Below are positions 1 through 64,000 of a DNA stretch of 64,000 nucleotides, one piece after another. Made by a program: the position numbers and the translations under genes. Where the stretch lies: assembly GCF_013394595.1 (NCBI RefSeq), contig NZ_CP053348.1, positions 1,178,001-1,242,000 of the forward strand, given 5' to 3'. Source of the DNA: Winogradskyella forsetii (GTDB lineage: Bacteria > Bacteroidota > Bacteroidia > Flavobacteriales > Flavobacteriaceae). Positions within the stretch are counted from its first letter, which is position 1. Each line of letters opens with the position of its first letter. Under the pieces are notes generated by a model. The model was not told where the DNA came from and searched no databases. It worked only from the letters and a program-made list of their open reading frames with translations.

Positions 1-958
1 TGGTTTTTGCTACAAGTTCTGGTGCTTCACCTTTTAATCGTGGATCTTCAATGGCACCATAATACGCATAAGGCCAGCCGTAAAAACCACCTTGCTTAAC
101 GCTTGTGACATAATCTGGCACAAGATTGTCTCCAAGCTTATCACGCTCGTTTACGGCTGTCCAAAGTTCACCGTTAACAGGGTTCCAATCCATACCTACC
201 GGATTTCTCAATCCACTAGCGTATATTTTTTCGTTGTTTCCATTGAGATCTACTTCCAGAATATTGGCGCGTCTAATTTCTTCTTCCATGCCATATTCAC
301 CAACATTACTAGCGGAACCGACCGAAATGTAAATCTTATCTTCTGTATCATTGGTTATGATATTTCGGGTCCAGTGATGATTGTAGCCACCAGCAGGAAG
401 ATCCACTATTTTTTCGCCTTCGGAAGCGTTTAAAGACGTTTGACCTACCTTATAAGGATATTTATAAAGGCCGTCTGTATTGGCAACATAAAAATAATTC
501 CCAATAATTAACATTCCAAAAGGTTGATTTAGATCATCCAGAAATGTTTCACGAAATTCTATAGTCCCGTCATTTTCCTTATCTCTCAAAAGGGTAATAA
601 GTCCGGCACTGTCTTTTGTATTGGCCTCACAGACAAATAGGTCTCCGTTAGGACCAATGTACGTCCAACGTGGGTTTTGGAATCCGTCTGCTAATTTTGT
701 GACCGTAAATCCTTCGGGTGCCTTTGGTAATTTGCCTTCTGGCCAATCTATAAGATCATTTGCGTTCCTTACGGATTCTGTTGCGTAAGGTGGAGGTAAT
801 ATCAATTGACCTATTGTGGTCTGCACGGTATCGGGCGATTTATCAGAGATCATCTCTTTTTTTTCTTCAGATACAGTCATTTCTTTTTCTCTGTTCGTTT
901 TGCAGGATAAGAAAAAAGTGATGGTCAATACTAATAAAAGGGATTTTTGAGTTTTCAT
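1..958 (-). CDS. PQQ-dependent sugar (sorbosone) dehydrogenase lipoprotein, 3' part outside window
   Basis: I translated this reading frame by hand: it opens with ATG at 958 (MKTQKSLLLVLTITFFLSC, a lipoprotein signal with Cys19) and stays open to the left edge, so about 319 residues are visible and the C-terminus is missing. The body resembles the glucose/sorbosone dehydrogenase beta-propeller family: 'EGFTVTKLADGFQNPRW' near residue 82, 'LDDLNQPFGM', a 'YNHHWTRNI' histidine pair, 'YISVGSASN', 'ASGLRNPVGMDWNP', and 'GGFYGWPYAY' close to the edge. Such proteins oxidise sugars in the periplasm and may pass electrons to the respiratory chain through PQQ; the exact substrate cannot be told. It stands alone, divergent from the M23 gene at 1194. 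The family call is by remembered motif similarity. Confidence 0.85.
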   Translation of the reverse strand, partial: MKTQKSLLLVLTITFFLSCKTNREKEMTVSEEKKEMISDKSPDTVQTTIGQLILPPPYATESVRNANDLIDWPEGKLPKAPEGFTVTKLADGFQNPRWTYIGPNGDLFVCEANTKDSAGLITLLRDKENDGTIEFRETFLDDLNQPFGMLIIGNYFYVANTDGLYKYPYKVGQTSLNASEGEKIVDLPAGGYNHHWTRNIITNDTEDKIYISVGSASNVGEYGMEEEIRRANILEVDLNGNNEKIYASGLRNPVGMDWNPVNGELWTAVNERDKLGDNLVPDYVTSVKQGGFYGWPYAYYGAIEDPRLKGEAPELVAKT

Positions 959-1193
959 AAACAATGATTTTTTTCAAAGCTAAGGCATTCGTTAAGATTC
1001 GTTTACCTCTATAGATTAATGAATGGACTCTAATCAATTTATTAGGTAGAACTAGTGTTGAAAATTTAAAGCTAAGGGATGCCAATATTTTTAGGTTTCT
1101 ACGACCTTAACAATTTACATATTACACTCTAATTCGCTGTTTTTTTAGACTTTTTATAACAATTCTTGGTATGGTTTATGTTTATTTTTAAGT

Positions 1194-2315
1194 ATGAAAT
1201 TCAACTCTAACATTCTACTCCTTTTTCTGTTTTTAGCATCTTGTAAACACGTACAGAAAGTTTCTGACGTGATTACGAAACCTTCAGCAAGAGAGGTGTT
1301 TGAGCGCACTTTAGATCATAATGATAGTCTTTTTAAACGTTATGAAGAAACGTATACCAGTGCGAAGCATAATAAAATGAAGTTAGAATTACCTTCCGCG
1401 TTAAATTCGAAGTCCGAAGCTTTAGATTTTAGGGTTTTGGCTTATAGCTTAAACTTAGAACAAGGGGAACGTTTCAAGATAGAATCAAATATCACGGCGG
1501 ATAGTTTACAATTGGCAATCGATTTATTTGCGTTTGAAAATGATTCCGTAATTTCAGTAAAACCAATCATTTCAAATGAACCAAAGACAAATGGTTTGGA
1601 GTTTGACGTCACTAAAACAGGATCATACAAAATAGTAATTCTTCCCGATCGAAATAATAGTAGCAACTTTGGACTGAAGTTATTTACGGAACCCACTTTC
1701 GAATTTCCGGTTAGTGGAAAAGACAATAAGGCGATACAGAGTTTTTGGGGCGCATCTCGAGGTGGTGGCAGTCGTTCCCATAAGGGCATTGATATTTTTG
1801 CTAAACGAGGAACGCCTGTTGTGGCAGCAACGGATGGTTTTATATCCAATACCGGTAATCGTGGCTTGGGAGGTAAACAAATATGGCTGCGTGATGGCAT
1901 TTTTGGTCAGTCCTTATATTATGCGCATTTGGACAGTATTGCGATTTCTAGCGGAAAAGGTGTAAAAGTAGGAGACACTTTAGGATTTGTTGGAAATACA
2001 GGAAATGCCAAAACCACGAGTCCGCACTTGCATTTTGGGATTTACACTAAAGGAGGAGCTGTTGATCCGTTGCCATTTGTAAAACTAACGGAGCGAATTG
2101 AGTTTGAAAACCACTCCTTGTTTACGAAAGGTGAAACACGACTGCGAAAAAATGAACTCAGAATTGGAGCCGCTGTTAAAACCGATAAACTTCAGGATTT
2201 AGAATCGAAAACCCAAGTTGAAATTTTAGAAAAAACTGAACGCTGGTTTCATCTTCGAGTTAATGACAGTTTGCAAGGTTTTATGCATGAGTCTTTGGTG
2301 AAGGAAATAGAGTAG
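1194..2315 (+). CDS. M23 family metallopeptidase lipoprotein
   Basis: The 373-residue product starts with a lipoprotein signal ending in LASC (Cys17). Residues about 90-170 look like a beta-rich pre-domain. The LytM/M23 domain (about 170-295) carries the zinc ligands of the family: His196 and Asp200 in SHKGID, and HLH at 278-280, with YYAHLD (His245) between them. A C-terminal stretch (about 300-373) resembles a bacterial SH3 domain, which often binds cell wall. M23 enzymes cut peptide cross-links in peptidoglycan; all ligands are present, so I expect an active enzyme anchored in the envelope. No neighbour shares its strand, so it is probably monocistronic. Confidence 0.9.
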   Translation: MKFNSNILLLFLFLASCKHVQKVSDVITKPSAREVFERTLDHNDSLFKRYEETYTSAKHNKMKLELPSALNSKSEALDFRVLAYSLNLEQGERFKIESNITADSLQLAIDLFAFENDSVISVKPIISNEPKTNGLEFDVTKTGSYKIVILPDRNNSSNFGLKLFTEPTFEFPVSGKDNKAIQSFWGASRGGGSRSHKGIDIFAKRGTPVVAATDGFISNTGNRGLGGKQIWLRDGIFGQSLYYAHLDSIAISSGKGVKVGDTLGFVGNTGNAKTTSPHLHFGIYTKGGAVDPLPFVKLTERIEFENHSLFTKGETRLRKNELRIGAAVKTDKLQDLESKTQVEILEKTERWFHLRVNDSLQGFMHESLVKEIE

Positions 2316-2318
2316 TGG

Positions 2319-2861
2319 CTAGTCCGCTAGTTCATACGCTTCTTTCATCCATCCAATCAATTCATCATCAACGTCCTCAACTGACGTGATTTGAACGCGA
2401 TGTGTGCACATCGTCCCAAAAGGACCGGAATCTCCTAGTCTATCTGTGGTTGGTTTGTTGGGCAATTTTAACCCTAAATCAATCCGGGTTTTTGTAGCTG
2501 GTTTTATCAATACAAATTGTCGGTTTCTAATGACGCTTACACTGGTTTTTTTTGGTGTGATGGTAACATCGTCTCCAAAATTCTCTACAACCGAAATTAG
2601 TTTTTCATAAATTGGAACTAAAATTTCTTTGCCTATATATTGAGTAGATACCAGATCGTCATCAGAATTATTTTCGTCTTTTGAGAGCGTTACAATAGTA
2701 TTGGCAAAACCATGCGTAACCCCATGTTCTTTCTTTAGAAAATTGACAGCTTCAGAATGTTTTGCGAAGGCTTTCTTTTTTAAGATGGATTTCCATTGAT
2801 TTAATGATTTACCAGTTTTCTCTGGCATATTGTTAATCATGGTTTGTAGTGCTTGTTCCAT
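2319..2861 (-). CDS. DUF4287/DUF5655 domain-containing protein
   Basis: A 180-residue soluble protein without signal peptide. The N-terminal 60 residues (helical, with 'TGKSLNQWKSILKKK' and 'FLKKEHGVTHGFANTIV') match DUF4287 as I remember it, and the remainder (about 75-180, ending 'VDDELIGWMKEAYELA') resembles DUF5655. Proteins with this pair are common in soil and marine bacteria and have no known biochemical function; the second part is usually described as a putative transport or nucleic-acid associated domain without proof. It converges on the M23 gene with only 3 bp between the two stop codons. Confidence 0.8.
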   Translation of the reverse strand: MEQALQTMINNMPEKTGKSLNQWKSILKKKAFAKHSEAVNFLKKEHGVTHGFANTIVTLSKDENNSDDDLVSTQYIGKEILVPIYEKLISVVENFGDDVTITPKKTSVSVIRNRQFVLIKPATKTRIDLGLKLPNKPTTDRLGDSGPFGTMCTHRVQITSVEDVDDELIGWMKEAYELAD

Positions 2862-2888
2862 TTTGAAGCGTATTTAGCTAAATTCGAA

Positions 2889-3482
2889 TTATGAAGATTT
2901 TTCGTTGTAATAATTATCCAAGATAGAATCCATTTCTATTTTCCCATTCGCTATACGTTCTATTTTTTGCCATAATTCGTTTTTTAGTAAAGCTTTTAAC
3001 GGCTGTTCGCAATCAACAATTTTATTAAAAACATTTTTAAGTTGTGCGTCCCAAATCTTATGGAAGTTGACTAAATCATCTGGATAAACCACTTTTCTTT
3101 CCGTTCCTTCATCAACAGCTTCGAAGGGTTCGGTAATATTTAAATAGCCATAGTCATCGGTTAATTGTTCTCCTGGCTGAATGTCTCGGATTGCAATTTC
3201 AAAATCATAAGCGGTTGTGAGGCAATTAGATTTAAAACTATGATTTACAAACCGTCCGTTGTCCCAACAAAGTATAAAATTTCCTTTGTTATTTCTATAA
3301 CAATAAGTGTCCAAAATATCCCTGTAAATTGGATCCATAGTTTTAAAGGTATCAGGTGTAAATTCCCTATCTAGTTTATCTAAAACCCAAGTTATGGTGC
3401 CAGCAGGTATAAATTCAGTTGCGACAACGCCATAGCCAATCGCTTTACTAATAAATTTTAATTCTGTGTTTGGATGTATCAT
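2889..3482 (-). CDS. SET domain-containing protein (putative lysine methyltransferase)
   Basis: A 197-residue cytoplasmic protein. The SET fold signatures are visible: an N-terminal 'SKAIGYGVVATEFIPAGT' (residues 12-29), the AdoMet/pseudoknot motif NHSFKSNC (80-87), and GEQLTDDYG (104-112), which matches the catalytic-tyrosine segment GEELTFDYG of SET enzymes. The post-SET cysteines of eukaryotic enzymes are absent, as is usual in bacteria. It should transfer methyl groups from S-adenosylmethionine to a protein lysine; the target is unknown. It lies 27 bp upstream of the DUF4287 gene on the same strand, so the two may be co-transcribed. Confidence 0.85.
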   Translation of the reverse strand: MIHPNTELKFISKAIGYGVVATEFIPAGTITWVLDKLDREFTPDTFKTMDPIYRDILDTYCYRNNKGNFILCWDNGRFVNHSFKSNCLTTAYDFEIAIRDIQPGEQLTDDYGYLNITEPFEAVDEGTERKVVYPDDLVNFHKIWDAQLKNVFNKIVDCEQPLKALLKNELWQKIERIANGKIEMDSILDNYYNEKSS

Positions 3483-3556
3483 ATGTTATTAAAATAAAAT
3501 GCGACTTACTTCTAGATGTGTTGGTCAATTAAAATAGCATTGCCATCTGGATCCAG

Positions 3557-3559
3557 TAC
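3557..3559. repeat. Target-site duplication TAC, left copy
   Basis: TAC directly abuts the IS end at 3560 and is matched by TAC at 4812-4814. Merging the two restores the VOC reading frame, which confirms the duplication. Confidence 0.9.
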
Positions 3560-3590
3560 TGGACTACCTAATAAAAATGGGACTAATTTT

Positions 3591-4436
3591 TTAGGCCGCA
3601 TTGTTAATAATTCGTTTTAATTTAAGTTCCATTTCAAGTGGTGTTAAGTAATCTAAGCTTGAATGAATTCTTTTAGTATTATACCAAGTAATGTACTGGC
3701 TTATTTTGTCAAATAACTGTAAGTATGACGTAAACTTAAACCGATATAGCCATTCGTGCTTAATGGTCTTAAAAAAGCTTTCTGCTACTGCATTATCCCA
3801 ACAGTTCCCTTTTCTACTCATGGATTGTGTTATATTGCTATTGAAAGAAAAAATACTTGTCATTGTATTGGCTGCATACTGAACGCCTCTATCGGAATGA
3901 AATATGAAATTATTTGAAATAGTTCGATTTCTTCTGGCATGAATCCAAGCTTTTAACACCGTATTCTGTACAGTCATATCTTCGCTTAACGCCCATCCTA
4001 CAACCTTTCTGTCTGCTAAATCTATAATAGTTGTTAGATAATTCCAGTTGTCATTTACTCTAATGTAAGTGATGTCAGACACCCATTTTTCTCCTATTGT
4101 TGAACTTGAAAATTCTCTATCTAGCTCATTTTTAGCCAATGGAAAGTTATGCTTGGAATCTGTTGTATTTACAAACTTTCTTTTTAAAACACTTTTTAAC
4201 CCCATTTCTTTCATCAATATTGCAATATAGGAACGGCAATAATTCAAGTTTTCTCGTTCTAACATTTTCTGTATTCTACAGCTTCCATAAATCTCTTTAC
4301 TATCTTCAAAAATAGCTCTAATCCTTTCCTTTAGTAATATTACAGAGTCTTTAGTCCTTACTAAATCCCTATTCTTACGCCAATTGTAATATGCGTTTTT
4401 ACTGACATGCATACATTTACACATCTTCTCAACCAC
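3591..4436 (-). CDS. IS3-family transposase OrfB (DDE integrase domain)
   Basis: This is the catalytic half of the transposase. Counting from the GTG at 4436 there are 281 residues, but the frame is open well upstream, up to the slippery site at 4505-4511, so the natural product is an OrfAB fusion rather than a protein starting at this GTG. An HTH_21-like segment (about residues 40-90) precedes the rve domain. The DDE triad is Asp121 in WVSDITY, Asp182 in FHSDRG and Glu219 in NAVAESFF. No frameshift or stop interrupts it. Its stop codon lies inside the left terminal repeat. Confidence 0.93.
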   Translation of the reverse strand: MVEKMCKCMHVSKNAYYNWRKNRDLVRTKDSVILLKERIRAIFEDSKEIYGSCRIQKMLERENLNYCRSYIAILMKEMGLKSVLKRKFVNTTDSKHNFPLAKNELDREFSSSTIGEKWVSDITYIRVNDNWNYLTTIIDLADRKVVGWALSEDMTVQNTVLKAWIHARRNRTISNNFIFHSDRGVQYAANTMTSIFSFNSNITQSMSRKGNCWDNAVAESFFKTIKHEWLYRFKFTSYLQLFDKISQYITWYNTKRIHSSLDYLTPLEMELKLKRIINNAA

Positions 4437-4471
4437 AAAATCTGATTCATTTGATAAAATGAATTGATATT

Positions 4472-4753
4472 TTAGTGGTCGCTCTTGGAAAAGATGCTTA
4501 CTGCCTTTTTTAAGATATCACGCTCCATTTTTACATCTCGTAATTCTTTACGTAACGATTTAAGTTCTTGCTCTTCCATAGTAAGTTCTCTTTTCTTGGA
4601 AAAGTCTCCAGATTTAGCCTCGTAATCCTTTTTCCAGCGACTTATAAGGCTGGTAGCAACACCATAATCCTCACTTATTTGTTTTGCTTTCATTCCTGAT
4701 TGCAATAGTTCTACTATTGTAACCTTTAATTCATTGTCATATCTTTTTGCCAT
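4472..4753 (-). CDS. IS3-family transposase OrfA (helix-turn-helix)
   Basis: A 93-residue protein with an N-terminal helix-turn-helix (about residues 5-50, 'LLQSGMKAKQISEDYGVAT') that binds the element's ends, followed by a leucine-zipper coiled coil ('EEQELKSLRKELRDVK', about 60-85). Near its end the codons tta aaa aag form the heptamer A AAA AAG, which allows slippage into the OrfB frame. Free OrfA usually represses transposition. Confidence 0.93.
   Translation of the reverse strand: MAKRYDNELKVTIVELLQSGMKAKQISEDYGVATSLISRWKKDYEAKSGDFSKKRELTMEEQELKSLRKELRDVKMERDILKKAVSIFSKSDH
4505..4511 (-). promoter_or_regulatory. Programmed -1 frameshift heptamer A AAA AAG
   Basis: On the minus strand the OrfA codons tta-aaa-aag contain A AAA AAG in the correct phase. 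A -1 slip moves translation into the OrfB frame, which is open from here (reading K-K-G-S-K-H-L-F) through to the OrfB domain. This is the standard way IS3 elements make their active OrfAB transposase. Confidence 0.85.
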
Positions 4754-4811
4754 AATTCAAATATATAATTTATGACCGTAAAAATTCGTCCCAGCTAAAC
4801 TAGACATTCCA

Positions 4812-4814
4812 TAC
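4812..4814. repeat. Target-site duplication TAC, right copy
   Basis: Partner of the TAC at 3557-3559, abutting the IS end at 4811. Confidence 0.9.
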
Positions 4815-5138
4815 CACAAAACTTGCCGGTCCAGAATCAGCGGCTTCTATCTCACTTGCAAATGTGACCTCTTTTGATTTTAAATGCTCTTGAATGTCTC
4901 TCACGTCATCAAATTTTTCGAGCGTATTAGCATCTTGATCCCAACCCGGATTAAAGGTTAGAATATTATTTTCAAACATCCCTTGGAAAAGCCCAATGAG
5001 CGATGATTCATTTTTCATAATGAGGTAATTTTTTTCCAAATCTCCAGCAAAAACTGAGAACCCTAAGGCTTCGTAGAATGCTTTTGAGGCTTTGATATCT
5101 TTTACGGCAAGGCTTATGGAGAAGGCTCCTAATTTCAT

Positions 5139-5475
5139 AACGTGATTGTTTAGTTTGATTTAAAGATAATAAAAGTTTTAATTGAAGCTCTTTTTTTTAT
5201 TTAAACCGTTAGTTGATTTTAAATCCATAAAAAAAGAAGTTAAGACTTTAAAGCTTAGTTTAGTTCTCGAACTATCAAAATGCACTAGAATTTAAATTAT
5301 AAACACAGCATTTTCTGAATTCAGTTTCCAATTTTTCTAAAGACGTCTTGAATAGGAGCAGTTCGTTTAACGTGTTTGTGTATGGTTAGTTGCGTGTTTG
5401 AGCAACTAAGTTAGCAAACAAATCACAGATAGAAAATTCCAGCGGAATTTTCGTAAGTCGGCAGTAACCTAGCAA
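5139..5475. other. Intergenic region with strong hairpins (337 bp)
   Basis: I see no gene here. Two perfect hairpins stand out: TAGTTGC/GCAACTA with an 8-nt loop (5387-5408), and GAAAATTCC-AGC-GGAATTTTC, a 9-bp stem with a 3-nt loop (5432-5452). Both follow the stop codon of the orphan gene at 5476-6369 (minus strand), so they may end its transcript, or be part of a recombination site (see findings). The part next to 5138 presumably held the VOC promoter. Confidence 0.6.
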
Positions 5476-6369
5476 TTAATTATACACGGTGTTGTGCAAC
5501 GCAGTTTTCTCAGCACTTATCGTTTTTCCTTCGCTATTTTTTGTTATACTTTTTTCTAAGTTACCATGTTTAGAATAATACATTTCAGTTGTTTCTTCAA
5601 GTTTTCCATTTACAAATGATGTAATGATTCTTGACTTAAATTGATTTCTATTATGGTAGTCAATAACAGTTATGAATTTTCTATCAAAGGTTTGAGAGTT
5701 ATAGCTTTTATAAACTTTTGTAATTCGTTTAGGTTTTTTGAACTTACCATATTCAATTCGATAATCTGATGTTAATTCATTACTACTATTGTATTTTTTA
5801 ATTTCAATAATTTTATTCTTTTTATAATGGTATGCTACTGAATCTGTTCTTTCGGGTTCATAACTTACAGAAGCAAGAAGTTTATTTTTATTATAAAACA
5901 ATGAATCCTGATATGTCCCAAATTCATCAATTTCAATATTGGCAATTAGTCTATGTTTTTTGTCGTAAAAGAACTTTGTGGTATCTGTTGTTTTATCTTT
6001 TCCCCATTTCCAAATTTCAACAGTTTGTTGATTTCGTTTATTATACTTACAGATAACTGTATCACTTTCCGCTTTTCTGTAACTAAAAATTATAATTTCT
6101 GTTAACTTATCTGGGTATTTAGTTTCTATTCGAGCAATTGTATCTCCATTTCGGTCTAACTCATAACCGAATTTTTCATATCCTTTTTTGTCATAAATTG
6201 CAATATATGATACATATGGTTTTCCATCTGTTGAATCAACTAATGTTGTTATTTTTGCAAAATAACTCTGAAATTTTGGTTTTTCACGCGTCATGTCAGT
6301 ATCAAAATATTCTTGCGAAAATGATAGAGAACTAACAAGAGTTAATATGATGAATAAAGTTTGTTTCAT
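5476..6369 (-). CDS. Orphan secreted protein with tyrosine-rich repeats, bracketed by inverted repeats
   Basis: I do not recognise a named family. From ATG at 6369 the 297-residue product has a clear signal peptide (MKQTLFIILTLVSSLSFSQ). An upstream TTG at 6381 is in frame but lies inside the boundary repeat, so I prefer the ATG. The body is a series of short beta units of about 20-25 residues with Tyr/Asp/Lys-rich motifs such as 'YDKKGYEKFGYELDRNGD', 'FFYDKKHRLIANIEID' and 'YYSKHGNLEKSITKN', reminiscent of YD/RHS or YwqK-type repeats but without their exact consensus. The last codons (LHNTVYN) are written by the boundary repeat itself. Likely periplasmic or surface located; function unknown. 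Confidence 0.6.
   Translation of the reverse strand: MKQTLFIILTLVSSLSFSQEYFDTDMTREKPKFQSYFAKITTLVDSTDGKPYVSYIAIYDKKGYEKFGYELDRNGDTIARIETKYPDKLTEIIIFSYRKAESDTVICKYNKRNQQTVEIWKWGKDKTTDTTKFFYDKKHRLIANIEIDEFGTYQDSLFYNKNKLLASVSYEPERTDSVAYHYKKNKIIEIKKYNSSNELTSDYRIEYGKFKKPKRITKVYKSYNSQTFDRKFITVIDYHNRNQFKSRIITSFVNGKLEETTEMYYSKHGNLEKSITKNSEGKTISAEKTALHNTVYN
5491..5500. repeat. Boundary inverted repeat GTTGTGCAAC, 3' side of orphan gene
   Basis: Ten bases that recur in inverted form as GTTGCACAAC at 6373-6382, on the other side of the orphan gene. It overlaps the last codons of that gene. Confidence 0.6.
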
Positions 6370-6372
6370 TAT

Positions 6373-6382
6373 GTTGCACAAC
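6373..6382. repeat. Boundary inverted repeat GTTGCACAAC, 5' side of orphan gene
   Basis: Inverted partner of 5491-5500, ending 3 bp upstream of the ATG at 6369. Confidence 0.6.
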
Positions 6383-6524
6383 TTTTCACTGATATGAGTC
6401 TGTTTTAATGACTTATTTCAGACGTTAAACGAAGTTAGTTTTTTTAAAATGAAAATCAAGCAGTTAGTCTGCTATTTGCTAATATTTTTTTACAATTGTT
6501 AACAAGCTAACATCACTTTTTTCA

Positions 6525-9038
6525 CTACAACTCATAAGCATTATTATTAACGAAAAAGATCGCATTTACTAAAAACAACTTCCCATTTTCCCAAAAGCTT
6601 CTAAAAAGTGGATTATCTACCAAATAAATAAAACTACCGTTGCCCATGCGTTCTTCACCAAAAATCAACGTATCGTCAAGTTTTTGTAAAGCATTTTTAC
6701 CTGCAAAACCTGAATATACCTTGGTGTCGTTTAAGTACGCTACATTATAACCACTATCTAATAATCTGTAGGCCGAGCTTCCTAATTTGAGTGTAAAATA
6801 ATTATCGTCATAACCAAATGCCATAGGATGTGTGTGATCTACTTTGGCATTGAAAATCGCTCCTGTAATAAAGTCGTTGCTGGATTCACGCTCACGATTT
6901 GCATAAGCTGTTAGATTTTTGTTTTTTTCAACATTGTCAACATCCTCAGATGGTTTTAAGTTTAAATTAAAACCCTCTTTACCAGCAAAACTTCTTAAGG
7001 CGCCATCAATTGCAATCACTTTTCCACCAGCACTTACCCACGTTTTTAATTTAGTCATATTGTCATCATTGAGTACGTCTCCGTAATAGCCGTTGGGTAA
7101 AATCAATACGTTGTATTTGTCTAAATTGGTTTTGCCAAAATCGTCAGTATTAATTGAAGTCAGTGGATAATATAATTGCTGCTCAAAAAAATGCCAAATC
7201 TCTCCATAACTTAAAGAGGATGTGCCGTTTCCAGAAAGAATAGCAATCTTTTGTTTGTTCACTAATTTAATATCTGGCGAACCAATATCTGGTGTAATTT
7301 GCGAAAAGCCAGTATAAATTTCTGTCAATGGTTGCGAATGGTCTTGAGCAATGGCGTTTAATTTCGACAGCATTTTTTCAATGTGTTTATTGTCGCCTTT
7401 TGTGATGATTAAAGAACCGCGTTCAAATTTCTGAACTTTTGAAGTAAATGGTTTTTCGGTAAACCTAACTTTGAAATCTTGCTTTAATAATTCAGCTAAA
7501 AATTTAGCATCTCCCATGGAATTCCATTTGCTCACATAACCGTAAGCATCGTTCAATTTTTGAAGTGATTTGCGTTCGGCCAATTTATTGCTGCTCACTT
7601 TTGAAGTGCTTGCAATAGCATCCAATCCGTAAGCATAAGGTAAGGACCATGCCGTAATATCATAGGTCAAAGAGTCTGAAAGCATGGTGTTGGGTTCAAA
7701 CAAAACTTTTACCATTTTACCTTTAGGTTGGTCGCTGTGCACAACCATCGCGCTTCCATCCACAGAAAGGCTACCTTGTTGACCGGTCGCATAATCAAAA
7801 CCTGAAACTTTAGTGCTTGTTGGATTTTCGAAGCTAATATCGTGCTTGTTTAAAAGTACTTTTAGGCTATTCAATTTATCTTCATTGCCACTAACCACGT
7901 AGCTTTTATAGTTTAAGTTGGAATTATTAAAGAACTTCCGAAATTCAGAATTCAATTTTTTCGCATTTTTTGAAGCCATTTCCACTGTGGAAATTCCTGT
8001 GGTGGTGTGATGTGTCAAACGTTCCACTAAAGTTAAAACGTGTCCCTCATCATTCAGAATTCCTAATCCAGCCATGCCGTGACCGCCTTGTTCGTAGGTC
8101 ATTCCCATGGCTCCCATAAATGTGGGATAGGTATCGCCATAACTGGGATATAACAAATCGAAACGTTCCCTCGTAAAAAACAGCCAACCTTCCGCATCAA
8201 AATATTTAGCGTGGTTTTGTCCTATTTGTGTTTGAAAATCGCGTTGCCAATCCGTAATAATTTCATGAAACGGTTCTGCTGCAGGAGCAAAATAATACGG
8301 TTCGTTGATGCCTTGCTCATGAAAATCGACATGCACATGTGGCATCCATTTATTGTAAACTGCCAAGCGTTGTTGTGTTTCCACTTGCGTTGCCCAAACC
8401 CAATCCCTATTCAAATCGAAAAGGTAATGATTTGGCCGGCCACCTGGCCAAGGCTCGTTGTGCTCACTGGCTTGTCGATCAATATCGTAAGCAGTACTCT
8501 TCGTTTCATTATACCAATTGACATAGCGGTCACGACCATCTGGATTGACACTTGGGTCTATAATAACAACCGTATTTTTCAATAAGTCTTGCTGCTCAGT
8601 TAACAACTTGTATAGTGTTAACATGGACGCTTCTGTGCTCGAAGCTTCGTTACCATGCACATTGTAACTTAACCAAACAATGGCGATGTCAGTTGAGCTT
8701 GGCTCTCCATCCAACAAACCAGTACTTCGACTACGCTCAGCATAAACGTTTTTCAGATTGTTTTCTCGGATTGTTTCAAGATTTTCAATATTAGCTTCAC
8801 TTGAAACATAAGCCAAATACAAACCTCTACGCTCATTGGTTTTTCCATAGGTTTCCAGTTTTACCTGATTAGGTACGGCATTCGCTACTGACTTAAAATA
8901 ATCTATAACTTGATGATGACGACTAAACTGCGTTCCAATTTCATAACCTAAAAAGTCACTTGGAGATTTGATATTTTGAGCTGATGTTAAGGAGAAGCTA
9001 CCAAAAAGCACCAAGAGCACTAAAACTAATTTTTGCAT
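6525..9038 (-). CDS. Large M14-family zinc carboxypeptidase, secreted
   Basis: An 837-residue protein with signal peptide (MQKLVLVLLVLFGSFSLTSAQ). The M14 domain occupies about residues 40-330: HGNE (His128, Glu131) gives two zinc ligands, a HVDFHEQ segment (about 236-242) the third, and MTYEQGG (Glu316) fits the catalytic glutamate. 'DPSVNPDGRDRYVNW' is the substrate-binding segment of the family. The remaining 500 residues are typical of the large Bacteroidota relatives and include a Rossmann/GATase-like region ('KYNVLILPNGYYG', about 640). It should remove C-terminal residues from peptides in the periplasm. Oddly, residues 100-105 (AERSRS) come from a dispersed genomic repeat (8724-8740). 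Monocistronic by spacing. Confidence 0.88.
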   Translation of the reverse strand: MQKLVLVLLVLFGSFSLTSAQNIKSPSDFLGYEIGTQFSRHHQVIDYFKSVANAVPNQVKLETYGKTNERRGLYLAYVSSEANIENLETIRENNLKNVYAERSRSTGLLDGEPSSTDIAIVWLSYNVHGNEASSTEASMLTLYKLLTEQQDLLKNTVVIIDPSVNPDGRDRYVNWYNETKSTAYDIDRQASEHNEPWPGGRPNHYLFDLNRDWVWATQVETQQRLAVYNKWMPHVHVDFHEQGINEPYYFAPAAEPFHEIITDWQRDFQTQIGQNHAKYFDAEGWLFFTRERFDLLYPSYGDTYPTFMGAMGMTYEQGGHGMAGLGILNDEGHVLTLVERLTHHTTTGISTVEMASKNAKKLNSEFRKFFNNSNLNYKSYVVSGNEDKLNSLKVLLNKHDISFENPTSTKVSGFDYATGQQGSLSVDGSAMVVHSDQPKGKMVKVLFEPNTMLSDSLTYDITAWSLPYAYGLDAIASTSKVSSNKLAERKSLQKLNDAYGYVSKWNSMGDAKFLAELLKQDFKVRFTEKPFTSKVQKFERGSLIITKGDNKHIEKMLSKLNAIAQDHSQPLTEIYTGFSQITPDIGSPDIKLVNKQKIAILSGNGTSSLSYGEIWHFFEQQLYYPLTSINTDDFGKTNLDKYNVLILPNGYYGDVLNDDNMTKLKTWVSAGGKVIAIDGALRSFAGKEGFNLNLKPSEDVDNVEKNKNLTAYANRERESSNDFITGAIFNAKVDHTHPMAFGYDDNYFTLKLGSSAYRLLDSGYNVAYLNDTKVYSGFAGKNALQKLDDTLIFGEERMGNGSFIYLVDNPLFRSFWENGKLFLVNAIFFVNNNAYEL
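8724..8740. repeat. Dispersed repeat ACTTCGACTACGCTCAG inside a coding sequence
   Basis: The 17-mer recurs, inverted, at 27179-27195 and 27266-27282 in an intergenic region. Here it sits within the M14 peptidase gene and is translated as AERSRS without breaking the frame. Confidence 0.85.
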
Positions 9039-9175
9039 TTAATAAATTTTTTTAGCTAATTGAAAATATTTAAATGAGTTCGGTGAGTAAAGATAGTTAG
9101 TGCAATTGAATTAACTAAAAATTAGTAATTAAAAAAATGAAGAGCCTTATATTTATGCCATAATTTGAGATTAGT

Positions 9176-10777
9176 ATGCCAACCAATAATATTCCATTTA
9201 GAGAAACGAATTATTTCTCAAATTTTATTTGCGATTATTTAGACCAAAAACCTGAATTAAAGGACTTTTACCATCGTTTTCCTGATTTGGAAAATTTTGA
9301 AGCGCAAATCGAGGAAAAGCGCCAGTCTGATCATGTATCAGAATCACATCGAAAGATTTTGGTAAATACATTAAAGTCACAGTATAAAAATCTCGAAACT
9401 TCAGATTTAACTGCGGAACATATAGAACTTTTAAATTCTGAAAACACCTTCTCCATTACTACTGGTCATCAACTGAATTTATTTACAGGTCCACTTTATT
9501 TTCTATACAAAATTATATCCACCATAAACCTGACCAAGCAATTAAAGGAAACATATCCTAACTATAATTTTGTGCCGATTTACTGGATGGCTTCGGAAGA
9601 TCACGATTTTGAGGAAATCAACTATTTTAACTTTAAAGGCAAAAAGATACAGTGGAATTCCAAGCAAACTGGAGCTGTTGGTCATTTTAATACGGAAGGT
9701 TTGGACGATGTTTTCAATGTGATTTCATCTGAATTTGGCGCAGGAAAAAATGCAGAACAATTAAAAGCTTGGTTCAAAGAAGCCTATCTCAATCATAATA
9801 ATTTGGCGAATGCCACTCGCTACTTGGCGAACGAATTGTTTGCTGACTATGGATTAGTAATTCTTGATGCTGATGACAGAGATTTGAAACGTTTGTTTGT
9901 ACCACAGATGAAAAAAGAATTAGTGGAACAAGTAGCTTTTGAAACCGTTTCAGAAACCAATAAAAAACTGGAAGATTTAGAATTGAAAATTCAAGTCAAT
10001 CCTAGGGAAATAAATCTGTTTTATATTAAAGACGGTTTACGGGAACGTATTGTAAATATTGATGATGAATTTCAAGTTTTGGATACTGACATATCTTGGA
10101 GCAAGAGTGAACTATTAAATCACCTCGATGAAAGTCCTGAAAGATTTTCGCCTAATGTCATCATGCGACCGCTATACCAAGAAGTGATTTTACCAAACCT
10201 CTGTTACATCGGTGGAGGAGGCGAAATGATTTATTGGTTGCAATTAAAATCGAATTTTGAAGCACAGAATGTGACATTTCCAATGTTATTATTGCGTAAT
10301 TCGGTCTTAGTGAAATCTGAAAAACAAGCTGAAAAACAAGAAAAATTAAATATATCTGATAAAGATCTGTTTTTAGATAGACATGCTTTCATCAATAAAA
10401 AAGTCCGAAAAATTTCGAACATAGATATTGACTTTTCAGAACAAATTCAACATTTAGAATCCCAATTCAAAAATCTATTTGAGTTGGCAGAACAAACGGA
10501 TAAATCGTTTCATGGCGCTGTAAAAGCCCAAGAAGTTAAGCAAATTAAAGGTTTAAAGCATCTTGAAAAGCGATTGCTCAAAGCCCAAAAGAAGAAATTG
10601 GCAGATCAAATTGAACGCTCTACAGAATTACAAGAGCAATTATTCCCTAATCAGAGTTTACAAGAACGCACTATTAATTTTTCGGAATTGTATTTGGAAT
10701 ATGGTGAAGATTTAATTCCAGCATTAATAAAATCCCTTGAGCCTTTAAGAGGTAAATTTGAGATACTTACTACATAA
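9176..10777 (+). CDS. bshC: Bacillithiol biosynthesis cysteine-adding enzyme BshC
   Basis: A 533-residue cytoplasmic protein of the usual BshC length. Family signatures are TTGHQLNLFTGPLYFLYK (residues 95-112), 'YWMASEDHDFEEINYF' (137-151) and 'LYQEVILPNLCYIGGGGE' (about 332-350); the C-terminal third is a long helical coiled coil ('HLEKRLLKAQKKKLADQIE') as in the Bacillus enzyme. BshC is the putative ligase that adds cysteine to glucosaminyl-malate in the last step of bacillithiol synthesis, making the main low-molecular-weight thiol of many Bacteroidota. No bshA or bshB is in the window; they are usually unlinked in this phylum. ATG at 9176 is 4 bp after a TTAG A/T-rich leader with no Shine-Dalgarno. 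Confidence 0.93.
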   Translation: MPTNNIPFRETNYFSNFICDYLDQKPELKDFYHRFPDLENFEAQIEEKRQSDHVSESHRKILVNTLKSQYKNLETSDLTAEHIELLNSENTFSITTGHQLNLFTGPLYFLYKIISTINLTKQLKETYPNYNFVPIYWMASEDHDFEEINYFNFKGKKIQWNSKQTGAVGHFNTEGLDDVFNVISSEFGAGKNAEQLKAWFKEAYLNHNNLANATRYLANELFADYGLVILDADDRDLKRLFVPQMKKELVEQVAFETVSETNKKLEDLELKIQVNPREINLFYIKDGLRERIVNIDDEFQVLDTDISWSKSELLNHLDESPERFSPNVIMRPLYQEVILPNLCYIGGGGEMIYWLQLKSNFEAQNVTFPMLLLRNSVLVKSEKQAEKQEKLNISDKDLFLDRHAFINKKVRKISNIDIDFSEQIQHLESQFKNLFELAEQTDKSFHGAVKAQEVKQIKGLKHLEKRLLKAQKKKLADQIERSTELQEQLFPNQSLQERTINFSELYLEYGEDLIPALIKSLEPLRGKFEILTT

Positions 10778-10974
10778 GAAAAACAAACATTTAAGTTTAA
10801 AGTTCACCAACGCGTTTACTCTAGTTATTTCCATCACCTAACTATCACTCAGTTGCAAATTCGTGGTTCGTGCTTTGGTTTTTGTAAGCTCGGATAAGTA
10901 GCGTAATTAAGATGTAAATTAACATGATAGAACAGTTTTGATTAAAGAAAGGAGCGTTATTTAGTTTTTGAAGT

Positions 10975-11046
10975 GACTTGCAACTGGCTGTCTGCAGCCT
11001 AATCCAGCGCAAGGCACCACAAAACTGGTTTGCCATTTTTAAATGA
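10975..11046 (-). ncRNA. Possible small structured RNA under GGACA control
   Basis: Candidate only. The minus strand downstream of TATGTTTG (11052-11059) enters a GC-rich segment that can fold (GGCTG/CAGCC with a 4-nt loop, closed by ACTGG/CCAG; further GGCA/TGCC pairing). No open reading frame in it looks real. It matches no RNA family that I can recognise. Confidence 0.25.
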
Positions 11047-11051
11047 CAAGA

Positions 11052-11059
11052 CAAACATA
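11052..11059 (-). promoter_or_regulatory. Bacteroidota -7 promoter box TATGTTTG (candidate sRNA promoter)
   Basis: Exact match to TAnnTTTG on the minus strand, about 32 bp downstream of the GGACA pair at 11092-11109. No clear -33 TTG was found at the usual spacing. Confidence 0.35.
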
Positions 11060-11091
11060 CTTCTAAAGTATTGAAGAATAGAAACTTGAGT

Positions 11092-11109
11092 ACGGACAAT
11101 AAGTGGACA
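11092..11109. promoter_or_regulatory. GGACA tandem site A
   Basis: ACGGACA-ATAA-GTGGACA: two GGACA units with an 11-bp period, about one helical turn. One of five such sites in this locus. Confidence 0.6.
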
Positions 11110-11124
11110 AGCTTAAGTATCTCT

Positions 11125-11142
11125 ATGGACAATCAGTGGACT
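11125..11142. promoter_or_regulatory. GGACA tandem site B
   Basis: ATGGACA-ATCA-GTGGACT, period 11 bp, 33 bp (three helical turns) after site A and in the same orientation, so sites A and B lie on one face of the DNA. Confidence 0.6.
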
Positions 11143-11162
11143 ATATTTATTAAATAGCTGAT

Positions 11163-12911
11163 TTATAGATCTATAACTAATTCTTGTAATGAGTCCTCTG
11201 TGGTTAGATTGAGTTTTTTACGTAAACGATAGCGCGCTTTTTTAACACCTTCTACAGAAATATTGAGAATATTGGCAATTTCTTTACTCGAAAGATTCAT
11301 TTTTAAAAGTGACATGAGACGTAGATCATTATTGCTTACTTCTGGATAATTACGCATGACCTTAGAATTGAAATCTTTATGCACATCTTCAAAATAGGTT
11401 CTGAATTGTTCCCAATTATTGTCGTTATTAATATCAAGATTAATAGTATTGATGACCTTTTGGTAACTTCTTGAATTAGGATTAGAGGCTTTAAGTTCTT
11501 TTAATTGTGATTTTAAATCGAGCAGAACTTCATTTTTATGTGCCAAATGTAACGCATGTGTTGTGAGTTCTTTTTCTTTAAATTCTAGATCGTTATCTAG
11601 TTTTTCGCGTTCTATTTTATTGCGTTTCATTTTTTGACGTAATCCGTAAACGAGAGCAATAGCCAATGCAATGGAACCTATAAGTGAGATAATAAGAAAC
11701 AATTTTTCATTTTCAGCTTTTTGTTTTCGTTCATTTAAAAGTTTGATTTCATTTGCTTTGATAATGAGTTCGTTCTCTTTTTTTTCGGTTTGGTATTGAA
11801 CCTCTAATTCGTTCATGCGTTCAATATTTTCCTCACCTAAGATTTCATCATGAAGCTCGTGGTAGTCGGTGTGATATTCGTAAGCCTTTTTGTAACGCCC
11901 TAAACCTGCATAAGCTTTAGACATTTCCAATAAGTCACCAATCATTTTTTTACGAGTACCAGTTTCTTCTGCGTTTTCTAAAGCACCTTTCATATAGCGC
12001 AACGCTTTTCTGTAATCTCCTTTTTTATTGTAAAGTTCACCAAGATGACGTAAGTTCAACCCAATAAGGGAAGTTTCTCCATATTGCTCGCTAATCGCCA
12101 ATGATTTTTTATAATAATCTTCTGCAAGTTCTAGACTGTCTTGTTGGGCATAAATCCAACCGATATTATCATAGGCTCCAGCCAGATCGTTATTAAAGTT
12201 TTGTGCTTTGTAATAGGGTACTTCTGCTAACATCATTGCTTTTGCTAACTCATACTCTTTCTGACCTTTTAAATTAATGGCCATGTTCATATTGATGCTA
12301 GATATTTCGTCAATTAGATTTAGTTTTTCATAGATAACTTTTGCCTTCTTATAGTAATTATTTGAAATGTCATAATTGCCAATATCACCTTGTATGTTTC
12401 CTATATTCCAATAGCTTGCCGCAAGACTTTCTTCTGTGTCACCAACGTCTTCTTTGAGTTTTAAACTTTTCATGTGGACTTCCAAACATTCGTTGAACCT
12501 GCCTAAATTTCGCAATGCAATAGCTTTATTGTTTAGGGCAGCGCATACTTGTACCATATCGTTGAGTTCAGTGTAACTGCTTATAACTTTGTCAAAGACT
12601 GGTAAGGATTCTTCGTATTGGGAAGTCATATTATAGTAGTCACCCAAATAATTAGTGGTTCTGGCAATAAAATTTTTGTTGTTTAATCGCTTTGCTAAAA
12701 AAATGGTACTATCCAAATAAGGTTTTGACGCCAAAGGATCTACATATAGATATTCTGCCCATAACATTGCATAAGTAATAATCTGGGTAGTATCGGTTTG
12801 TTTTGTTACAACATTTAGAAGACTGTCAACCCGTTTTTGATCTTGACTATGGCCAAAGTATGAACTCAACATAGCACTTAAAAAAATTAGATAAATCAAT
12901 TTGTCCACCAT
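11163..12911 (-). CDS. TPR-transmembrane-LuxR transcriptional regulator (paralogue 1)
   Basis: I choose ATG 12911, which gives a proper signal peptide (MVDKLIYLIFLSAMLSSYFGHSQ); an in-frame ATG at 12974 would add 21 residues in front of it. Tetratricopeptide repeats follow over about 350 residues ('AAYWNIGNIQGDIGNYDISNNYYKK', 'AGAYDNIGWIYAQQDSLE' are parts of typical units). Then come a coiled coil, one hydrophobic helix ('LFLIISLIGSIALAIALVYG'), a second coiled coil, and a C-terminal LuxR-type helix-turn-helix ('NLSSKEIANILNIS', 'VKKARYRLRKKLNL'). The order implies TPRs outside the inner membrane and the DNA-binding domain inside: a one-component transmembrane regulator. It is divergent from the surface block starting at 13203 and probably controls it. 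Paralogue of 23507-25390. Confidence 0.85.
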   Translation of the reverse strand: MVDKLIYLIFLSAMLSSYFGHSQDQKRVDSLLNVVTKQTDTTQIITYAMLWAEYLYVDPLASKPYLDSTIFLAKRLNNKNFIARTTNYLGDYYNMTSQYEESLPVFDKVISSYTELNDMVQVCAALNNKAIALRNLGRFNECLEVHMKSLKLKEDVGDTEESLAASYWNIGNIQGDIGNYDISNNYYKKAKVIYEKLNLIDEISSINMNMAINLKGQKEYELAKAMMLAEVPYYKAQNFNNDLAGAYDNIGWIYAQQDSLELAEDYYKKSLAISEQYGETSLIGLNLRHLGELYNKKGDYRKALRYMKGALENAEETGTRKKMIGDLLEMSKAYAGLGRYKKAYEYHTDYHELHDEILGEENIERMNELEVQYQTEKKENELIIKANEIKLLNERKQKAENEKLFLIISLIGSIALAIALVYGLRQKMKRNKIEREKLDNDLEFKEKELTTHALHLAHKNEVLLDLKSQLKELKASNPNSRSYQKVINTINLDINNDNNWEQFRTYFEDVHKDFNSKVMRNYPEVSNNDLRLMSLLKMNLSSKEIANILNISVEGVKKARYRLRKKLNLTTEDSLQELVIDL

Positions 12912-13121
12912 TTGGTAGACAGATGTAACGGATTCAAAAAAACGGACATAAATCGACAAATAGGAGATGCTCATGACTTTTGATTGTTAGTTGATCTAAT
13001 ATAATATTATTTATTTTTTAAGTATAAAACACTGTTAATCAATTTAATGTAAAAACATAATTGGGTCTTGTCTACCTCATATAAATATCTTCAAAATTTT
13101 AAAATATTGGTTTTTTTAGTG

Positions 13122-13139
13122 GTGGACAAAAGGTGGACA
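13122..13139. promoter_or_regulatory. GGACA tandem site C
   Basis: GTGGACA-AAAG-GTGGACA, the most perfect copy, period 11 bp. It lies between the divergent regulator (start 12911) and barrel gene (start 13203), 63 bp before the latter; a weak -7 box TAAATTGC follows about 36 bp downstream. Confidence 0.65.
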
Positions 13140-13202
13140 GGCCAGTTTTTATGGAAAACGAGATGCTTTTTTGTCTAAATTGCTTCAACAAATACTGGTT
13201 AA

Positions 13203-13850
13203 ATGCTTAAGAATTATACAATTGCCGCAGTTATTTTATTGACGGGTTTGTCATCTTTTGGCCAACAGCTCTACTTCGAATTTGGTACAACGCTGTCTTC
13301 TTTTAATTATGAAAATTCTCAAGGAAGACCAATTGATAATTTATTATCTCAATCAAAATCTTACTACGGTATGGGTTATAGGCAACCTATTAACAGTAAC
13401 AGAACCTTATTTCTTTCAATTGGTGCATCCTACACTAATTATGGAGCTATTGGTAGCGAACCTAGTATAGATAACTATTTTGAATGGGACTTAAGTCATA
13501 TAGGTGCAAAAGCAGGCTTGGGACTAAAGTTGTTTCAACTCAGAGATCTCACATTTTTAGCCAATTTGTCTATGGCTTCAGAATTTTTAATACGAGGAAC
13601 ACAAACTATAAACAATGATGTATATAACCTTGTTGGAGAAAAGGAATTTAATAACAACATATTTTTCTTGAGGGGTGGACTTGAAATGCAGTATCCAATT
13701 TCAAGAAGTACTGCCATTTTTGCTGGTTATACCTACGGAAAATCTTTACTAATTAGTAGTGGTGAGATTAGTGAAAAGTTAACCTTTAATGCCCATCATT
13801 TTGGTTTAGGTTTCATTATTAATTTACCTAGATGCTACTGTAGTTATTAG
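13203..13850 (+). CDS. Outer-membrane beta-barrel protein
   Basis: A 215-residue protein with signal peptide (MLKNYTIAAVILLTGLSSFGQ). The mature part is a chain of alternating amphipathic strands ('RTLFLSIGASYTNYG', 'FFLRGGLEMQYPISR', 'STAIFAGYTYGKSLL'), ending 'FNAHHFGLGFIINLPRCYC', which fits an eight-stranded OmpW/PorT-like barrel. Unlike most, it ends in a Cys-Tyr-Cys motif rather than an aromatic terminal residue. It is the first gene of the surface block and lies between GGACA sites C and D. The exact family is uncertain. Confidence 0.7.
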   Translation: MLKNYTIAAVILLTGLSSFGQQLYFEFGTTLSSFNYENSQGRPIDNLLSQSKSYYGMGYRQPINSNRTLFLSIGASYTNYGAIGSEPSIDNYFEWDLSHIGAKAGLGLKLFQLRDLTFLANLSMASEFLIRGTQTINNDVYNLVGEKEFNNNIFFLRGGLEMQYPISRSTAIFAGYTYGKSLLISSGEISEKLTFNAHHFGLGFIINLPRCYCSY

Positions 13851-13865
13851 AAAATTTGGGTTCAA

Positions 13866-13883
13866 GTGGACAAATGGTGGACA
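13866..13883. promoter_or_regulatory. GGACA tandem site D
   Basis: GTGGACA-AATG-GTGGACA, period 11 bp, 75 bp upstream of the T9SS protein at 13958. A possible -7 box TAGTTTTA follows about 29 bp downstream. The same orientation and distance as site C. Confidence 0.65.
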
Positions 13884-13957
13884 ATTAAAATAACGTAATA
13901 ATTAATCAAGATTTAGTTTTAAGTTTAGAACTACATCCAACTAAATAAGACCATAAA

Positions 13958-14470
13958 ATGAAGAAAAATCTATACACATTGATGTTACTCTGTTTTGCAC
14001 AGGTTTTGCAAGCTCAGGATAATTCGGAATATCGCATAATCAGATCCAATTTAGGAAGTAGTGGTTCTTCTCACAACGTTACAACCACCAAAGGTACCTA
14101 TAAAATTAGTCAAAGCGTTGGGCAAGCCAGCGTCATTGGTACGCATTATAATCGTGGCTATTATTTAAGACAAGGTTATCAGCAACCTTCAACTAAGATA
14201 AAAGCAAAACCTAAAGATTCCGATGACAGCTTAAGTGCCAAAGTGCATCCAAATCCTTTTAGCCAATTCATAATTGTAAGGTTTAGTGAGACCATGATAA
14301 ACGATATCTCAGTTATGATGTTTGATGTTAATGCCAGAATAATACATACTCAAGAATTCTTAGCAGCACAATCAATTGAACTCAGATTAAGGGACATTGC
14401 TAGTGGTAACTATTTTTTGAAAGTTATATCCGGAAATAAATACTATCAGACAAAACTTATTAAAATTTAA
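13958..14470 (+). CDS. Small T9SS type A sorting-domain protein
   Basis: A 170-residue secreted protein: signal peptide MKKNLYTLMLLCFAQVLQAQ, a central part with 'TYKISQSVGQASVIGTHY' and 'GYYLRQGYQQP' that recurs in Bacteroidota surface proteins encoded before tail-fibre-like genes, and a C-terminal sorting domain from about residue 90 ('VHPNPFSQFIIVRF' to 'GNYFLKVISGNKYYQTKLI'). The sorting domain sends it through the type IX system to the cell surface. It is followed after 2 bp, or 32 bp to the preferred start, by the 14503 gene, so the two form an operon led by GGACA site D. Confidence 0.85.
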   Translation: MKKNLYTLMLLCFAQVLQAQDNSEYRIIRSNLGSSGSSHNVTTTKGTYKISQSVGQASVIGTHYNRGYYLRQGYQQPSTKIKAKPKDSDDSLSAKVHPNPFSQFIIVRFSETMINDISVMMFDVNARIIHTQEFLAAQSIELRLRDIASGNYFLKVISGNKYYQTKLIKI

Positions 14471-14502
14471 AAATGAAACCAATAATTATAAAATCAAAAA
14501 TC

Positions 14503-16716
14503 ATGAAGAGAATCCTAACCTTAATAGTCTTTGCTTGTTTTATATCTCAAATCCAGGGGCAAACTGATGGTATTTCTTATCAGGCCGTAATTGTTTCACC
14601 AGATGCTTTGGAATTACCAGGAGTAGATTCTGAAGGCAATTACTTGCCAAGCACTACAATCGCTGTTCGATTTACCATTTACGATGAGAACAATCAACTG
14701 GAATTTCAGGAAGTACAAATTACAGATACAGATGAATTTGGGCGTATCAACCTTCTAATCGGTGACGGCAATCACGATTATTTCAAAGAAATGAATTGGG
14801 ATGGCACAGCAAAAGATTTAAAAGTGGAAATCGATTTCGAGGCAGGAAATGATTTTACATTTATGAGCAGGGAAAGACTCACATTTTTACCTTTTGCATA
14901 TCACAGAAATATTACCGCAACTGGAACTTTAACGGTTGATGATAGAACGTTTTTAAATGGTGAACTGGAAGTTGAAGGACCAACCACGTTAGAAAGCACA
15001 TTGGATGTTATCAACGGAAATGCCACCAATCTTACTGGAAGTTTAACAGTATTAGGTGAAACAAATCTCAATAACACCTTGAGCGTTTTGGGTCTGAATC
15101 CTACCTATTTGACTGGTAATTTAACAGTTGATGGCAGTAGTACCTTGAACGGTACTTTGGATGTTATGCAAGGCACGACTTTAAATGCAACCTTGGATGT
15201 TATTGGGGACACTACGTTAAGTGACCTAACAGTAAATGGTGAGGCAAGTTTTGGGGATTTAAATGCAACTAATTTAACTGTTTCAGAAAGCAGCGTCTTA
15301 AATGGAGATGTATTAATAGAACTAGAAGGTCAAAAAAATATAAGAATGGTAGCGGAAGGAATCGATGATGGATCTGTTAATAGTAAATTTAGATCCGCCG
15401 TGCTTATTGATGCAAATCAGTTTGGATTGGCAATTGAGGTGGATGGTAGTAGAAGCAATAGCACAAATTTTATTACATTTTATGATGAAACTAGAGTATC
15501 GCCTTGGGGAAGAATAGAAGGAGAGCGTATAAATGAATTTACCAACAATGACGATTATAATTTTGATTTAACAACCTTAGAATACGATTCTTATGATGCA
15601 ATTTTTGATACTGGAGTGGCTGCCTATGAGTTTGCTAAATCTTTAGGTACCATAGGAATTGCGTCTACATCATCTACGGGTTGCGTAGGTTTTGGTGCTT
15701 GTGTTACGGCACCAATTCCTTCTTGGATCATTGGTAGTACTGCACAATCTATAGTTGCGGGTCTTCAAATTATAGTGGCTGCTGTCGGTGTCGGTATTAC
15801 GCAGTCTAACCTCAATCATTACCAGGATTATAAAGCCTTATTGGAAGGGGTGACCTACGCTTCCGGATCTGGAGATTATGCTGAATATTTGCTCAGGGAA
15901 AACGTTAACGAAAAAATGGTCTATGGCGATATTGTAGGTGTAAAAGGCGGAAAAGTCTCTAAAAACCTCACAGGTGCTGATAAAATGATGGTGGTATCCT
16001 ACAAACCAATAGTTTTAGGAAACATGCCACAACCTAACCGTGAAGCTGAGTACGAAAAGGTAGCTTTTATGGGACAAGTACCAGTTAAGGTTTATGGCAA
16101 AGTTAATATTGGAGATTATATTATACCAAGTGGTAAAAACGATGGTGTTGGTATGGCCATTAAACCAGAATATATCAAGGCAAACCAGCTAAAACAGATT
16201 GTAGGTGTCGCTTGGTCAAGTAATGAACAGTCTAATAGTTTCAATTTAATCAATACAGCTGTTGGTGTCAATAAAAATGATAGCAGTTTTATTATTGAAC
16301 AACTAGAAACTAAAGTAGAAACACAAGCTGAAGAAATTACTTACCTCAAAAATCAAATTCAAACAATTTTATCGAAAATAAATGCTATTGAAAATGGTGT
16401 TTCAGGTAACCAAGTGGCTTTAAATGCTAATGCGAAGGAAAAAGAAAGCCATTCAGAATATGAGATCATAGAATCTACGGAAACAGATGTGATCTATCAT
16501 AAAATAACAAGGGACGATTTTGAAAAGGGATTGCTTTTAGCAGAGGAGATGATTTTAAATTCCAATAAAAACGGCGAAAACGAAAAATTGGTAGAAGCTT
16601 TAAATAAGTTAAAAACAGATGGTGCTTTTAAGACTAAATTTTTTAACGAACTTCAAGAAGGATTAAGCAAACAAATTCATTTCCATCAAGAAATTGATAA
16701 AAAAGGAAGACACTAA
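14503..16716 (+). CDS. Tail-fibre-like surface protein with IMC/peptidase G2-like domain and coiled coil
   Basis: ATG 14503 gives a clean signal peptide (MKRILTLIVFACFISQIQGQ); an in-frame ATG at 14473 would add ten residues. After an N-terminal domain (to about 140) come short beta repeats rich in 'LTVDGSSTLNGTLDV'-type units (about 140-270), typical of trimeric beta-helical fibres. A hydrophobic Gly/Ala/Ser segment follows, then 'GSGDYAEYLLRE', 'YGDIVGVKGGKVSKN' and 'MMVVSYKPIVLGNMPQPN', which recall the intramolecular-chaperone/peptidase G2 domain of phage appendages and related bacterial fibres. A trimerising coiled coil ('IEQLETKVETQAEEITYLKN') lies near 590-630. I infer a trimeric surface fibre. 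No T9SS domain is visible, so it may act in the periplasm or with partners. Confidence 0.7.
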   Translation: MKRILTLIVFACFISQIQGQTDGISYQAVIVSPDALELPGVDSEGNYLPSTTIAVRFTIYDENNQLEFQEVQITDTDEFGRINLLIGDGNHDYFKEMNWDGTAKDLKVEIDFEAGNDFTFMSRERLTFLPFAYHRNITATGTLTVDDRTFLNGELEVEGPTTLESTLDVINGNATNLTGSLTVLGETNLNNTLSVLGLNPTYLTGNLTVDGSSTLNGTLDVMQGTTLNATLDVIGDTTLSDLTVNGEASFGDLNATNLTVSESSVLNGDVLIELEGQKNIRMVAEGIDDGSVNSKFRSAVLIDANQFGLAIEVDGSRSNSTNFITFYDETRVSPWGRIEGERINEFTNNDDYNFDLTTLEYDSYDAIFDTGVAAYEFAKSLGTIGIASTSSTGCVGFGACVTAPIPSWIIGSTAQSIVAGLQIIVAAVGVGITQSNLNHYQDYKALLEGVTYASGSGDYAEYLLRENVNEKMVYGDIVGVKGGKVSKNLTGADKMMVVSYKPIVLGNMPQPNREAEYEKVAFMGQVPVKVYGKVNIGDYIIPSGKNDGVGMAIKPEYIKANQLKQIVGVAWSSNEQSNSFNLINTAVGVNKNDSSFIIEQLETKVETQAEEITYLKNQIQTILSKINAIENGVSGNQVALNANAKEKESHSEYEIIESTETDVIYHKITRDDFEKGLLLAEEMILNSNKNGENEKLVEALNKLKTDGAFKTKFFNELQEGLSKQIHFHQEIDKKGRH

Positions 16717-16750
16717 AAGCCAATGTTCAATAGTTAGAAACTTAAAGTCG

Positions 16751-19700
16751 ATGACCAATAAAGTTTTATTTTCAGTAGTATTATTTCTGTTTTCAATTCA
16801 CTTCTTGGAAGCCCAGACCACAGCAATTCCAGATGCTAATTTCGAAAACTATTTAGAAACACATTCAGCCGATGGTGCAATAGTTGCTCTTGGTGATGCC
16901 AATAGTATGGGAGATGGTATTGCCAACAACAATTTGGTATTAACGGCAAGTATTAGCGAAGTGTTGCTTTTAGATATTAGTGGCTTGGGTATTTCAAATC
17001 TTTCGGGAATTCAGGATTTTGCAGCGCTCAACAACCTGTTCTGTAGTGACAATAACTTGGAATCCTTGGATATTTCCAACATTTCCAATTTGGTGTCTTT
17101 GCTTTGTGGTTCCAACAGTCTCGCAGATTTAGATGTTAGTAGTAATAGCAATTTAGAAACATTGAATTTTGCGGATAACCAAATACAAAATATTGATCTT
17201 TCAAATAATACAGCTTTAAAAAGTTTAACAGCTTCAGGTAATCAACTGCTGCTTATCGATGTTTCCAATAATATGGAACTATCTTCATTAAGTGTTTCAA
17301 ACAATAGGATAGAAGGTGAATTAGATGTTAGTAATAATTCCAATTTAGAGAGCCTGTACTGTGCTTCAAACCAAATTTCTACGTTAAATCTGTCAGCAAA
17401 TCCATTATTGAAAAATCTTGACGCTTCTGGTAATGCTTTAACTGATTTAGATTTATCAGTTATGAATTCTGTAGTCTGTCCGGATCCACAAACAGATCCT
17501 GTTACGGTATGTCAAGGCCTGTCAACCATAAATGTATCGAATAATTTGTTGAATGCATTAGTCGTTACAAACGGCTACAACAACTTAGTCTCATTTTTTA
17601 ATGCCTCTGACAATCCAGATTTATTCTGTATTCAAATTGATAACGGTTTTACACCTTCGGGATGGATTAAGGATGATTGGACCTATTTCAGCGAGAATAC
17701 CTGCGAAGATATTTACACCTATATACCAGACGATAATTTCGAGCAAGCTTTGATTAACGATGGGCATGACGATATTTTAGATAATCTGGTTTTAACTGAA
17801 AATATAGATGCGCTCACAAGTTTGGATGTTTCAAATGAATCCATTTCCAGCTTAGTGGGAATTGAAGATTTTTCAGCTTTGGAGATTTTAGATTGTAGTA
17901 CAAATTCCATAGAGAGTTTAGACTTATCAAATAACACAGAACTCATCCAAATAGACGTTACAAATAACAATTTAACAACTTTGGACTTAAGCACAAATAC
18001 AGCGTTTACGACACTATATTGTGCAAGTAATATGATTGAACATCTGGATTTAAGCACAAATTTAGCGCTGACTACAATCAATTGTTCCAATAACAACTTA
18101 ACCAATTTGGATGTCAGTACGATTTCGTTACTAAGTAATTTTGATTGTTCGTTCAACCAAATAGAAAGTTTGAATCTTGTCAGTAATACCGCATTGGTGA
18201 GTGTATTGTGCAACGATAATAACTTGTTTGCTTTAAATATTAACAACGGAAACAATACTACAATTACCACGTTCAATGCCACAAATAATAACAATCTGTT
18301 CTGTATTCAAGTTGATGATGAGACTTATCCGGATATTGCAGGTTGGCAAAAAGATTTGGGAGCATCTTACAATGTTGCTTGTGGTACTTATATTCCTGAT
18401 GATAATTTTGAACAAGAATTAATTGATGTAGGAATTGATTCTGACGGCACATTAAACAACTTTGTGGCAACGACAGATATTAATACTTTAATAGCACTGG
18501 ATATTTCAAATCTCGCCATAGCTGATTTAACCGGAATCCAAGATTTTGAGGATTTAATAGACTTGAATATTTCATATAATGAATTAACAAACATAGACTT
18601 AAGCAATAATACAGACTTAGAAATTTTAGATTGCTCAAACAATGAAATCACGGATTTAGACCTTACCTTAAATACCGCTTTAACCTCATTGTTATGCAAC
18701 GACAACAGCTTCTTAACCCTGAATATTGAAAATGGAAACAATGGCGCACTGACAACGTTTAATGCTACAAATAATTCCAATTTATATTGTATAAATGTGG
18801 ATGACGCTATTGTTGGGAATATTCTTGGGACTTGGCAAAAAGATGATTTTGCAGCCTATAATGGCGATTGTGTATCGAACCGTGTGACGGCAATTCCAGA
18901 TGGGTTTTTTGAACAAAGTTTAATTGATTTTGGCTATGATGATGTTTTGGATGGCGAAGTAAAGACTGCAAACATTGAACATATCCAGAATTTGGATGTT
19001 AGTGACAAGAGTATTTCTGACTTAACAGGAATTCAAGATTTTAGGTCATTGGTTGAATTGGATTGTAGTGGTAATTTCCTGAATACATTGGATGTGAGCG
19101 ATATGTTGTTTTTAGAACGTTTGAATTGTAGTTCAAATTATCTACTCACAAATGATACCAACGATATAGACGGTTTATTCAATACAACAGGAACTATAAG
19201 TTTGAAAGCCTTGTATTGCGCTGGTAACAATTTGAATAATTTAGATACATCCCAAAACACCAATCTCGAAATATTGGATTGTGCGGATAATAATATTTCA
19301 GACCTTAATATCAATAACAATGCATTGCTAAGAGTTTTATATACTTCTAATAATGATTTGACCATTTTAGATTTAAGCAGCAATACAGCTTTGGAAGATG
19401 TGAATTGCGATAGTAATCAAATTAGCAATTTAACAACTATAGGAACAATAAATACCACGCTAATCAATCTAAGCTGTGCCAATAACGATATCATAAATTT
19501 ATCTGTAAATAATTATCAAGCATTGGAAGTTTTAAATGTGTCGTCAAATGAATTAACCCAGCTCAATGTTGATAATAATGCCGAACTTGTCTTTTTATCA
19601 ATTACCAATAATCAAATATCGGAAATATCGCTTTTAAACAATGGCAATTTAGTTGAGGTCTTGGCATCTCAAAACAGTTTGCAAACACTCGACCTATCTG

Positions 19701-22420
19701 CGAATGCGCTTTTAGAATTTTTGAACTGTGATTTTAATGAACTAACGGCTCTAAATTTAGTTTCAAATCCATCACTCGAGTCATTATCCTGTTCAAACAA
19801 TCAACTGACGGAACTGGATTTACTCAACAATGGAAATTTGATTGCAGCTGATTTTAGTTCGAATATGATATCGAGCGTCATCTTGCCGAATAATTTGGAG
19901 TTTTTAAAACGACTGGATGCCAGCAACAACCAAATTGAAAACGATTTGGATTTAACTGCTGTGGCGATTTCGGCCTGCGTTTTTCAACCGAATCAAATAG
20001 AATTTTGCCCAGAAAACATTTCCATTAATGTGTCTAACAATCTATTGAGTTTTGTTAACATTCAAAATGGAATCAATACAGAAATAGCAAGTTTTAACGC
20101 CTCTGGAAATCCAAATTTGGAATGTATTCAGGTTGATGATGCAGATAATGTCAATGTGAGTTGGATTAAAGATGAAGCCACAACGTTTAGCGAAGATTGC
20201 AATTTTGGAGAAACTTATGTGCCAGACGATAATTTTGAGCAAGCACTCATCGATTTAGGCTACGATTCTGGGCCTTTAAACGATTATGTCTTAACTGCCA
20301 ACATAGTTAACGTTGTTAGTCTGGAAGTCAACGGGAATACGATTGCAGACCTCACAGGCATTGAAGATTTTGCTGCTTTACAAACTTTGAATTGCTCTAA
20401 CAATGCTATAATTGAATTGGATTTAAGCTCAAATTCAAATTTATTGGAAGTCGATTGTTCAGATAATTTATTGACCGATTTAGACCTAACAACTAACATC
20501 GCTTTGATGACGCTTAATTGTGCTTTTAATTCAATCAGCACTTTAGATTTAACGGCTAACGCGAATCTTTCAGACTTAAATATGTCATATAATACATTGA
20601 CGTCGTTTTTACCTAGTGACGTTTTGTCCCTACAGGTTTTCAATTGTGACAACAATTCAATTGTAACTCTCGATTTTCAACAAAATCAGAATTTAACAAG
20701 TATAAGCTGCGAATCAAATCTATTGGAAACACTCAATATTAAAAACGGTCAAAACACACTTTTAACGAATTTGAATGCCATTAACAATCCTAATTTATTA
20801 TGTATTGAAACTGATAATGGCACAGTCCCAAATGGTGCCACTTGGGACATAGATGCCACAGCACAATTTGCCATAAACTGCTTTTTTGGAGAAACCTATG
20901 TGCCAGATGATAATTTTGAGCAAGCTTTAATCGACTTAGGATATGATTCAGGGCCTTTAAACGATTATGTTTTTACCGAAAATATTGAAGACGTAGAGTT
21001 CTTAAATATCAGTAATAGAGAAATTTCAGACTTAATCGGTATAGAAGATTTTATCAGTTTAACGCAATTAAATATTGAAGGGAATACTATCGCTGCAATT
21101 GATTTAAGTAACAACCTTCAATTGGTCAATCTCAATGCTTCCAATAATTTACTTGCGGAAATTGATGTGACGTTTCTTTTGAATTTAACGGATTTAGATA
21201 TGTCCAATAATGCATTGACCGCAATAAATTTAGATTCAAATTTAAGTTTGTTGGATGTAGATGTGTCCACTAATTTAATAACGGAATTAAATGTCGATGG
21301 ATTATTGAATTTAGAAGATTTGAATTGTTCGTCTAATCAATTGAGTAGTTTGAGTGTTGTTCAGAATACCAACTTAAAAACCTTGTTTTGCCAATCCAAT
21401 TTGTTAATTGGAGACCAGCTCAATATTCAGAATGGAAACAATGAAAATATATTCATATTCAATGCCACCGACAATCCAGATTTGGGATGTATTTTGGTTG
21501 ATAATCCATTAGCAGTAGTTGAAAACCTTGATGGTTTTTATGATAGCTGGTTTAAAGACAATTCCGCAAGTTACCAAACCATTTGCGACGATGCTGATAA
21601 TGATGGTGTGCCAAACACAGATGACCTATGTCCAAATACCGAATTTGGTGCTGCTGTGGATTTGTTTGGATGCGCCATACCAGATTTGCAAAATGACAAC
21701 TTCACGGTTTTAATCACAGGGGAAACTTGCTTAAACAGTAATAACGGTAAAATTACCATAACGGCTCAAGAAATTTATAATTATACCGCGACACTAATCG
21801 GCCAGGATATTCTTGACGGCACAGGAGAGGTTTTTTATCAAGAATACAACTTCACGAATGATGTTGATATTTTCAATCTTTTGGCTGACACGTATGAAAT
21901 GTGCGTTACCATCGAAGAATGGCCAGATTACCAAAGTTGTTATACCATAGTAATTACCGAACCGAATCCACTAAGTGTTTTTGCGAGCCGACCTGCTTCA
22001 GGTAGTGATGTAACCTTAGATATGTCTGGCAGTACCATCTATTATATTCAGTTAAATGATGATACTTATACAACCCATAATTCAACATTTACACTTCAAC
22101 TTCAACAGGGTGTAAATCAGTTGAAGGTCAGTACAGATTTAGATTGTCAAGGGGTTTTTGAAGAGCAAATTATGAAAGCAGATGAACCGCTGCTGTTTCC
22201 TAACCCTTTTAAAAATGAATTGAACATCTACGATGGAAACGTAGGAGATGAGGTCACAGTAAAAATGTATTCCACGTTTGGCCAGTTAGTTTTGACCAAA
22301 ACATTTATAAATCAAGGTGTTTACAATGCAATTGATACAGAACATTTAGCCACTGGTATGTATCTTATGTCTATACAGACCAAAAGCGAGACATCAACTT
22401 TTAAAATTGTAAAAAAATGA
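16751..22420 (+). CDS. Giant leucine-rich-repeat surface protein with T9SS sorting domain
   Basis: An in-frame ATG at 16694 overlaps the previous gene; ATG 16751 directly begins the signal peptide (MTNKVLFSVVLFLFSIHFLEAQ), giving 1,889 residues. The body has six modules, each opening with a capping motif of the type 'YIPDDNFEQALIDLGYD' (near 16825, 17718, 18388, 18889, 20215 and 20900) followed by LRRs of the form L-x-L-x-C-S-x-N-x-L-x-x-L-D-L-S-x-N. The repeats are internalin-like, with one Cys ladder per unit. After the last module come a calcium-binding type-3 thrombospondin-like unit ('DDADNDGVPNTDDLCPNT'), a further beta domain, and a T9SS sorting domain ('LFPNPFKNELNIYDG' to 'STFKIVKK'). 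Likely a surface adhesin or binding protein. It overlaps the next gene by 4 bp. Confidence 0.92.
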   Translation: MTNKVLFSVVLFLFSIHFLEAQTTAIPDANFENYLETHSADGAIVALGDANSMGDGIANNNLVLTASISEVLLLDISGLGISNLSGIQDFAALNNLFCSDNNLESLDISNISNLVSLLCGSNSLADLDVSSNSNLETLNFADNQIQNIDLSNNTALKSLTASGNQLLLIDVSNNMELSSLSVSNNRIEGELDVSNNSNLESLYCASNQISTLNLSANPLLKNLDASGNALTDLDLSVMNSVVCPDPQTDPVTVCQGLSTINVSNNLLNALVVTNGYNNLVSFFNASDNPDLFCIQIDNGFTPSGWIKDDWTYFSENTCEDIYTYIPDDNFEQALINDGHDDILDNLVLTENIDALTSLDVSNESISSLVGIEDFSALEILDCSTNSIESLDLSNNTELIQIDVTNNNLTTLDLSTNTAFTTLYCASNMIEHLDLSTNLALTTINCSNNNLTNLDVSTISLLSNFDCSFNQIESLNLVSNTALVSVLCNDNNLFALNINNGNNTTITTFNATNNNNLFCIQVDDETYPDIAGWQKDLGASYNVACGTYIPDDNFEQELIDVGIDSDGTLNNFVATTDINTLIALDISNLAIADLTGIQDFEDLIDLNISYNELTNIDLSNNTDLEILDCSNNEITDLDLTLNTALTSLLCNDNSFLTLNIENGNNGALTTFNATNNSNLYCINVDDAIVGNILGTWQKDDFAAYNGDCVSNRVTAIPDGFFEQSLIDFGYDDVLDGEVKTANIEHIQNLDVSDKSISDLTGIQDFRSLVELDCSGNFLNTLDVSDMLFLERLNCSSNYLLTNDTNDIDGLFNTTGTISLKALYCAGNNLNNLDTSQNTNLEILDCADNNISDLNINNNALLRVLYTSNNDLTILDLSSNTALEDVNCDSNQISNLTTIGTINTTLINLSCANNDIINLSVNNYQALEVLNVSSNELTQLNVDNNAELVFLSITNNQISEISLLNNGNLVEVLASQNSLQTLDLSANALLEFLNCDFNELTALNLVSNPSLESLSCSNNQLTELDLLNNGNLIAADFSSNMISSVILPNNLEFLKRLDASNNQIENDLDLTAVAISACVFQPNQIEFCPENISINVSNNLLSFVNIQNGINTEIASFNASGNPNLECIQVDDADNVNVSWIKDEATTFSEDCNFGETYVPDDNFEQALIDLGYDSGPLNDYVLTANIVNVVSLEVNGNTIADLTGIEDFAALQTLNCSNNAIIELDLSSNSNLLEVDCSDNLLTDLDLTTNIALMTLNCAFNSISTLDLTANANLSDLNMSYNTLTSFLPSDVLSLQVFNCDNNSIVTLDFQQNQNLTSISCESNLLETLNIKNGQNTLLTNLNAINNPNLLCIETDNGTVPNGATWDIDATAQFAINCFFGETYVPDDNFEQALIDLGYDSGPLNDYVFTENIEDVEFLNISNREISDLIGIEDFISLTQLNIEGNTIAAIDLSNNLQLVNLNASNNLLAEIDVTFLLNLTDLDMSNNALTAINLDSNLSLLDVDVSTNLITELNVDGLLNLEDLNCSSNQLSSLSVVQNTNLKTLFCQSNLLIGDQLNIQNGNNENIFIFNATDNPDLGCILVDNPLAVVENLDGFYDSWFKDNSASYQTICDDADNDGVPNTDDLCPNTEFGAAVDLFGCAIPDLQNDNFTVLITGETCLNSNNGKITITAQEIYNYTATLIGQDILDGTGEVFYQEYNFTNDVDIFNLLADTYEMCVTIEEWPDYQSCYTIVITEPNPLSVFASRPASGSDVTLDMSGSTIYYIQLNDDTYTTHNSTFTLQLQQGVNQLKVSTDLDCQGVFEEQIMKADEPLLFPNPFKNELNIYDGNVGDEVTVKMYSTFGQLVLTKTFINQGVYNAIDTEHLATGMYLMSIQTKSETSTFKIVKK

Positions 22421-23115
22421 AAAAAGTAATTACCATATTATGCGCTGTAGTTGTTTTGTTCGGATGCAGTAATACAACCGATGATGGTTTCAATAACATA
22501 AACGGCCCACAAGATGCGCCAACTGGAGTAACATTGGTTTTTCCTTCCGATGACACGCTATGTAATGAAGGAACAAACTTAACACCAACGGAAAGTACCG
22601 TTTATTTTGAATGGCAGCCCAATGATAATGCAGGAACTTATACATTGAGCATAGAAAACTTGTCTACAGGAACTATCGAACAGTATGACACCTTAGATTT
22701 TATATTTCCTGTAACCATAGAGCGAGCGGAAGCTTATAGATGGTTTGTAAACTATGAATTACAAGGAGAAATTAAAGAAAGTGCTATCTGGAATTTTTAT
22801 AACGCTGGTCCAGGCGTACAGACGTATGCACCTTTTCCTGCAGAGATAATTTCACCAAGTATGGCGCAGACATTAAATTCAACAACTTCTGTAACCTTGG
22901 AATGGAGTGGAAGCGATGTTGATAACGACATTGTGGGTTATGATGTTTATTTCGGTGCTGATCTTCAGTCTAGTATAAATACAAGTGATGTTTCGGTTAA
23001 TCAATTTACGGTTTCAGTTGCTTCGGGTACTATTTATTATTGGAATATTATAACGAAGGATGCTAAAGGAAATACATCGGAATCTGGTGTGCATCAATTT
23101 AGTGTATTGGACTAA
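22417..23115 (+). CDS. Fibronectin-III/Ig-like lipoprotein
   Basis: A 232-residue lipoprotein (MKKVITILCAVVVLFGCS, Cys17). Two beta-sandwich stretches are visible: about 35-125 ('VYFEWQPNDNAGTYTLSIEN') and about 138-230 ('VTLEWSGSDVDNDIVGYDVYFG', 'GTIYYWNIITKDAKGN'), both with fibronectin III character. The ATG overlaps the LRR gene's stop (ATGA), so translation of the two is coupled, which suggests that they work together at the outer membrane, perhaps with this lipoprotein anchoring or presenting the LRR protein. It is the last gene of the block. Confidence 0.75.
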   Translation: MKKVITILCAVVVLFGCSNTTDDGFNNINGPQDAPTGVTLVFPSDDTLCNEGTNLTPTESTVYFEWQPNDNAGTYTLSIENLSTGTIEQYDTLDFIFPVTIERAEAYRWFVNYELQGEIKESAIWNFYNAGPGVQTYAPFPAEIISPSMAQTLNSTTSVTLEWSGSDVDNDIVGYDVYFGADLQSSINTSDVSVNQFTVSVASGTIYYWNIITKDAKGNTSESGVHQFSVLD

Positions 23116-23201
23116 ATTAGCATAATTGTCCTGTTTTTGTGCACTTATCAATATAAAATAAAGTGATTGGTCGTTAGGAAAAATTAAAACATGAGTTTTT
23201 T

Positions 23202-23377
23202 GCCACGAATGCACGAATTTTACTTCGTAAAGGGGTGACTATACTGCTATGGACTGAAAGTCCAAGTGTTTTTGAAACAGACTTTTAGTCTGTTTCATTT
23301 GTGAAATAGATAGTCAAAAATTTACTGCGCTACTTAAAAGAACGAATGAATTCGTGATAATTTGTGAGATTCGTGGC
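23202..23377. repeat. Dispersed inverted-repeat element (CCACGAAT / ATTCGTGG arms)
   Basis: The arms GCCACGAAT and ATTCGTGGC are 158 bp apart. Related copies of ATTCGTGG or CCACGAAT occur at 10859, 23443 and 30166, all in non-coding DNA, so this is a genome repeat family. Confidence 0.65.
23274..23296. terminator. Hairpin between convergent genes
   Basis: Perfect 9-bp stem GAAACAGAC/GTCTGTTTC with a TTTTA loop, between converging transcripts. It lacks a long T tract, so termination is uncertain. Confidence 0.4.
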
Positions 23378-23506
23378 GAAATTTTTAGAGTTTAAGCGAA
23401 AGCAATAACTACTCAATAATGCATCAGAATTATTTAGTTACCACGAATTCTTTTCCCTTTGGGAAATTGCAATAATAAAACACTTTCGATTTTTATCGCG
23501 CTCATC

Positions 23507-25390
23507 TTAAAGCGTTAAAATAAATTCCTGTAAAGAATCTTCAGTAGATAAGTCGAGTTTCTTGCGAAGTCTGTATCGCGCTTTTTTAATCCCATCGTTT
23601 GAAATGTTCAAAATATTGGCGATTTCCTTTGAAGATAAATTCATTTTTAAAAGGGACATCAAGCGCAAATCATTTGAGGTGATTTTAGGAAATTGTTCTT
23701 GTGCTTTTGCATTAAACCCCTTATGCACGTCTTCAAAATATTTGCTGAAATTTTCCCAATTGTTATCATCCTTTAAATCAAAATTAATAGTTTGTATGAG
23801 CGTTTGGTAACCTCGATCTGCTTTGGCTTCCTTTTTAAATACCTTGGCTTTTTGTTTAATATCGTTAAGAACTTCGTTCTTTTTGGCGAGATGCAAGGCG
23901 TGTGTTGTAAGTTCTTTGGTTTTGAATTCCAGTTCGGCTTCAGCCTTTTCCTTGTCTAATTTGTTGCGTTTGTTTTTTTGATAAAATGCGTAAAAAGCAA
24001 TTAAAGCCAAAACCAATCCAAAAGCTAAAAGTAAGCGCTGTAGGTTATTAACCTTACCTTTAATATTCAAAAGCTCAATTTCATTTTTTTGAAGCTGTAT
24101 TTGTTGTTCTTTTTTTTCGGTTTCATAAATCGTTTTTAATTCTTCAATTTGTTGCGTTTTTTTATTTGAAAATATGCTATCCTTGATTTTATGTGATGCT
24201 TTCAAATAATTATTAGCCTCTTCGTGTTCGTTCAGCGTTTCCAGAATTTCAGAACGATACTTATATAAACTTTGTAAATGAGGCAACGCGCCACTTTCTT
24301 TAGTGAGTGCTATGGCTTGATTGTTTTTAATTAAGGCTGCCGATAAATTATTAGTTTGGTAATCAACCTTTGATAAACCATCATAAGCACCAGCCAAGCT
24401 TAATTGTAAATTTTCTTCTTCAGCCAAGGTTTTGGCAGTTAACAAAAGTCCTTCTGCCTTTGCGAAGTTGCCGTCAATTATTTCTAGTTCTGCTAAATTG
24501 TTCATCACATTAGAAAGTGACAACTTATCTTCAACCGCTTCAGAGTTTGTAATTGCCATATTAAATGCTATCCTCGCGTTTTCGTAATCCTTCAAATTTT
24601 GATAGGAAATGCCTAAGGAATTATAAGCGTAGGCCAAATACATTTTTTCGTCTAATTTTTTATAGATTTCAATAGCTTGCTCATAATATGAAATAGAGTT
24701 ATCATGATTTTCCAGTCCTGATTCAATGTCTCCAATTTGTTTGATGACATCTGCTTTTCTGGATTCATGATTTATTTTTTCAAAACATTTTAAAGCTTTC
24801 AAAGCCTCAATCAATGCAATTCTATAATGTCCTTTTTCGATATATCTATTGGCAAGCGCATTGTGTTGTGCGCCAATGAACTTTGTCTTTAAATCGCCTT
24901 CTTCTTCATGATCTTCAATTAAGTTTAAGGTTTCTTTGGTAATGGCAATGGCTTCATCTAGGTTTCCAGTAGATTCTTTGATACTCGCTAAGGAGTGGTT
25001 TATAAAAATCAGGCCTCTGGTGCTATTAATGTCTTTGAAATACGCCTTGGCCTTGTTAAAATAGTACAGCGCAGAATCATTTTCATTCCTATTGCCATAA
25101 TAATCACCAATATGCATATTCCCAGTTGCGATGCCTTTTTTGAAACCTATTTTTTTCGAAATTTCCAGTTCTTTTAAAGCGTAGGTTTTGGCTTCCTCTG
25201 GTTTTGAAAACATAAGTTTTTCATGAAGCTTAGTTAAAATTTTGACCTTTATGGAATCGTCTGCAGTCCTGTTTTTAAGTTCAAGTTTTAAACTGTCAAT
25301 AAGTTTTGTGTTTTGCGCGTTTAGGGCCATTGAAAAAATCAAAATTAAAATTAGTCCTAAGTGTTTCTTATTGTTGAAATTAGAATTCAT
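23507..25390 (-). CDS. TPR-transmembrane-LuxR transcriptional regulator (paralogue 2)
   Basis: A 627-residue protein with the same plan as 11163-12911: signal peptide ('KKHLGLILILIFSMALNAQ'), TPRs over about residues 30-410 ('AYNSLGISYQNLKDYENAR', 'SLAGAYDGLSKVDYQTNNLS'), one membrane helix ('LLLAFGLVLALIAFYAFYQ'), coiled coil, and LuxR-type helix-turn-helix at the C-terminus. The last 110 residues are almost the same as in paralogue 1 ('SNDLRLMSLLKMNLSSKEIA', 'DGIKKARYRLRKKLDLSTED'), while the TPR parts have diverged: the two probably read similar DNA but sense different signals. GGACA site E lies 65 bp upstream of its start. A -7 like box TATATTTA is at 25423-25416. Confidence 0.87.
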   Translation of the reverse strand: MNSNFNNKKHLGLILILIFSMALNAQNTKLIDSLKLELKNRTADDSIKVKILTKLHEKLMFSKPEEAKTYALKELEISKKIGFKKGIATGNMHIGDYYGNRNENDSALYYFNKAKAYFKDINSTRGLIFINHSLASIKESTGNLDEAIAITKETLNLIEDHEEEGDLKTKFIGAQHNALANRYIEKGHYRIALIEALKALKCFEKINHESRKADVIKQIGDIESGLENHDNSISYYEQAIEIYKKLDEKMYLAYAYNSLGISYQNLKDYENARIAFNMAITNSEAVEDKLSLSNVMNNLAELEIIDGNFAKAEGLLLTAKTLAEEENLQLSLAGAYDGLSKVDYQTNNLSAALIKNNQAIALTKESGALPHLQSLYKYRSEILETLNEHEEANNYLKASHKIKDSIFSNKKTQQIEELKTIYETEKKEQQIQLQKNEIELLNIKGKVNNLQRLLLAFGLVLALIAFYAFYQKNKRNKLDKEKAEAELEFKTKELTTHALHLAKKNEVLNDIKQKAKVFKKEAKADRGYQTLIQTINFDLKDDNNWENFSKYFEDVHKGFNAKAQEQFPKITSNDLRLMSLLKMNLSSKEIANILNISNDGIKKARYRLRKKLDLSTEDSLQEFILTL

Positions 25391-25455
25391 TATGATAAAA
25401 CTTTAGTTGATGATATAAATATAAGAATTTCGGCAAAGGGTTCAGAATTTAGGTG

Positions 25456-25473
25456 CCGGACAAAAGGCGGACA
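25456..25473. promoter_or_regulatory. GGACA tandem site E
   Basis: CCGGACA-AAAG-GCGGACA, period 11 bp, in the gap between the second regulator (start 25390) and guaA (start 25580). It could mean autoregulation of the regulator. Confidence 0.6.
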
Positions 25474-25568
25474 TTCTTGAAATAATGTTTTTTTACGGTA
25501 AATTTCAAATGTTTAGAAGAAAAATCAAAAATCACAAATCGTAAATCGTAAATCTCAAAATCAATTGC

Positions 25569-25576
25569 TATTTTTG
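25569..25576 (+). promoter_or_regulatory. guaA -7 promoter box TATTTTTG
   Basis: Exact TAnnTTTG match ending 3 bp before the ATG at 25580, which implies a transcript with almost no leader. The same layout is seen for the MATE gene. Confidence 0.6.
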
Positions 25577-25579
25577 CAC

Positions 25580-27115
25580 ATGCAACACAACAAAGTCCTA
25601 ATTTTAGATTTCGGATCGCAATACACACAGCTTATTGCACGCAGAGTTAGAGAGTTAAATATCTATTGCGAAATCCATCCCTTCAATAAAATTCCAACAG
25701 ATTCAGACAGTTTTAAAGCGGTCATTTTATCGGGTAGCCCAAATTCCGTAAGAGGAGAAGATGTGCTTCATCCTAATTTAGATGAAATTCGAGGAAAAAA
25801 ACCAATGCTAGCCGTTTGTTACGGCGCACAATATTTGGCACATTTTTCTGGTGGAAAGGTTGCAGAATCGAGTACAAGGGAATATGGAAGGGCCAATTTA
25901 AGTTTTGTAAAATCTGAGGATGATTTCTTTGAAAACATCCATGAAGGCAGCCAAGTTTGGATGAGCCATAGTGATACCATAAAAAAACTACCAACCAATG
26001 CGGTGCTTTTAGCAAGTACCACTGATGTTGAAAATGCAGCCTATAAAATTGAAAATGAGCAAACTTATGCCATTCAATTTCATCCCGAAGTTTATCATAC
26101 AACTGATGGCGCACAATTATTAAAGAACTTTTTAGTTAAGATAGCAGAGGTGGAACAAGATTGGACACCACAATCTTTTGTTGAAGAAACCGTTGATGAT
26201 TTGAAAGCTAAACTTGGCAATGATAAAGTTGTTCTCGGTTTATCTGGAGGCGTAGATTCATCGGTTGCTGCTATGTTGCTTCATAAAGCGATTGGTAAAA
26301 ACCTCTATTGCATCTTTGTAAATAACGGACTCTTACGAAAAAATGAGTTTGAAGATGTCCTTACGCAATACGAAGGCATGGGATTGAACGTTAAAGGTGT
26401 AGATGCTTCGGCACGCTTTTTGGATGCTTTAAAAGGACTGAGTGATCCCGAGCTGAAAAGAAAAGCGATAGGTAGTGCGTTTATTGAGGTTTTTGATGAT
26501 GAAGCACACGATATTAAAGATGTGAAATGGTTGGCACAAGGCACCATTTATCCAGATGTCATAGAAAGTGTGTCGGCAACTGGTGGTCCAAGTGCCACCA
26601 TTAAAAGTCATCATAATGTCGGTGGCTTACCAGATTTTATGAAGCTGAAAGTCGTAGAACCACTAAAAGCTTTGTTTAAAGATGAAGTAAGACGTGTAGG
26701 TGCTTCCATGAATATGGACAAACAATTATTGGGCCGTCATCCATTTCCGGGACCTGGATTAGCCATTCGGATTCTTGGTGATATAACTGCGGAGAAAGTC
26801 CGTATTTTACAAGAGGTCGATTTTGTGTTTATCAATAATTTACGTTCATGGAATTTGTACGATAAAGTTTGGCAGGCAGGTGCCATGTTATTACCTGTAA
26901 ATAGCGTCGGAGTGATGGGCGATGAACGTACTTACGAAAAATGTGTAGCTTTACGAGCTGTGGAAAGTACAGATGGAATGACCGCGGATTGGGTAAATTT
27001 ACCGTATGAGTTTTTGCAAAAAACCTCTAACGAAATTATAAATAAAGTAAAAGGTGTGAATAGAGTTGTTTATGATATCAGTTCCAAGCCACCAGCTACT
27101 ATTGAATGGGAATAA
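25580..27115 (+). CDS. guaA: GMP synthase (glutamine-hydrolysing)
   Basis: 511 residues from ATG 25580 (an in-frame TTG at 25565 lies in the promoter and is rejected). The N-terminal glutamine amidotransferase domain has nucleophile Cys80 in [10 protein letters not shown] and the His/Glu pair in FHPEVYHT (168, 170). The ATP-pyrophosphatase domain follows with PP-loop LSGGVDSSV (about 220-228), and the C-terminal dimerisation domain ends '[14 protein letters not shown]', the universal GuaA terminus. It converts XMP to GMP using glutamine and ATP in the cytoplasm. All catalytic residues are present. Confidence 0.97.
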
Positions 27116-27178
27116 AAAAGTTGGCAGTGTTCAGGCCGTATTCATTAAAAAAAGAATTGAGTCGCTAAGCGCTGGTCG

Positions 27179-27195
27179 CTGAGCGTAGTCGAAGT
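27179..27195. repeat. Dispersed repeat CTGAGCGTAGTCGAAGT, copy 1 after guaA
   Basis: Inverted copy of the 17-mer at 8724-8740, in the guaA-LysM gap (27116-27307), which otherwise shows no gene. Confidence 0.85.
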
Positions 27196-27265
27196 GACAT
27201 GTTAATCGAAGTGAACAGTTTTTAGTCGCAGTTAATAATTAAAAATAGAAAAGTGAATTTGGACA

Positions 27266-27282
27266 CTGAGCGTAGTCGAAGT
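27266..27282. repeat. Dispersed repeat CTGAGCGTAGTCGAAGT, copy 2 after guaA
   Basis: Second direct copy, 87 bp after the first, with the same context GA/CACTGAGCG...GAAGTG. Confidence 0.85.
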
Positions 27283-27307
27283 GCCTCATTACAGTAATTT
27301 ATAATAC

Positions 27308-29215
27308 ATGAAAAACATCTTAACCATCATACTAATCGCTTTTACAATGGGCTTAAGTGCCCAGAATTATATTGAGCATACGGTAGAACCAGGTGAAACC
27401 ATTCAAACTATTGCCAAACAATATTTGGTTACACCGCATGATATTTATGCATTAAATCCGGATGCCAAGCGGAAATTTCAGCCGAATACGGTTTTAATCA
27501 TTCCGAATTCTAAAGTGAAGAATGATGACATCGTAGAGGACAGAAGAGAGCTTATTGGTTATAAAAATCATAAGGTAAGGCGGAAAGAGACTTTATATGG
27601 CTTGGCTCAAGAGCACAATGTTTCTGAAGAGGAAATTAAGAAGGCCAATCGCTTTCTATATTCAGAAAATCTCAAAAAAGGCGATAAGATTAGAATTCCA
27701 AGATATAGAACTGTAGTTTCCAAACAAACCTTGAGTAATACCATAAAAAAATATACGGTTCAACCCAAAGAAGGGAAATGGCGAATCGCCTATAAGTTCG
27801 GAATTTCAGTATCGGAATTAGAGGCTTTAAATCCTTTTATGAACGAGACCATTCAGCCAGGTGACGAGCTGAACGTACCAAATATTAAAGATCAAGAAGA
27901 AAAAGCGATTGACACTACGTTTAGTTATTATGAAGTGTTACCAAAAGAAGGTTTTTACAGATTAAAAGTGAAATTGAACTTAACACAAGAACAGTTAGAG
28001 CAATTAAATCCAGAATTAAAAGAAACTGGATTAAAAGCAGGAATGGTTCTAAAAGTGCCAGAAAGTGTTGATACATTAGGCAGTTTAACAACTGTTGAAA
28101 CTACCAATTTAAGAAGCAGCTTAACTAACTTTAAAACAAAAAAACTGGCGTTGATGATGCCATATCGTCTCGATAGAATTGATGTGGATGCCGTTGAGGA
28201 AACTAAAAATAAAATTAAAGAAGATAGGCGATTATCTGTTGTGTTGGATTTTCATGTTGGTGTGATGATGGCTTTAGATTCCGCTAAACAATTAGGAATT
28301 TCGACCGATTTAAAGGTGTTGGATACACGGTATCATGTTTCGGCCACTAGTGAATTATTGGACGATAATGATTTTTCAGACTATGATGCGGTTATTGGAC
28401 CTATGGAAGAAAAGAGTTTCAATCGCGTCGCGCTGGCCTTAAGATCAGATAATGTTCCGGTTATTGCGGCCATGAATAAACCAAAGGAAGTCTACAGTAA
28501 TGTGTTTCAAACCATCCCGGAAGAAAAATTATTACGCAAAGCGATGATCGATTTTGTAAAAACGGATAGTTTAAAAACAAGGGTTGTTATTATTTCGGAC
28601 CGAGCACATAAAACGACCAGTGAAGCTTTGCAGAAAGAGTTTCCTAATTCGAAACTGATTCTGTCTAGAATGGATAAAAAAGATAAAACGAAAGATGCCC
28701 ATTTTATTTATCATGCCGATTTACAGAACGTATTTGCAGCTGGTAAAACTTATGTATTTTTAGAAACCGATAATAATGCTTTTGTGTCTAGTGTTATCAG
28801 TATGCTCAATGGATTGGTAATTGAGAAAACGGAAATTATTTTGGCAACAACGGATAAAAATAGAGCTTTTGAAGGGAAGGATATAGACAATAATAATTTG
28901 TCTAATTTAAAGTTTCACTATCCATCAATTCACAAGGATTTCGACGAAACTAAGGCCAATGGTTTTGTCAACGCTTATCGTGAGGAATACGGCGTATCGC
29001 CAAGTAAATATGTGTCTCGTGGCTTTGATATTACTTTAGATCTTTTAATGCGTTTGGCTTCAGCTGAAGATTTATATGGTGCATCATTGGAAACGATTGA
29101 AACGGAATACGTAGAGAATAAGTTTCGATACAATAAAGATCTTTTTGGCGGTTACGTAAATCAAGCTGTTTATGTTGTGAAATTTGATGATTTACGAATT
29201 GTCAATGCGAATTGA
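27308..29215 (+). CDS. LysM-repeat periplasmic protein with type 1 periplasmic-binding fold
   Basis: A 635-residue exported protein (signal MKNILTIILIAFTMGLSAQ). Four LysM-type units lie at about 21-66, 86-131, 147-190 and 207-251, each ending in 'L-x-I/V-P'; the first two are closest to the consensus. The remaining 350 residues ('LALMMPYRLDRIDVD', 'LDFHVGVMMALDSAKQLG', 'DYDAVIGPMEEKSFNRVAL') resemble a type 1 periplasmic binding fold, as in the amino-acid ABC substrate-binding or LpoA-like proteins. The combination suggests a peptidoglycan-bound envelope sensor or cofactor of wall synthesis. Conserved in Flavobacteriaceae, often near guaA, as here (192 bp apart). Confidence 0.82.
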   Translation: MKNILTIILIAFTMGLSAQNYIEHTVEPGETIQTIAKQYLVTPHDIYALNPDAKRKFQPNTVLIIPNSKVKNDDIVEDRRELIGYKNHKVRRKETLYGLAQEHNVSEEEIKKANRFLYSENLKKGDKIRIPRYRTVVSKQTLSNTIKKYTVQPKEGKWRIAYKFGISVSELEALNPFMNETIQPGDELNVPNIKDQEEKAIDTTFSYYEVLPKEGFYRLKVKLNLTQEQLEQLNPELKETGLKAGMVLKVPESVDTLGSLTTVETTNLRSSLTNFKTKKLALMMPYRLDRIDVDAVEETKNKIKEDRRLSVVLDFHVGVMMALDSAKQLGISTDLKVLDTRYHVSATSELLDDNDFSDYDAVIGPMEEKSFNRVALALRSDNVPVIAAMNKPKEVYSNVFQTIPEEKLLRKAMIDFVKTDSLKTRVVIISDRAHKTTSEALQKEFPNSKLILSRMDKKDKTKDAHFIYHADLQNVFAAGKTYVFLETDNNAFVSSVISMLNGLVIEKTEIILATTDKNRAFEGKDIDNNNLSNLKFHYPSIHKDFDETKANGFVNAYREEYGVSPSKYVSRGFDITLDLLMRLASAEDLYGASLETIETEYVENKFRYNKDLFGGYVNQAVYVVKFDDLRIVNAN

Positions 29216-29324
29216 TAGGTTTGGAAATGTTATTTAAGGTTGGTTTTTTGGTCTTATAGCGTAATTTTTATTCCTAAAAAGAAAAAGATGATACATTTAA
29301 AATCATTTTATAAATGTTTACCCC

Positions 29325-29861
29325 TTGAAAAATCTACTTATTATTTTAACCTTATTTTACGTAGGAAGTGTTTCTAACGACCAAACCATGGTTTGGGATG
29401 AAACAACGAAGCTTACATGGGCAGATTTTAAAGCCGATCCTGATTTGGAATCGGATGCCGTTGCTTTAACAGCATCTGGAATTACATTTGGCTATTCCGT
29501 AAGAACATCTGAAGAAAGAATCGTCGATTTTTCTGCAACTGTCGAGGCTCAATTTTACCCAAATAAATCATGGTATTTAAAAGAAAAGGGGAATGCCCAC
29601 ATATTGGCTCACGAACAATTGCACTTTGATATCACCGAACTCTACGCACGTCAATTTAGACAACATTTAACACAGCTTAAAGCGAATCAAAATGTAAAAA
29701 AGCAGATGAATAAACTTCATGTTGCTATTAACGAAGCCGTTAATGAAACCCAAAAGCGATACGATAAAGAGACCAACCATTCTATGAATATAGAGAAGCA
29801 AAAAGAATGGGAAGCGTTTATTGCAAAGGAGCTTAAAAGTTTAGATGAATTTAAGTCATAA
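29325..29861 (+). CDS. DUF922 putative metallopeptidase, secreted
   Basis: A 178-residue protein whose start is TTG at 29325; the nearby ATG at 29314 is out of frame, and the TTG begins a signal peptide (MKNLLIILTLFYVGSVS). 'WADFKADPDLESDAVALTASGI' is the N-terminal DUF922 segment and HEQLHFDITELYARQ (about residues 97-111) is its zinc-binding HExxH-like motif (HEQLH, followed by Glu). DUF922 proteins are predicted secreted metalloproteases of unknown substrate. It is 109 bp downstream of the LysM gene and may belong to the same transcript. Confidence 0.8.
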   Translation: MKNLLIILTLFYVGSVSNDQTMVWDETTKLTWADFKADPDLESDAVALTASGITFGYSVRTSEERIVDFSATVEAQFYPNKSWYLKEKGNAHILAHEQLHFDITELYARQFRQHLTQLKANQNVKKQMNKLHVAINEAVNETQKRYDKETNHSMNIEKQKEWEAFIAKELKSLDEFKS

Positions 29862-29935
29862 ATGTCTTCCTATTGACAAGCTCAAGACAAGCTTCAGCAG
29901 GAATCTCTTTTGAACATCCATAATACACAATCAAA

Positions 29936-30163
29936 ATGGAATTAGACGGCACAGTTTTAATTGAATTGGCACACTACAAAATGCCTTTTGGTAAATATAA
30001 AGACCAATATTTGATTGATATCCCTGAACATTACTACATCTGGTTTCAACAAAAAGGATTTCCAGAAGGCAAACTCGGTCGCATGATGGCACAAATGTGT
30101 GATATTAAAATCAATGGTTTGGAAGAATTGATTTATACGATTCGTCGGGATTTTCGGAAATAA
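29936..30163 (+). CDS. DUF3820 family protein
   Basis: A 75-residue cytoplasmic protein with the DUF3820 signature 'YKMPFGKYKDQYLIDIPEHYYIWF' in two parts (FGKYK at 19-23; IPEHYYIWF at 29-37). The family is widespread, often labelled 'putative quorum-sensing-regulated virulence factor', but without a known biochemical activity. The 74 bp before it contain a short repeat-like stretch (29881-29915, CAAGCTCAAGACAAGCTTCAG). Confidence 0.85.
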   Translation: MELDGTVLIELAHYKMPFGKYKDQYLIDIPEHYYIWFQQKGFPEGKLGRMMAQMCDIKINGLEELIYTIRRDFRK

Positions 30164-32106
<1,943 letters not shown>

Positions 32107-32241
32107 TATGCCACTTTGGCGCAAATGAAGTTTTGGTTAACTATTTGATTTAGCCAATTGTTACTTTATTAGGATCTGTGAGGTTAGATACTGAAACGAG
32201 TTCAGCATACAAAAATCTGACAGGTCTAAAACTGAAAATAA

Positions 32242-34149
32242 ATGGAAGAAAAGAAATTAGACATTAAATCTATAATAGGTTTTGTCCTCATATTCGGAAT
32301 TTTGGTATTTATGATGTACCAAAATCAACCAACACCAGAGGAACTTGAAGCTCAGAAAAAAGCAGAGCAGGAGCAAGTTGAAGCCGAAAAGAAGGAAACT
32401 AAGCAAGATGAACCCTTGGTTACCACTTCAGATGACTATACAATTACACAATCCTTAGACTCCACACAACAGGTTGTACGTCAAAATAAATTAGGCACTT
32501 TTGCCTATGCCGCAACCTTACCAGGAAAAGATATAACAACCGTACAAACCGATGTTTTTGAACTTAAGTTTAGTCGGATTGGTGGTCATTTGGCACAGGT
32601 TAAATTGAAGAACTTCGTAGATTATGATTCTGTTCCTATTTATTTGGTAAAGGATAATAACAGTGCATTCAACATTACATTTGGTACGTCGGACAACCGT
32701 ACATATAATACACAGGATTTACCTTTTCAACCAAGTGTAACAAAAAGTGGAGCAAACACAGTTGTTTCCATGAAATTTAAGGCTTCCGAGAACGCATTTT
32801 TGGAATACCGTTACGAGTTGAAACCTGATAATTATATGATTGATTTTTCAATCAGATCACAAGGTTTAAGTGGTGTGTTTAATACGTCTCAACCTGTAAC
32901 ATTAGACTGGAAACAAAAAGGGATTCGTCACGCAAAAAGCATTAGTTACGAAAACCGTTATACCAGATTAACCTACATGCACGATGATGGAAAGGTTGAT
33001 AAATTATCACAAGGTGGCGACGATGAGGAGACTGCCGAAGATGTAGAATGGTTATCTTACAGACAGTTCTTTTTCAGTTCTATTTTAGTTTCAAATGATA
33101 GCCCGTTTAAAAATGTGGCAATGACCTCCAAAGATTTAGTAGAGGATGACGAAATAGATACGCTTTACACAAAAACATACTCTTCTAAGTTTCCATTGGC
33201 GTATAATGGAGGCGAATTAAGTAAAAATTTGGGCTTGTATTATGGCCCGACAAAAGCAGAGGTTTTAAAAACATATGATAAAGGTTTAGACGAGAGTATT
33301 CCGTTTGGTTGGGGAATTTTCGGTTGGATAAACAAAATTATATTTATTCCTTTATTTGGGTTTTTAATTCAGTATTTACCGCATGGAATTGCAATTATAG
33401 TGATGACCATTATGGTTAAAATATTATTGTCTTTTGTACAATACAAGCAATTCTTGTCCCAAGCGAAGATGAAAATCTTAAAGCCGGAACTGGATGCGGT
33501 TAGAGAAAAGTATAAGGACAATAAGTTAAAAGCACAACAAGAGACAATGGCCATCCAGAGTAGAGCTGGCGCAAGCCCATTAAGTGGCTGTTTACCAGGT
33601 CTAATGCAGATTCCTGTGTTTTATGCTTTGTTTCAATTTTTTCCAACGGCTTTTGATTTAAGACAAAAAAGTTTCCTTTGGGCAGACGATTTAAGTTCCT
33701 ATGATTCTATTTACGAATTGCCGTTTCCTATTCCATTATATGGAGACCACGTGGCCTTGTTTCCAATATTAGCAGCCATTGCTATTTTCTTCTATATGAA
33801 AATGACTACTGGTCAGCAGGTAGCAACGCAACCAACACAGGAAGGGATGCCAGATATGGCGAAAATGATGAAGTATATGATTTACTTCTCGCCAATTTTA
33901 ATGTTAGTATTCTTTAACAACTATGCCTCTGGTTTAAGTTTGTATTACTTTATTTCTAACTTAATTAGTATTGGAATAATGTTGGTCATTAAGAACTACA
34001 TTATTGATGAAGATAAAGTACTGGCTAAAATTGAAGTCAGTAAAACAAAGCCTAAGAAACAAAATAAGTTTCAGAAGAAAATGGCTGAGATGATGGAGCA
34101 AGCAGAAGCACAGAAGCAAGCTCAACAAAAAGGGAAGAAGAAGAAATAA
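32242..34149 (+). CDS. yidC: Membrane protein insertase YidC
   Basis: A 635-residue inner-membrane protein. An N-terminal membrane helix ('IIGFVLIFGILVFMMYQ', 10-26) precedes a large periplasmic beta domain (about 60-355), as in Gram-negative YidC; the core of five helices starts at about 370 ('ILSFVQYKQFLSQAKMKIL', 'SPLSGCLPGLMQIPVFYALF', 'FSPILMLVFFNNYASGLSLY'). The Lys/Gln-rich tail (about 590-635) is typical of the phylum and may contact ribosomes. It inserts and folds membrane proteins with or without SecYEG. A strong terminator follows at 34184. Confidence 0.96.
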   Translation: MEEKKLDIKSIIGFVLIFGILVFMMYQNQPTPEELEAQKKAEQEQVEAEKKETKQDEPLVTTSDDYTITQSLDSTQQVVRQNKLGTFAYAATLPGKDITTVQTDVFELKFSRIGGHLAQVKLKNFVDYDSVPIYLVKDNNSAFNITFGTSDNRTYNTQDLPFQPSVTKSGANTVVSMKFKASENAFLEYRYELKPDNYMIDFSIRSQGLSGVFNTSQPVTLDWKQKGIRHAKSISYENRYTRLTYMHDDGKVDKLSQGGDDEETAEDVEWLSYRQFFFSSILVSNDSPFKNVAMTSKDLVEDDEIDTLYTKTYSSKFPLAYNGGELSKNLGLYYGPTKAEVLKTYDKGLDESIPFGWGIFGWINKIIFIPLFGFLIQYLPHGIAIIVMTIMVKILLSFVQYKQFLSQAKMKILKPELDAVREKYKDNKLKAQQETMAIQSRAGASPLSGCLPGLMQIPVFYALFQFFPTAFDLRQKSFLWADDLSSYDSIYELPFPIPLYGDHVALFPILAAIAIFFYMKMTTGQQVATQPTQEGMPDMAKMMKYMIYFSPILMLVFFNNYASGLSLYYFISNLISIGIMLVIKNYIIDEDKVLAKIEVSKTKPKKQNKFQKKMAEMMEQAEAQKQAQQKGKKKK

Positions 34150-34183
34150 GACCTTGCTTTGAAATAAGATTATCATCTAAATG

Positions 34184-34212
34184 AGCCTTAGTTAACTACT
34201 AAGGCTTTTTTT
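34184..34212 (+). terminator. Intrinsic terminator after yidC
   Basis: Stem AGCCTTAGT/ACTAAGGCT (9 bp, 5-nt loop) followed by a run of seven T, 35 bp after the yidC stop. Confidence 0.9.
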
Positions 34213-34465
34213 ATGTCTTGATGATGCTTATAATTTATAAATTAAACTTTTATTAAAGAGGAAATAAGGATGATTCTAGAAAATATAGAAGCTCATTTCC
34301 TCAATCAAGTTGCTATGCCGTTGATGAAAAGATTACCAATTATGGGGTGGTGTAAATAGGATGATTTATGTTTAATAAGTGCGATATTCAAAATGATAGA
34401 CTTTGATTTAAAATAGGCTTCAAACTATTGGAACTATTGAAGATTTATCCAAATTACAAGAATAA
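34213..34465. other. Non-coding remainder between yidC terminator and fasciclin terminator
   Basis: Nothing certain. A 29-codon frame (34273-34362, starting MILENIEAHF and preceded by an A/G-rich AGAGGAAATAAGG) is present; it could be a small peptide or gene remnant, but I cannot support it further. Confidence 0.4.
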
Positions 34466-34500
34466 GAAAAGCCCAAACTTAAAAATAGTTTGAGCTTTTC
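34466..34500 (-). terminator. Terminator hairpin of the fasciclin gene
   Basis: On the minus strand GAAAAGCTCAAACT pairs with AGTTTGGGCTTTTC (one mismatch, 7-nt loop) and is followed by a T-rich stretch, 56 bp after the fasciclin stop. Confidence 0.75.
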
Positions 34501-34555
34501 ACTAACTAAAAATCAACAATTATAAATAAGGTAATCAGCCTTAAATTTTCTTAGT

Positions 34556-35569
34556 TTATAATGACGGTAACATTACTTTATTCACTACATGAATAACACC
34601 ATTTGCCGTTTGTACATCAACTGCGACTATGCCTATATCAGAATTACTGGCACCGTCAGTAACATCAGCAATATTTCCATTAGTTCCAGGAAGTGTGATA
34701 TCAATAGTTTGTCCTTGTAATGTTTCTGGACTTGTTGTACCATTTGGAGTTAACCCATTAGAACGTACATTAGCTCCATCAATGACGTGATGTAATAATA
34801 CTTGAGTTAATACATCTTCCGCAGGAGGAGTGCCTAAATTATCAAAAGCGGTATTGGTTGGCGCAAAAACTGTGAATGGTGCCGGACTAGTACCATTATC
34901 AGTAGATAATGTTGCTACAAAATCAGTACCTGGAGTTAAAGTAGTTAAAGCAGTAACTAAGGTTGAAAAGTTAGGATTGGCAATAGCCATATCTACCACA
35001 GTAGGAGGTAATAAGACTTTGTCAATAATATGTATTACACCATTAGTAGCAGTTAAATCTGTTTCGTCTACATCAGCACCTACCGACGTATCAAAACCAC
35101 CATTTAATTTTACAGTTCCTGCATCTACATTAAAGTAAAGACTTAATGTGCTATCACCAAAACCACTTGGAGAAGCTGTGCTTAAATATCCAGAACCTGC
35201 ATTGACTATGGAAGTGGCATCTAAATTTTCACCAATAATAACATGATTTAATAAGATATTTGTTACTAAAGTCTTTTCTGCAGCAGAAAGATTATCTAAA
35301 TCTAAACCAGTATCTGCTAATAAAGCAGCAAATGCTTCATTATCTGGTGCAAAAACTGTAAAAGGTCCTGTTCCTTGTAATGTGGTTACTAAATCTGTTG
35401 CTTCTAAAGCTGCTGCCAAAGAAGTTAAATTGTTGGCCAAAGCTACATCCACTACAGTGGTGGTTTGTATACCTGGACCATTGTTGTCGTCGTCATCACT
35501 ACATGCAGTCAAACCTATAACCAATAGAAATACTGTAAGTAATTTGAAGTTTTTTGAAATAATTTTCAT
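34556..35569 (-). CDS. Lipoprotein with two fasciclin (FAS1) domains
   Basis: A 337-residue lipoprotein (signal ending LTAC, then an Asp/Asn spacer SDDDDNN that favours surface export in this phylum). Two FAS1 domains follow, about 38-172 and 188-335. Each has the H1 box ('GPFTVFAPDNEAF'; 'APFTVFAPTNTAF') and H2 box ('TNGVIHIIDKVLLP'; 'ANGVIHVVNKVMLP'). FAS1 proteins mediate adhesion between cells or to surfaces. Divergent from the 35633 gene; its -7 box TATATTTG is at 35628-35621. Confidence 0.93.
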   Translation of the reverse strand: MKIISKNFKLLTVFLLVIGLTACSDDDDNNGPGIQTTTVVDVALANNLTSLAAALEATDLVTTLQGTGPFTVFAPDNEAFAALLADTGLDLDNLSAAEKTLVTNILLNHVIIGENLDATSIVNAGSGYLSTASPSGFGDSTLSLYFNVDAGTVKLNGGFDTSVGADVDETDLTATNGVIHIIDKVLLPPTVVDMAIANPNFSTLVTALTTLTPGTDFVATLSTDNGTSPAPFTVFAPTNTAFDNLGTPPAEDVLTQVLLHHVIDGANVRSNGLTPNGTTSPETLQGQTIDITLPGTNGNIADVTDGASNSDIGIVAVDVQTANGVIHVVNKVMLPSL

Positions 35570-35620
35570 TTTTTTGAGTTTTTAATTGTTCAACATTCAA
35601 ACCTTTGACGGTTTGTTTAA

Positions 35621-35628
35621 CAAATATA
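35621..35628 (-). promoter_or_regulatory. Fasciclin gene -7 box TATATTTG
   Basis: Exact TAnnTTTG match on the minus strand, 51 bp upstream of the fasciclin ATG. Confidence 0.5.
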
Positions 35629-35632
35629 CAAT

Positions 35633-36343
35633 ATGGTTAAACAAATAATTTATTCACTTTTCATTTTAACATTATTTTTAACAACTGCGAATGCCCAAAA
35701 AACGGTAAATCAGTTCGATAAGGACGGTAAACGACATGGCTTATGGACTAAAAATTACCACAAAACCGATCAAAAACGCTACGAAGGTGTTTTTGAGCAT
35801 GGTAAGGAAATTGATTCCTTCAAATTCTATACGTTATCTTCAGGAAAAAGTGTGTTGAGTGCTGTAAAGGTATTTAACGAAAAGGACAGCATCGCAGATG
35901 TTACCTTTTTAGCTTCAACTAAAAAAATCATTAGTGAAGGTAAAATGGACGGTAAACGTTTTATAGGAGAATGGATTTTTTATCACAAAAATTCTTCGGT
36001 AAAAATGATTGTTGAAAATTATAATGATGAAGGTCTGCTGGAAGGAGAGCGCTTTGTGTATTTCAAAAATGGCGAACTTGCAGAAAGTGCTAACTATAAA
36101 AACGGTAAACTACACGGCGAATCCAAATGGTTCTCAGAGAAGGGGTTATTGTTAAGGCATACTCAATATCAGGATGGCGAGTTAGAAGGAAAGACCATTA
36201 ATTATGATGCCAATGGCAAAAAAACGTCTGAAGGCAATTATGTTAAAAGTCAGAAAAAGGGTATTTGGAAATATTACAAAGATGGAAAAATCACTAAAGA
36301 AATAGACCATACAAACAATGAGGTCATTAAGAAATATGAATAG
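35633..36343 (+). CDS. YwqK/MORN-repeat secreted protein
   Basis: A 236-residue protein with signal peptide (MVKQIIYSLFILTLFLTTANAQ) and tandem repeats of about 22 residues of the MORN/YwqK type: 'VNQFDKDGKRHGLWTKNY', 'EGERFVYFKNGELAES', 'YKNGKLHGESKWFSEKG', 'DGELEGKTINYDANGK', 'GIWKYYKDGKIT'. The family is often named 'YwqK antitoxin', but the Bacteroidota members are exported and their role is unknown. A clear terminator follows. Confidence 0.85.
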   Translation: MVKQIIYSLFILTLFLTTANAQKTVNQFDKDGKRHGLWTKNYHKTDQKRYEGVFEHGKEIDSFKFYTLSSGKSVLSAVKVFNEKDSIADVTFLASTKKIISEGKMDGKRFIGEWIFYHKNSSVKMIVENYNDEGLLEGERFVYFKNGELAESANYKNGKLHGESKWFSEKGLLLRHTQYQDGELEGKTINYDANGKKTSEGNYVKSQKKGIWKYYKDGKITKEIDHTNNEVIKKYE

Positions 36344-36376
36344 GTTTAAACTATTGTAATAATAGAATTTTGAAAT

Positions 36377-36403
36377 GGCAATCCTAATATGATTGCCTTT
36401 TTT
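36377..36403 (+). terminator. Terminator after the YwqK-like gene
   Basis: Stem GGCAATC/GATTGCC (7 bp, 7-nt loop) then six T, 34 bp after the stop codon. Confidence 0.85.
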
Positions 36404-36409
36404 ATTTTG

Positions 36410-36417
36410 TAATTTTG
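36410..36417 (+). promoter_or_regulatory. Candidate mnmA -7 box TAATTTTG
   Basis: Exact TAnnTTTG match directly after the preceding terminator. It would give a leader of about 180 nt that contains a repeat element (36471-36547). Confidence 0.4.
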
Positions 36418-36470
36418 TCGAGGTTTATTTGACCAAATTATATCGTTACAAATACTGTTAAATTGTTTGA

Positions 36471-36547
36471 TTGTCCCCTTGAGGATTAGTGAAAAACATA
36501 ATATTTTTTGTTTTGAAACTACCGAGCGCAGCTCTTAGGGGTGTTTC
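36471..36547. repeat. Dispersed repeat, diverged copy (TCCCCTTGAGG ... TTAGGGGTGTTTC)
   Basis: ATTGTCCCCTTGAGG and TTAGGGGTGTTTC recur in the element after mnmA (37872-37904); here about 50 bp of other sequence separates the two parts. Confidence 0.6.
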
Positions 36548-36602
36548 TTGTAATATTTAATCGTTACTAAATAAAAGGCACCTGATTTGGCAGGTAGTAA
36601 AT

Positions 36603-37790
36603 ATGAAAAGAGTTATCGTAGGACTTTCAGGAGGAGTGGATTCTAGCGTTGCAGCTTATCTTTTAAAAGAACAAGGCTACGAGGTTATTGGCCTATTTAT
36701 GAAAAATTGGCACGATGATTCCGTGACCATTTCAGACGAATGTCCATGGTTGGAAGATAGCAACGATGCCATGTTAGTGGCGGATAAATTAGGAATTCCT
36801 TTTCAGACCGTAGATTTAAGTGTGCAATACAAGGAACGTATTGTTGACTATATGTTCAACGAATACGAAAAAGGAAGAACACCAAATCCTGATGTGCTTT
36901 GCAATCGCGAAATTAAGTTTGATGTCTTCATGGATATAGCTTTGGAGTTAGGTGCAGATTTCGTCGCAACAGGTCATTATTGTAGAAAGGACACCATTGA
37001 AAAGGATGGAAAAGAAATTCATCAACTTTTAGCTGGTGCAGACCCTAACAAAGACCAATCTTATTTTCTTTGCCAGTTATCACAAAAACAATTGGCAAAA
37101 GCTTTATTTCCTATTGGTGAGTTATTAAAACCAGAAGTTAGGGACATTGCCAAAGCCCAAGATTTAATAACGGCCGAAAAGAAAGATTCGCAAGGTTTGT
37201 GTTTTATCGGTAAAGTAAGGTTACCAGATTTTCTTCAACAACAACTCAAACCAAAAGAAGGGGTTATTGTTGAGGTAGAAGATACGTTTGAGACTTATCA
37301 TCAAGAAATGCCAGAATTTAATTCAAAAGAAAAGGAACTCCAGTTTCTATCTGAAAAACCAGACTATAATTTAGAAGACGGAAAAATAGTGGGTAAACAT
37401 CAAGGTGCGCATTATTTTACCAAAGGTCAACGTAAAGGTTTGGGAGTAGGAGGAACTATTGAGCCATTATTTGTCATTGATACTGACGTCAAAGACAATA
37501 TTATTTATACCGGCCAAGGCAAACAGCATCCTGGTTTATATCGCAATGTGCTATTTGTAACTAACGAAGAACTGCATTGGATTCGTGAAGATTTGGCTTT
37601 AAATGAAGGGGAAACTATGTCAGTAATGGCAAGAATCCGCTATAGGCAAGCCCTAGAAAAGGCAACACTACACAAAGTAGCTTCTGGCTTATATGTTGAA
37701 TTCGAGAATAAACAATCCGCAATTACCGAAGGCCAGTTTGTAGCTTGGTATCTTGAGGATGAATTAGTAGGCTCAGGAGTTATCTCATAA
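36603..37790 (+). CDS. mnmA: tRNA-specific 2-thiouridylase MnmA
   Basis: A 395-residue cytoplasmic enzyme that thiolates U34 of tRNA Lys, Glu and Gln. PP-loop [15 protein letters not shown] at residues 7-21; catalytic cysteines Cys100 in TPNPDVLCN and Cys200 in DSQGLCFIG; the tRNA-binding segment '[15 protein letters not shown]' at 145-159. The C-terminal beta barrel ends '[15 protein letters not shown]'. Complete and unremarkable. It is flanked by two copies of a REP-like repeat. Confidence 0.96.
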
Positions 37791-37823
37791 GTAAAATTAG
37801 AAAAACGTCCTATTTGAAAATAG

Positions 37824-37899
37824 ACCCCTAAAGTCCCCTTAAAGTGACAATCCTATGATTCAACTGAGCGAATTGTCCCCTTGAGGGGACTTTAGGGGT
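37824..37899. repeat. REP-like inverted repeat after mnmA
   Basis: Arms ACCCCTAAAGTCCCCTT (37824-37840) and, inverted, GAGGGGACTTTAGGGGT (37883-37899) match at 16 of 17 positions. The second arm overlaps a compact hairpin GTCCCC-TTGA-GGGGAC (37875-37890). It may serve as an mnmA terminator. Confidence 0.8.
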
Positions 37900-37974
37900 G
37901 TTTCAGTTTAAGTATAACTAAACAAACCATATTAATTTAGCAGTAATTTCTTAACTTGCAATAAAAGAAAAGCT

Positions 37975-39591
37975 ATGATTAGAAAATTAACCATGCTTTT
38001 ATTGCTCTTCCTCTCAATAAAAAGCTATGCGCAAGAAGACGCATGGATTTATCTCACGGACAAACCAAATGTTTCTGCTTCAATAGAAAATCCAATAAGT
38101 ATCCTTTCTCAAAAAGCGATTGATAGAAAACAGCAATACAATATCGTCATTGACGAGCGCGATGTGCCTGTGAATGAAACGTATATTTCAGATTTAAAAA
38201 GCCAAATGGGAATTACTGTCATGGCAAAATCCAAATGGTTTAATGCCGTTCATGTGAGGGGAACAGAAGAAAATATCAATGCTTTAAATAACTTATCTTA
38301 TGTTGAAACTGTTGATTTTGCAGATGAAAACTTAAACACCTTATCGAGAAACGCTTCCAATTTAAGCAAAACTGAAATAGAAGACGAAACCATTGAATTT
38401 ACTTATGGAAATACGCAAAATCAGGTAGAAATGATAAATGCAGATAATTTGCATATAGCAGATTTTACAGGAGAAGGAATTACGATTGCTGTGATTGATT
38501 CCGGTTTTCCGAATGTAAATACTATGGATGCATTTCAACGTTTACGGGCTAACAACGATTTATTGGATGGTTATGATTTTGTGGATAGAACCCCAGACGT
38601 ATATGCATTTTCAGGAAGTAATCATGGCACTAAAGTGTTGAGTACCATGGCAGGTTTTATAGAAAATCAATATGTTGGAACCGCACCTGATGCCTCTTAT
38701 TATTTATTCAGGACAGAAGATTCGGGAAGTGAAAATCCAGTAGAAGAAAGCTATTGGGTGGAAGCAGCTGAACGCGCCGATAGTTTAGGGGTAGATATGA
38801 TAAATACCTCATTGGGTTATCGCTTATTTGATAACCCGAATTATGATTATTCGCCCCAAGACATGAATGGCCAAGTCGCTTACATTACAAAAGGCGCATC
38901 AATTGCGGTTGAAAAAGGGATATTAGTGGTTGTGAGTGCTGGAAATGCGGGTGCAACTGCATGGCAAACTGTTGGTGCACCTGCAGATTCGCCAGATGTT
39001 TTTTCTATAGGTGCCGTTGATGGTGACGGAAATTATGTCGCATTCAGTTCTCAGGGAAGCGAAGCTCAAGTCGGTTATCAAAAACCAGATGTGGTGGCTA
39101 GAGGAGGAGCGGCTTTTGTTATTAATGAATTTAATAGTATAGTTCAAAATAATGGTACATCGTTCAGCGGACCAATTATGTGTGGTGGCATTGCGTCCTT
39201 GTGGCAAGCTATTCCAGAAGCCTCACCAACAGCAATGATGGATTTTGTAAGACAATCAGCGTCGCAGTTTACAGCACCAGACAATTTTTTAGGTTTCGGT
39301 ATTCCAGATTTGGATTTAGCTAGAGCCTTAGCATTATCGCTTGAGGAGGATTTTATAGAAGCCTTTAATTTCTATCCAAATCCTGTGGAAACGGAAATTA
39401 ATCTGTTGTTTCCATCAGCTGCAACACAATTAGAGCTTTCCATATTCAATCACTTAGGTCAACAAGTTTTATATAAAACAGTTCAAACGGATTTTAAAAA
39501 GGTTGACGTCTCTAATTTCGCTACAGGTATTTACCTTTTAAAGCTTTCCACCGAAAATGATTCTAAAACATTTAGGTTTATAAAAAATTGA
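37975..39591 (+). CDS. T9SS-secreted S8 family serine peptidase (subtilase)
   Basis: A 538-residue protein: signal peptide MIRKLTMLLLLFLSIKSYAQ, a propeptide-like region (about 25-150), and a subtilisin domain with the full triad Asp175 (AVIDSGF), His217 (SNHGTKV) and Ser396 (NNGTSFSGP), plus oxyanion Asn324 (SAGNAG). The last 75 residues are a T9SS sorting domain ('FNFYPNPVETEINLLFPS' to 'DSKTFRFIKN'). It is therefore a surface or released protease, likely for protein scavenging. Its domain layout matches the S8 proteases of marine flavobacteria. Confidence 0.94.
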   Translation: MIRKLTMLLLLFLSIKSYAQEDAWIYLTDKPNVSASIENPISILSQKAIDRKQQYNIVIDERDVPVNETYISDLKSQMGITVMAKSKWFNAVHVRGTEENINALNNLSYVETVDFADENLNTLSRNASNLSKTEIEDETIEFTYGNTQNQVEMINADNLHIADFTGEGITIAVIDSGFPNVNTMDAFQRLRANNDLLDGYDFVDRTPDVYAFSGSNHGTKVLSTMAGFIENQYVGTAPDASYYLFRTEDSGSENPVEESYWVEAAERADSLGVDMINTSLGYRLFDNPNYDYSPQDMNGQVAYITKGASIAVEKGILVVVSAGNAGATAWQTVGAPADSPDVFSIGAVDGDGNYVAFSSQGSEAQVGYQKPDVVARGGAAFVINEFNSIVQNNGTSFSGPIMCGGIASLWQAIPEASPTAMMDFVRQSASQFTAPDNFLGFGIPDLDLARALALSLEEDFIEAFNFYPNPVETEINLLFPSAATQLELSIFNHLGQQVLYKTVQTDFKKVDVSNFATGIYLLKLSTENDSKTFRFIKN

Positions 39592-39607
39592 AACTCTATG
39601 GTAACGT

Positions 39608-39665
39608 CAGTTCGAGTGATTGCTTTGCCAAATGCATTTGGCAAAGCAATTGTATCGAGAACCAT
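39608..39665. repeat. REP element with perfect 32-bp palindrome
   Basis: Positions 39619-39650 form an uninterrupted palindrome of two 16-nt halves (ATTGCTTTGCCAAATG and its complement), flanked by GTTCGAGTG and GTATCGAGAAC. It lies between the S8 protease and the oxidoreductase and may end transcription of the first. Confidence 0.85.
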
Positions 39666-39725
39666 CGTAAGATTCATTCGAATTGACGAATTTTATAACC
39701 TATTAAAATGCAATTATACCAATTT

Positions 39726-40667
39726 ATGACCAACAGAATAACAAAACTCTTCCACATAAAATACCCAATTATCCAAGCTGGAATGATTTGGAACAGCGGC
39801 TGGAAATTAGCTTCGGCAGCTAGTAATTCAGGAATTTTAGGATTAATTGGTGCAGGTTCCATGTATCCAGACGTACTGCGAGAGCATATTCAAAAATGTA
39901 AGGCAGCAACCGACAAACCATTTGGTGTTAACGTTCCTATGTTATATCCAAATATTCAGGAAATTATGGATATTATTGTAGAAGAAGGTGTAAAGATTGT
40001 TTTCACTTCCGCAGGAAATCCGAAAACATGGACGAAATGGTTACAGGACAAAGGGATAACTGTTGTGCATGTGGTGAGTAGTGTAAAGTTTGCCTTAAAA
40101 TCCCAAGAGGCAGGCGTTGATGCAATCGTTGCCGAAGGTTTTGAAGCGGGCGGACACAACGGAAGAGATGAAACGACAACCTTAACTTTGATTCCTATGG
40201 TCAAAGAACAACTTCAAATTCCGTTGATTGCAGCAGGAGGCATAGCCACAGGCCAAGCGATGTTAGCTTGTATGGTTTTGGGAGCAGATGGCGTGCAGGT
40301 TGGTAGCCGATTTGTAGCTAGTGAAGAGTCTTCTGCACACCAAGCCTTTAAGCAGGTCGTCGTGGATGCCAAAGAAGGTGACACGAAATTAACCTTAAAA
40401 GAATTAGCACCTGTACGGCTGATAAAAAATAAATTCTATAAAGACATCCAAGACTTATATAAGCAATCACCAACACCAGAACAACTTATTGAATTATTAG
40501 GAAGAGCCAGAGCTAAGCGTGGCATGTTTGAAGGTGATTTAGAAGATGGCGAATTAGAAATTGGACAGATTGCTGGTTTGATTCATGATGTAAAACCAGT
40601 TGCTGAGATTGTTGAGGATATGGTTGCTGAGTTTGAGGACGCTAAGAAAAGCGTGACTTTATTTTAA
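39726..40667 (+). CDS. NAD(P)H-dependent flavin oxidoreductase (nitronate monooxygenase family)
   Basis: ATG 39726 gives 'MTNRITKLFHIKYPIIQAGM', the usual family start; ATG 39708 would add six residues. The 313-residue TIM barrel binds FMN: 'PIIQAGMIWNSGW' at the N-terminus, 'AEGFEAGGHNGRD' with the conserved GxEAGGH (about 141-147) and 'PLIAAGGIATGQAMLA' for phosphate binding, 'GADGVQVGSRFVASEES'. Members include nitronate monooxygenases and FabK-type enoyl reductases; the C-terminal part lacks FabK features I would trust, so the substrate is open. Confidence 0.87.
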   Translation: MTNRITKLFHIKYPIIQAGMIWNSGWKLASAASNSGILGLIGAGSMYPDVLREHIQKCKAATDKPFGVNVPMLYPNIQEIMDIIVEEGVKIVFTSAGNPKTWTKWLQDKGITVVHVVSSVKFALKSQEAGVDAIVAEGFEAGGHNGRDETTTLTLIPMVKEQLQIPLIAAGGIATGQAMLACMVLGADGVQVGSRFVASEESSAHQAFKQVVVDAKEGDTKLTLKELAPVRLIKNKFYKDIQDLYKQSPTPEQLIELLGRARAKRGMFEGDLEDGELEIGQIAGLIHDVKPVAEIVEDMVAEFEDAKKSVTLF

Positions 40668-40777
40668 ATACTATCTTAACAGTTCTATATGATGATTGAA
40701 TTTAAATAACAGTTTCATAAACTTTCACAAAGTTAATCAGGCTAAGAGCTAAGTATTTAACCAATCCATAACTAATT

Positions 40778-41266
40778 ATGAAAAACGTTCTAATCATTTC
40801 GTTTTTAACTTTATGTTATACAACCGATGCCAAAGCCCAAGATTTATTCTTCATTGGGGAAAAAAGTTATCCTTGTACAGAATTAATTGTCTTACAGTCA
40901 AATAAAGAAGAAGGTGAAGACTTAAATATAGTATTCGCTAAAAAAGATAATGCCTCATATATTGCCGTTACGACAAAACCCACATTCAAATCTGAAATTA
41001 CTGATAAGCTTATTATTTACCTTGATGATGGTGTATCGATAACTTGCAACACTATTATTGATTCTGAATTTGTGGATGATAATGCCAAAGCAGTATATTC
41101 ATTGACCAAAGAACATTTGGACAAAATGAGAAAAAGTAATATTAATACAGTTAGATACACACTAAACGTGTTAGAAGTAAAAAAAGTAAATAGGTCAGCT
41201 TCTAATAAAGGGAATTCTACTAAAACGAACTTCCCAGATTTAATTAATGAATTTTTCAACGATTAA
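40778..41266 (+). CDS. Secreted protein of unknown function
   Basis: Not recognised. 162 residues with a signal peptide (MKNVLIISFLTLCYTTDAKAQ), a short beta-rich domain containing a Cys pair ('SYPCTELIVL' near 32; 'VSITCNTII' near 92) and a basic tail. It lies alone between the oxidoreductase and the antiporter; the 245-bp gap that follows separates it from the latter. Confidence 0.65.
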   Translation: MKNVLIISFLTLCYTTDAKAQDLFFIGEKSYPCTELIVLQSNKEEGEDLNIVFAKKDNASYIAVTTKPTFKSEITDKLIIYLDDGVSITCNTIIDSEFVDDNAKAVYSLTKEHLDKMRKSNINTVRYTLNVLEVKKVNRSASNKGNSTKTNFPDLINEFFND

Positions 41267-41440
41267 TTTAACTATTACTTGTTTGCAAATAGTGGGTGAA
41301 GTCTAAAAAAGCAATTTAAAAAGTCTTCAAAATCGAGGTCATTATGAAGTGCATTTGTTTTTAGAAACATTAGAAGAAAACCTTATCTTTATTTATAGAA
41401 AAAGATCAAAGACGAGTTCCCCAAACCAATAAGAATCCGT

Positions 41441-41448
41441 TATTTTTG
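41441..41448 (+). promoter_or_regulatory. Antiporter gene -7 box TATTTTTG
   Basis: Exact TAnnTTTG match, 63 bp upstream of the ATG at 41512. Confidence 0.5.
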
Positions 41449-41511
41449 TGATGTTCTAAAGTATTAGATAAACAACGATTTAAGACCTATAAATACAGTT
41501 AAAAACAGCCA

Positions 41512-43494
41512 ATGCACATCCCATTATTAAATGATATACTTATACTTTTAGGGTTTTCAGTTGTCATAGTTTTTGTACTTCAAAGATTAAAATTACCATC
41601 TATAATTGGCTTTCTATTAACTGGTGTTATTATTGGTCCGTATGGATTAAGCCTTATTGAAGCTGTAGAGGAAGTAGAAATTTTATCGGAAATAGGTGTC
41701 ATTCTATTACTTTTTGTAATAGGTATGGAATTATCTATAAAGCAATTGGTTTCCATAAAAAAAACGGTTTTTATAGGCGGATTTTTACAAGTGGGTATTA
41801 CTGTAGGAGTCGCTTCGCTGGTCTATAACCTCTTGGGAAATTCTTGGAATGAATCGGTATTTGTTGGCTTCCTTTTTTCATTATCAAGTACTGCAATTGT
41901 TTTAAAAACCTTGCAAGATCGACAAGAGCTTTCTGAACCTCATGCCAGAAATGCCTTGGCAATATTAATATTTCAAGATATCATAGTAGTACCAATGATG
42001 CTTATTACGCCTATGATGGCTGGGGAAAATAATGATTTGGGCATGAGCATATTCATGTTGCTTTTAAAATCGGCATTTGTTGTAATGGTTACTTATATTA
42101 GTGCGCGTTATATTGTACCTAAGCTGATGCACGCTGTGGCAAAAACAAATAGTAAAGAATTGTTTCTGTTGGTGACGATTACACTTTGTTTTGCCATTGC
42201 TTTTTTTACCTCTGAGCTAGGTTTATCACTAGCTTTGGGTGCTTTTATTGCGGGTCTTATTGTATCAGAATCAGAATATAGCCACCAAGCGACAAGCATT
42301 ATACTTCCTTTTCGTGAGCTTTTTACGAGCTTCTTTTTTGTCTCTGTAGGGATGTTGTTGGATTTAAATTTTTTCATTCATAATGTTCTAATTATCTTAC
42401 TTATCGTTGTCATTGTTTTAATTATGAAATCGTCAATAACGGCAATTGCTGTAGCTGTTCTTAGATACCCAACAAAAACGGCTATATTAACAGGTTTGTC
42501 ATTGTTTCAAGTTGGGGAATTTGCTTTTATACTTTCAAAAATAGGTATTGAGTACAATCTATTAACTCCCGAAACTAACCAATATTTTTTATCTGTATCT
42601 ATTGTATCCATGATATTAACTCCTTTTGTGATTATTTTCTCAGAGACTATTGCAGGGCGTTTTATGGGTGTTTCAAAAAAATTAGGGTTCAATAATAAAA
42701 CGGATTCTGATATGAATATTGGTGATATTATTGGTTCTGGCTTAGAAAATCACTTGGTAATTATTGGATATGGAATCAACGGAAGCAATTTAGCCAAAGC
42801 AGCAACAGCTAGTAGCATTCCTTTTATTGTAATAGAGATGAATGCTGAAATAGTGAAACGGGAAAAAGCCAAAGGATTACCAATTATTTTTGGAGACGCT
42901 ACGCAAGATCATATTCTTGAAACTGTCCATCTCAATAGGGCTAGAGCGGCTGTCATTGCGATTTCTGGTAATCATGCCACGAAAACGATACTTAAAAATA
43001 TTCGTGCTATATCTGATTCTTTGTACTTAGTTGTTAGAACTCGATATATAGCCGAAACATCAGAACTATTGGCATTGGGTGCAGATGATGTGATTCCTGA
43101 AGAGTTTGAAACATCCATACAGATTTTTGAACATATATTGCACAATTTCTTGGTGCCAGAAGGAGATATTGAACAATTTGTTGAAAAAGTAAGATCTGAC
43201 AATTACCAATTATTTAAAGGCGAATTAAAACGGCCAAAAACCTACATTAAGAATGAATTGGCAGATTTTAATATTTCGTGTTTACGCATGCGATCTGATA
43301 GTAATAAGTTTTTAGGAAAACCAATAAAGGAATTAGACCTAAGAGCTCTTTATGGCATTAATATCTTGAGTATAAAGAGAAAAAATGTAATGTTAGAAAG
43401 TGTACAACCAGATGATACCTTAAAACAAGGTGATGTTTTGTATATATTAGGCGAGCAAAGTAATGTAGAGCGTTTTCAAAAGTTAATAAATTAA
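41512..43494 (+). CDS. CPA2-family monovalent cation:proton antiporter (KefB-like)
   Basis: A 660-residue inner-membrane transporter. About twelve hydrophobic segments span residues 1-385 ('LLLFVIGMELSIKQLVSIKK', 'FSLSSTAIVLKTL', 'ALGAFIAGLIVSESEYSHQ' are conserved Na/H-exchanger motifs). A cytoplasmic RCK/TrkA-N domain follows (about 415-530) with the nucleotide-binding 'HLVIIGYGINGSNLAKAA', then a TrkA-C domain (about 575-655). Such proteins exchange K+ or Na+ for H+ and are gated by NAD(H) or thiol adducts. The KefB/KefC choice cannot be made. A terminator lies 81 bp downstream. Confidence 0.92.
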   Translation: MHIPLLNDILILLGFSVVIVFVLQRLKLPSIIGFLLTGVIIGPYGLSLIEAVEEVEILSEIGVILLLFVIGMELSIKQLVSIKKTVFIGGFLQVGITVGVASLVYNLLGNSWNESVFVGFLFSLSSTAIVLKTLQDRQELSEPHARNALAILIFQDIIVVPMMLITPMMAGENNDLGMSIFMLLLKSAFVVMVTYISARYIVPKLMHAVAKTNSKELFLLVTITLCFAIAFFTSELGLSLALGAFIAGLIVSESEYSHQATSIILPFRELFTSFFFVSVGMLLDLNFFIHNVLIILLIVVIVLIMKSSITAIAVAVLRYPTKTAILTGLSLFQVGEFAFILSKIGIEYNLLTPETNQYFLSVSIVSMILTPFVIIFSETIAGRFMGVSKKLGFNNKTDSDMNIGDIIGSGLENHLVIIGYGINGSNLAKAATASSIPFIVIEMNAEIVKREKAKGLPIIFGDATQDHILETVHLNRARAAVIAISGNHATKTILKNIRAISDSLYLVVRTRYIAETSELLALGADDVIPEEFETSIQIFEHILHNFLVPEGDIEQFVEKVRSDNYQLFKGELKRPKTYIKNELADFNISCLRMRSDSNKFLGKPIKELDLRALYGINILSIKRKNVMLESVQPDDTLKQGDVLYILGEQSNVERFQKLIN

Positions 43495-43575
43495 CCCTGA
43501 AATTTTGAACTTACACACTTTTTAGGATAGTGTCACATAATGACTAGTCTTTGACTTTAAATCCTTAGCAAATCA

Positions 43576-43612
43576 AAAACTCCAATATTAGTTAAAAATC
43601 TTGGAGTTTTTT
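43576..43612. terminator. Bidirectional terminator between antiporter and lipoprotein genes
   Basis: Stem AAAACTCCAA/TTGGAGTTTT (10 bp) with T runs on both strands, serving converging genes. The same stem recurs at 44364-44396. Confidence 0.85.
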
Positions 43613-43636
43613 ATATCTAAAGTTTTTGAATATTTT

Positions 43637-44131
43637 CTACTTCAATTCTTCTTTAGCGTCCATAATTAGCCGCTCTTTAACGGACTTATGTTCCTGCATT
43701 ATTTTTTCATGCTCATTTTTCATCATTTCATGATCATTTCTCATTCTTTCGTGCCATGCCTTCATTTTATCAATCTTTTCACTAATCTCAATGTTGCTTA
43801 AGTCCTCAAAATTTGGAGTGGCATTGTCCTGTGCTTCCATAATTTCTTTATGACTCTTTAAGATAGCATCGTGACGCTCTAGCATCATACCATGCTTACT
43901 TATATTTTCTAGAACGGATGAATCCTTAATTTCCATACCTTGTAATTCTTCCGAAAATTTATTGTGTTCCTCAATCATCTTGCTATGATGCGATTCCATA
44001 TCTTGGTGTACTGTATTTATACTATCACTTTTTTTAGCTACGTTATCATACTCAGCCATAAGTTCTTTTTTTTCATTGTCGCAACCAAAGACCATTACAG
44101 TCAATATCAATAGTGTATATAGTTTTTTCAT
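43637..44131 (-). CDS. His/Met-rich coiled-coil lipoprotein
   Basis: Not a family I can name. 164 residues: lipoprotein signal (MKKLYTLLILTVMVFGC, Cys17), then almost wholly alpha-helical and charged. Histidines recur every seven residues, so that they line one face of the coil: in the C-terminal helix 'AWHERMRNDHEMM' continues with two more at the same interval (NEHEK, QEHKS), and RHDAILKSH shows the same spacing earlier. Methionines are also frequent. This would suit binding of Zn, Cu or Ni in the periplasm, or simply a coiled-coil spacer. It converges on the antiporter gene across a shared terminator. Confidence 0.7.
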   Translation of the reverse strand: MKKLYTLLILTVMVFGCDNEKKELMAEYDNVAKKSDSINTVHQDMESHHSKMIEEHNKFSEELQGMEIKDSSVLENISKHGMMLERHDAILKSHKEIMEAQDNATPNFEDLSNIEISEKIDKMKAWHERMRNDHEMMKNEHEKIMQEHKSVKERLIMDAKEELK

Positions 44132-44363
44132 AATTTATTCTTTAAGTGTTAAATTTATAAGCAACATATAATTTTTAGGTTGAAGATATTGTCTCAGATG
44201 ATTTTATCACTAACTTAATCCATAAAATGCCTATTGTGAATAACTTCATTTATTTTAAAAGGGTCAACACTTCTATTTCTAATTGAAAATATATTCTTCT
44301 TCAGAATTTGAGAGTTATAGTAATAATCTTTAGCACTAAACAATATTTTAATCTCCCAATAAA

Positions 44364-44396
44364 AAAACTCCAACACATTAAAAGCATTGGAGTTTT
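44364..44396 (-). terminator. Terminator after the CRTAC1-like gene
   Basis: AAAACTCCAA/TTGGAGTTTT stem followed on the minus strand by T-rich sequence, 22 bp past the stop of the gene at 44419. Confidence 0.85.
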
Positions 44397-44418
44397 AATT
44401 TTTTAAAAGCTTTGTATT

Positions 44419-47400
44419 TTAGCGCTTAATGAATTTTTGGGTAAACACTTTTCCTTCAGATTCTAGACGTAAAATATAATGGCCTTGACTTAAATTCGAA
44501 ACATCTATGGTATGGTTTTCTAGTTTTAAGTTCATGACACGTTTTCCTTCGATATTAAAAATGGTCGCAATTTTCCCAACCAAATTAATAGGACTGTTAA
44601 TATTGATCTCTTTTCCAACAGGATTAGGATGAATAGAAACGCCTTGTAAAGTTTCATCTTCTAAACTTAAAGTTTCCCCTTCAACGATGACGTGATGCGT
44701 ATTAATAGCTGGATTAGTTACATTATCTACCTCTCCAGAAGGCCAGTATATAATGATATTGGAAATGGCATCATCGGTTCCTAGTCCAAAATGTGCGTTT
44801 AAAGAACTCATAAAACGAAATCCTTCTCCACTACGTACATCACGAATTTGAACACCTGAAGCTGTATGCACTTCAACTCTTGCACCAATGCCGTTAATAT
44901 TACTTTGAACTCCTGTCGTGGTAATTTTAACCCAATTATTAGTGGTTGTATCGTTTGTATATAAATCTCCTCCAGAAATCGCATCGATAAATCCATCATC
45001 ATTGACATCTCCAAAAGAACCGTTGTTTGAGGGTAAAATATTCTCGTACAACGTAAATGTCAAATCACCATTTCCGAAAAGAATATTTCCATGGGAAGCA
45101 ATATCCAAATTGCCATCGTTGTCAAAATCGTGGGTACAATTTTCAATTCCCGTTGATGTTAATTCTAAAACTCCAGAGGTATCGGTTACTTCAACAAAAA
45201 CACCATCACCATCATTTCTTAATAATTTAGACGTTCCTGTACTGGCACCAATATAGGCGTCCATATCCCCATCATTGTCATAATCTCCCCAAGCCGAAGA
45301 CCAGGTTTGCATATCATCATCTAATCCTTGGGCAGGTGCAGTATCTGTATAAGTGCCATCGCCATTGTTTGTAAATAGCTGATTGATTGGTCCACCACCG
45401 CATTTGGCAATAAACATATCCATATCACGATCGTTATCATAATCAATCCAAACAGAGCCGTAGTTTCCTCTTACGAGTCCTAAATTTCCTTGTCCATATG
45501 ATAAATTCCCACTTCCATCATTCATATAGTATACATTGGCATCAACATCATGACATACAAAGGCGTCTAGGTGACCGTCATTATCAATATCGGCAAAGTT
45601 AGAGCGTTGAGAGAATACATATTCCGACCCGGAAATTTGTGTAAATCCTGTACCTGTGGTATTGGCCTTCATGAAAGTGACACCACTTCCTCCGCCATAA
45701 AGTAAATCGGTAAATCCATTTCTATCAAAATCGGCTGCAGCCAAACTCCATGAAGGCGAATTTGCTGCACTTGTTGTGGTTATGTCCGTTGCTGTAGCAC
45801 TCAATCCACCACCTGCTTGTTGATAGAAAATATTTACATTGGTATTACCGATAGAAACTACATCGTCTAAAAAGTCACCATTCATATCTACAAGAGCTCT
45901 TTGGGTACCCATAACTGAAACCGATGATGTTGTAAATGTTGCTGGTGGAGGCGGTGCTAATGTAGCGAAGGTTATAGGTGTACTCCAAAGACTGTTATCC
46001 GATCCGCAAATAGCGCGAACATACACTTCATAAATTCTTCCAGCCTCTAAGTCAGATAAGTTGACGGTTGTTGTATTTGCAGCAGTTCCCGCTTCGGTTG
46101 GAATTCCTGTTCCTGATAGCTGTACCACATATTCCCAAGTACTTTCACCGTTGTTTGGAATCCAAGACATAGTTGCAGTAGTCTGTGTTATGGCAGAAAT
46201 TTCAATACTTGAAGGCGTAATACAAAAAGACCCGCAGGTTTCTATACGCATATAGTCTATGGCCATATCGCCTTCATAACCTGTACCTGTTCCTGTATGA
46301 CTAAATTCTATATAAATTACTTGTCCTATATAAGCATCTAAATTTACACCAACTGGCACCCAAGCTTCATTCTCACTGGTTTGTAATTCACCTGAATGCG
46401 TAAATAACGTCGTAAAAGGACCATTGGCAGAGTTTCCAACATTTACATTTAAAGTTCCCATATCTTCGCCAAAGGCATGCATATAGAAAGATAATTCGGC
46501 ACCATCCGTAGCGGTTGATAAGTCGATTGCAGGACTTACTGCCGAAGCTGTATCTGTTGCATTTCCAGAGGCTTCATAGTTCATATAGCCTGAACCACTA
46601 TAAGCATTTTCTGGTCCAGTTCCATCCGACGTAGAACCACTAGGGATTTCCCAACTTCCATTATCATCGTTTAAATTTCCTGTCCAACCAGAGGCTAAGT
46701 CAAACTCTTCTGTAAGGATAAATGATGAAGATTCTGAAGCGCAGCTAACACCAATTGGCGCTGGAGGAGGACAGTTACTTTGCGTTATTGAACTACTATT
46801 TATGGCACAATTAATATCTTGATCATTTTGAATGTTAATAACTATATCGGTAGCGTTGGGATAAGGTCCAAATTGAACCGTTCCAGAAGCACTTAATGAT
46901 TGCGTAGGACTGGATTGATTGTCAGAAATTGTCAACGACGTCGCTGAGCCTAAATCAGAAACATTGACATCTACTAAAAAACCATTACTTGCAGCACAAT
47001 CATCTACTATGTTATATGTTGCTGTCGGGTTTGTACACGTAGCACAGCTAACATCGAAATCCCAAGGAATGTAATTATTTTCATCGCAGTTGATGGTGAA
47101 ATCAGAATCTATAGAGACTGTAATCATATTACCAACAGATTGAAATGAAAGACCAGTTAGGTCTCCGCTATTTCCATAGCCATTGTATAGTTCGCTACCG
47201 TCGGTATTTAAAACAATCAATTCGTCATAAGTATTCTCTACGCGACCAGCATTGAATGTCACTCGCAAATCTGACCCATCAGAACTTACAAAAACGAAAC
47301 TTGTGGTATCATTATCAATATAACAATACGTTGTGTTTACAGGGCCTACTGAACAATCTACTGTAGTTTGCGCTCCTGTAATAATGCAGGATAGGAGTAA

Positions 47401-47427
47401 GGCAAGTACGAGTGTAATTTTTTTCAT
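44419..47427 (-). CDS. CRTAC1-like FG-GAP/VCBS repeat protein with T9SS sorting domain
   Basis: A 1,002-residue secreted protein (signal MKKITLVLALLLSCIITGAQ). In order: a CUB-like domain (about 25-135), an Ig-like stretch, a MAM/jelly-roll type domain (about 235-395), a fibronectin III domain (about 405-490), then at least six calcium-binding FG-GAP/VCBS units of the D-x-D-x-D-G type ('ADIDNDGHLDAF', 'WGDYDNDGDMDAY', 'FGDVNDDGFIDAI'), an ASPIC/UnbV domain ('GIGARVEVHTASGVQ', 'HFGLGTDDAISNIIIYWPSG', about 835-905), and a T9SS sorting domain ('SIHPNPVGKEININSP' onward). Probably a surface beta-propeller for binding or matrix interaction. 29 bp downstream of the cytochrome gene on the same strand, so probably in one operon. 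Confidence 0.9.
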   Translation of the reverse strand: MKKITLVLALLLSCIITGAQTTVDCSVGPVNTTYCYIDNDTTSFVFVSSDGSDLRVTFNAGRVENTYDELIVLNTDGSELYNGYGNSGDLTGLSFQSVGNMITVSIDSDFTINCDENNYIPWDFDVSCATCTNPTATYNIVDDCAASNGFLVDVNVSDLGSATSLTISDNQSSPTQSLSASGTVQFGPYPNATDIVINIQNDQDINCAINSSSITQSNCPPPAPIGVSCASESSSFILTEEFDLASGWTGNLNDDNGSWEIPSGSTSDGTGPENAYSGSGYMNYEASGNATDTASAVSPAIDLSTATDGAELSFYMHAFGEDMGTLNVNVGNSANGPFTTLFTHSGELQTSENEAWVPVGVNLDAYIGQVIYIEFSHTGTGTGYEGDMAIDYMRIETCGSFCITPSSIEISAITQTTATMSWIPNNGESTWEYVVQLSGTGIPTEAGTAANTTTVNLSDLEAGRIYEVYVRAICGSDNSLWSTPITFATLAPPPPATFTTSSVSVMGTQRALVDMNGDFLDDVVSIGNTNVNIFYQQAGGGLSATATDITTTSAANSPSWSLAAADFDRNGFTDLLYGGGSGVTFMKANTTGTGFTQISGSEYVFSQRSNFADIDNDGHLDAFVCHDVDANVYYMNDGSGNLSYGQGNLGLVRGNYGSVWIDYDNDRDMDMFIAKCGGGPINQLFTNNGDGTYTDTAPAQGLDDDMQTWSSAWGDYDNDGDMDAYIGASTGTSKLLRNDGDGVFVEVTDTSGVLELTSTGIENCTHDFDNDGNLDIASHGNILFGNGDLTFTLYENILPSNNGSFGDVNDDGFIDAISGGDLYTNDTTTNNWVKITTTGVQSNINGIGARVEVHTASGVQIRDVRSGEGFRFMSSLNAHFGLGTDDAISNIIIYWPSGEVDNVTNPAINTHHVIVEGETLSLEDETLQGVSIHPNPVGKEININSPINLVGKIATIFNIEGKRVMNLKLENHTIDVSNLSQGHYILRLESEGKVFTQKFIKR

Positions 47428-47456
47428 AAGTTATTTTTTTTATGTGTTGCTCATTT

Positions 47457-48569
47457 TTATTCGCATTCAGTGGTTAAGCCATCAATCCATTCGCCGATTA
47501 GCACAACGGCTTCTTCATGGATAATATTCCGTCCCAATAATGGCATTCTAATTTCTTCGGCTGCCGTATTTATTCTATAATATAGCACAGAACGTTCTTT
47601 TATAGATGGATCTACAATTTTTGTCATTCCAGGAACTTCAGTGTCTGGTTCAGTACAAACCCCTAAATTGGTCTCATTGGCAGTGTCACCAAAAGCAAAG
47701 CGCATAGGTCTGTAATCACAATAAGCCAATTCTGTATGGCAATGGGCACAATTGATATCAATATAGGAACGTACTCTTAGGTCAATTGGTTTAGTGTCAT
47801 CTTTCCAATTCACAACGGTATTTAATGTGGCTGGCAAATTATTTTCTAAATAACCTTCTGCTATTAATTTTTCCAATTGATTTTGAGAACCATCAGCATA
47901 TAAATATACGTTATTTAAATTTTGTGGTTTTACGCCAATAGGCACTGAATTGTCTCCGCTTTTATGGCAGGTAATGCATTCTACAAATGATGGAATGCGG
48001 TAATTGGTGCTTTTTGCAACACCATTTTCCAGAAAATCTATATTTGTAAACGCCCCTTCAAGGCTAAACGCTGCTTCTGTTTGATCATCGTTCCAGATGT
48101 AATCGGCAAAATACCAATCGTCCGATTTTTTTAACATCACCCGAGTTTCAATAATACGCGTCGTATTGTCGGGTTGCACATTATTGTAATAGAAGGTTTT
48201 TATAAGAAAAGTTCCAACAGGAAAATCAAGATATGTATTATCGGATACGTAATTTGCTTTTACATCACTTGGCATCCAAACAAAACGTTTCTTTTTGGCG
48301 TAGTCCGTAAATAAAGTGGAAATTGGTTCATATGGAATGACACCTACAACAGGTTCTTGGGCCTTCATGTCACCTTCAAAAAAGTTATAGTCCGAAAGTG
48401 AATTGAAAGGAAAAGCGTCCATGTCAAGTACAACTTGTGAAATTGGTATGTAGTCATCCTCTCGGGCTGATCCTTCATCATTTGAACACGATAAAAGAAG
48501 AACCGAAAAAAGCGCTGCAACAGAAAAGAATAGTAGTTTTTTTATGATATATAGTTTTGTTTTAAGCAC
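47457..48569 (-). CDS. Di-haem c-type cytochrome lipoprotein (SO2930/TIGR03806-like)
   Basis: A 370-residue lipoprotein (LLSC, Cys28). It has two haem-binding motifs, CITCH (198-202) and CAHCH (274-278), and the surrounding segments typical of the SO2930 family: 'PFNSLSDYNFF', 'VIPYEPISTLFTDYAKKKRF', 'DWYFADYIWNDDQTEA', 'EIRMPLLGRNIIHEEAV'. It presumably carries electrons in the periplasm; partner unknown. Such genes often accompany large secreted repeat proteins, as here with the CRTAC1-like gene downstream. The minus-strand box TATTTTTG at 48585-48578 is a likely promoter. Confidence 0.88.
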   Translation of the reverse strand: MLKTKLYIIKKLLFFSVAALFSVLLLSCSNDEGSAREDDYIPISQVVLDMDAFPFNSLSDYNFFEGDMKAQEPVVGVIPYEPISTLFTDYAKKKRFVWMPSDVKANYVSDNTYLDFPVGTFLIKTFYYNNVQPDNTTRIIETRVMLKKSDDWYFADYIWNDDQTEAAFSLEGAFTNIDFLENGVAKSTNYRIPSFVECITCHKSGDNSVPIGVKPQNLNNVYLYADGSQNQLEKLIAEGYLENNLPATLNTVVNWKDDTKPIDLRVRSYIDINCAHCHTELAYCDYRPMRFAFGDTANETNLGVCTEPDTEVPGMTKIVDPSIKERSVLYYRINTAAEEIRMPLLGRNIIHEEAVVLIGEWIDGLTTECE

Positions 48570-48577
48570 GAATATAG

Positions 48578-48585
48578 CAAAAATA
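48578..48585 (-). promoter_or_regulatory. Cytochrome operon -7 box TATTTTTG
   Basis: Exact TAnnTTTG match on the minus strand, 8 bp before the ATG at 48569, giving a very short leader. Confidence 0.55.
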
Positions 48586-48932
48586 GTAATCGTTAAATTG
48601 ATTATTAGTTAGTTACTATGATTATAGAACAGTTAAGCTTACTTTTTTCCTACCTATTTGTTATTTTATTTATAGATAAATAGAATGATTTTATAGTAAA
48701 GCAAGAAAAGCTGTTTATCTATGGTGAGAAAAGCTTCTAAATCAAAAACAAAACGATCTTAAATTATTTATGACAACTTCACATAAAACAGCTATTTTTG
48801 TAATAGCCGAGTTAGACTAAGGAATTAATTTACTGAACCTTAAGAAATTTACTTTAGAGTTAAATAAAAATTGGTTAAACAGGAAATAGATATTAGGTCG
48901 AGCTCAGGTCAACTGCATATAATTTCCAAAAA
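48586..48932. other. Divergent intergenic region (about 350 bp)
   Basis: AT-rich, no gene. A TATTTTTG box (48793-48800, plus strand) sits inside a small hairpin GCTATT-TTTGT-AATAGC and is the best promoter candidate for the DUF3124 gene, with a leader of about 125 nt. Confidence 0.5.
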
Positions 48933-49451
48933 ATGAAAAAAATAATACTCCTATCCGCAATATTTCTTGGTTTTTACGCCTGTGAAAACAAAATAAAATT
49001 AGGTAGTGACGAAGATCCTATACAGGTGAATTGGAATAAAAGAGTCGCAACGATTTCTGCCGTTGATTCTTTAGATTCAGGTCATTCTTATTTGTCGATT
49101 TATTCCCAAATTTATAGTTATTCCCAACATAAGACGTATAACCTTACGGCAATGGTAAGTTTGAGAAATGTGAGCATGAAGGATACCATCTACTTAACCA
49201 ATGTAGATTATTATGACACACATGGAACTCTCTTACGAAGCTATATAGAAAAACCTGTGTATTTGGCACCATTAGAGACTATTGAAATAGTTATCGATGA
49301 AGCTGATACTTCAGGAGGTACAGGTTCTAATTTCCTTTTCGATTGGAAAACACCAAAAGGGTGTCCTGAGCCCCTGTTTGAAGGTGTAATGACATCAACT
49401 GCGGGACAACAAGGTTTGTCTTTTATTACACATGCTAGACGAATTCGCTAA
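48933..49451 (+). CDS. DUF3124 lipoprotein
   Basis: A 172-residue lipoprotein (MKKIILLSAIFLGFYAC, Cys17). DUF3124 features: 'GHSYLSIYSQIYSYSQHKTYNLTAMVSLRN' region (about 47-76), 'VDYYDTHGTLLRSYIEKPVYL', 'GGTGSNFLFDW' and the terminal 'MTSTAGQQGLSFITHARRI'. The domain is found in periplasmic or membrane-anchored proteins of unknown function in marine bacteria. It appears to be transcribed alone. Confidence 0.85.
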   Translation: MKKIILLSAIFLGFYACENKIKLGSDEDPIQVNWNKRVATISAVDSLDSGHSYLSIYSQIYSYSQHKTYNLTAMVSLRNVSMKDTIYLTNVDYYDTHGTLLRSYIEKPVYLAPLETIEIVIDEADTSGGTGSNFLFDWKTPKGCPEPLFEGVMTSTAGQQGLSFITHARRIR

Positions 49452-49562
49452 TTTTTATCGCTCGATTCCGACTAGTCTTTATGTTTCATTTTTAATGATA
49501 ACCATCAACTTTTAATACTAAAATTTCCATTATATTTATTAAAATTACTAAGACCTAAGCAC

Positions 49563-49570
49563 TACTTTTG
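49563..49570 (+). promoter_or_regulatory. MATE gene -7 box TACTTTTG
   Basis: Exact TAnnTTTG match ending 4 bp before ATG 49575, which implies a leaderless or nearly leaderless mRNA. Confidence 0.6.
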
Positions 49571-49574
49571 CGCC

Positions 49575-50957
49575 ATGGTTTTAAGCGACTACACTAAGGA
49601 ATTTAGATACAATCTTAAACTCGCATCTCCTGTGATGTTGGGCATGCTCGGGCATACTTTTGTGAGTTTTGTGGATAATGTTATGGTAGGTCAGTTGGGA
49701 GCGGCAGAACTGGCAGCTGTATCATTAGGTAACAGCTTTATATTTATTGCGATGTCTTTGGGCATTGGCTTTTCTACAGCTATAACCCCTTTAGTGGCAG
49801 AAGCAGATACTGAGAAAAATTTCAAAAAGGGGAAGTCGGTTTTTAAACATGGTCTTTTTCTTTGTACGGTTTTAGGATTGTTGTTGTTTGTGATGCTTTT
49901 ATTTGCCAAACCATTAATGTACGTTATGGATCAGCCAGAAGAAGTGGTTGATTTGGCGATTCCTTATTTAGACTTGGTAGCTTTTTCTTTGGTGCCGTTA
50001 ATTGTTTTTCAGGCGTTTAAACAATTTAGTGACGGTTTGTCCTTGACCAAATACCCTATGTATGCCACTATTATTGCAAATGTGTTAAACGTGGCCATAA
50101 ACTATGTGCTGATTTTTGGAAAATTTGGTTTTCCTGAAATGGGAATTGTTGGAGCTGCCGTTGGAACTTTAGTGTCTCGGTTTGTAATGGTCGCCCATTT
50201 GTGGTGGTTGCTCGCCAAACGTAAAAAATCTAAAGCCTATGTTACAAATATTAAATTCTTTCAACTCAAAAAATATCCATTAAAAAAGCTGAGCAATTTA
50301 GGTTTGCCAAGTGCGATGCAAATGTTTTTTGAAGTTGGGATTTTTACGGCAGCAATCTGGTTAAGTGGAACTTTGGGTGCAAATGCGCAAGCCGCAAACC
50401 AAATCGCCTTAAATTTATCTTCAATGACGTTTATGGTCGCTATAGGTTTGAGCGTGGCAGCCATGGTCAGAGTCGGAAATCAAAAAGGTTTAAAAGATTT
50501 TAGAGCTTTAAAGCGAATTGCAGAATCTATTTTTTTAGTCGGATTTATATTTGCAGTGATTTTTGCCTTATTGTTTGTTATTTTTCATACTGTGCTTCCA
50601 AAGTTATATGTTGATTTAGACGATCCAAAAAATGCTGTTGACACGGCCGAAGTGGTAAAAATTGCGGCTACATTACTATTGGCAGCTGCTGTTTTTCAAA
50701 TTAGTGATAGTCTTCAAGTTATTGCACTTGGTGCGTTACGCGGACTTCAGGATGTTAAAATGCCAACGCTTATAACATTTATATCCTACTGGGTAATCGG
50801 TTTTCCTATTAGTTATTTTTTAGGAAAAGAAGAAGTAATGGGAAGCTTAGGTATTTGGATAGGATTGTTGGTGGGATTGACGGTTGCGGCAATATTGCTC
50901 TTCATAAGGTTTAATTATCTAACTAAGAAGTTGATTCTTAACTCAGCGGAATTATGA
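49575..50957 (+). CDS. MATE family efflux transporter (NorM-like)
   Basis: A 460-residue inner-membrane protein with twelve predicted helices in two homologous halves. 'KLASPVMLGMLGHTFVSFVDNVMVGQLGAAELAAVSLG' region at residues 12-50 carries the family signature (in parts PVMLGMLGH, VDNVMVGQLG), and 'LGLPSAMQMFFEVGIFTAAI' begins the second half. These antiporters use Na+ or H+ gradients to export cationic drugs and dyes; the natural substrate is unknown. Confidence 0.93.
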   Translation: MVLSDYTKEFRYNLKLASPVMLGMLGHTFVSFVDNVMVGQLGAAELAAVSLGNSFIFIAMSLGIGFSTAITPLVAEADTEKNFKKGKSVFKHGLFLCTVLGLLLFVMLLFAKPLMYVMDQPEEVVDLAIPYLDLVAFSLVPLIVFQAFKQFSDGLSLTKYPMYATIIANVLNVAINYVLIFGKFGFPEMGIVGAAVGTLVSRFVMVAHLWWLLAKRKKSKAYVTNIKFFQLKKYPLKKLSNLGLPSAMQMFFEVGIFTAAIWLSGTLGANAQAANQIALNLSSMTFMVAIGLSVAAMVRVGNQKGLKDFRALKRIAESIFLVGFIFAVIFALLFVIFHTVLPKLYVDLDDPKNAVDTAEVVKIAATLLLAAAVFQISDSLQVIALGALRGLQDVKMPTLITFISYWVIGFPISYFLGKEEVMGSLGIWIGLLVGLTVAAILLFIRFNYLTKKLILNSAEL

Positions 50958-51006
50958 TATCTAAAACATCTATTTTTTGTTATTCGATGAGCTCATTCAA
51001 AATCTA

Positions 51007-51014
51007 TATATTTG
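51007..51014 (+). promoter_or_regulatory. -7 box TATATTTG upstream of the 51067 operon
   Basis: Exact TAnnTTTG match, 52 bp before the ATG at 51067. The downstream genes at 51067, 51310 and 51974 share a strand. Confidence 0.55.
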
Positions 51015-51066
51015 CATTTAAATTTAGCACCTTCAAGCTTCGTGCTTCAAACCTCTAACTTAACAC

Positions 51067-51294
51067 ATGGAACTACCAAAATTCATATTAGGCGACAATA
51101 CCGATTATCCGGATGCGATTTTTATAATTCATACTGAATTTCCACGTTTTATCATAAATCTCGAAAATGATGAGGTTGAATGGTTTGAGGAATTTGACCA
51201 GCATGATGAAAAGGAATTGGAAACCGAAACTGAGAACTACATTCAGCAAGCTACAGATTTTTACGATAGAGAGATTGCTAGATATGATGATTGA
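51067..51294 (+). CDS. Small acidic conserved protein
   Basis: 75 residues, no signal or membrane segment, very acidic ('ENDEVEWFEEFDQHDEKELETETENY' is split here as NDEVEWFEEF and ELETETENY). I recall similar short proteins next to PAP2 phosphatases in Flavobacteriaceae but know no function. It lies 15 bp before the first PAP2 gene, so the two are co-transcribed. Confidence 0.75.
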   Translation: MELPKFILGDNTDYPDAIFIIHTEFPRFIINLENDEVEWFEEFDQHDEKELETETENYIQQATDFYDREIARYDD

Positions 51295-51309
51295 GAAAAA
51301 TAAAATTGA

Positions 51310-51900
51310 ATGTTAGAACAAATTATAGAATTTGATAAAGAATTATTTTTATACCTTAACGGATTAGGTACTGAAACTTGGGACTGGTTCTGGATGGCAT
51401 ATACTACAAAGTGGCATTGGATTCCGCTATATCTATTATTACTTTACTTATTATATAGACGCCTAGGAACCAAGATGGTAGTGCTAACATTGATTACTGC
51501 CATTTTTATGGTTACTTTTACAGACCAGATTACCAATTTATTTAAGCATGGTTTTGAACGTTTTAGACCTTGTCATCAAGAAGGTGTAAAAGAATTGATG
51601 CGTTTGGTGAGAGAAGGTTGCGGTGGACGATTTGGCTATTTTTCAGGGCATTCTAGTAACTCTATGGGTGTTGCAATTTTAGTCGGATTAATACTTAAGG
51701 ATAAATACAACTATTTGGTCTACTTACTTTTTATATGGGCCGTTTTAATGGGGTATAGTCGTATTTATATTGGAGTGCATTATCCATTAGATGTACTGTC
51801 GGGCATGTTATTTGGTGGTCTTTCAGGCTTTATGTTCTATAAACTCGACAAGTATTTGCAATCTAGATTTACGCTCAAGGAAGTTGACCAAGGCGCTTAA
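51310..51900 (+). CDS. PAP2-family membrane phosphatase, copy 1
   Basis: A 196-residue inner-membrane protein with about five helices. The phosphatase signature is complete: KHGFERFRPC (motif 1, K..RxRP), FSGHSSNS (motif 2, with the catalytic His), and SRIYIGVHYPLDVL (motif 3, SRxxxxxHxxxD). The family dephosphorylates lipid phosphates; a role in recycling undecaprenyl pyrophosphate is likely for bacterial members of this size. It is followed 73 bp later by a second copy. Confidence 0.92.
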   Translation: MLEQIIEFDKELFLYLNGLGTETWDWFWMAYTTKWHWIPLYLLLLYLLYRRLGTKMVVLTLITAIFMVTFTDQITNLFKHGFERFRPCHQEGVKELMRLVREGCGGRFGYFSGHSSNSMGVAILVGLILKDKYNYLVYLLFIWAVLMGYSRIYIGVHYPLDVLSGMLFGGLSGFMFYKLDKYLQSRFTLKEVDQGA

Positions 51901-51973
51901 GGGACCGAAACATAAAATCTCATTCCGCTAGCAATTGATTTTGCGGTAGGAAAGTTGAAAGATAATTCGATTT

Positions 51974-52543
51974 ATGCTAGACCAAATTTTACAATACGAC
52001 AAAGAACTCTTTTTATATCTTAATAATTGGGGATCAGAATATTGGGATAATTTATGGTTGGCAATTACCTATTTGTATTCATCAACACCATTGTATGCTG
52101 CTTTGCTATTTTTAATCTATAAGAAATTTGGATGGAAAGCATTGTTGCTAATTGTAGTGATTTTTGCTGGCGTAATTGCGTTTACGGATCAAATTACAAA
52201 TATATTTAAAGATGCGTTTCAACGTCCTAGACCTTGTGCAGCGGAAGGTATTATAGATTTAACGCGATTTGTTGCACCACGTTGTGGAAACTATGGATTC
52301 TTCTCAGGTCATGCGTCAAACTCAATGTCCACGGCTATTTTTGCAGGTTTGTTGTTGCGTCCTTACTACAAAAACTTAATATATTTTCTATTGATTTGGA
52401 GCTTAGTTGTAGCCTACAGTCGCATTTATGTCGGTGTGCATTATCCGCTTGATATTTTATGCGGACTTACGTTTGGAGCCCTATCAGGTTTTGGGTTTTA
52501 CAAACTCTGCAAGTACTTAATCAAGCGTTTTATTTCAGCGTAA
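51974..52543 (+). CDS. PAP2-family membrane phosphatase, copy 2
   Basis: A 189-residue paralogue of the previous gene, with the same start ('MLDQILQYDKELFLYLNNWG' against 'MLEQIIEFDKELFLYLNGLG') and all three motifs: KDAFQRPRPC, FSGHASNS and SRIYVGVHYPLDIL. A tandem duplication that has diverged. Its last 14 bp overlap the end of the convergent GT39 gene. Confidence 0.92.
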   Translation: MLDQILQYDKELFLYLNNWGSEYWDNLWLAITYLYSSTPLYAALLFLIYKKFGWKALLLIVVIFAGVIAFTDQITNIFKDAFQRPRPCAAEGIIDLTRFVAPRCGNYGFFSGHASNSMSTAIFAGLLLRPYYKNLIYFLLIWSLVVAYSRIYVGVHYPLDILCGLTFGALSGFGFYKLCKYLIKRFISA

Positions 52544-54140
52544 GTTGATATAAATGGTTTACCAATCTCGACTTATAATCTCTGGTAGAAAAATTCAAGT
52601 CATACGTACCCATAAATTTTATGCTGTATAACTTCGCTAGTTCAGCTATATCTTCAGGATTTGACGTTGAAGTCAATAATCTAAACTGTTTTTCCTTAGG
52701 AATTACGATACCGTCTTCAGAAACAATACTCGGAATTTTATCGCCATAATTATAAATGGTTTCTGGAGATACACCATCTAAAGTATAAAGCGAAATATTA
52801 TCTGAGGAGAGTTCAGAAAATGGTCTGTAATTTTCTTGTGATTGAGACTTTGCCAATGGTAGAGCGAAAAAACCAATACTTAACATAAAGGCAATAACAA
52901 GATAAAAAACAACCTTTATGTTTTTAGCCTTTAAATATTTGAAAGTAAAAAAGCCTATAGTGGCTAACACTAAGCTTGAAACAATAAATCTTGCCCAACT
53001 AATTCCTGTTAATGAAGGGGCTAAGAAAAAGCCAGAAATCCAGAAAAAAATGCCAATTGCACCTATTAATCCAAAATGAAAATACACAGGAATCGTTTCT
53101 TTTTTCGACTTTAAATTCTTGAATTCACGAATTAAATAGTCGATATAACATCCGATATTAATGGCTAATGGAAGTAGCACAGGCATTAAATATCGTGATT
53201 TTTTTTCAGGAATAACGGATAATAGAATCACGGCAAAAATCGTCCATAAAATACTAAATCGATACCCCTTCAAATTTGAAACCCTTGATTTCAAGTAAGG
53301 GTATAACAAACTAATAAACGCAGGAACTGTCCATAAACCGCTTTGTACAAAGAAACTCCAATAATAGTAAAATGGTCTCACGTTATAACTGCTCCAGTTT
53401 GAAGTTTCACGTTCGGCAATTCTGGTAAATGTTTCAGGATCGGCAACCCTAACATGAAAGTACCACCAGCCTCCTAAAACGATTCCAAAAACCAAAAGAC
53501 TGATTAATTTTAGAAAATGAATTGGTTGGCCTTTAAATTTGAAAGCAATACCGTAAGCTATAACAAAAGGCAAGAAAAGGACATACAGCGAAACGGGTCC
53601 TTTTGATAGAACCGAACCCGCTAAAAACAATATAAATAGTAAACTTCTTAAAACTGAAGTATTTCCACTTTGAAATAAAATAAACAACTGATACAACGCC
53701 ATGAGCATCAACCCATGGGTGTATATATCCCAAGGCGCTTCTATGGTAATTCCGATGCAATAGAACGAGGTCAATACAATGAAACCATTAATTAAGCTGT
53801 GTGCTTTTTTTAGCTCTAATTTGAGCGATAAAAGATAGGTGGATATGCCAATACTAGTTAAAAAGAGTAGGGCAGGCCAACGCAAGGCTAACACTGATTT
53901 CATACCAAATAAGTATCCGAAAATTGCTGTGATCCATGTTGGCAAAGGCGGTTTTTCATAACGAGCATCGCCATTCATGGTGGTTAAAATCCAATTGTTA
54001 TCCGTAAGCATTTCCCTTGCCGAAATAAAATTGCGTGCTTCCATTATCGTTACGGGAATAGCGTCAATCGTAAATCCTAACATCAGTATGACAAAAAGTA
54101 TGAGACTTAAAATCGGATATTTTTCTATCAGTTTAATCAT
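52530..54140 (-). CDS. GT39/ArnT-like glycosyltransferase (polyprenyl-phosphate sugar donor)
   Basis: A 536-residue inner-membrane protein with about eleven helices. The N-terminal periplasmic loop has the ArnT/PMT motif: 'ITIMEARNF' acidic site (EAR near 34) and 'NGDARYEKPPLPTWI' (about 55-69). Such enzymes take a sugar from a lipid phosphate carrier and attach it to lipid A, protein or another acceptor on the periplasmic side. It overlaps the LAB_N gene by 8 bp and is the last gene of a three-gene operon with a matching lipid-phosphate sugar synthase. Confidence 0.88.
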   Translation of the reverse strand: MIKLIEKYPILSLILFVILMLGFTIDAIPVTIMEARNFISAREMLTDNNWILTTMNGDARYEKPPLPTWITAIFGYLFGMKSVLALRWPALLFLTSIGISTYLLSLKLELKKAHSLINGFIVLTSFYCIGITIEAPWDIYTHGLMLMALYQLFILFQSGNTSVLRSLLFILFLAGSVLSKGPVSLYVLFLPFVIAYGIAFKFKGQPIHFLKLISLLVFGIVLGGWWYFHVRVADPETFTRIAERETSNWSSYNVRPFYYYWSFFVQSGLWTVPAFISLLYPYLKSRVSNLKGYRFSILWTIFAVILLSVIPEKKSRYLMPVLLPLAINIGCYIDYLIREFKNLKSKKETIPVYFHFGLIGAIGIFFWISGFFLAPSLTGISWARFIVSSLVLATIGFFTFKYLKAKNIKVVFYLVIAFMLSIGFFALPLAKSQSQENYRPFSELSSDNISLYTLDGVSPETIYNYGDKIPSIVSEDGIVIPKEKQFRLLTSTSNPEDIAELAKLYSIKFMGTYDLNFSTRDYKSRLVNHLYQLTLK

Positions 54141-54756
54141 TGGTTTGTCTGATTAAATAAGCATTACGAGCATAAATGACAAGGCCGAATAAATGTCCTA
54201 TAAACAAAACGGGATCTCTTCTGATAATGGCATAAGTTAATATGAGACCTGCGCCAATTAAACTCAAAACCCAAAATCCCATAGGTAGCGTGGATTCTTT
54301 ATTTCGCTCAGAATGAATCCATTGATAAACAAAACGTAGCGTAAAAACAACTTGTGCAACGACACCTAAAACTAATAACCAAGTTGGGATGTCCACATTT
54401 TTAAATAGTAAATCAACATCGATCTGATTGTTATTGAAGTAAAAAACGACAATAAAAATAGGAACAAAAAACAAGAGGTATTGCACAATTTTCGGGAATT
54501 TCTGCCATTGCCCTTGTAGTTGTAGGTTTCTTATATAAATAAAATAAGTTAAACTTTGCCCCAACATGATAGCAAAATCCAATCGTAAATAGCCATATAT
54601 AAATAAAAGGAAAGAGGCTATTAGACTTAAGGTCCAGAACGTTTTTGGCGTAATGACCTTACGTTGTTTTTCTGACGTGACCCATTGAATAATAAGCCGA
54701 GATGAAAATAAAATCTGAGCTAAAAATCCAATGCTATAAACAATCCAGTCTTTCAT
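54133..54756 (-). CDS. Lipid-A-disaccharide synthase N-terminal (LAB_N) membrane protein
   Basis: A 207-residue membrane protein made of two copies of the LAB_N unit, each with 'GFLAQILFSSRLIIQWVTSEK'-type core (about 10-31 in the first, in short GFLAQILFSSR and QWVTSEK; 'VVAQVVFTLRFVYQWIHSER' in the second, about 130-149). This domain is named after a fusion with LpxB but by itself resembles the small transporters that flip lipid-linked sugars. Its place between a GT2 and a GT39 gene, overlapping both (4 and 8 bp), fits a flippase between cytoplasmic synthesis and periplasmic transfer; that role is inferred. Confidence 0.88.
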   Translation of the reverse strand: MKDWIVYSIGFLAQILFSSRLIIQWVTSEKQRKVITPKTFWTLSLIASFLLFIYGYLRLDFAIMLGQSLTYFIYIRNLQLQGQWQKFPKIVQYLLFFVPIFIVVFYFNNNQIDVDLLFKNVDIPTWLLVLGVVAQVVFTLRFVYQWIHSERNKESTLPMGFWVLSLIGAGLILTYAIIRRDPVLFIGHLFGLVIYARNAYLIRQTND

Positions 54757-55469
54757 TTACTGGATTTAGAGACTTCGTAATTAATATACTTTTTCTTCAT
54801 CCATAAATAAGCAAAACAATCCATAAGTGGGCCAAGAAGACGATTCCAAATTCCAAAATTTGCAGTACCCGCAATACGAGGAAAATGTTGAACCGGAATT
54901 TGTACTACACGACCGTTTTGTAACATAATCATGGCTGGTAAAAATCGATGCAACCCTCTAAACATCGGAATGCGCTTGGCATAATCCGTTTTTATAACTT
55001 TAAGCGGACAACCTGTATCGTCCATTCCATCATGGGTGAAAGCACGTCTGATGCCGTTGGCAATTTTAGACGACATGTTCTTTACAAATGAATCTTTTCG
55101 GTTGGAACGCACGCCCGTTACCAGCTCGTACGAATCGATGTGTTCTAAAAGTTTATTAAAATCCTCTGGTGCAGTTTGTAAGTCTGAATCTATATAGCCA
55201 ACAAGTTCAGATTCGACATGATCAAAGCCAGCTTTTATAGCAGCACTCAAACCTCGGTTTTGTTTAAATAAAATATATTCAAAAGCAGCGTTACGCTCAC
55301 AAATGGTTTCAATTAAGGTTTGACTGTTGTCGGATGAACCATCATTCACAAAAAGAATTGACGTAGACACTGTCGCTATGTTAAGATAGTTAGAAAGTTC
55401 CGTTTCCACACGTTCTAAATTAGCTTCCTCATTATAAACAGGAACTATGATTGTAAACTTATATGGCAT
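54753..55469 (-). CDS. GT2 glycosyltransferase, DPM1/ArnC-like
   Basis: A 238-residue GT-A fold enzyme: 'KFTIIVPVYNEEANLERV' (residues 4-21), 'LFVNDGSSDNSQTLI', and the donor-binding D-x-D region 'VGYIDSDLQTAPEDF' (DSD near 94). It lacks the C-terminal membrane helices of ArnC, so it is closer to dolichol-phosphate mannose synthase of the soluble or peripheral type. It should load a sugar onto polyprenyl phosphate for use by the GT39 enzyme encoded downstream. First gene of the operon. Confidence 0.9.
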   Translation of the reverse strand: MPYKFTIIVPVYNEEANLERVETELSNYLNIATVSTSILFVNDGSSDNSQTLIETICERNAAFEYILFKQNRGLSAAIKAGFDHVESELVGYIDSDLQTAPEDFNKLLEHIDSYELVTGVRSNRKDSFVKNMSSKIANGIRRAFTHDGMDDTGCPLKVIKTDYAKRIPMFRGLHRFLPAMIMLQNGRVVQIPVQHFPRIAGTANFGIWNRLLGPLMDCFAYLWMKKKYINYEVSKSSK

Positions 55470-55673
55470 TAGTTTGATGGCTTAGTCGGCACAAAAATAT
55501 TGTTTTTTTTGATATCAATGCGTTTAATCGCCGTAACCTTCATATTCATGAAACTTGGAAATCATTAAATAGCAGTCATCAGGATTCCATAATGAAAATT
55601 CCACTTTTATTTTAAGTTGGATGTTAAGTACATAACTTTTCAATCATGTATCTCGTCATTCAATATTAAAAAC

Positions 55674-56753
55674 TCACAAAGACAATAAATATTCAGCTGC
55701 AGCAAAAGGTGTTGTTTTTCCGGCTTCTACCAATTGAATTTGAGATTCTAGTTCAGCTTTAATTTTAGACGCGTTATAAAAATTAGATTTTAAACGGTCT
55801 TCAATCGTTTGAAGTAGCCAAAATTTATTCTGGTTATTTCTATTGGTTTTAAAGAAATGGTTGGCTTTTGTGGTCTGTGCGTAGTCCTCAATCATGTTCC
55901 ATACTTCAGAAATACCTTCCCGTTTCAAAGCGCTACAAAGGGATACTTTTGGCGACCAATTGGAATCTTTTTCAGGATATAGATGTAAGGCTCTATTAAA
56001 TTCTAGCTTGGCAGATTTTGCGGCTTTTACATTCTCGCCATCCGCTTTGTTAATAACAATGGCATCTGCCATTTCAATAATACCGCGTTTAATGCCCTGT
56101 AACTCATCTCCAGCACCTGCCAATTTTAACAATAAGAAGAAATCAACCATGCTATGTACAGCCGTTTCGCTCTGTCCAACCCCAACGGTTTCAATAATAA
56201 TGGTATCAAAACCTGCAGCTTCACATAGAATAATGGTCTCTCGTGTTTTCCTTGCCACACCTCCCAAAGAATTTCCAGAAGGCGACGGTCTTATAAATGC
56301 ATTTGGGTTTTTTACCAAATCTTCCATTCGGGTTTTATCTCCCAAAATACTACCTTTACTCAAGCTGCTACTTGGATCCACTGCAAGAACCGCTACTTTT
56401 TTTCCTAAAGAGGTGAGGTAAATTCCAAAAGCTTCAATAAAGGTGCTTTTGCCAACGCCAGGAACTCCAGTAATCCCTATTCTAATGGATTTATTGGCGT
56501 ATGGTAAACATTTGGTAATAATGTGGTTTGCCTTTTTAGAATGTGAAAGATTGGTACTTTCTACTAAAGTAATGGCTCTACTCAATGCCGTAATATTTCC
56601 TGAAGTAATTCCCGAAACTAATTCGGTTGTAGACGGTTGTGCTTTACGTTTGGCTTTTAGTGATTTGGCAATATTAGGATTTAAACTGTTAGGCGACTCA
56701 ACTCCTTCTTGTTCTTGTAAAGCCGATTTATATGTTTTGTTTTTCTTGGTCAA
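55674..56753 (-). CDS. meaB: Methylmalonyl-CoA mutase-associated GTPase MeaB
   Basis: A 359-residue G3E GTPase. Walker A GVPGVGKST at 96-104, 'VDPSSSLSKGSILGDKTRM' (about 124-142), 'IIETVGVGQSE' (Walker B/switch), and NKADGEN for guanine specificity. MeaB (ArgK) loads and protects the B12-dependent methylmalonyl-CoA mutase. The mutase itself is not in this window. The basic N-terminal extension (1-45) is longer than in most relatives. It is downstream of the DUF2911 gene with 14 bp between, so probably one transcript. Confidence 0.94.
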   Translation of the reverse strand: MTKKNKTYKSALQEQEGVESPNSLNPNIAKSLKAKRKAQPSTTELVSGITSGNITALSRAITLVESTNLSHSKKANHIITKCLPYANKSIRIGITGVPGVGKSTFIEAFGIYLTSLGKKVAVLAVDPSSSLSKGSILGDKTRMEDLVKNPNAFIRPSPSGNSLGGVARKTRETIILCEAAGFDTIIIETVGVGQSETAVHSMVDFFLLLKLAGAGDELQGIKRGIIEMADAIVINKADGENVKAAKSAKLEFNRALHLYPEKDSNWSPKVSLCSALKREGISEVWNMIEDYAQTTKANHFFKTNRNNQNKFWLLQTIEDRLKSNFYNASKIKAELESQIQLVEAGKTTPFAAAEYLLSL

Positions 56754-56767
56754 AGTTTGCTTAAAGG

Positions 56768-57334
56768 TTAAGGGTTTGTAGCCTCGTACTCTTTAATTGG
56801 AACTTCAATAAAAGTATCATCCCAAGCCATGGTTAGTTTTAAATTTCCGGTTGTATTGTTAAAAGCGATCGTAAATTTTTCTGCGGTTTCCTCTAATTGT
56901 TGCGTGGGCACTTCAAGCACAAGCGCATCATAATTGGGATCCCACATAGGTTCCATTTTTTCATCGACTCCCCATTTGTATTGCTTGGAGTTGAACATCA
57001 CTTTCCAAGTGTCTTTCATAGGAACAGTCCAAATGGTATATTTTCCTTTTTTCAACCTTAGACCATCTATCGAAAGGACTTTGTTGGTCTCAAAAGTGGT
57101 GGCTTCATTGGCGCCAGTTCGCCAAACTTTATCAAATGGAACAAGCGCTCCAAATATTTCACGTTCGCGTTTAGACGGCCGGTTGTATTCCACGGTTAAT
57201 TTTAAATCGTTAAGTGTGATTTCGGCTGAATCCTTCGGACTCAAACGTTCGGAAAAAATATTTTCAACAAATACTGAATATAACAATAAGCCTATAGCCA
57301 ATATAGACAAGACAATGAGGAGGCGTTTTAACAT
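56768..57334 (-). CDS. DUF2911 protein, membrane-anchored
   Basis: 188 residues with an N-terminal hydrophobic anchor or signal ('LLIVLSILAIGLLLYSVFV'). The DUF2911 domain shows 'LKLTVEYNRPSKREREIFG', 'PFDKVWRTGANEATTFETNK', 'LKKGKYTIWTVPM' and 'WDPNYDALVLEVPT'. The domain is common in Bacteroidota and lacks a known function; it is usually periplasmic. It heads a probable two-gene transcript with meaB. Confidence 0.88.
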   Translation of the reverse strand: MLKRLLIVLSILAIGLLLYSVFVENIFSERLSPKDSAEITLNDLKLTVEYNRPSKREREIFGALVPFDKVWRTGANEATTFETNKVLSIDGLRLKKGKYTIWTVPMKDTWKVMFNSKQYKWGVDEKMEPMWDPNYDALVLEVPTQQLEETAEKFTIAFNNTTGNLKLTMAWDDTFIEVPIKEYEATNP

Positions 57335-57565
57335 AGCGGATTATTACCTTAAAGGATTTTTAGTTTTAAAATAAATATACCAAGTACAGGTATTCAAGAT
57401 TTAAAGATAATTGAAATCCCTAACTTTATAGAAATCTAACGTCTAATTTTAAGTAAATCTTATAAAAAGAATAAATTTTTAATCTTTTTTGCAACACTTG
57501 GAATTTTATAGCGTCTTTACTGTAGAACCAATCAAAAAACCAAAATTAAAATCGGCACGTTTCAA

Positions 57566-58105
57566 ATTCATATTGTTGAAAAATGCAAACAGAATGATCG
57601 ACAGGCGCAAATGCAATTGTACAATCAGTACTGTGATGGCATGTTAGTGGTGGCGTTTCGTTTTGTAAAGGATACCATGGAAGCCGAAGATATTGTGCAA
57701 GAAGCGTTTATAAAGGCGTTTTCAAAGTTAGAACAATATAAAGCTGAAGTTAGTTTTGGAGCTTGGTTAAAGCGTATTGTGATCAATAGGTGTATTGATG
57801 TTTTAAAATCGAAGCGACAACGTTTGGTGGAATTGGAGGATTATCATTTGAATGTGATTGAAGATAACGAGGAAGAATGGACTATTGAAGATGGAATAAC
57901 ACTTGAAGCGGTGAAATTGGCGATAGAGGTATTACCAGAAAAATACAAATATGTTGTGATGTTATATTTAATGGAAGGCTACGATCACCAGGAAATAGCA
58001 GAGATTTTAAATATTACTGAAGTCGCTTCCAGAACCCAACTATCGCGAGGAAAACAAAAATTACAATTGGCATTAAAAAAAGAAAAAAATGGCACAAAAT
58101 ATTAA
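57566..58105 (+). CDS. ECF RNA polymerase sigma factor with non-standard start
   Basis: The ATG at 57611 gives 164 residues, but the frame upstream reads I-H-I-V-E-K-C-K-Q-N-D-R-Q-A-Q, which is the normal beginning of sigma region 2.1 in this family, and has no ATG, GTG or TTG back to the stop before about 57520. I therefore extend the gene to ATT 57566 (ATT 57572 or another ATA/ATT/ATC codon is equally possible). Region 2 contains 'YNQYCDGMLVVAFRFVKD' and 'AEDIVQEAFIKAF'; region 4 contains 'LPEKYKYVVMLYLMEGYDHQEIAEIL' (shown in full only as PEKYKYVVML and GYDHQEIAEIL). It overlaps its probable anti-sigma gene by 17 bp. Confidence 0.85.
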   Translation: MHIVEKCKQNDRQAQMQLYNQYCDGMLVVAFRFVKDTMEAEDIVQEAFIKAFSKLEQYKAEVSFGAWLKRIVINRCIDVLKSKRQRLVELEDYHLNVIEDNEEEWTIEDGITLEAVKLAIEVLPEKYKYVVMLYLMEGYDHQEIAEILNITEVASRTQLSRGKQKLQLALKKEKNGTKY

Positions 58106-58658
58106 GGATTTATTCAAAAATGAGCCTAAGAATGACGACCTAAAAATGTCTAAAGGTCATGAAGCTCGGTTTCTTCAAAAACTGGAAAAGGAGTTTCCAG
58201 AAGAACAGAAAAAGTCGAACAGGTCATGGTTTTTAAATATTGCTGCAAGCGTGGTTGTTTTGTTGGGTCTGAGTTATGGAGCGTTTCAGTTTTTTCAAGC
58301 TCCTGACCACTCCAATGATTCCATTGAAGTTGCAGATAGCAATTTAAAAACACTGGGAGACATTTCGCCAGATTTAAAAAAAGTGGAAGATTATTATTTG
58401 GCAAGTATCAATTTAGAATTGTCTAAAGTAAAGCTCACACCAGAAAACAAGGAGTTGTTTGATGGTTACATATTAAGGCTCAAAGAATTAAATGACGAGT
58501 ACAATAAGTTAATCATTGAGCTCAATGATAACGGACCAAACGAAGCCACTTTAGATGCTTTAATTGAAAATTTAAAATACAGGCTCAATCTTGTGATGCG
58601 TCTTAAAGAAAAGCTTGCAGCATTTAGTGACGATACATTTGAACAAGAAAGTGTTTAG
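58089..58658 (+). CDS. Probable membrane anti-sigma factor
   Basis: 189 residues: a cytoplasmic N-terminus with 'HEARFLQKLEKEFPEE' (about 23-39), one membrane helix ('WFLNIAASVVVLLGLSYGAF', 47-66), and a helical periplasmic part. No zinc-binding HxxxCxxC motif. The 17-bp overlap with the ECF sigma gene, the single membrane helix and the size support an anti-sigma role; sequence alone does not prove it. Confidence 0.75.
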   Translation: MAQNIKDLFKNEPKNDDLKMSKGHEARFLQKLEKEFPEEQKKSNRSWFLNIAASVVVLLGLSYGAFQFFQAPDHSNDSIEVADSNLKTLGDISPDLKKVEDYYLASINLELSKVKLTPENKELFDGYILRLKELNDEYNKLIIELNDNGPNEATLDALIENLKYRLNLVMRLKEKLAAFSDDTFEQESV

Positions 58659-58715
58659 ATCTTTATCATCCATAGTCCAATTAAAGCATCTCTAAATATA
58701 ATATTAATACAATCA

Positions 58716-58748
<33 letters not shown>

Positions 58749-58838
58749 GCCTGAGCTAAGGCTTGGGTAAACAAAGTCAAATCAAAAAACGAACAGATTT
58801 TATTCAGCTCGACTGGGTATTTCTAAAAATCAAAAAAC

Positions 58839-60449
58839 ATGAACTTTACAAAAAACAATTACGAACACTACACAGAAAACAGGAACTCTGTAAGTAAAAA
58901 AACAATCACCATTTTAATGCTCTGCCTAATCACTGTTTTTGGTTATGCACAGAAAAAAATGACTAAAACATCGCAATCCATTAAGGTGAGTAAGGATGTG
59001 GTTGTCGAATTAAATACAAGCTATGTTGAAATTGAATTAGATACATGGAACAAAGATGTTGTTGAGGTGGAAGCCTATATTGAAGGCCAAAAATTAACAG
59101 AAGAAGAATTGAAAAGCGCTTTGCAAGCATGGAACCTAAAAGTGGAAGGCTCTAATGATAAGGTCGTTATTTCGTCGAAAGGAGGGCGTACCATCGATAT
59201 ATATGGGGACGGTAATTACGAGGTAATATTAAAAGATTTGGAATTTGAATTAGCAGATTTGCCAGAAATGCCAAGACTGCCAGAGATGCCAGCAATGCCA
59301 CATATAGCAGAATTTCCTGACATGCCAGAAATGCCTAAGATGCCAGAAATGCCAGAACTACCAGAATTGCCAAAAGGTGTCAATACTATTACTTTTGATT
59401 ATGATAAATATCAAAAAGAAGGGGAATCTTATTTAGCGGAATGGAGTAAAACCTACGAAAAAAAAGGCGGCAAGGAGCTTCAGAAGCGTATGGAAGAATG
59501 GGCTCGGAAATTTGGTGAATCAGGCTACCAAGAAAAGATGGAAAAATGGGGAGAAGAATATGGTAAACGTTTTGAAGGCAAATGGGCAAAAGACATGGAA
59601 AAATGGGGAGAGAAATTCGGCGAAAAATACGGTAAGGATATGGAAAAATGGGGAGAGGAATTTGGCGAAAAATTTGGCAAAGAATGGGAGGAAAAAATGG
59701 AAGCTTGGGGAGAACGTTTTGGTGAAGAAATGGAGCAGCGATCCAAGGCTATGGAACAAAGGGGAGAAGCTATGGAGAAGCGACAAGAGGAACTCGCCAA
59801 ACGACACGAGCATTTGGCAAATAGAAGAGAATCCATATTGGTAGAACGTTTAGAATCTGGTAAGACGAATAAAGTCAAAAAAGTCATAAAAATTAAAATC
59901 CCGAAAAAAGCAAAATTGAAAACCAATATTAGACATGGAGAATTGAAAATATCGTCTGTAATTCATCATATGAGCGGTGATATTTCGCATTCATTTTTAG
60001 TAGCAGAACACATTGATGGAAGTGACACTTCCATCAATGTGTCTTATTCGCCTGTTGTGGTAAATACATGGAATTTAGGGACTTTAAATCTGAATTTTGT
60101 GGATAAGGCACAAATTAAAACGGCTCAGAATTTAGTGCTTAATTCTAAATCGTCTAATATCACCATAGAAAATTTGAATGATACAGCCATTATTGATGGT
60201 AGTTTTGGAGACTTAACGATTTCTAATTTAAGTGCAAGTTTTAAGAACCTCAATCTGGTCTTGGAAAACAGTGATGCGTTAATCAATTTGCCAAAAGATG
60301 TAGATTATACACTTTATTTTAAAGGTAATCGATCAAAGTATAATAATAAAGTAACGGGTCAGAAAACCATTCGTAATTATCCTGATGGACAAAGTTCCAG
60401 TCGAAATATTATGGTTAATGCTAAGTTTAGCAATGTGATTATAAATTAA
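58839..60449 (+). CDS. Exported protein with Pro-Glu-Met and Trp-Gly-Glu repeats
   Basis: No named family. 536 residues with a signal peptide after a 20-residue leader ('TITILMLCLITVFGYAQ'). Residues about 45-135 are beta-like. Then comes a 'PEMP' repeat region (about 141-185: PEMPRLPEMPAMP, MPEMPKMPEMPELPELP) and a long amphipathic helix region with W-G-E-x-F-G units (about 220-335, such as EKWGEKFGEKYGKDM). The C-terminal 180 residues look like the beta-helical adhesin fold of DUF4097-type proteins ('DGSFGDLTISNLSASFKNL'). It follows the sigma/anti-sigma pair and is a likely target or partner. Confidence 0.65.
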   Translation: MNFTKNNYEHYTENRNSVSKKTITILMLCLITVFGYAQKKMTKTSQSIKVSKDVVVELNTSYVEIELDTWNKDVVEVEAYIEGQKLTEEELKSALQAWNLKVEGSNDKVVISSKGGRTIDIYGDGNYEVILKDLEFELADLPEMPRLPEMPAMPHIAEFPDMPEMPKMPEMPELPELPKGVNTITFDYDKYQKEGESYLAEWSKTYEKKGGKELQKRMEEWARKFGESGYQEKMEKWGEEYGKRFEGKWAKDMEKWGEKFGEKYGKDMEKWGEEFGEKFGKEWEEKMEAWGERFGEEMEQRSKAMEQRGEAMEKRQEELAKRHEHLANRRESILVERLESGKTNKVKKVIKIKIPKKAKLKTNIRHGELKISSVIHHMSGDISHSFLVAEHIDGSDTSINVSYSPVVVNTWNLGTLNLNFVDKAQIKTAQNLVLNSKSSNITIENLNDTAIIDGSFGDLTISNLSASFKNLNLVLENSDALINLPKDVDYTLYFKGNRSKYNNKVTGQKTIRNYPDGQSSSRNIMVNAKFSNVIIN

Positions 60450-60494
60450 TATTAAAACCGTACTTTTATAGAGAAACAATTACTTTAAATTTAT

Positions 60495-61994
60495 ATGAGG
60501 TCCATTACTCAATTTGCTATAGTGTGCTTTTTTACAGCATGCTTTTTTTGTTGTAAAACAGAAACCAACACGGAAACCAAAACTGAAGCAGACACTTATA
60601 ATGAGTTTATTTCAAATTTAAAAGCAAAAGGAATTGCAACGGGCAATATTTTAGTTTACAAAGATGGGAAAGTGATTCATAAAAGTTCCAATGGATTGCG
60701 ATCCATAAACCCCATGGATTCATTGGACTTTAATTCTCAGTTTAGGTTAGCATCAGTAAGTAAACAATTTACTGGTATGGCGATTATGAAATTGAAAGAA
60801 ATGGGAAAGCTCGATTATGATCAAAAAGTCAATACCATTTTAACAGACTTTCCTTATGATAATATTACAATTCGTCAATTATTGCACCATACTTCTGGAC
60901 TTACGGATTACGAACGTTTAATAGCTGAAAATTTTGTTAAAGCAGATACTGCCAAAACCTATACTTTGGGTAATGACGAGATATTAAAAGCGTTTTATAG
61001 TGTAGATCCAGAATTAGATTTTGAACCGGGTGAACGCTTCGAATATAGTAACACAGGTTATTTGGTTTTAGCCTCAATTGTAGAAAAACTATCTGGTCAG
61101 CATTTCAGGGATTTTTTGAAGGAACAAATTACGGATCCAGTGGGTATGACAAATACAGTCTTGTATAAATATCAAATACAGTCTGACCCAAAGATGCCAA
61201 ATCGTGTTTTTGGACATCAATTAGCATTGAACCAACAAGATTTGATACCTAATGATTATAACATTGTAAATGATGTAAGAGGTGATGGTGGTATATTTTC
61301 AACTTTGGAGGATTTATACAAATGGAATCTAGCATTGGCTAATCACACGGTAATATCAAAAGACTATTTAGATGAAGCTTGGACGCCTGGAACTTTAAAC
61401 AATGGAGAACAAACAAATTATGGTTTTGGGTGGTTTATAGATAACGAATCAAATAAGCCAAAAACTGTGTTTCATTCTGGTGGTTGGGTTGGTTTTATAA
61501 CGTTTTTGCATAATGAAATAGACACAAAGAGTGGATTCATCATATTAACGAATAATACATCAAATGACTTTGGAACTATTATCAGTGGAATTTCTAATAT
61601 CAGGGAAGGCAAACCTTATGAGCTGCCCAAAACACAGATTGCTATGGAAATGGCAAAACGAATCTTAACCGAAGATACTTCTAGTGCGATTAGCTTCTTT
61701 CAATCTAAAAAAACGGATACGCTTAATTACAAAATTTCAGAGAATGACTTGAATGTTTTAGGTTATCGACTATTAAATGAAGATGAATTAGATGCTGCTT
61801 TAAGTGTTTTTAAATTAAATATTGAAGAGCATCCCAATTCTGCTAACCCATACGATAGTTATGGTGATGCACTGTTGATGAAGGGCGATTCTGTTAAAGC
61901 GCTTGAGAACTTCAAAAAATGCTTTGAAATGGATAGTACTTTAGTCTATGCAAAAGACAAATCCGAAAAATTAGAAGCGGCTCTTAAAAAATGA
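60495..61994 (+). CDS. Serine hydrolase (class C beta-lactamase/DD-peptidase fold) with TPRs
   Basis: A 499-residue lipoprotein or exported protein (MRSITQFAIVCFFTACFFCC, a Cys-rich signal end). The active site is complete: SVSK (Ser87, Lys90), YSN (Tyr184-Asn186), HSGG (327-330). The C-terminal 110 residues hold one or two TPR units ('NPYDSYGDALLMKGDSVKALENF'; shown in part as YGDALLMKGDSVKALENF). Family members are esterases, D-amino-acid peptidases or beta-lactamases. It overlaps the M23 gene by 4 bp. Confidence 0.9.
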   Translation: MRSITQFAIVCFFTACFFCCKTETNTETKTEADTYNEFISNLKAKGIATGNILVYKDGKVIHKSSNGLRSINPMDSLDFNSQFRLASVSKQFTGMAIMKLKEMGKLDYDQKVNTILTDFPYDNITIRQLLHHTSGLTDYERLIAENFVKADTAKTYTLGNDEILKAFYSVDPELDFEPGERFEYSNTGYLVLASIVEKLSGQHFRDFLKEQITDPVGMTNTVLYKYQIQSDPKMPNRVFGHQLALNQQDLIPNDYNIVNDVRGDGGIFSTLEDLYKWNLALANHTVISKDYLDEAWTPGTLNNGEQTNYGFGWFIDNESNKPKTVFHSGGWVGFITFLHNEIDTKSGFIILTNNTSNDFGTIISGISNIREGKPYELPKTQIAMEMAKRILTEDTSSAISFFQSKKTDTLNYKISENDLNVLGYRLLNEDELDAALSVFKLNIEEHPNSANPYDSYGDALLMKGDSVKALENFKKCFEMDSTLVYAKDKSEKLEAALKK

Positions 61995-62665
61995 CATTAG
62001 CAGAATTGTTTATGACGATTAAAGCCCATCCTTTGGTTGATCCGTCAATTCCTATCAGCGCTTACAAACCGATAGACTTATCTATTCACAATTCTGAACT
62101 CAAGGCTATCAATGTGTCATCTTCTAAGGATTTAGAAACCTTTATTTGGAATTTTAGGAGTCAAAATAATGCAAAAGTCGTTTATGGCGGTTATTTAGAA
62201 CAACGCGGCATTTATCAGCGCAGCATTTATTTCAACCAGCAAAATACGGAACTAGAACGCAATATTCATTTAGGTTTAGACCTTTGGATAGAGGCTGAAA
62301 CCCCAATTTTTGCACCTTTGGAAGGCAGCATTCATAGTTTTAAAAACAATACCAATCATGGCGATTATGGCCCAACGCTGATTTTAAAACATGATATCTC
62401 TAATTGTACGTTTTACACATTGTATGGTCATTTAAGTGTTGAATCTATTGCTAAAATAAAAGTAGGAGCTGAAGTGAAGCAAGGCGAACAAATAGCAACA
62501 CTGGGAACTGCTGAAGTTAATGGTGATTATCCACCACATTTACATTTTCAAATCCTAAAAGATATTCAGGATTATGAAGGGGATTATCCTGGTGTTTGTA
62601 ATCAACAAGATTTAAACTTTTATAAAGAGAATTGTCCTGATCCTAATTTGCTTTTGAAATTGTAA
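61991..62665 (+). CDS. M23-family peptidase without signal peptide
   Basis: 224 residues. The M23 core is present: HLGLD (His93, Asp97), YGHLS (His147) and HLH (183-185). Yet no signal peptide or membrane helix precedes it; the N-terminus ('TLAELFMTIKAHPLVDPSI') is soluble. Similar stand-alone or fused M23 domains without signals exist in Bacteroidota and Proteobacteria, some joined to kinases or aminotransferases. Translation is coupled to the serine hydrolase (ATGA overlap). Its target is uncertain. Confidence 0.85.
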   Translation: MTLAELFMTIKAHPLVDPSIPISAYKPIDLSIHNSELKAINVSSSKDLETFIWNFRSQNNAKVVYGGYLEQRGIYQRSIYFNQQNTELERNIHLGLDLWIEAETPIFAPLEGSIHSFKNNTNHGDYGPTLILKHDISNCTFYTLYGHLSVESIAKIKVGAEVKQGEQIATLGTAEVNGDYPPHLHFQILKDIQDYEGDYPGVCNQQDLNFYKENCPDPNLLLKL

Positions 62666-62823
62666 AAAAGTGGCACTAATTGCAGTATGCAACAAGCTCT
62701 TAAAACAAGCTTTTTCAATCGCTAAATCAGGATTTATATTTGACCATGGATATAAAAGCACGCTAGTGAAAAATTGATGGAGTATTACCTGTTTTTTAGC
62801 ACAGTGCTTTGTTGGCAACTTGC

Positions 62824-64000
62824 TTATATATTACTATAAAAATTTCTAATAAATTCGATGATTTCATTATCATGCTCATAAATCAAATATGTAATAAGAA
62901 AAATAAGAAAATTTCTAAGCAAGTTAAACCACATCTTTACATCAACAAAAAGATTTAGTTTTAATTTATTGATAAATTCAGCTTTTTTAAATTTCGAAAT
63001 TGATGTACTATCATCCAAATTTGAAAGTTCGTTTTTAATTGCTGCATTAAATTGAACTTTAATTTTATTGCTTAATTTAAGTATTTTGTAAATGTTATAA
63101 AATTCAAAAAAGATGAATAAACAAGTAAAAACGACTATCAGAATTGTTTCAGTATTGTGTTGTTTGGATAAAACAAGAAATACCAAAAATGAAAACATAA
63201 AAATGTTGACTAGTAGAAAAGATAAACTATTTCTTAAAAAAAGCCTCAATTCATTAATACCAGATAGTTCATTAAGTTCATAAAGTTTAAATTGAATTTT
63301 ATTTTTACTTAAATTTGTAATAGAAGTGTGCGATAGCATTCGAATTTGTGTAGTTAAATGTGCGTTTAAAGTACTAAATAAAAGAACAATACCGATTATA
63401 AAAATAAATGAGACCACAAAAAAACCTTTTTCCCAATTTTCGTAAATAGATTTTCCAATTACTAATAGAACAATACCAAAAGTAAATCCTAAATTGTTTG
63501 CAGTTAGTTCTCCTCGATTATTTATTTTATTTATTCGTGGTAATGACAATCGTATAAATTTTTCATTTTTTTTCTTTTTCTTTAGTAGTTTATTGTCATA
63601 TGCTAGTTTGAGAATATTCTTTAAATTGACTATAGATTTTGAATTAAAATACCAGTATACCGATAGAAAAAGCATAAGAAATATTAGAACAGATATTTTT
63701 GAGTTACTAAATTTATCTGGCATATATGCAGATAATAGAATATAAGCTATTGTTATAGCGAATGAGCCTATTGAAAAGTATTTTGGGACTAAAGGATTAT
63801 TTTTTTTATATATAAAATCTTGCAAGGGTTTATCTGCATCATCAGTTTTGAAAAGCGTTTTTAAATATTGAAGTTCAATGTTTTCATCAAAATTGAAATC
63901 TTCAATAAATTGTTCTTTTGTATAATTTCGATTTTCTTCCTTTAACACTTTATTGCGATGAAATAAAAATAAGCTTTCTAGTGGGAAATGTTCTATATAA
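62824..64000 (-). CDS. Multi-helix membrane protein of unknown function, 5' end outside window
   Basis: I do not recognise it. A GTG at 63948 would give 374 residues, but the frame is open without a stop from there to the window edge (reading Y-I-E-H-F-P-L-E-S-L-F-L-F-H-R-N-K), so the true start probably lies outside. After a charged N-terminus, about seven or eight hydrophobic segments are spread over the rest ('SFAITIAYILLSAYMP', 'ISVLIFLMLFLSVYWYF', 'LGFTFGIVLLVIGKSIY', 'GFFVVSFIFIIGIVLLF'). Composition is markedly A/T and Lys rich compared with its neighbours, which suggests recent acquisition. Confidence 0.6.
   Translation of the reverse strand, partial: YIEHFPLESLFLFHRNKVLKEENRNYTKEQFIEDFNFDENIELQYLKTLFKTDDADKPLQDFIYKKNNPLVPKYFSIGSFAITIAYILLSAYMPDKFSNSKISVLIFLMLFLSVYWYFNSKSIVNLKNILKLAYDNKLLKKKKKNEKFIRLSLPRINKINNRGELTANNLGFTFGIVLLVIGKSIYENWEKGFFVVSFIFIIGIVLLFSTLNAHLTTQIRMLSHTSITNLSKNKIQFKLYELNELSGINELRLFLRNSLSFLLVNIFMFSFLVFLVLSKQHNTETILIVVFTCLFIFFEFYNIYKILKLSNKIKVQFNAAIKNELSNLDDSTSISKFKKAEFINKLKLNLFVDVKMWFNLLRNFLIFLITYLIYEHDNEIIEFIRNFYSNI

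Follow-up and report, generated by a model that had tools for sequence, protein, structure and literature searches.

A solitary gene of Winogradskyella forsetii is very likely a mobile cassette of an integron-like system in Flavobacteriaceae and some other Bacteroidota

Sedentary chromosomal integrons of the Vibrio type share most with the flavobacterial system described here: large arrays of single-gene cassettes pointing in one direction, AAC and GTT boxes cut at G^TT, complementary cassette ends, an unpaired central spacer and a fold that favours the bottom strand (PMC2727003, PMC12901181). In classical attC sites, which have this unpaired spacer, a conserved extrahelical base in L'' sets the choice of strand (PMC2727003). 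The integron of Treponema denticola likewise has its integrase, attI and cassettes all in one direction, with intI transcribed towards attI (PMC3607928), but surveys class Spirochaete intI among the integron integrases, defined by an additional domain (PMC2426708); it is by this IntI domain that surveys recognise an integron integrase (PMC2426708, PMC9668308). Cassettes away from an integrase are known as CALINs, single attC sites and attG insertions, the last of these at G^TT in a genomic site (Loot et al. 2024, cited in PMC12901181), and both traits recur here, the insertion by inference. Integrons are very rare among Bacteroidetes in surveys, and IntegronFinder 2.0 names one complete example, in Salinibacter ruber (PMC9024848).

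We analysed a stretch of 64,000 nucleotides of the W. forsetii chromosome (hereafter the window) and a gene within it, very likely a mobile cassette that belongs to an integron-like system present in Flavobacteriaceae and in some further Bacteroidota. The evidence is comparative, and activity and strand use remain untested. The comparisons show directly that a cassette consists of one gene and a structured site and is cut at G^TT, and that cassettes form one-direction arrays, with exact copies across arrays. They show equally that a XerA/IntI-like tyrosine recombinase stands co-oriented ahead of arrays with an attI-like inverted-repeat site in between, and that the window cassette lies by itself within a dispersed attC-like element, downstream of a promoter-like motif. 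The features of the locus are as follows.

6430..6459, minus strand: promoter-like TTG-N19-TAACTTCG, upstream of the cassette and conserved with the landing element; function inferred
6383..6434, minus strand: proximal part of the landing element, TTCGTTTAACGTCTG...CAGTGAAAAG, an attC-like element of about 60 bp with its last G at 6382
5371..6381, minus strand: entire mobile cassette, 1011 bp, bounded by G^TT at both ends, a solo cassette
6373..6382, minus strand: cassette 5' end, the R' remainder GTTGTGCAAC, cut between G6382 and T6381
5476..6369, minus strand: cassette gene, 297 aa with a signal-peptide-like start, its stop within the L'' arm of the site
5491..5500, minus strand: R'' box GTTGCACAAC at the gene 3' end, complementary to the cassette 5' end
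5369..5493, minus strand: attC-like recombination site (AAC ... CGTT) of about 125 bp, the cassette 3' end
5472..5487, minus strand: L'' arm GTGTATAATTAATTGC, covarying stem
5432..5452, no strand assigned: first hairpin of the original prediction, in the terminal loop region
5386..5409, no strand assigned: second hairpin of the original prediction, TTAGTTGC/GCAACTAA, local and competing with L''/L' pairing; not the conserved pairing
5378..5393, minus strand: L' arm GCAACTAACCATACAC, covarying stem
5362..5370, minus strand: distal part of the landing element, TTAAACGAA, displaced by the cassette

The ends of the cassette were defined from 73 adjacent cassettes, 21 duplicate pairs and a homologous solo cassette in another genus. 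An IS3-type transposase pair was also seen beside the cassette locus, at 3591-4753 of the window; an ORF sharing its N-terminal protein sequence lies antisense in a cassette array near 2.179 Mb (L048, near 5056).

The original prediction, made from the letters of the window only, was of an orphan gene bracketed by inverted repeats, the first 3 bp before the ATG and the second written into the last codons, with two hairpins behind it and a layout recalling recombination cassettes. The repeats are where it placed them: GTTGTGCAAC occupies 5491-5500, and 6373-6382 holds its reverse complement. Read along the gene strand, the order is GTTGTGCAAC-ATA-ATG, so that the first repeat ends 3 bp 5' of the start codon at 6369, and the second is read through into the codons CTG CAC AAC ACC GTG TAT AAT TAA, with the stop codon at 5476-5478. 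Both hairpins exist 3' of the gene, GAAAATTCC-AGC-GGAATTTTC at 5432-5452 and the other at 5386-5409, although the latter is not the conserved fold, in which L' pairs with L''. The idea of a cassette-like insertion with a foldable site behind the gene is supported, and was understated. It proposed to look for further genes with an ending of this kind, and the genome has about 135 such cases. It would have been refuted by a lack of other boundary copies or by conserved synteny of the gene, and neither was encountered. Boundary copies are abundant, no site was found at loci beside the M14 peptidase in 29 relatives (the interval is too diverged for an orthologous empty-locus comparison), and the homologues of the gene are cassettes elsewhere. 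Among 399 genomes of the family these homologues number only two (G372, 36%; G398, 30%), one a solo cassette in another genus and one within an array. The solo homologue is laid out as in the window, with GTTGTGCAAAATAATG at its start and a site at its end. The product of the window gene has no match in Pfam or NCBIfam.

The bare 10-mer GTTGTGCAAC was rejected as a marker of the family. The genome has 17 exact copies of it and 16 of the reversed control, and its six occurrences in the window with at most one mismatch are reached by 20 of 100 shuffles; it shows no excess in either. The 10-mer is cassette-specific by design, and a search with it would therefore miss the system.

The surrounding sequence behaves differently from the bare 10-mer. 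A 171-bp stretch around it has at least 40 BLAST-level copies in the genome, iterated profile searches over fetched genome stretches gave about 121 copies of a site of about 135 bp, and 135 sites were found in the 4.51-Mb chromosome with a covariance model based on 60 distinct copies. The window site (5369-5493) scored 118.2 bits with this model (E 4.4e-23). The sites form at least 12 clusters, each on a single strand, with a spacing of mostly 0.3-2 kb or so. Unlike those of the Vibrio type, these arrays are scattered over many places of the chromosome. Each cassette holds one gene: in 83/91 between-site intervals the longest ORF is sense-oriented, the median coding fraction is 0.90, and the ORF starts about 26 nt past the junction and stops about 3 nt before the next site. 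Most array tails continue into further cassettes. Cargo includes defence-like, Fic, PIN and glyoxalase genes together with many unknown ones, and the array-wide Pfam scan revealed no dominant cargo.

Two observations fix both boundaries of the unit at G^TT. Across 73 adjacent pairs, the opening bases of each cassette (GTTGnnnnnn) are complementary to the R'' box at the 3' end of the same cassette at 88% of the six variable positions scored, compared with 43% after shuffling (maximum 55% in 2000 shuffles), whereas the two ends of one site match at only 48%. Complementary ends of this kind would follow from a unit that was formerly circular and is cut at G^TT. Duplicate cassettes form 21 pairs, whose members often lie in different arrays and sometimes on opposite strands; 59/60 bases match inside both G^TT boundaries and about 26/60 outside. 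No target duplication beyond the shared GTT was found; the unit includes a gene and is bounded by G^TT, so the criterion for an IS or MITE is not met.

The fold of the site was determined from 60 aligned copies, in all of which the AACA and CGTT ends are invariant. L'' and L' arms of 16 bases pair across a middle of 83 columns, about 80 nt apart. These arms covary, with 75 double-changed cells against 20.3 in shuffled alignments (0/500 reach 75), and shifting their register abolishes the covariation. Two columns are A.C in 60/60 sites on the top strand, which is G.T on the complementary bottom strand; more L pairs therefore form on the bottom strand (99%, versus 83% on the top), and the bottom strand folds better than the top in 55/60 sites. 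RNAalifold applied to the top strand recovers only 13 of the pairs because of these A.C positions. MFE folds of single sites sometimes miss the L''/L' stem, and the window copy on its own folds locally. R and L boxes are separated by a spacer of 3 nt on one side and of 5-6 nt on the other.

In several respects this site is unlike that of the Vibrio type. The two arms are equal in length in 52/60 sites (the extra base of the other eight lies in L'), two G.T wobbles are invariant, and no conserved extrahelical base was found in L'' in the 60 sites. The R boxes follow GTTRRRY only to the first R: cassette sites have GTTR in 73/76 and YAAC in 75/76, AAC being invariant, GTT nearly so and the remaining core-box positions free. 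We infer that the two wobble pairs, A.C mismatches on the top strand, would replace extrahelical bases in setting strand choice and orientation, although the strand used is untested.

A 378-aa tyrosine recombinase is encoded at 2,129,319-2,130,455, directly before the largest array and co-oriented with it. Its best families are the XerA-like NF040815 (198.4 bits, cut-off 220) and the integron integrase TIGR02249 (187.7 bits, cut-off 265); the genome encodes several tyrosine recombinases, and no protein in it passes the IntI model. XerA/XerC-like recombinases (NF040815) are thus its best match at family level, and the closest solved structure is 4a8e. It differs from XerA in scoring below the cut-off, in having about 95 extra N-terminal residues and an IntI-like SPLDxL C-terminal end, and in heading cassette arrays. 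Aligned with the Vibrio integrase structure 2a3v it has a gap at residues 206-245, which we take to be the IntI-specific region; the domain of about 42 residues on which integron surveys rely is absent. Unlike the Vibrio-type integrase it is also co-oriented with its array. The distance between the KGxxDR and HxLRH motifs is 58 in the array-associated proteins and 100-101 in six IntI-type proteins from the same search, and the IntI-type proteins form a separate clade in the tree (support 100/100). In the same tree, where one long branch (L158, its ORF probably in the wrong frame) was disregarded, the recombinase of a further genome of the genus (G025) groups closely with that of Winogradskyella ursingii.

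The association of this recombinase with sites recurs. In this and related genomes a site lies within about 2 kb at 10/20 recombinase loci, the other half having none nearby, and at 8 of these 10 the site is co-oriented and downstream. Among 80 named loci, same-strand arrays, of 3-10 sites in named genomes, follow the recombinase in W. ursingii, Algibacter onchidii, Seonamhaeicola aphaedonensis, Flavobacteriaceae S0862 and a Bacteroidetes MAG; no arrays were found upstream of it in these five. In four genomes an attI-like inverted repeat lies directly 3' of the recombinase gene, G^TT then starts the first cassette, and the end of this cassette complements the first site. Other array heads of the W. 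forsetii genome are diverged copies of the post-recombinase sequence (L226, L050, L042 and L055) or of a second sequence (L053, L232, L233 and L054). This second class reads ATATCCC..GGGATAT..ATTATATAACGA|GTT; its partner is unknown, and it may be an attI belonging to a second recombinase or to one that has been lost. Behind the same recombinase family in Arundinibacter stand sites whose arm sequences are entirely different but which keep the AACA ... CGTT layout and the complementarity of cassette ends. A second recombinase subfamily was noted with sites on the opposite side and strand, as in divergent classical integrons (L061:307-1120, L077:72-197).

The window cassette lies outside these arrays. 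When its flanks are rejoined, a perfect 10-bp outer stem is regained with nothing left over, and the rejoined sequence matches an element of about 60 bp in 48/68 genomes of the genus, several of the matches crossing the junction without a break. Intact copies were identified in relatives (L240, L241 and L246), another locus is also empty (L248), and the outer stem of intact copies carries compensatory changes (GCTTAAC/GTTAAGC). Empty sites were seen only in such other copies of the element; an orthologous locus in the empty state was not recovered at base level. In the relative L239 the element is occupied: a cassette-type start comes after it, and a site lies about 1 kb downstream. Within the genus, the promoter-linked attC-like element makes up a separate repeat family with up to about 10 copies per genome. 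It has canonical RYYYAAC and GTTRRRY boxes. The original prediction had held that integron core sites are not matched, and this failed in part: the AAC/GTT triplets, the G^TT cut and the complementary ends are integron-like, while cassette sites retain the full RYYYAAC/GTTRRRY consensus only in part, and it is complete only in the element that holds the window cassette. A dispersed, foldable, promoter-linked landing site with R''/R' boxes is unlike attG, an isolated degenerate site. The 11-bp inverted repeat TTCGTTTAACG..CGTTAAACGAA was considered as a pair of transposon ends and rejected, as it is the split landing element.

In the mechanism that we propose, the recombinase would excise cassettes as circles and insert them through the folded bottom strand of the site; neither of these events has been seen, nor has any circle. 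The assignment of the sites to this recombinase is an inference from position only. The window cassette would have entered the landing element at its G^TT, and its gene would be read from the promoter of the element, itself known only from its motif. On the comparative evidence, and without a recombination assay, the system works like an integron, with cassettes, structured sites, a recombinase, attI-like heads and cassettes placed elsewhere. By the IntI-domain criterion of surveys it is not an integron, and the usual extrahelical bases are also missing.

Three other explanations were considered. The one that survives best is compatible with the main explanation: the window cassette may be what is left of a former array whose other cassettes have gone, and not a single insertion at a secondary site. 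This remains possible, since solo cassettes could be shrunken arrays and at L239 an element of this kind is followed by a cassette-type start and a site; against it, the flanks in the window rejoin into a perfect landing element with no leftover. It is very unlikely that the arrays are CALINs left by a classical integron, with its true IntI elsewhere or lost and the XerA-like recombinase an unrelated neighbour. The integron-like architecture of the cassettes, R''/R' cut and folded site would fit, as would the several tyrosine recombinases of the genome. However, no protein of the genome passes the IntI model (the recombinase itself reaches 188 bits as a whole protein, against 265), the XerA-like recombinase recurs immediately upstream and co-oriented in many genomes with attI-like junctions, and array heads elsewhere are copies of the sequence behind it. 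That the site is a transposon/MITE-type or 3'-UTR terminator repeat spread without genes, the gene lying beside it by accident, is suggested by its repetition and hairpins but is all but excluded, since the cassette 5' end complements its own 3' end and not the site's own flank, duplicates take in the gene and stop at G^TT, and the arrays are one-stranded with one gene between sites.

Beyond the mobile-cassette explanation, a bolder reading joins four claims, and taken together we would give them no more credence than doubt. Folded-site cassette capture may have arisen, or may persist, in a lineage other than IntI; arrays of integron scale in most Flavobacteriaceae may be run by a XerA-like recombinase that lacks the IntI domain; invariant wobble pairs, not extrahelical bases, may set the orientation of the site; and scattered promoter-linked attC-like elements may act as landing pads.

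At E <= 1e-4, at least one site was present in 334/399 sampled genomes of the family (84%) and in 210/237 genera, counts that are lower bounds because at most 8 candidates were scored per genome; in one genome of the family the number of sites reaches 135. Across a phylum-wide sample, sites occurred in 50/247 genomes, in this family and scattered others. One large genus of the family (G186, G377, G509 and others) is without a site in most sampled genomes and offers a natural contrast group. We found no report of this cassette system in the literature searched, which was limited to open-access papers; surveys may have missed it because its integrase is of a different kind, without the IntI domain. 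Should the system be active, one of the commonest families of marine bacteria would have a main route of gene acquisition that has so far been overlooked; the system also bears on the open question of whether the IntI domain is needed for recombining folded single-stranded sites.

Variants of both site and cassette were also seen in the W. forsetii genome. A site variant of about 200 bp, with about 65 extra bases, recurs (L041:879-1078, L041:1883-2083 and others) and accompanies, for example, a 263-aa cassette present in five copies near 1.11-1.13 Mb. At least four arrays carry a cassette of 474-482 bp that has no sensible ORF in the sense direction (L043:3144, L045:14576, L047:16600 and L052:2891); it is possibly a non-coding RNA cassette.

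What the first reader, a model, noticed from the sequence alone, without database searches (positions are those of the whole stretch)
11092..25473. Five tandem GGACA sites with exact 11-bp spacing mark one locus
At 11092, 11125, 13122, 13866 and 25456 the sequence YGGACA-N4-(G)YGGAC(A) occurs with the two units always 11 bp apart. The first base pairs of each unit vary (GT, GC, AC, AT, CC) while GGAC is constant, as expected of a real protein site. All five are in non-coding gaps around the two TPR-LuxR genes and their surface genes; I noticed no other copy in 64 kb. One helical turn between units suggests a protein binding two half-sites as direct repeats on one DNA face. I propose that it is the operator of the TPR-LuxR paralogues, which share nearly the same DNA-binding domain.
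Basis: partly seen in the sequence, partly recalled or inferred. Interest (0 to 1): 0.85.

Follow-up and report, generated by a model that had tools for sequence, protein, structure and literature searches.

The report
Family-wide operator for TPR-LuxR regulators
The five short repeats are very probably the DNA switch read by a family of membrane-spanning bacterial regulators; the same switch sits before surface lipoprotein genes (often pore-forming-toxin relatives) across many genera of the family, frequently followed by a structured RNA leader that is in no RNA library searched.

Summary
Observation confirmed. GGACA-N6-GGAC occurs five times in the window (0.17 expected). Of six exact GGACA-N6-GGACA copies in the 4.5 Mb genome, four lie here and the other two inside long open reading frames.

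Read on the other strand, the site is TGTCCAY-N4-TGTCCAY ending exactly 32 bp before a flavobacterial -7 box (TAnnTTTG). In 400 genomes of the family, 63 of 82 composite hits have that single gap. TPR-LuxR genes flank 58 of 62 of these, and none of 16 hits with other gaps. A recognition-helix residue (Tyr582 of regulator A) tracks the operator: Y with TGTCC/TGTCT, Gln with TGTAC (11/11), Asn with TGTCA (4/4).

All five window sites are explained. One is divergent (LuxR A and an outer-membrane gene), one serves a T9SS-cargo gene, one LuxR B, and a tandem pair a previously unseen leader RNA. That RNA has strong covariation, no Rfam match, and occurs in 33 of 237 genera sampled. Elsewhere the operator drives lipoproteins; 32 of 57 are Thiol_cytolysin (CDC-like) homologues.

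DNA binding, activation, the sensed signal and the leader's role are inferred.

The parts
11125..11142 (-). distal operator of the tandem pair, 33 bp from the proximal one
   Evidence: tandem pair present in most related loci of the genus
11092..11109 (-). proximal operator (TGTCCACTTATTGTCCGT) of the leader-RNA promoter
   Evidence: -7 box exactly 32 bp downstream
11052..11059 (-). -7 box TATGTTTG of the leader promoter (TSS inferred at 11047)
   Evidence: consensus TAnnTTTG at -12 to -5 from PMC9723704
10956..11048 (-). structured leader RNA (three helices, conserved loop GGCUGCAGAC)
   Evidence: CM match 106 bits (the window sequence was in the model), covariation, no Rfam match
10845..10925 (-). 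26-codon ORF after the leader (MLIYILITLLIRAYKNQSTNHEFATE), in the place where relatives carry a lipoprotein gene
   Evidence: similar ORF in G033 and G004; coding status not tested
11163..12974 (-). TPR-LuxR regulator A: N-terminal signal/anchor, TPR domain about 63-379, TM about 422-441, LuxR-type HTH 548-602, Tyr582 in the recognition helix
   Evidence: TM and signal read from the sequence
13069..13075 (-). extra conserved half-site GTRGACA near the inferred LuxR A start site, possibly autorepression
   Evidence: conserved in LuxR A-bearing loci of the genus
13082..13089 (-). -7-like box GATATTTA of the LuxR A promoter, 32 bp from the operator
   Evidence: GAnnTTTA or near it in 14 of 15 loci; lost in L085, which has no LuxR there
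13122..13139 (.). divergent operator between LuxR A and the OMP gene
   Evidence: 64 bp before the OMP start in most relatives
13176..13183 (+). -7 box TAAATTGC of the OMP promoter, 36 bp from the GGACA-side edge
   Evidence: same register in nearly all 15 loci
13203..13850 (+). 215-aa outer-membrane beta-barrel-like protein
   Evidence: PF13505 weak, below cut-off
13866..13883 (+). operator before the T9SS-cargo gene
13920..13927 (+). -7 box TAAGTTTA of that promoter, 36 bp from the operator edge
   Evidence: same register in 7 of 8 loci, 1 bp off in the eighth
13958..14470 (+). Por_Secre_tail (T9SS cargo) protein, first gene of the surface cluster
   Evidence: PF18962
14473..23115 (+). surface genes 14473-16716, 16694-22420 and 22417-23115, probably the same operon
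   Evidence: abutting or overlapping ORFs; operon inferred
25456..25473 (-). operator of the LuxR B promoter (TGTCCGCCTTTTGTCCGG)
25416..25423 (-). -7 box TATATTTA of LuxR B, 32 bp from the operator
   Evidence: conserved in G033
23507..25390 (-). TPR-LuxR regulator B
   Evidence: its recognition helix also has Tyr at the 582 position

Best explanation
The sites are operators of membrane-spanning TPR-LuxR one-component regulators. The TPR domain faces the periplasm and senses an unknown envelope cue; the cytoplasmic LuxR/NarL-type HTH binds, probably as a dimer, two 11-bp units in direct repeat (22 bp, centred near -55) and activates a sigma-A promoter. The ancestral cassette is [TPR-LuxR]-[operator]-[-7 box]-[structured leader RNA]-[surface lipoprotein]. 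In this genome the same operator also serves the regulators themselves and an OMP/T9SS surface cluster. Shown by sequence: the sites, fixed spacing, adjacency, leader covariation and residue-operator covariation. Inferred: physical binding, activation rather than repression, the signal, and the leader acting as a translational switch.
For: Site is real and locus-specific. Site-to-start distance fixed at about 64 bp before the OMP gene across the genus. Operator to -7 gap of exactly 32 bp in 63 of 82 family-wide hits. TPR-LuxR adjacent in 58/62 versus 0/16 controls. Independent RNA-first search: TPR-LuxR at 25/28 and an 11-bp direct repeat in the same register. Residue 582: Y for TGTCC/TGTCT, Q for 11/11 TGTAC, N for 4/4 TGTCA, with 3 concordant changes on the DBD tree and 11 on the sensor tree. 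In G054, which has the OMP operator but no LuxR beside it, the LuxR-side -7 box is missing while the OMP-side one stays.
Against: No binding, footprint or expression data. On the tree of the DNA-binding domain itself the specificity switches only about three times, so part of the residue-operator concordance is inheritance of one linked block. Four of 62 operator hits have no strong TPR-LuxR neighbour. GerE scores just below Pfam's cut-off, and direct repeats are less usual for LuxR-type HTHs than inverted ones.
Confidence: 0.86

Rival explanations
1. A different regulator, such as a PhoB/OmpR-type or LytTR response regulator (families known for 10-12 bp direct repeats), binds the sites, and the TPR-LuxR genes are merely co-located or are its targets.
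For: GGACA-N6-GGACA resembles the 11-bp direct-repeat layout of PhoB boxes (own knowledge); the sites lie beside the LuxR genes, as targets would.
Against: Operator half-sites change together with residue 582 of the adjacent TPR-LuxR; adjacency holds over dozens of genera from both the operator side and the RNA side; paralogues within one locus carry different matched operators (L215, L232). I did not scan neighbours systematically for other regulators.
Confidence: 0.07
2. The TPR-LuxR proteins bind the sites but mainly repress, and the envelope signal relieves repression.
For: A conserved extra half-site lies near the inferred LuxR A start site (13069-13075).
Against: The main operators span about -66 to -45 at the same distance from every -7 box, a typical activator position that does not overlap the promoter core.
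Confidence: 0.15
3. The leader RNA is only a stable 5' untranslated structure (mRNA protection), or in this genome acts as a small RNA, rather than a cis switch.
For: The inferred transcript begins at the first base of hairpin 1; in the window the leader is followed only by a 26-codon ORF.
Against: In most loci it precedes a lipoprotein start codon and carries a second ACCACAAAAC strand there, which competes for GUUUUGUGGU; folding gives both states appreciable weight in several loci.
Confidence: 0.4
4. Chance, or a mobile/recombination repeat.
For: Short degenerate motif.
Against: Expected 0.17 per window; one-gap enrichment with binomial p about 1e-76; upstream of promoters in a conserved register.
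Confidence: 0.01

Closest known systems
LuxR/NarL (GerE) C-terminal HTH regulators such as NarL, DosR, VraR, LiaR
   Same: Predicted HTH superposes on DosR, VraR, LiaR and NarL DNA-binding domains; weak profile hits to 3clo, DevR and NarL. By my alignment residue 582 corresponds to NarL Lys192, a base-contacting residue (own knowledge).
   Different: TPR sensor and membrane anchor instead of a receiver domain; 11-bp direct repeat rather than an inverted repeat.
PhoB/OmpR direct-repeat boxes (TGTCA-N6-TGTCA)
   Same: Two half-sites 11 bp apart in direct repeat just upstream of the promoter core (own knowledge of PhoB boxes).
   Different: The linked protein is not a winged helix; unrelated HTH family.
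CDC-like (CDCL) antibacterial pore-forming proteins of Bacteroidota (PMC11169675, PMC7527733)
   Same: 32 of 57 lipoproteins behind the operator match Thiol_cytolysin PF01289.
   Different: A word search of those two papers found no mention of LuxR or TPR regulators; the window itself has no such gene next to its sites.
RRNPP peptide sensors (Rap, NprR)
   Same: TPR sensor domain; Rap and NprR are among the fold matches.
   Different: Those are cytoplasmic; here the TPR is predicted to be periplasmic. Eukaryotic TPR proteins score higher, so this is only a TPR resemblance.

Membership tests
LuxR/NarL (GerE) HTH transcription factors | LuxR-type all-helical HTH fold | tested here: met
   AlphaFold model pLDDT 93; best PDB matches are LuxR/NarL-type domains, rmsd 1.2-1.8 over about 60 residues for several, though Foldseek E-values are only 0.01-0.3
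LuxR/NarL (GerE) HTH transcription factors | Pfam GerE gathering score | tested here: inconclusive
   21.1 bits against a cut-off of 23.5 for A
LuxR/NarL (GerE) HTH transcription factors | sequence-specific DNA binding by the recognition helix | tested here: inconclusive
   residue 582 covaries with operator bases; binding itself not testable here
OmpR/PhoB winged-helix regulators | winged HTH domain in the linked regulator | tested here: not met
   predicted DBD is all-helical with no wing strands
OmpR/PhoB winged-helix regulators | direct repeat with 11-bp period | tested here: met
   a likeness of the site only
Flavobacterial sigma-A promoters | TAnnTTTG -7 box at -12 to -5 | tested here: met
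   box found at fixed distance; start sites not mapped
Known Rfam RNA families | covariance-model match | tested here: not met
   no relevant match even at permissive E-values
Riboswitch / cis-regulatory leader | conserved covarying structure in 5' leaders | tested here: met
   16 of 25 pairs with changes on both sides, 0/500 shuffles; alignment was fitted to the structure
Riboswitch / cis-regulatory leader | ligand binding and switching | not testable with these tools
   only two competing predicted pairings

The most novel reading that the evidence does not exclude
A widespread and apparently undescribed control system for surface lipoproteins and CDC-like toxins. Envelope-spanning TPR-LuxR sensors read 11-bp direct-repeat operators through a simple residue-582 code (Y, Q or N for TGTCY, TGTAC or TGTCA). 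A new riboswitch-like leader RNA adds a second layer of control on the same transcripts, and DBD-plus-operator blocks are shuffled between sensors.
Probability: 0.45. Interest if true: 0.87.

Novelty: new variant of a known kind. Interest (0 to 1): 0.75.

Why it matters
It gives a testable operator, promoter geometry and specificity code for a large uncharacterised regulator family, and it links those regulators to surface T9SS genes and to CDC-like pore-forming lipoproteins whose control appears undescribed in the papers I could search. It also adds a structured RNA family, absent from Rfam 15 by my searches, in their leaders.

Tried and rejected
RNAalifold on the first broad alignment (A2) gave no structure because MAFFT misaligned the 3' strand; solved by a model built on a well-aligned subset and realignment. 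The first pairing of operators with regulators missed the TGTAC class because the search string demanded YRL; redone with blastp. A first guess that the tandem sites drove an antisense transcript into LuxR A was dropped when the leader RNA and its -7 box appeared on the opposite side. The idea of a free small RNA was dropped for most loci because a start codon follows directly. Rfam gave only unrelated weak hits. Literature searches for a TPR-LuxR operator found nothing, but only open-access papers are held. The 11-change concordance on the sensor tree was discounted after the DBD tree showed only three changes.
Full report
Check of the observation. The five copies exist exactly where reported, with none elsewhere in the window, and chance gives 0.17. 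Across the single-contig 4.51 Mb genome there are six exact GGACA-N6-GGACA copies, four of them here; the two others fall inside long open frames. The genome has only two strong members of this TPR-LuxR family (next best E about 1e-28), and both are in this locus.

Conservation in the genus. In 60 genomes of the genus the consensus GTGGACAAAAGGTGGACA recurs in pairs about 744 bp apart, around the 215-aa OMP gene. Genomes with a close TPR-LuxR (E below 1e-50) have the motif in the same locus or on the same stretch of contig in the cases I read. The site lies 64 bp before the OMP start in most relatives. A second orthologous group of TPR-LuxR (38-40% identity in the HTH region) has ATGGACAAAGTATGGACA about 218 bp before its own start.

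Promoter geometry. Read on the opposite strand, the operator is TGTCCAY-N4-TGTCCAY and a -7 box TAnnTTTG starts exactly 32 bp downstream. Where the gene lies on the GGACA side, a -7 box starts 36 bp away. Both positions are 43 bp from the centre of a 22-bp operator made of two 11-bp units. The flavobacterial -7 box TAnnTTTG sits at -12 to -5 (PMC9723704), so the operator would span about -66 to -45. Site by site: 11092 (with 11125 upstream) faces TATGTTTG for the leader RNA. 13122 is divergent, facing GATATTTA for LuxR A and TAAATTGC for the OMP gene. 13866 faces TAAGTTTA for the T9SS-cargo gene, and 25456 faces TATATTTA for LuxR B. In G054, which keeps the OMP operator but has no LuxR beside it, the LuxR-side box is lost and the OMP-side box remains.

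Family-wide test from the operator. I searched 400 genomes (237 genera) for TGTCC-N6-TGTCC followed at any gap from 20 to 50 by TANNTTTG. Of 82 hits, 63 have one gap and about 19 are spread over the other 30 gaps (p about 1e-76). Among 62 fetched loci with that gap, 58 carry a TPR-LuxR paralogue and nearly all a lipoprotein gene directly downstream; of 16 loci with other gaps, none carries such a paralogue (Fisher p 3e-13). Some of the other-gap loci have different LuxR-type regulators immediately upstream, so the half-site may be used more widely.

The leader RNA. Upstream alignment showed a strongly conserved element beside the tandem sites, on the strand reading away from LuxR A. It begins at the inferred start site and precedes the start codon of a lipoprotein or a small ORF. 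A covariance model found 45 members at E up to 1e-4 in the fetched loci and none among the other-gap control loci. Of 25 pairs, 16 show changes on both sides; the covariation score is 0.36 against 0.193 +/- 0.009 in shuffles and 0.03-0.08 in slid controls (the alignment was fitted to this structure). There was no relevant Rfam match. In the family it occurs in 36 of 400 genomes and 33 genera. Its GUUUUGUGGU strand can pair either with a proximal CACAAAAC or with an ACCACAAAAC just before the start codon; folding puts loci on both sides of that balance. A translational switch is therefore plausible but unproven.

Family-wide test from the RNA. Twenty-eight RNAs that were mostly not found through the exact operator were examined. 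Twenty-five lie beside a TPR-LuxR. In 27 of them aligned at the predicted operator position, the first 7-bp block is 88% identical to the block 11 bp on, against 12-42% for other lags. Often both half-sites carry the same variant: TGTAC, TGTCA or TGTCT.

Specificity code. Aligning the recognition helix of the adjacent regulators, residue 582 (numbering of A) is Tyr in 30/30 TGTCC and 7/7 TGTCT cases, Gln in 11/11 TGTAC and Asn in 4/4 TGTCA. On a tree of the part outside the HTH the operator class changes 11 times, always with residue 582 (8 supported independent pairs, p 0.008). On a tree of the HTH region with that residue masked there are only three changes, including at least two for TGTAC. 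I read this as a few true switches plus exchange of an HTH-and-operator block between sensors: the HTH end of the gene lies only about 50 bp from the operator. The link between regulator and operator holds either way, but the independent evidence is about three events, not eleven.

The proteins. A is predicted to have an N-terminal signal or anchor, a TPR domain (about 63-379), one long helix through a membrane segment, and a C-terminal HTH (mean pLDDT 83). The HTH modelled alone matches LuxR/NarL-type domains. Elsewhere in the family 32 of 57 lipoproteins behind the operator are Thiol_cytolysin homologues, the CDC-like family reported as antibacterial in Bacteroidota (PMC11169675). Next to the window's operators there is no such gene; the sites serve an OMP and a T9SS-type surface cluster, and the leader is followed by a 26-codon ORF.

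Verdict. It is a new variant of a known kind (LuxR-type regulation) with an unusual direct-repeat operator, a matched specificity residue and an RNA leader that I could not assign to any known family.

Noticed in passing
L202:4557-4600, also L199, L201, L203, L212: Other LuxR-like regulators (286-535 aa) lie directly upstream of TGTCC direct repeats; L202 has four units at 11-bp spacing before a sulfatase-like gene.
   Followed up: no
L078, L079, L081, L083, L067, L072 (ORFs after the leader RNA): Short hydrophobic ORFs of about 23-25 codons (such as MGLLLLYKIYCLIIKGKRKPALIKK), possible membrane microproteins, follow the leader in several relatives.
   Followed up: partly
window 16694-22420: 1908-aa ORF (TTG start) with internal repeats of about 63 and 670 bp, LRR-like; a large surface protein in the regulated cluster.
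   Followed up: no
L225, L232, L239 upstream of the leader RNA: A distinct operator-like sequence AGTATAC-catt-TGTCTCC with unequal halves recurs in three genomes at the operator position.
   Followed up: no
window 13176-13183: The OMP -7 box TAAATTGC fits the TAnnTTGY (SM5) motif described in Flavobacterium psychrophilum (PMC9723704), so another sigma factor might serve this promoter.
   Followed up: no
sensor tree versus HTH tree: Operator class changes 11 times on the sensor tree but 3 times on the HTH tree, suggesting swapping of HTH-plus-operator blocks between sensors.
   Followed up: partly
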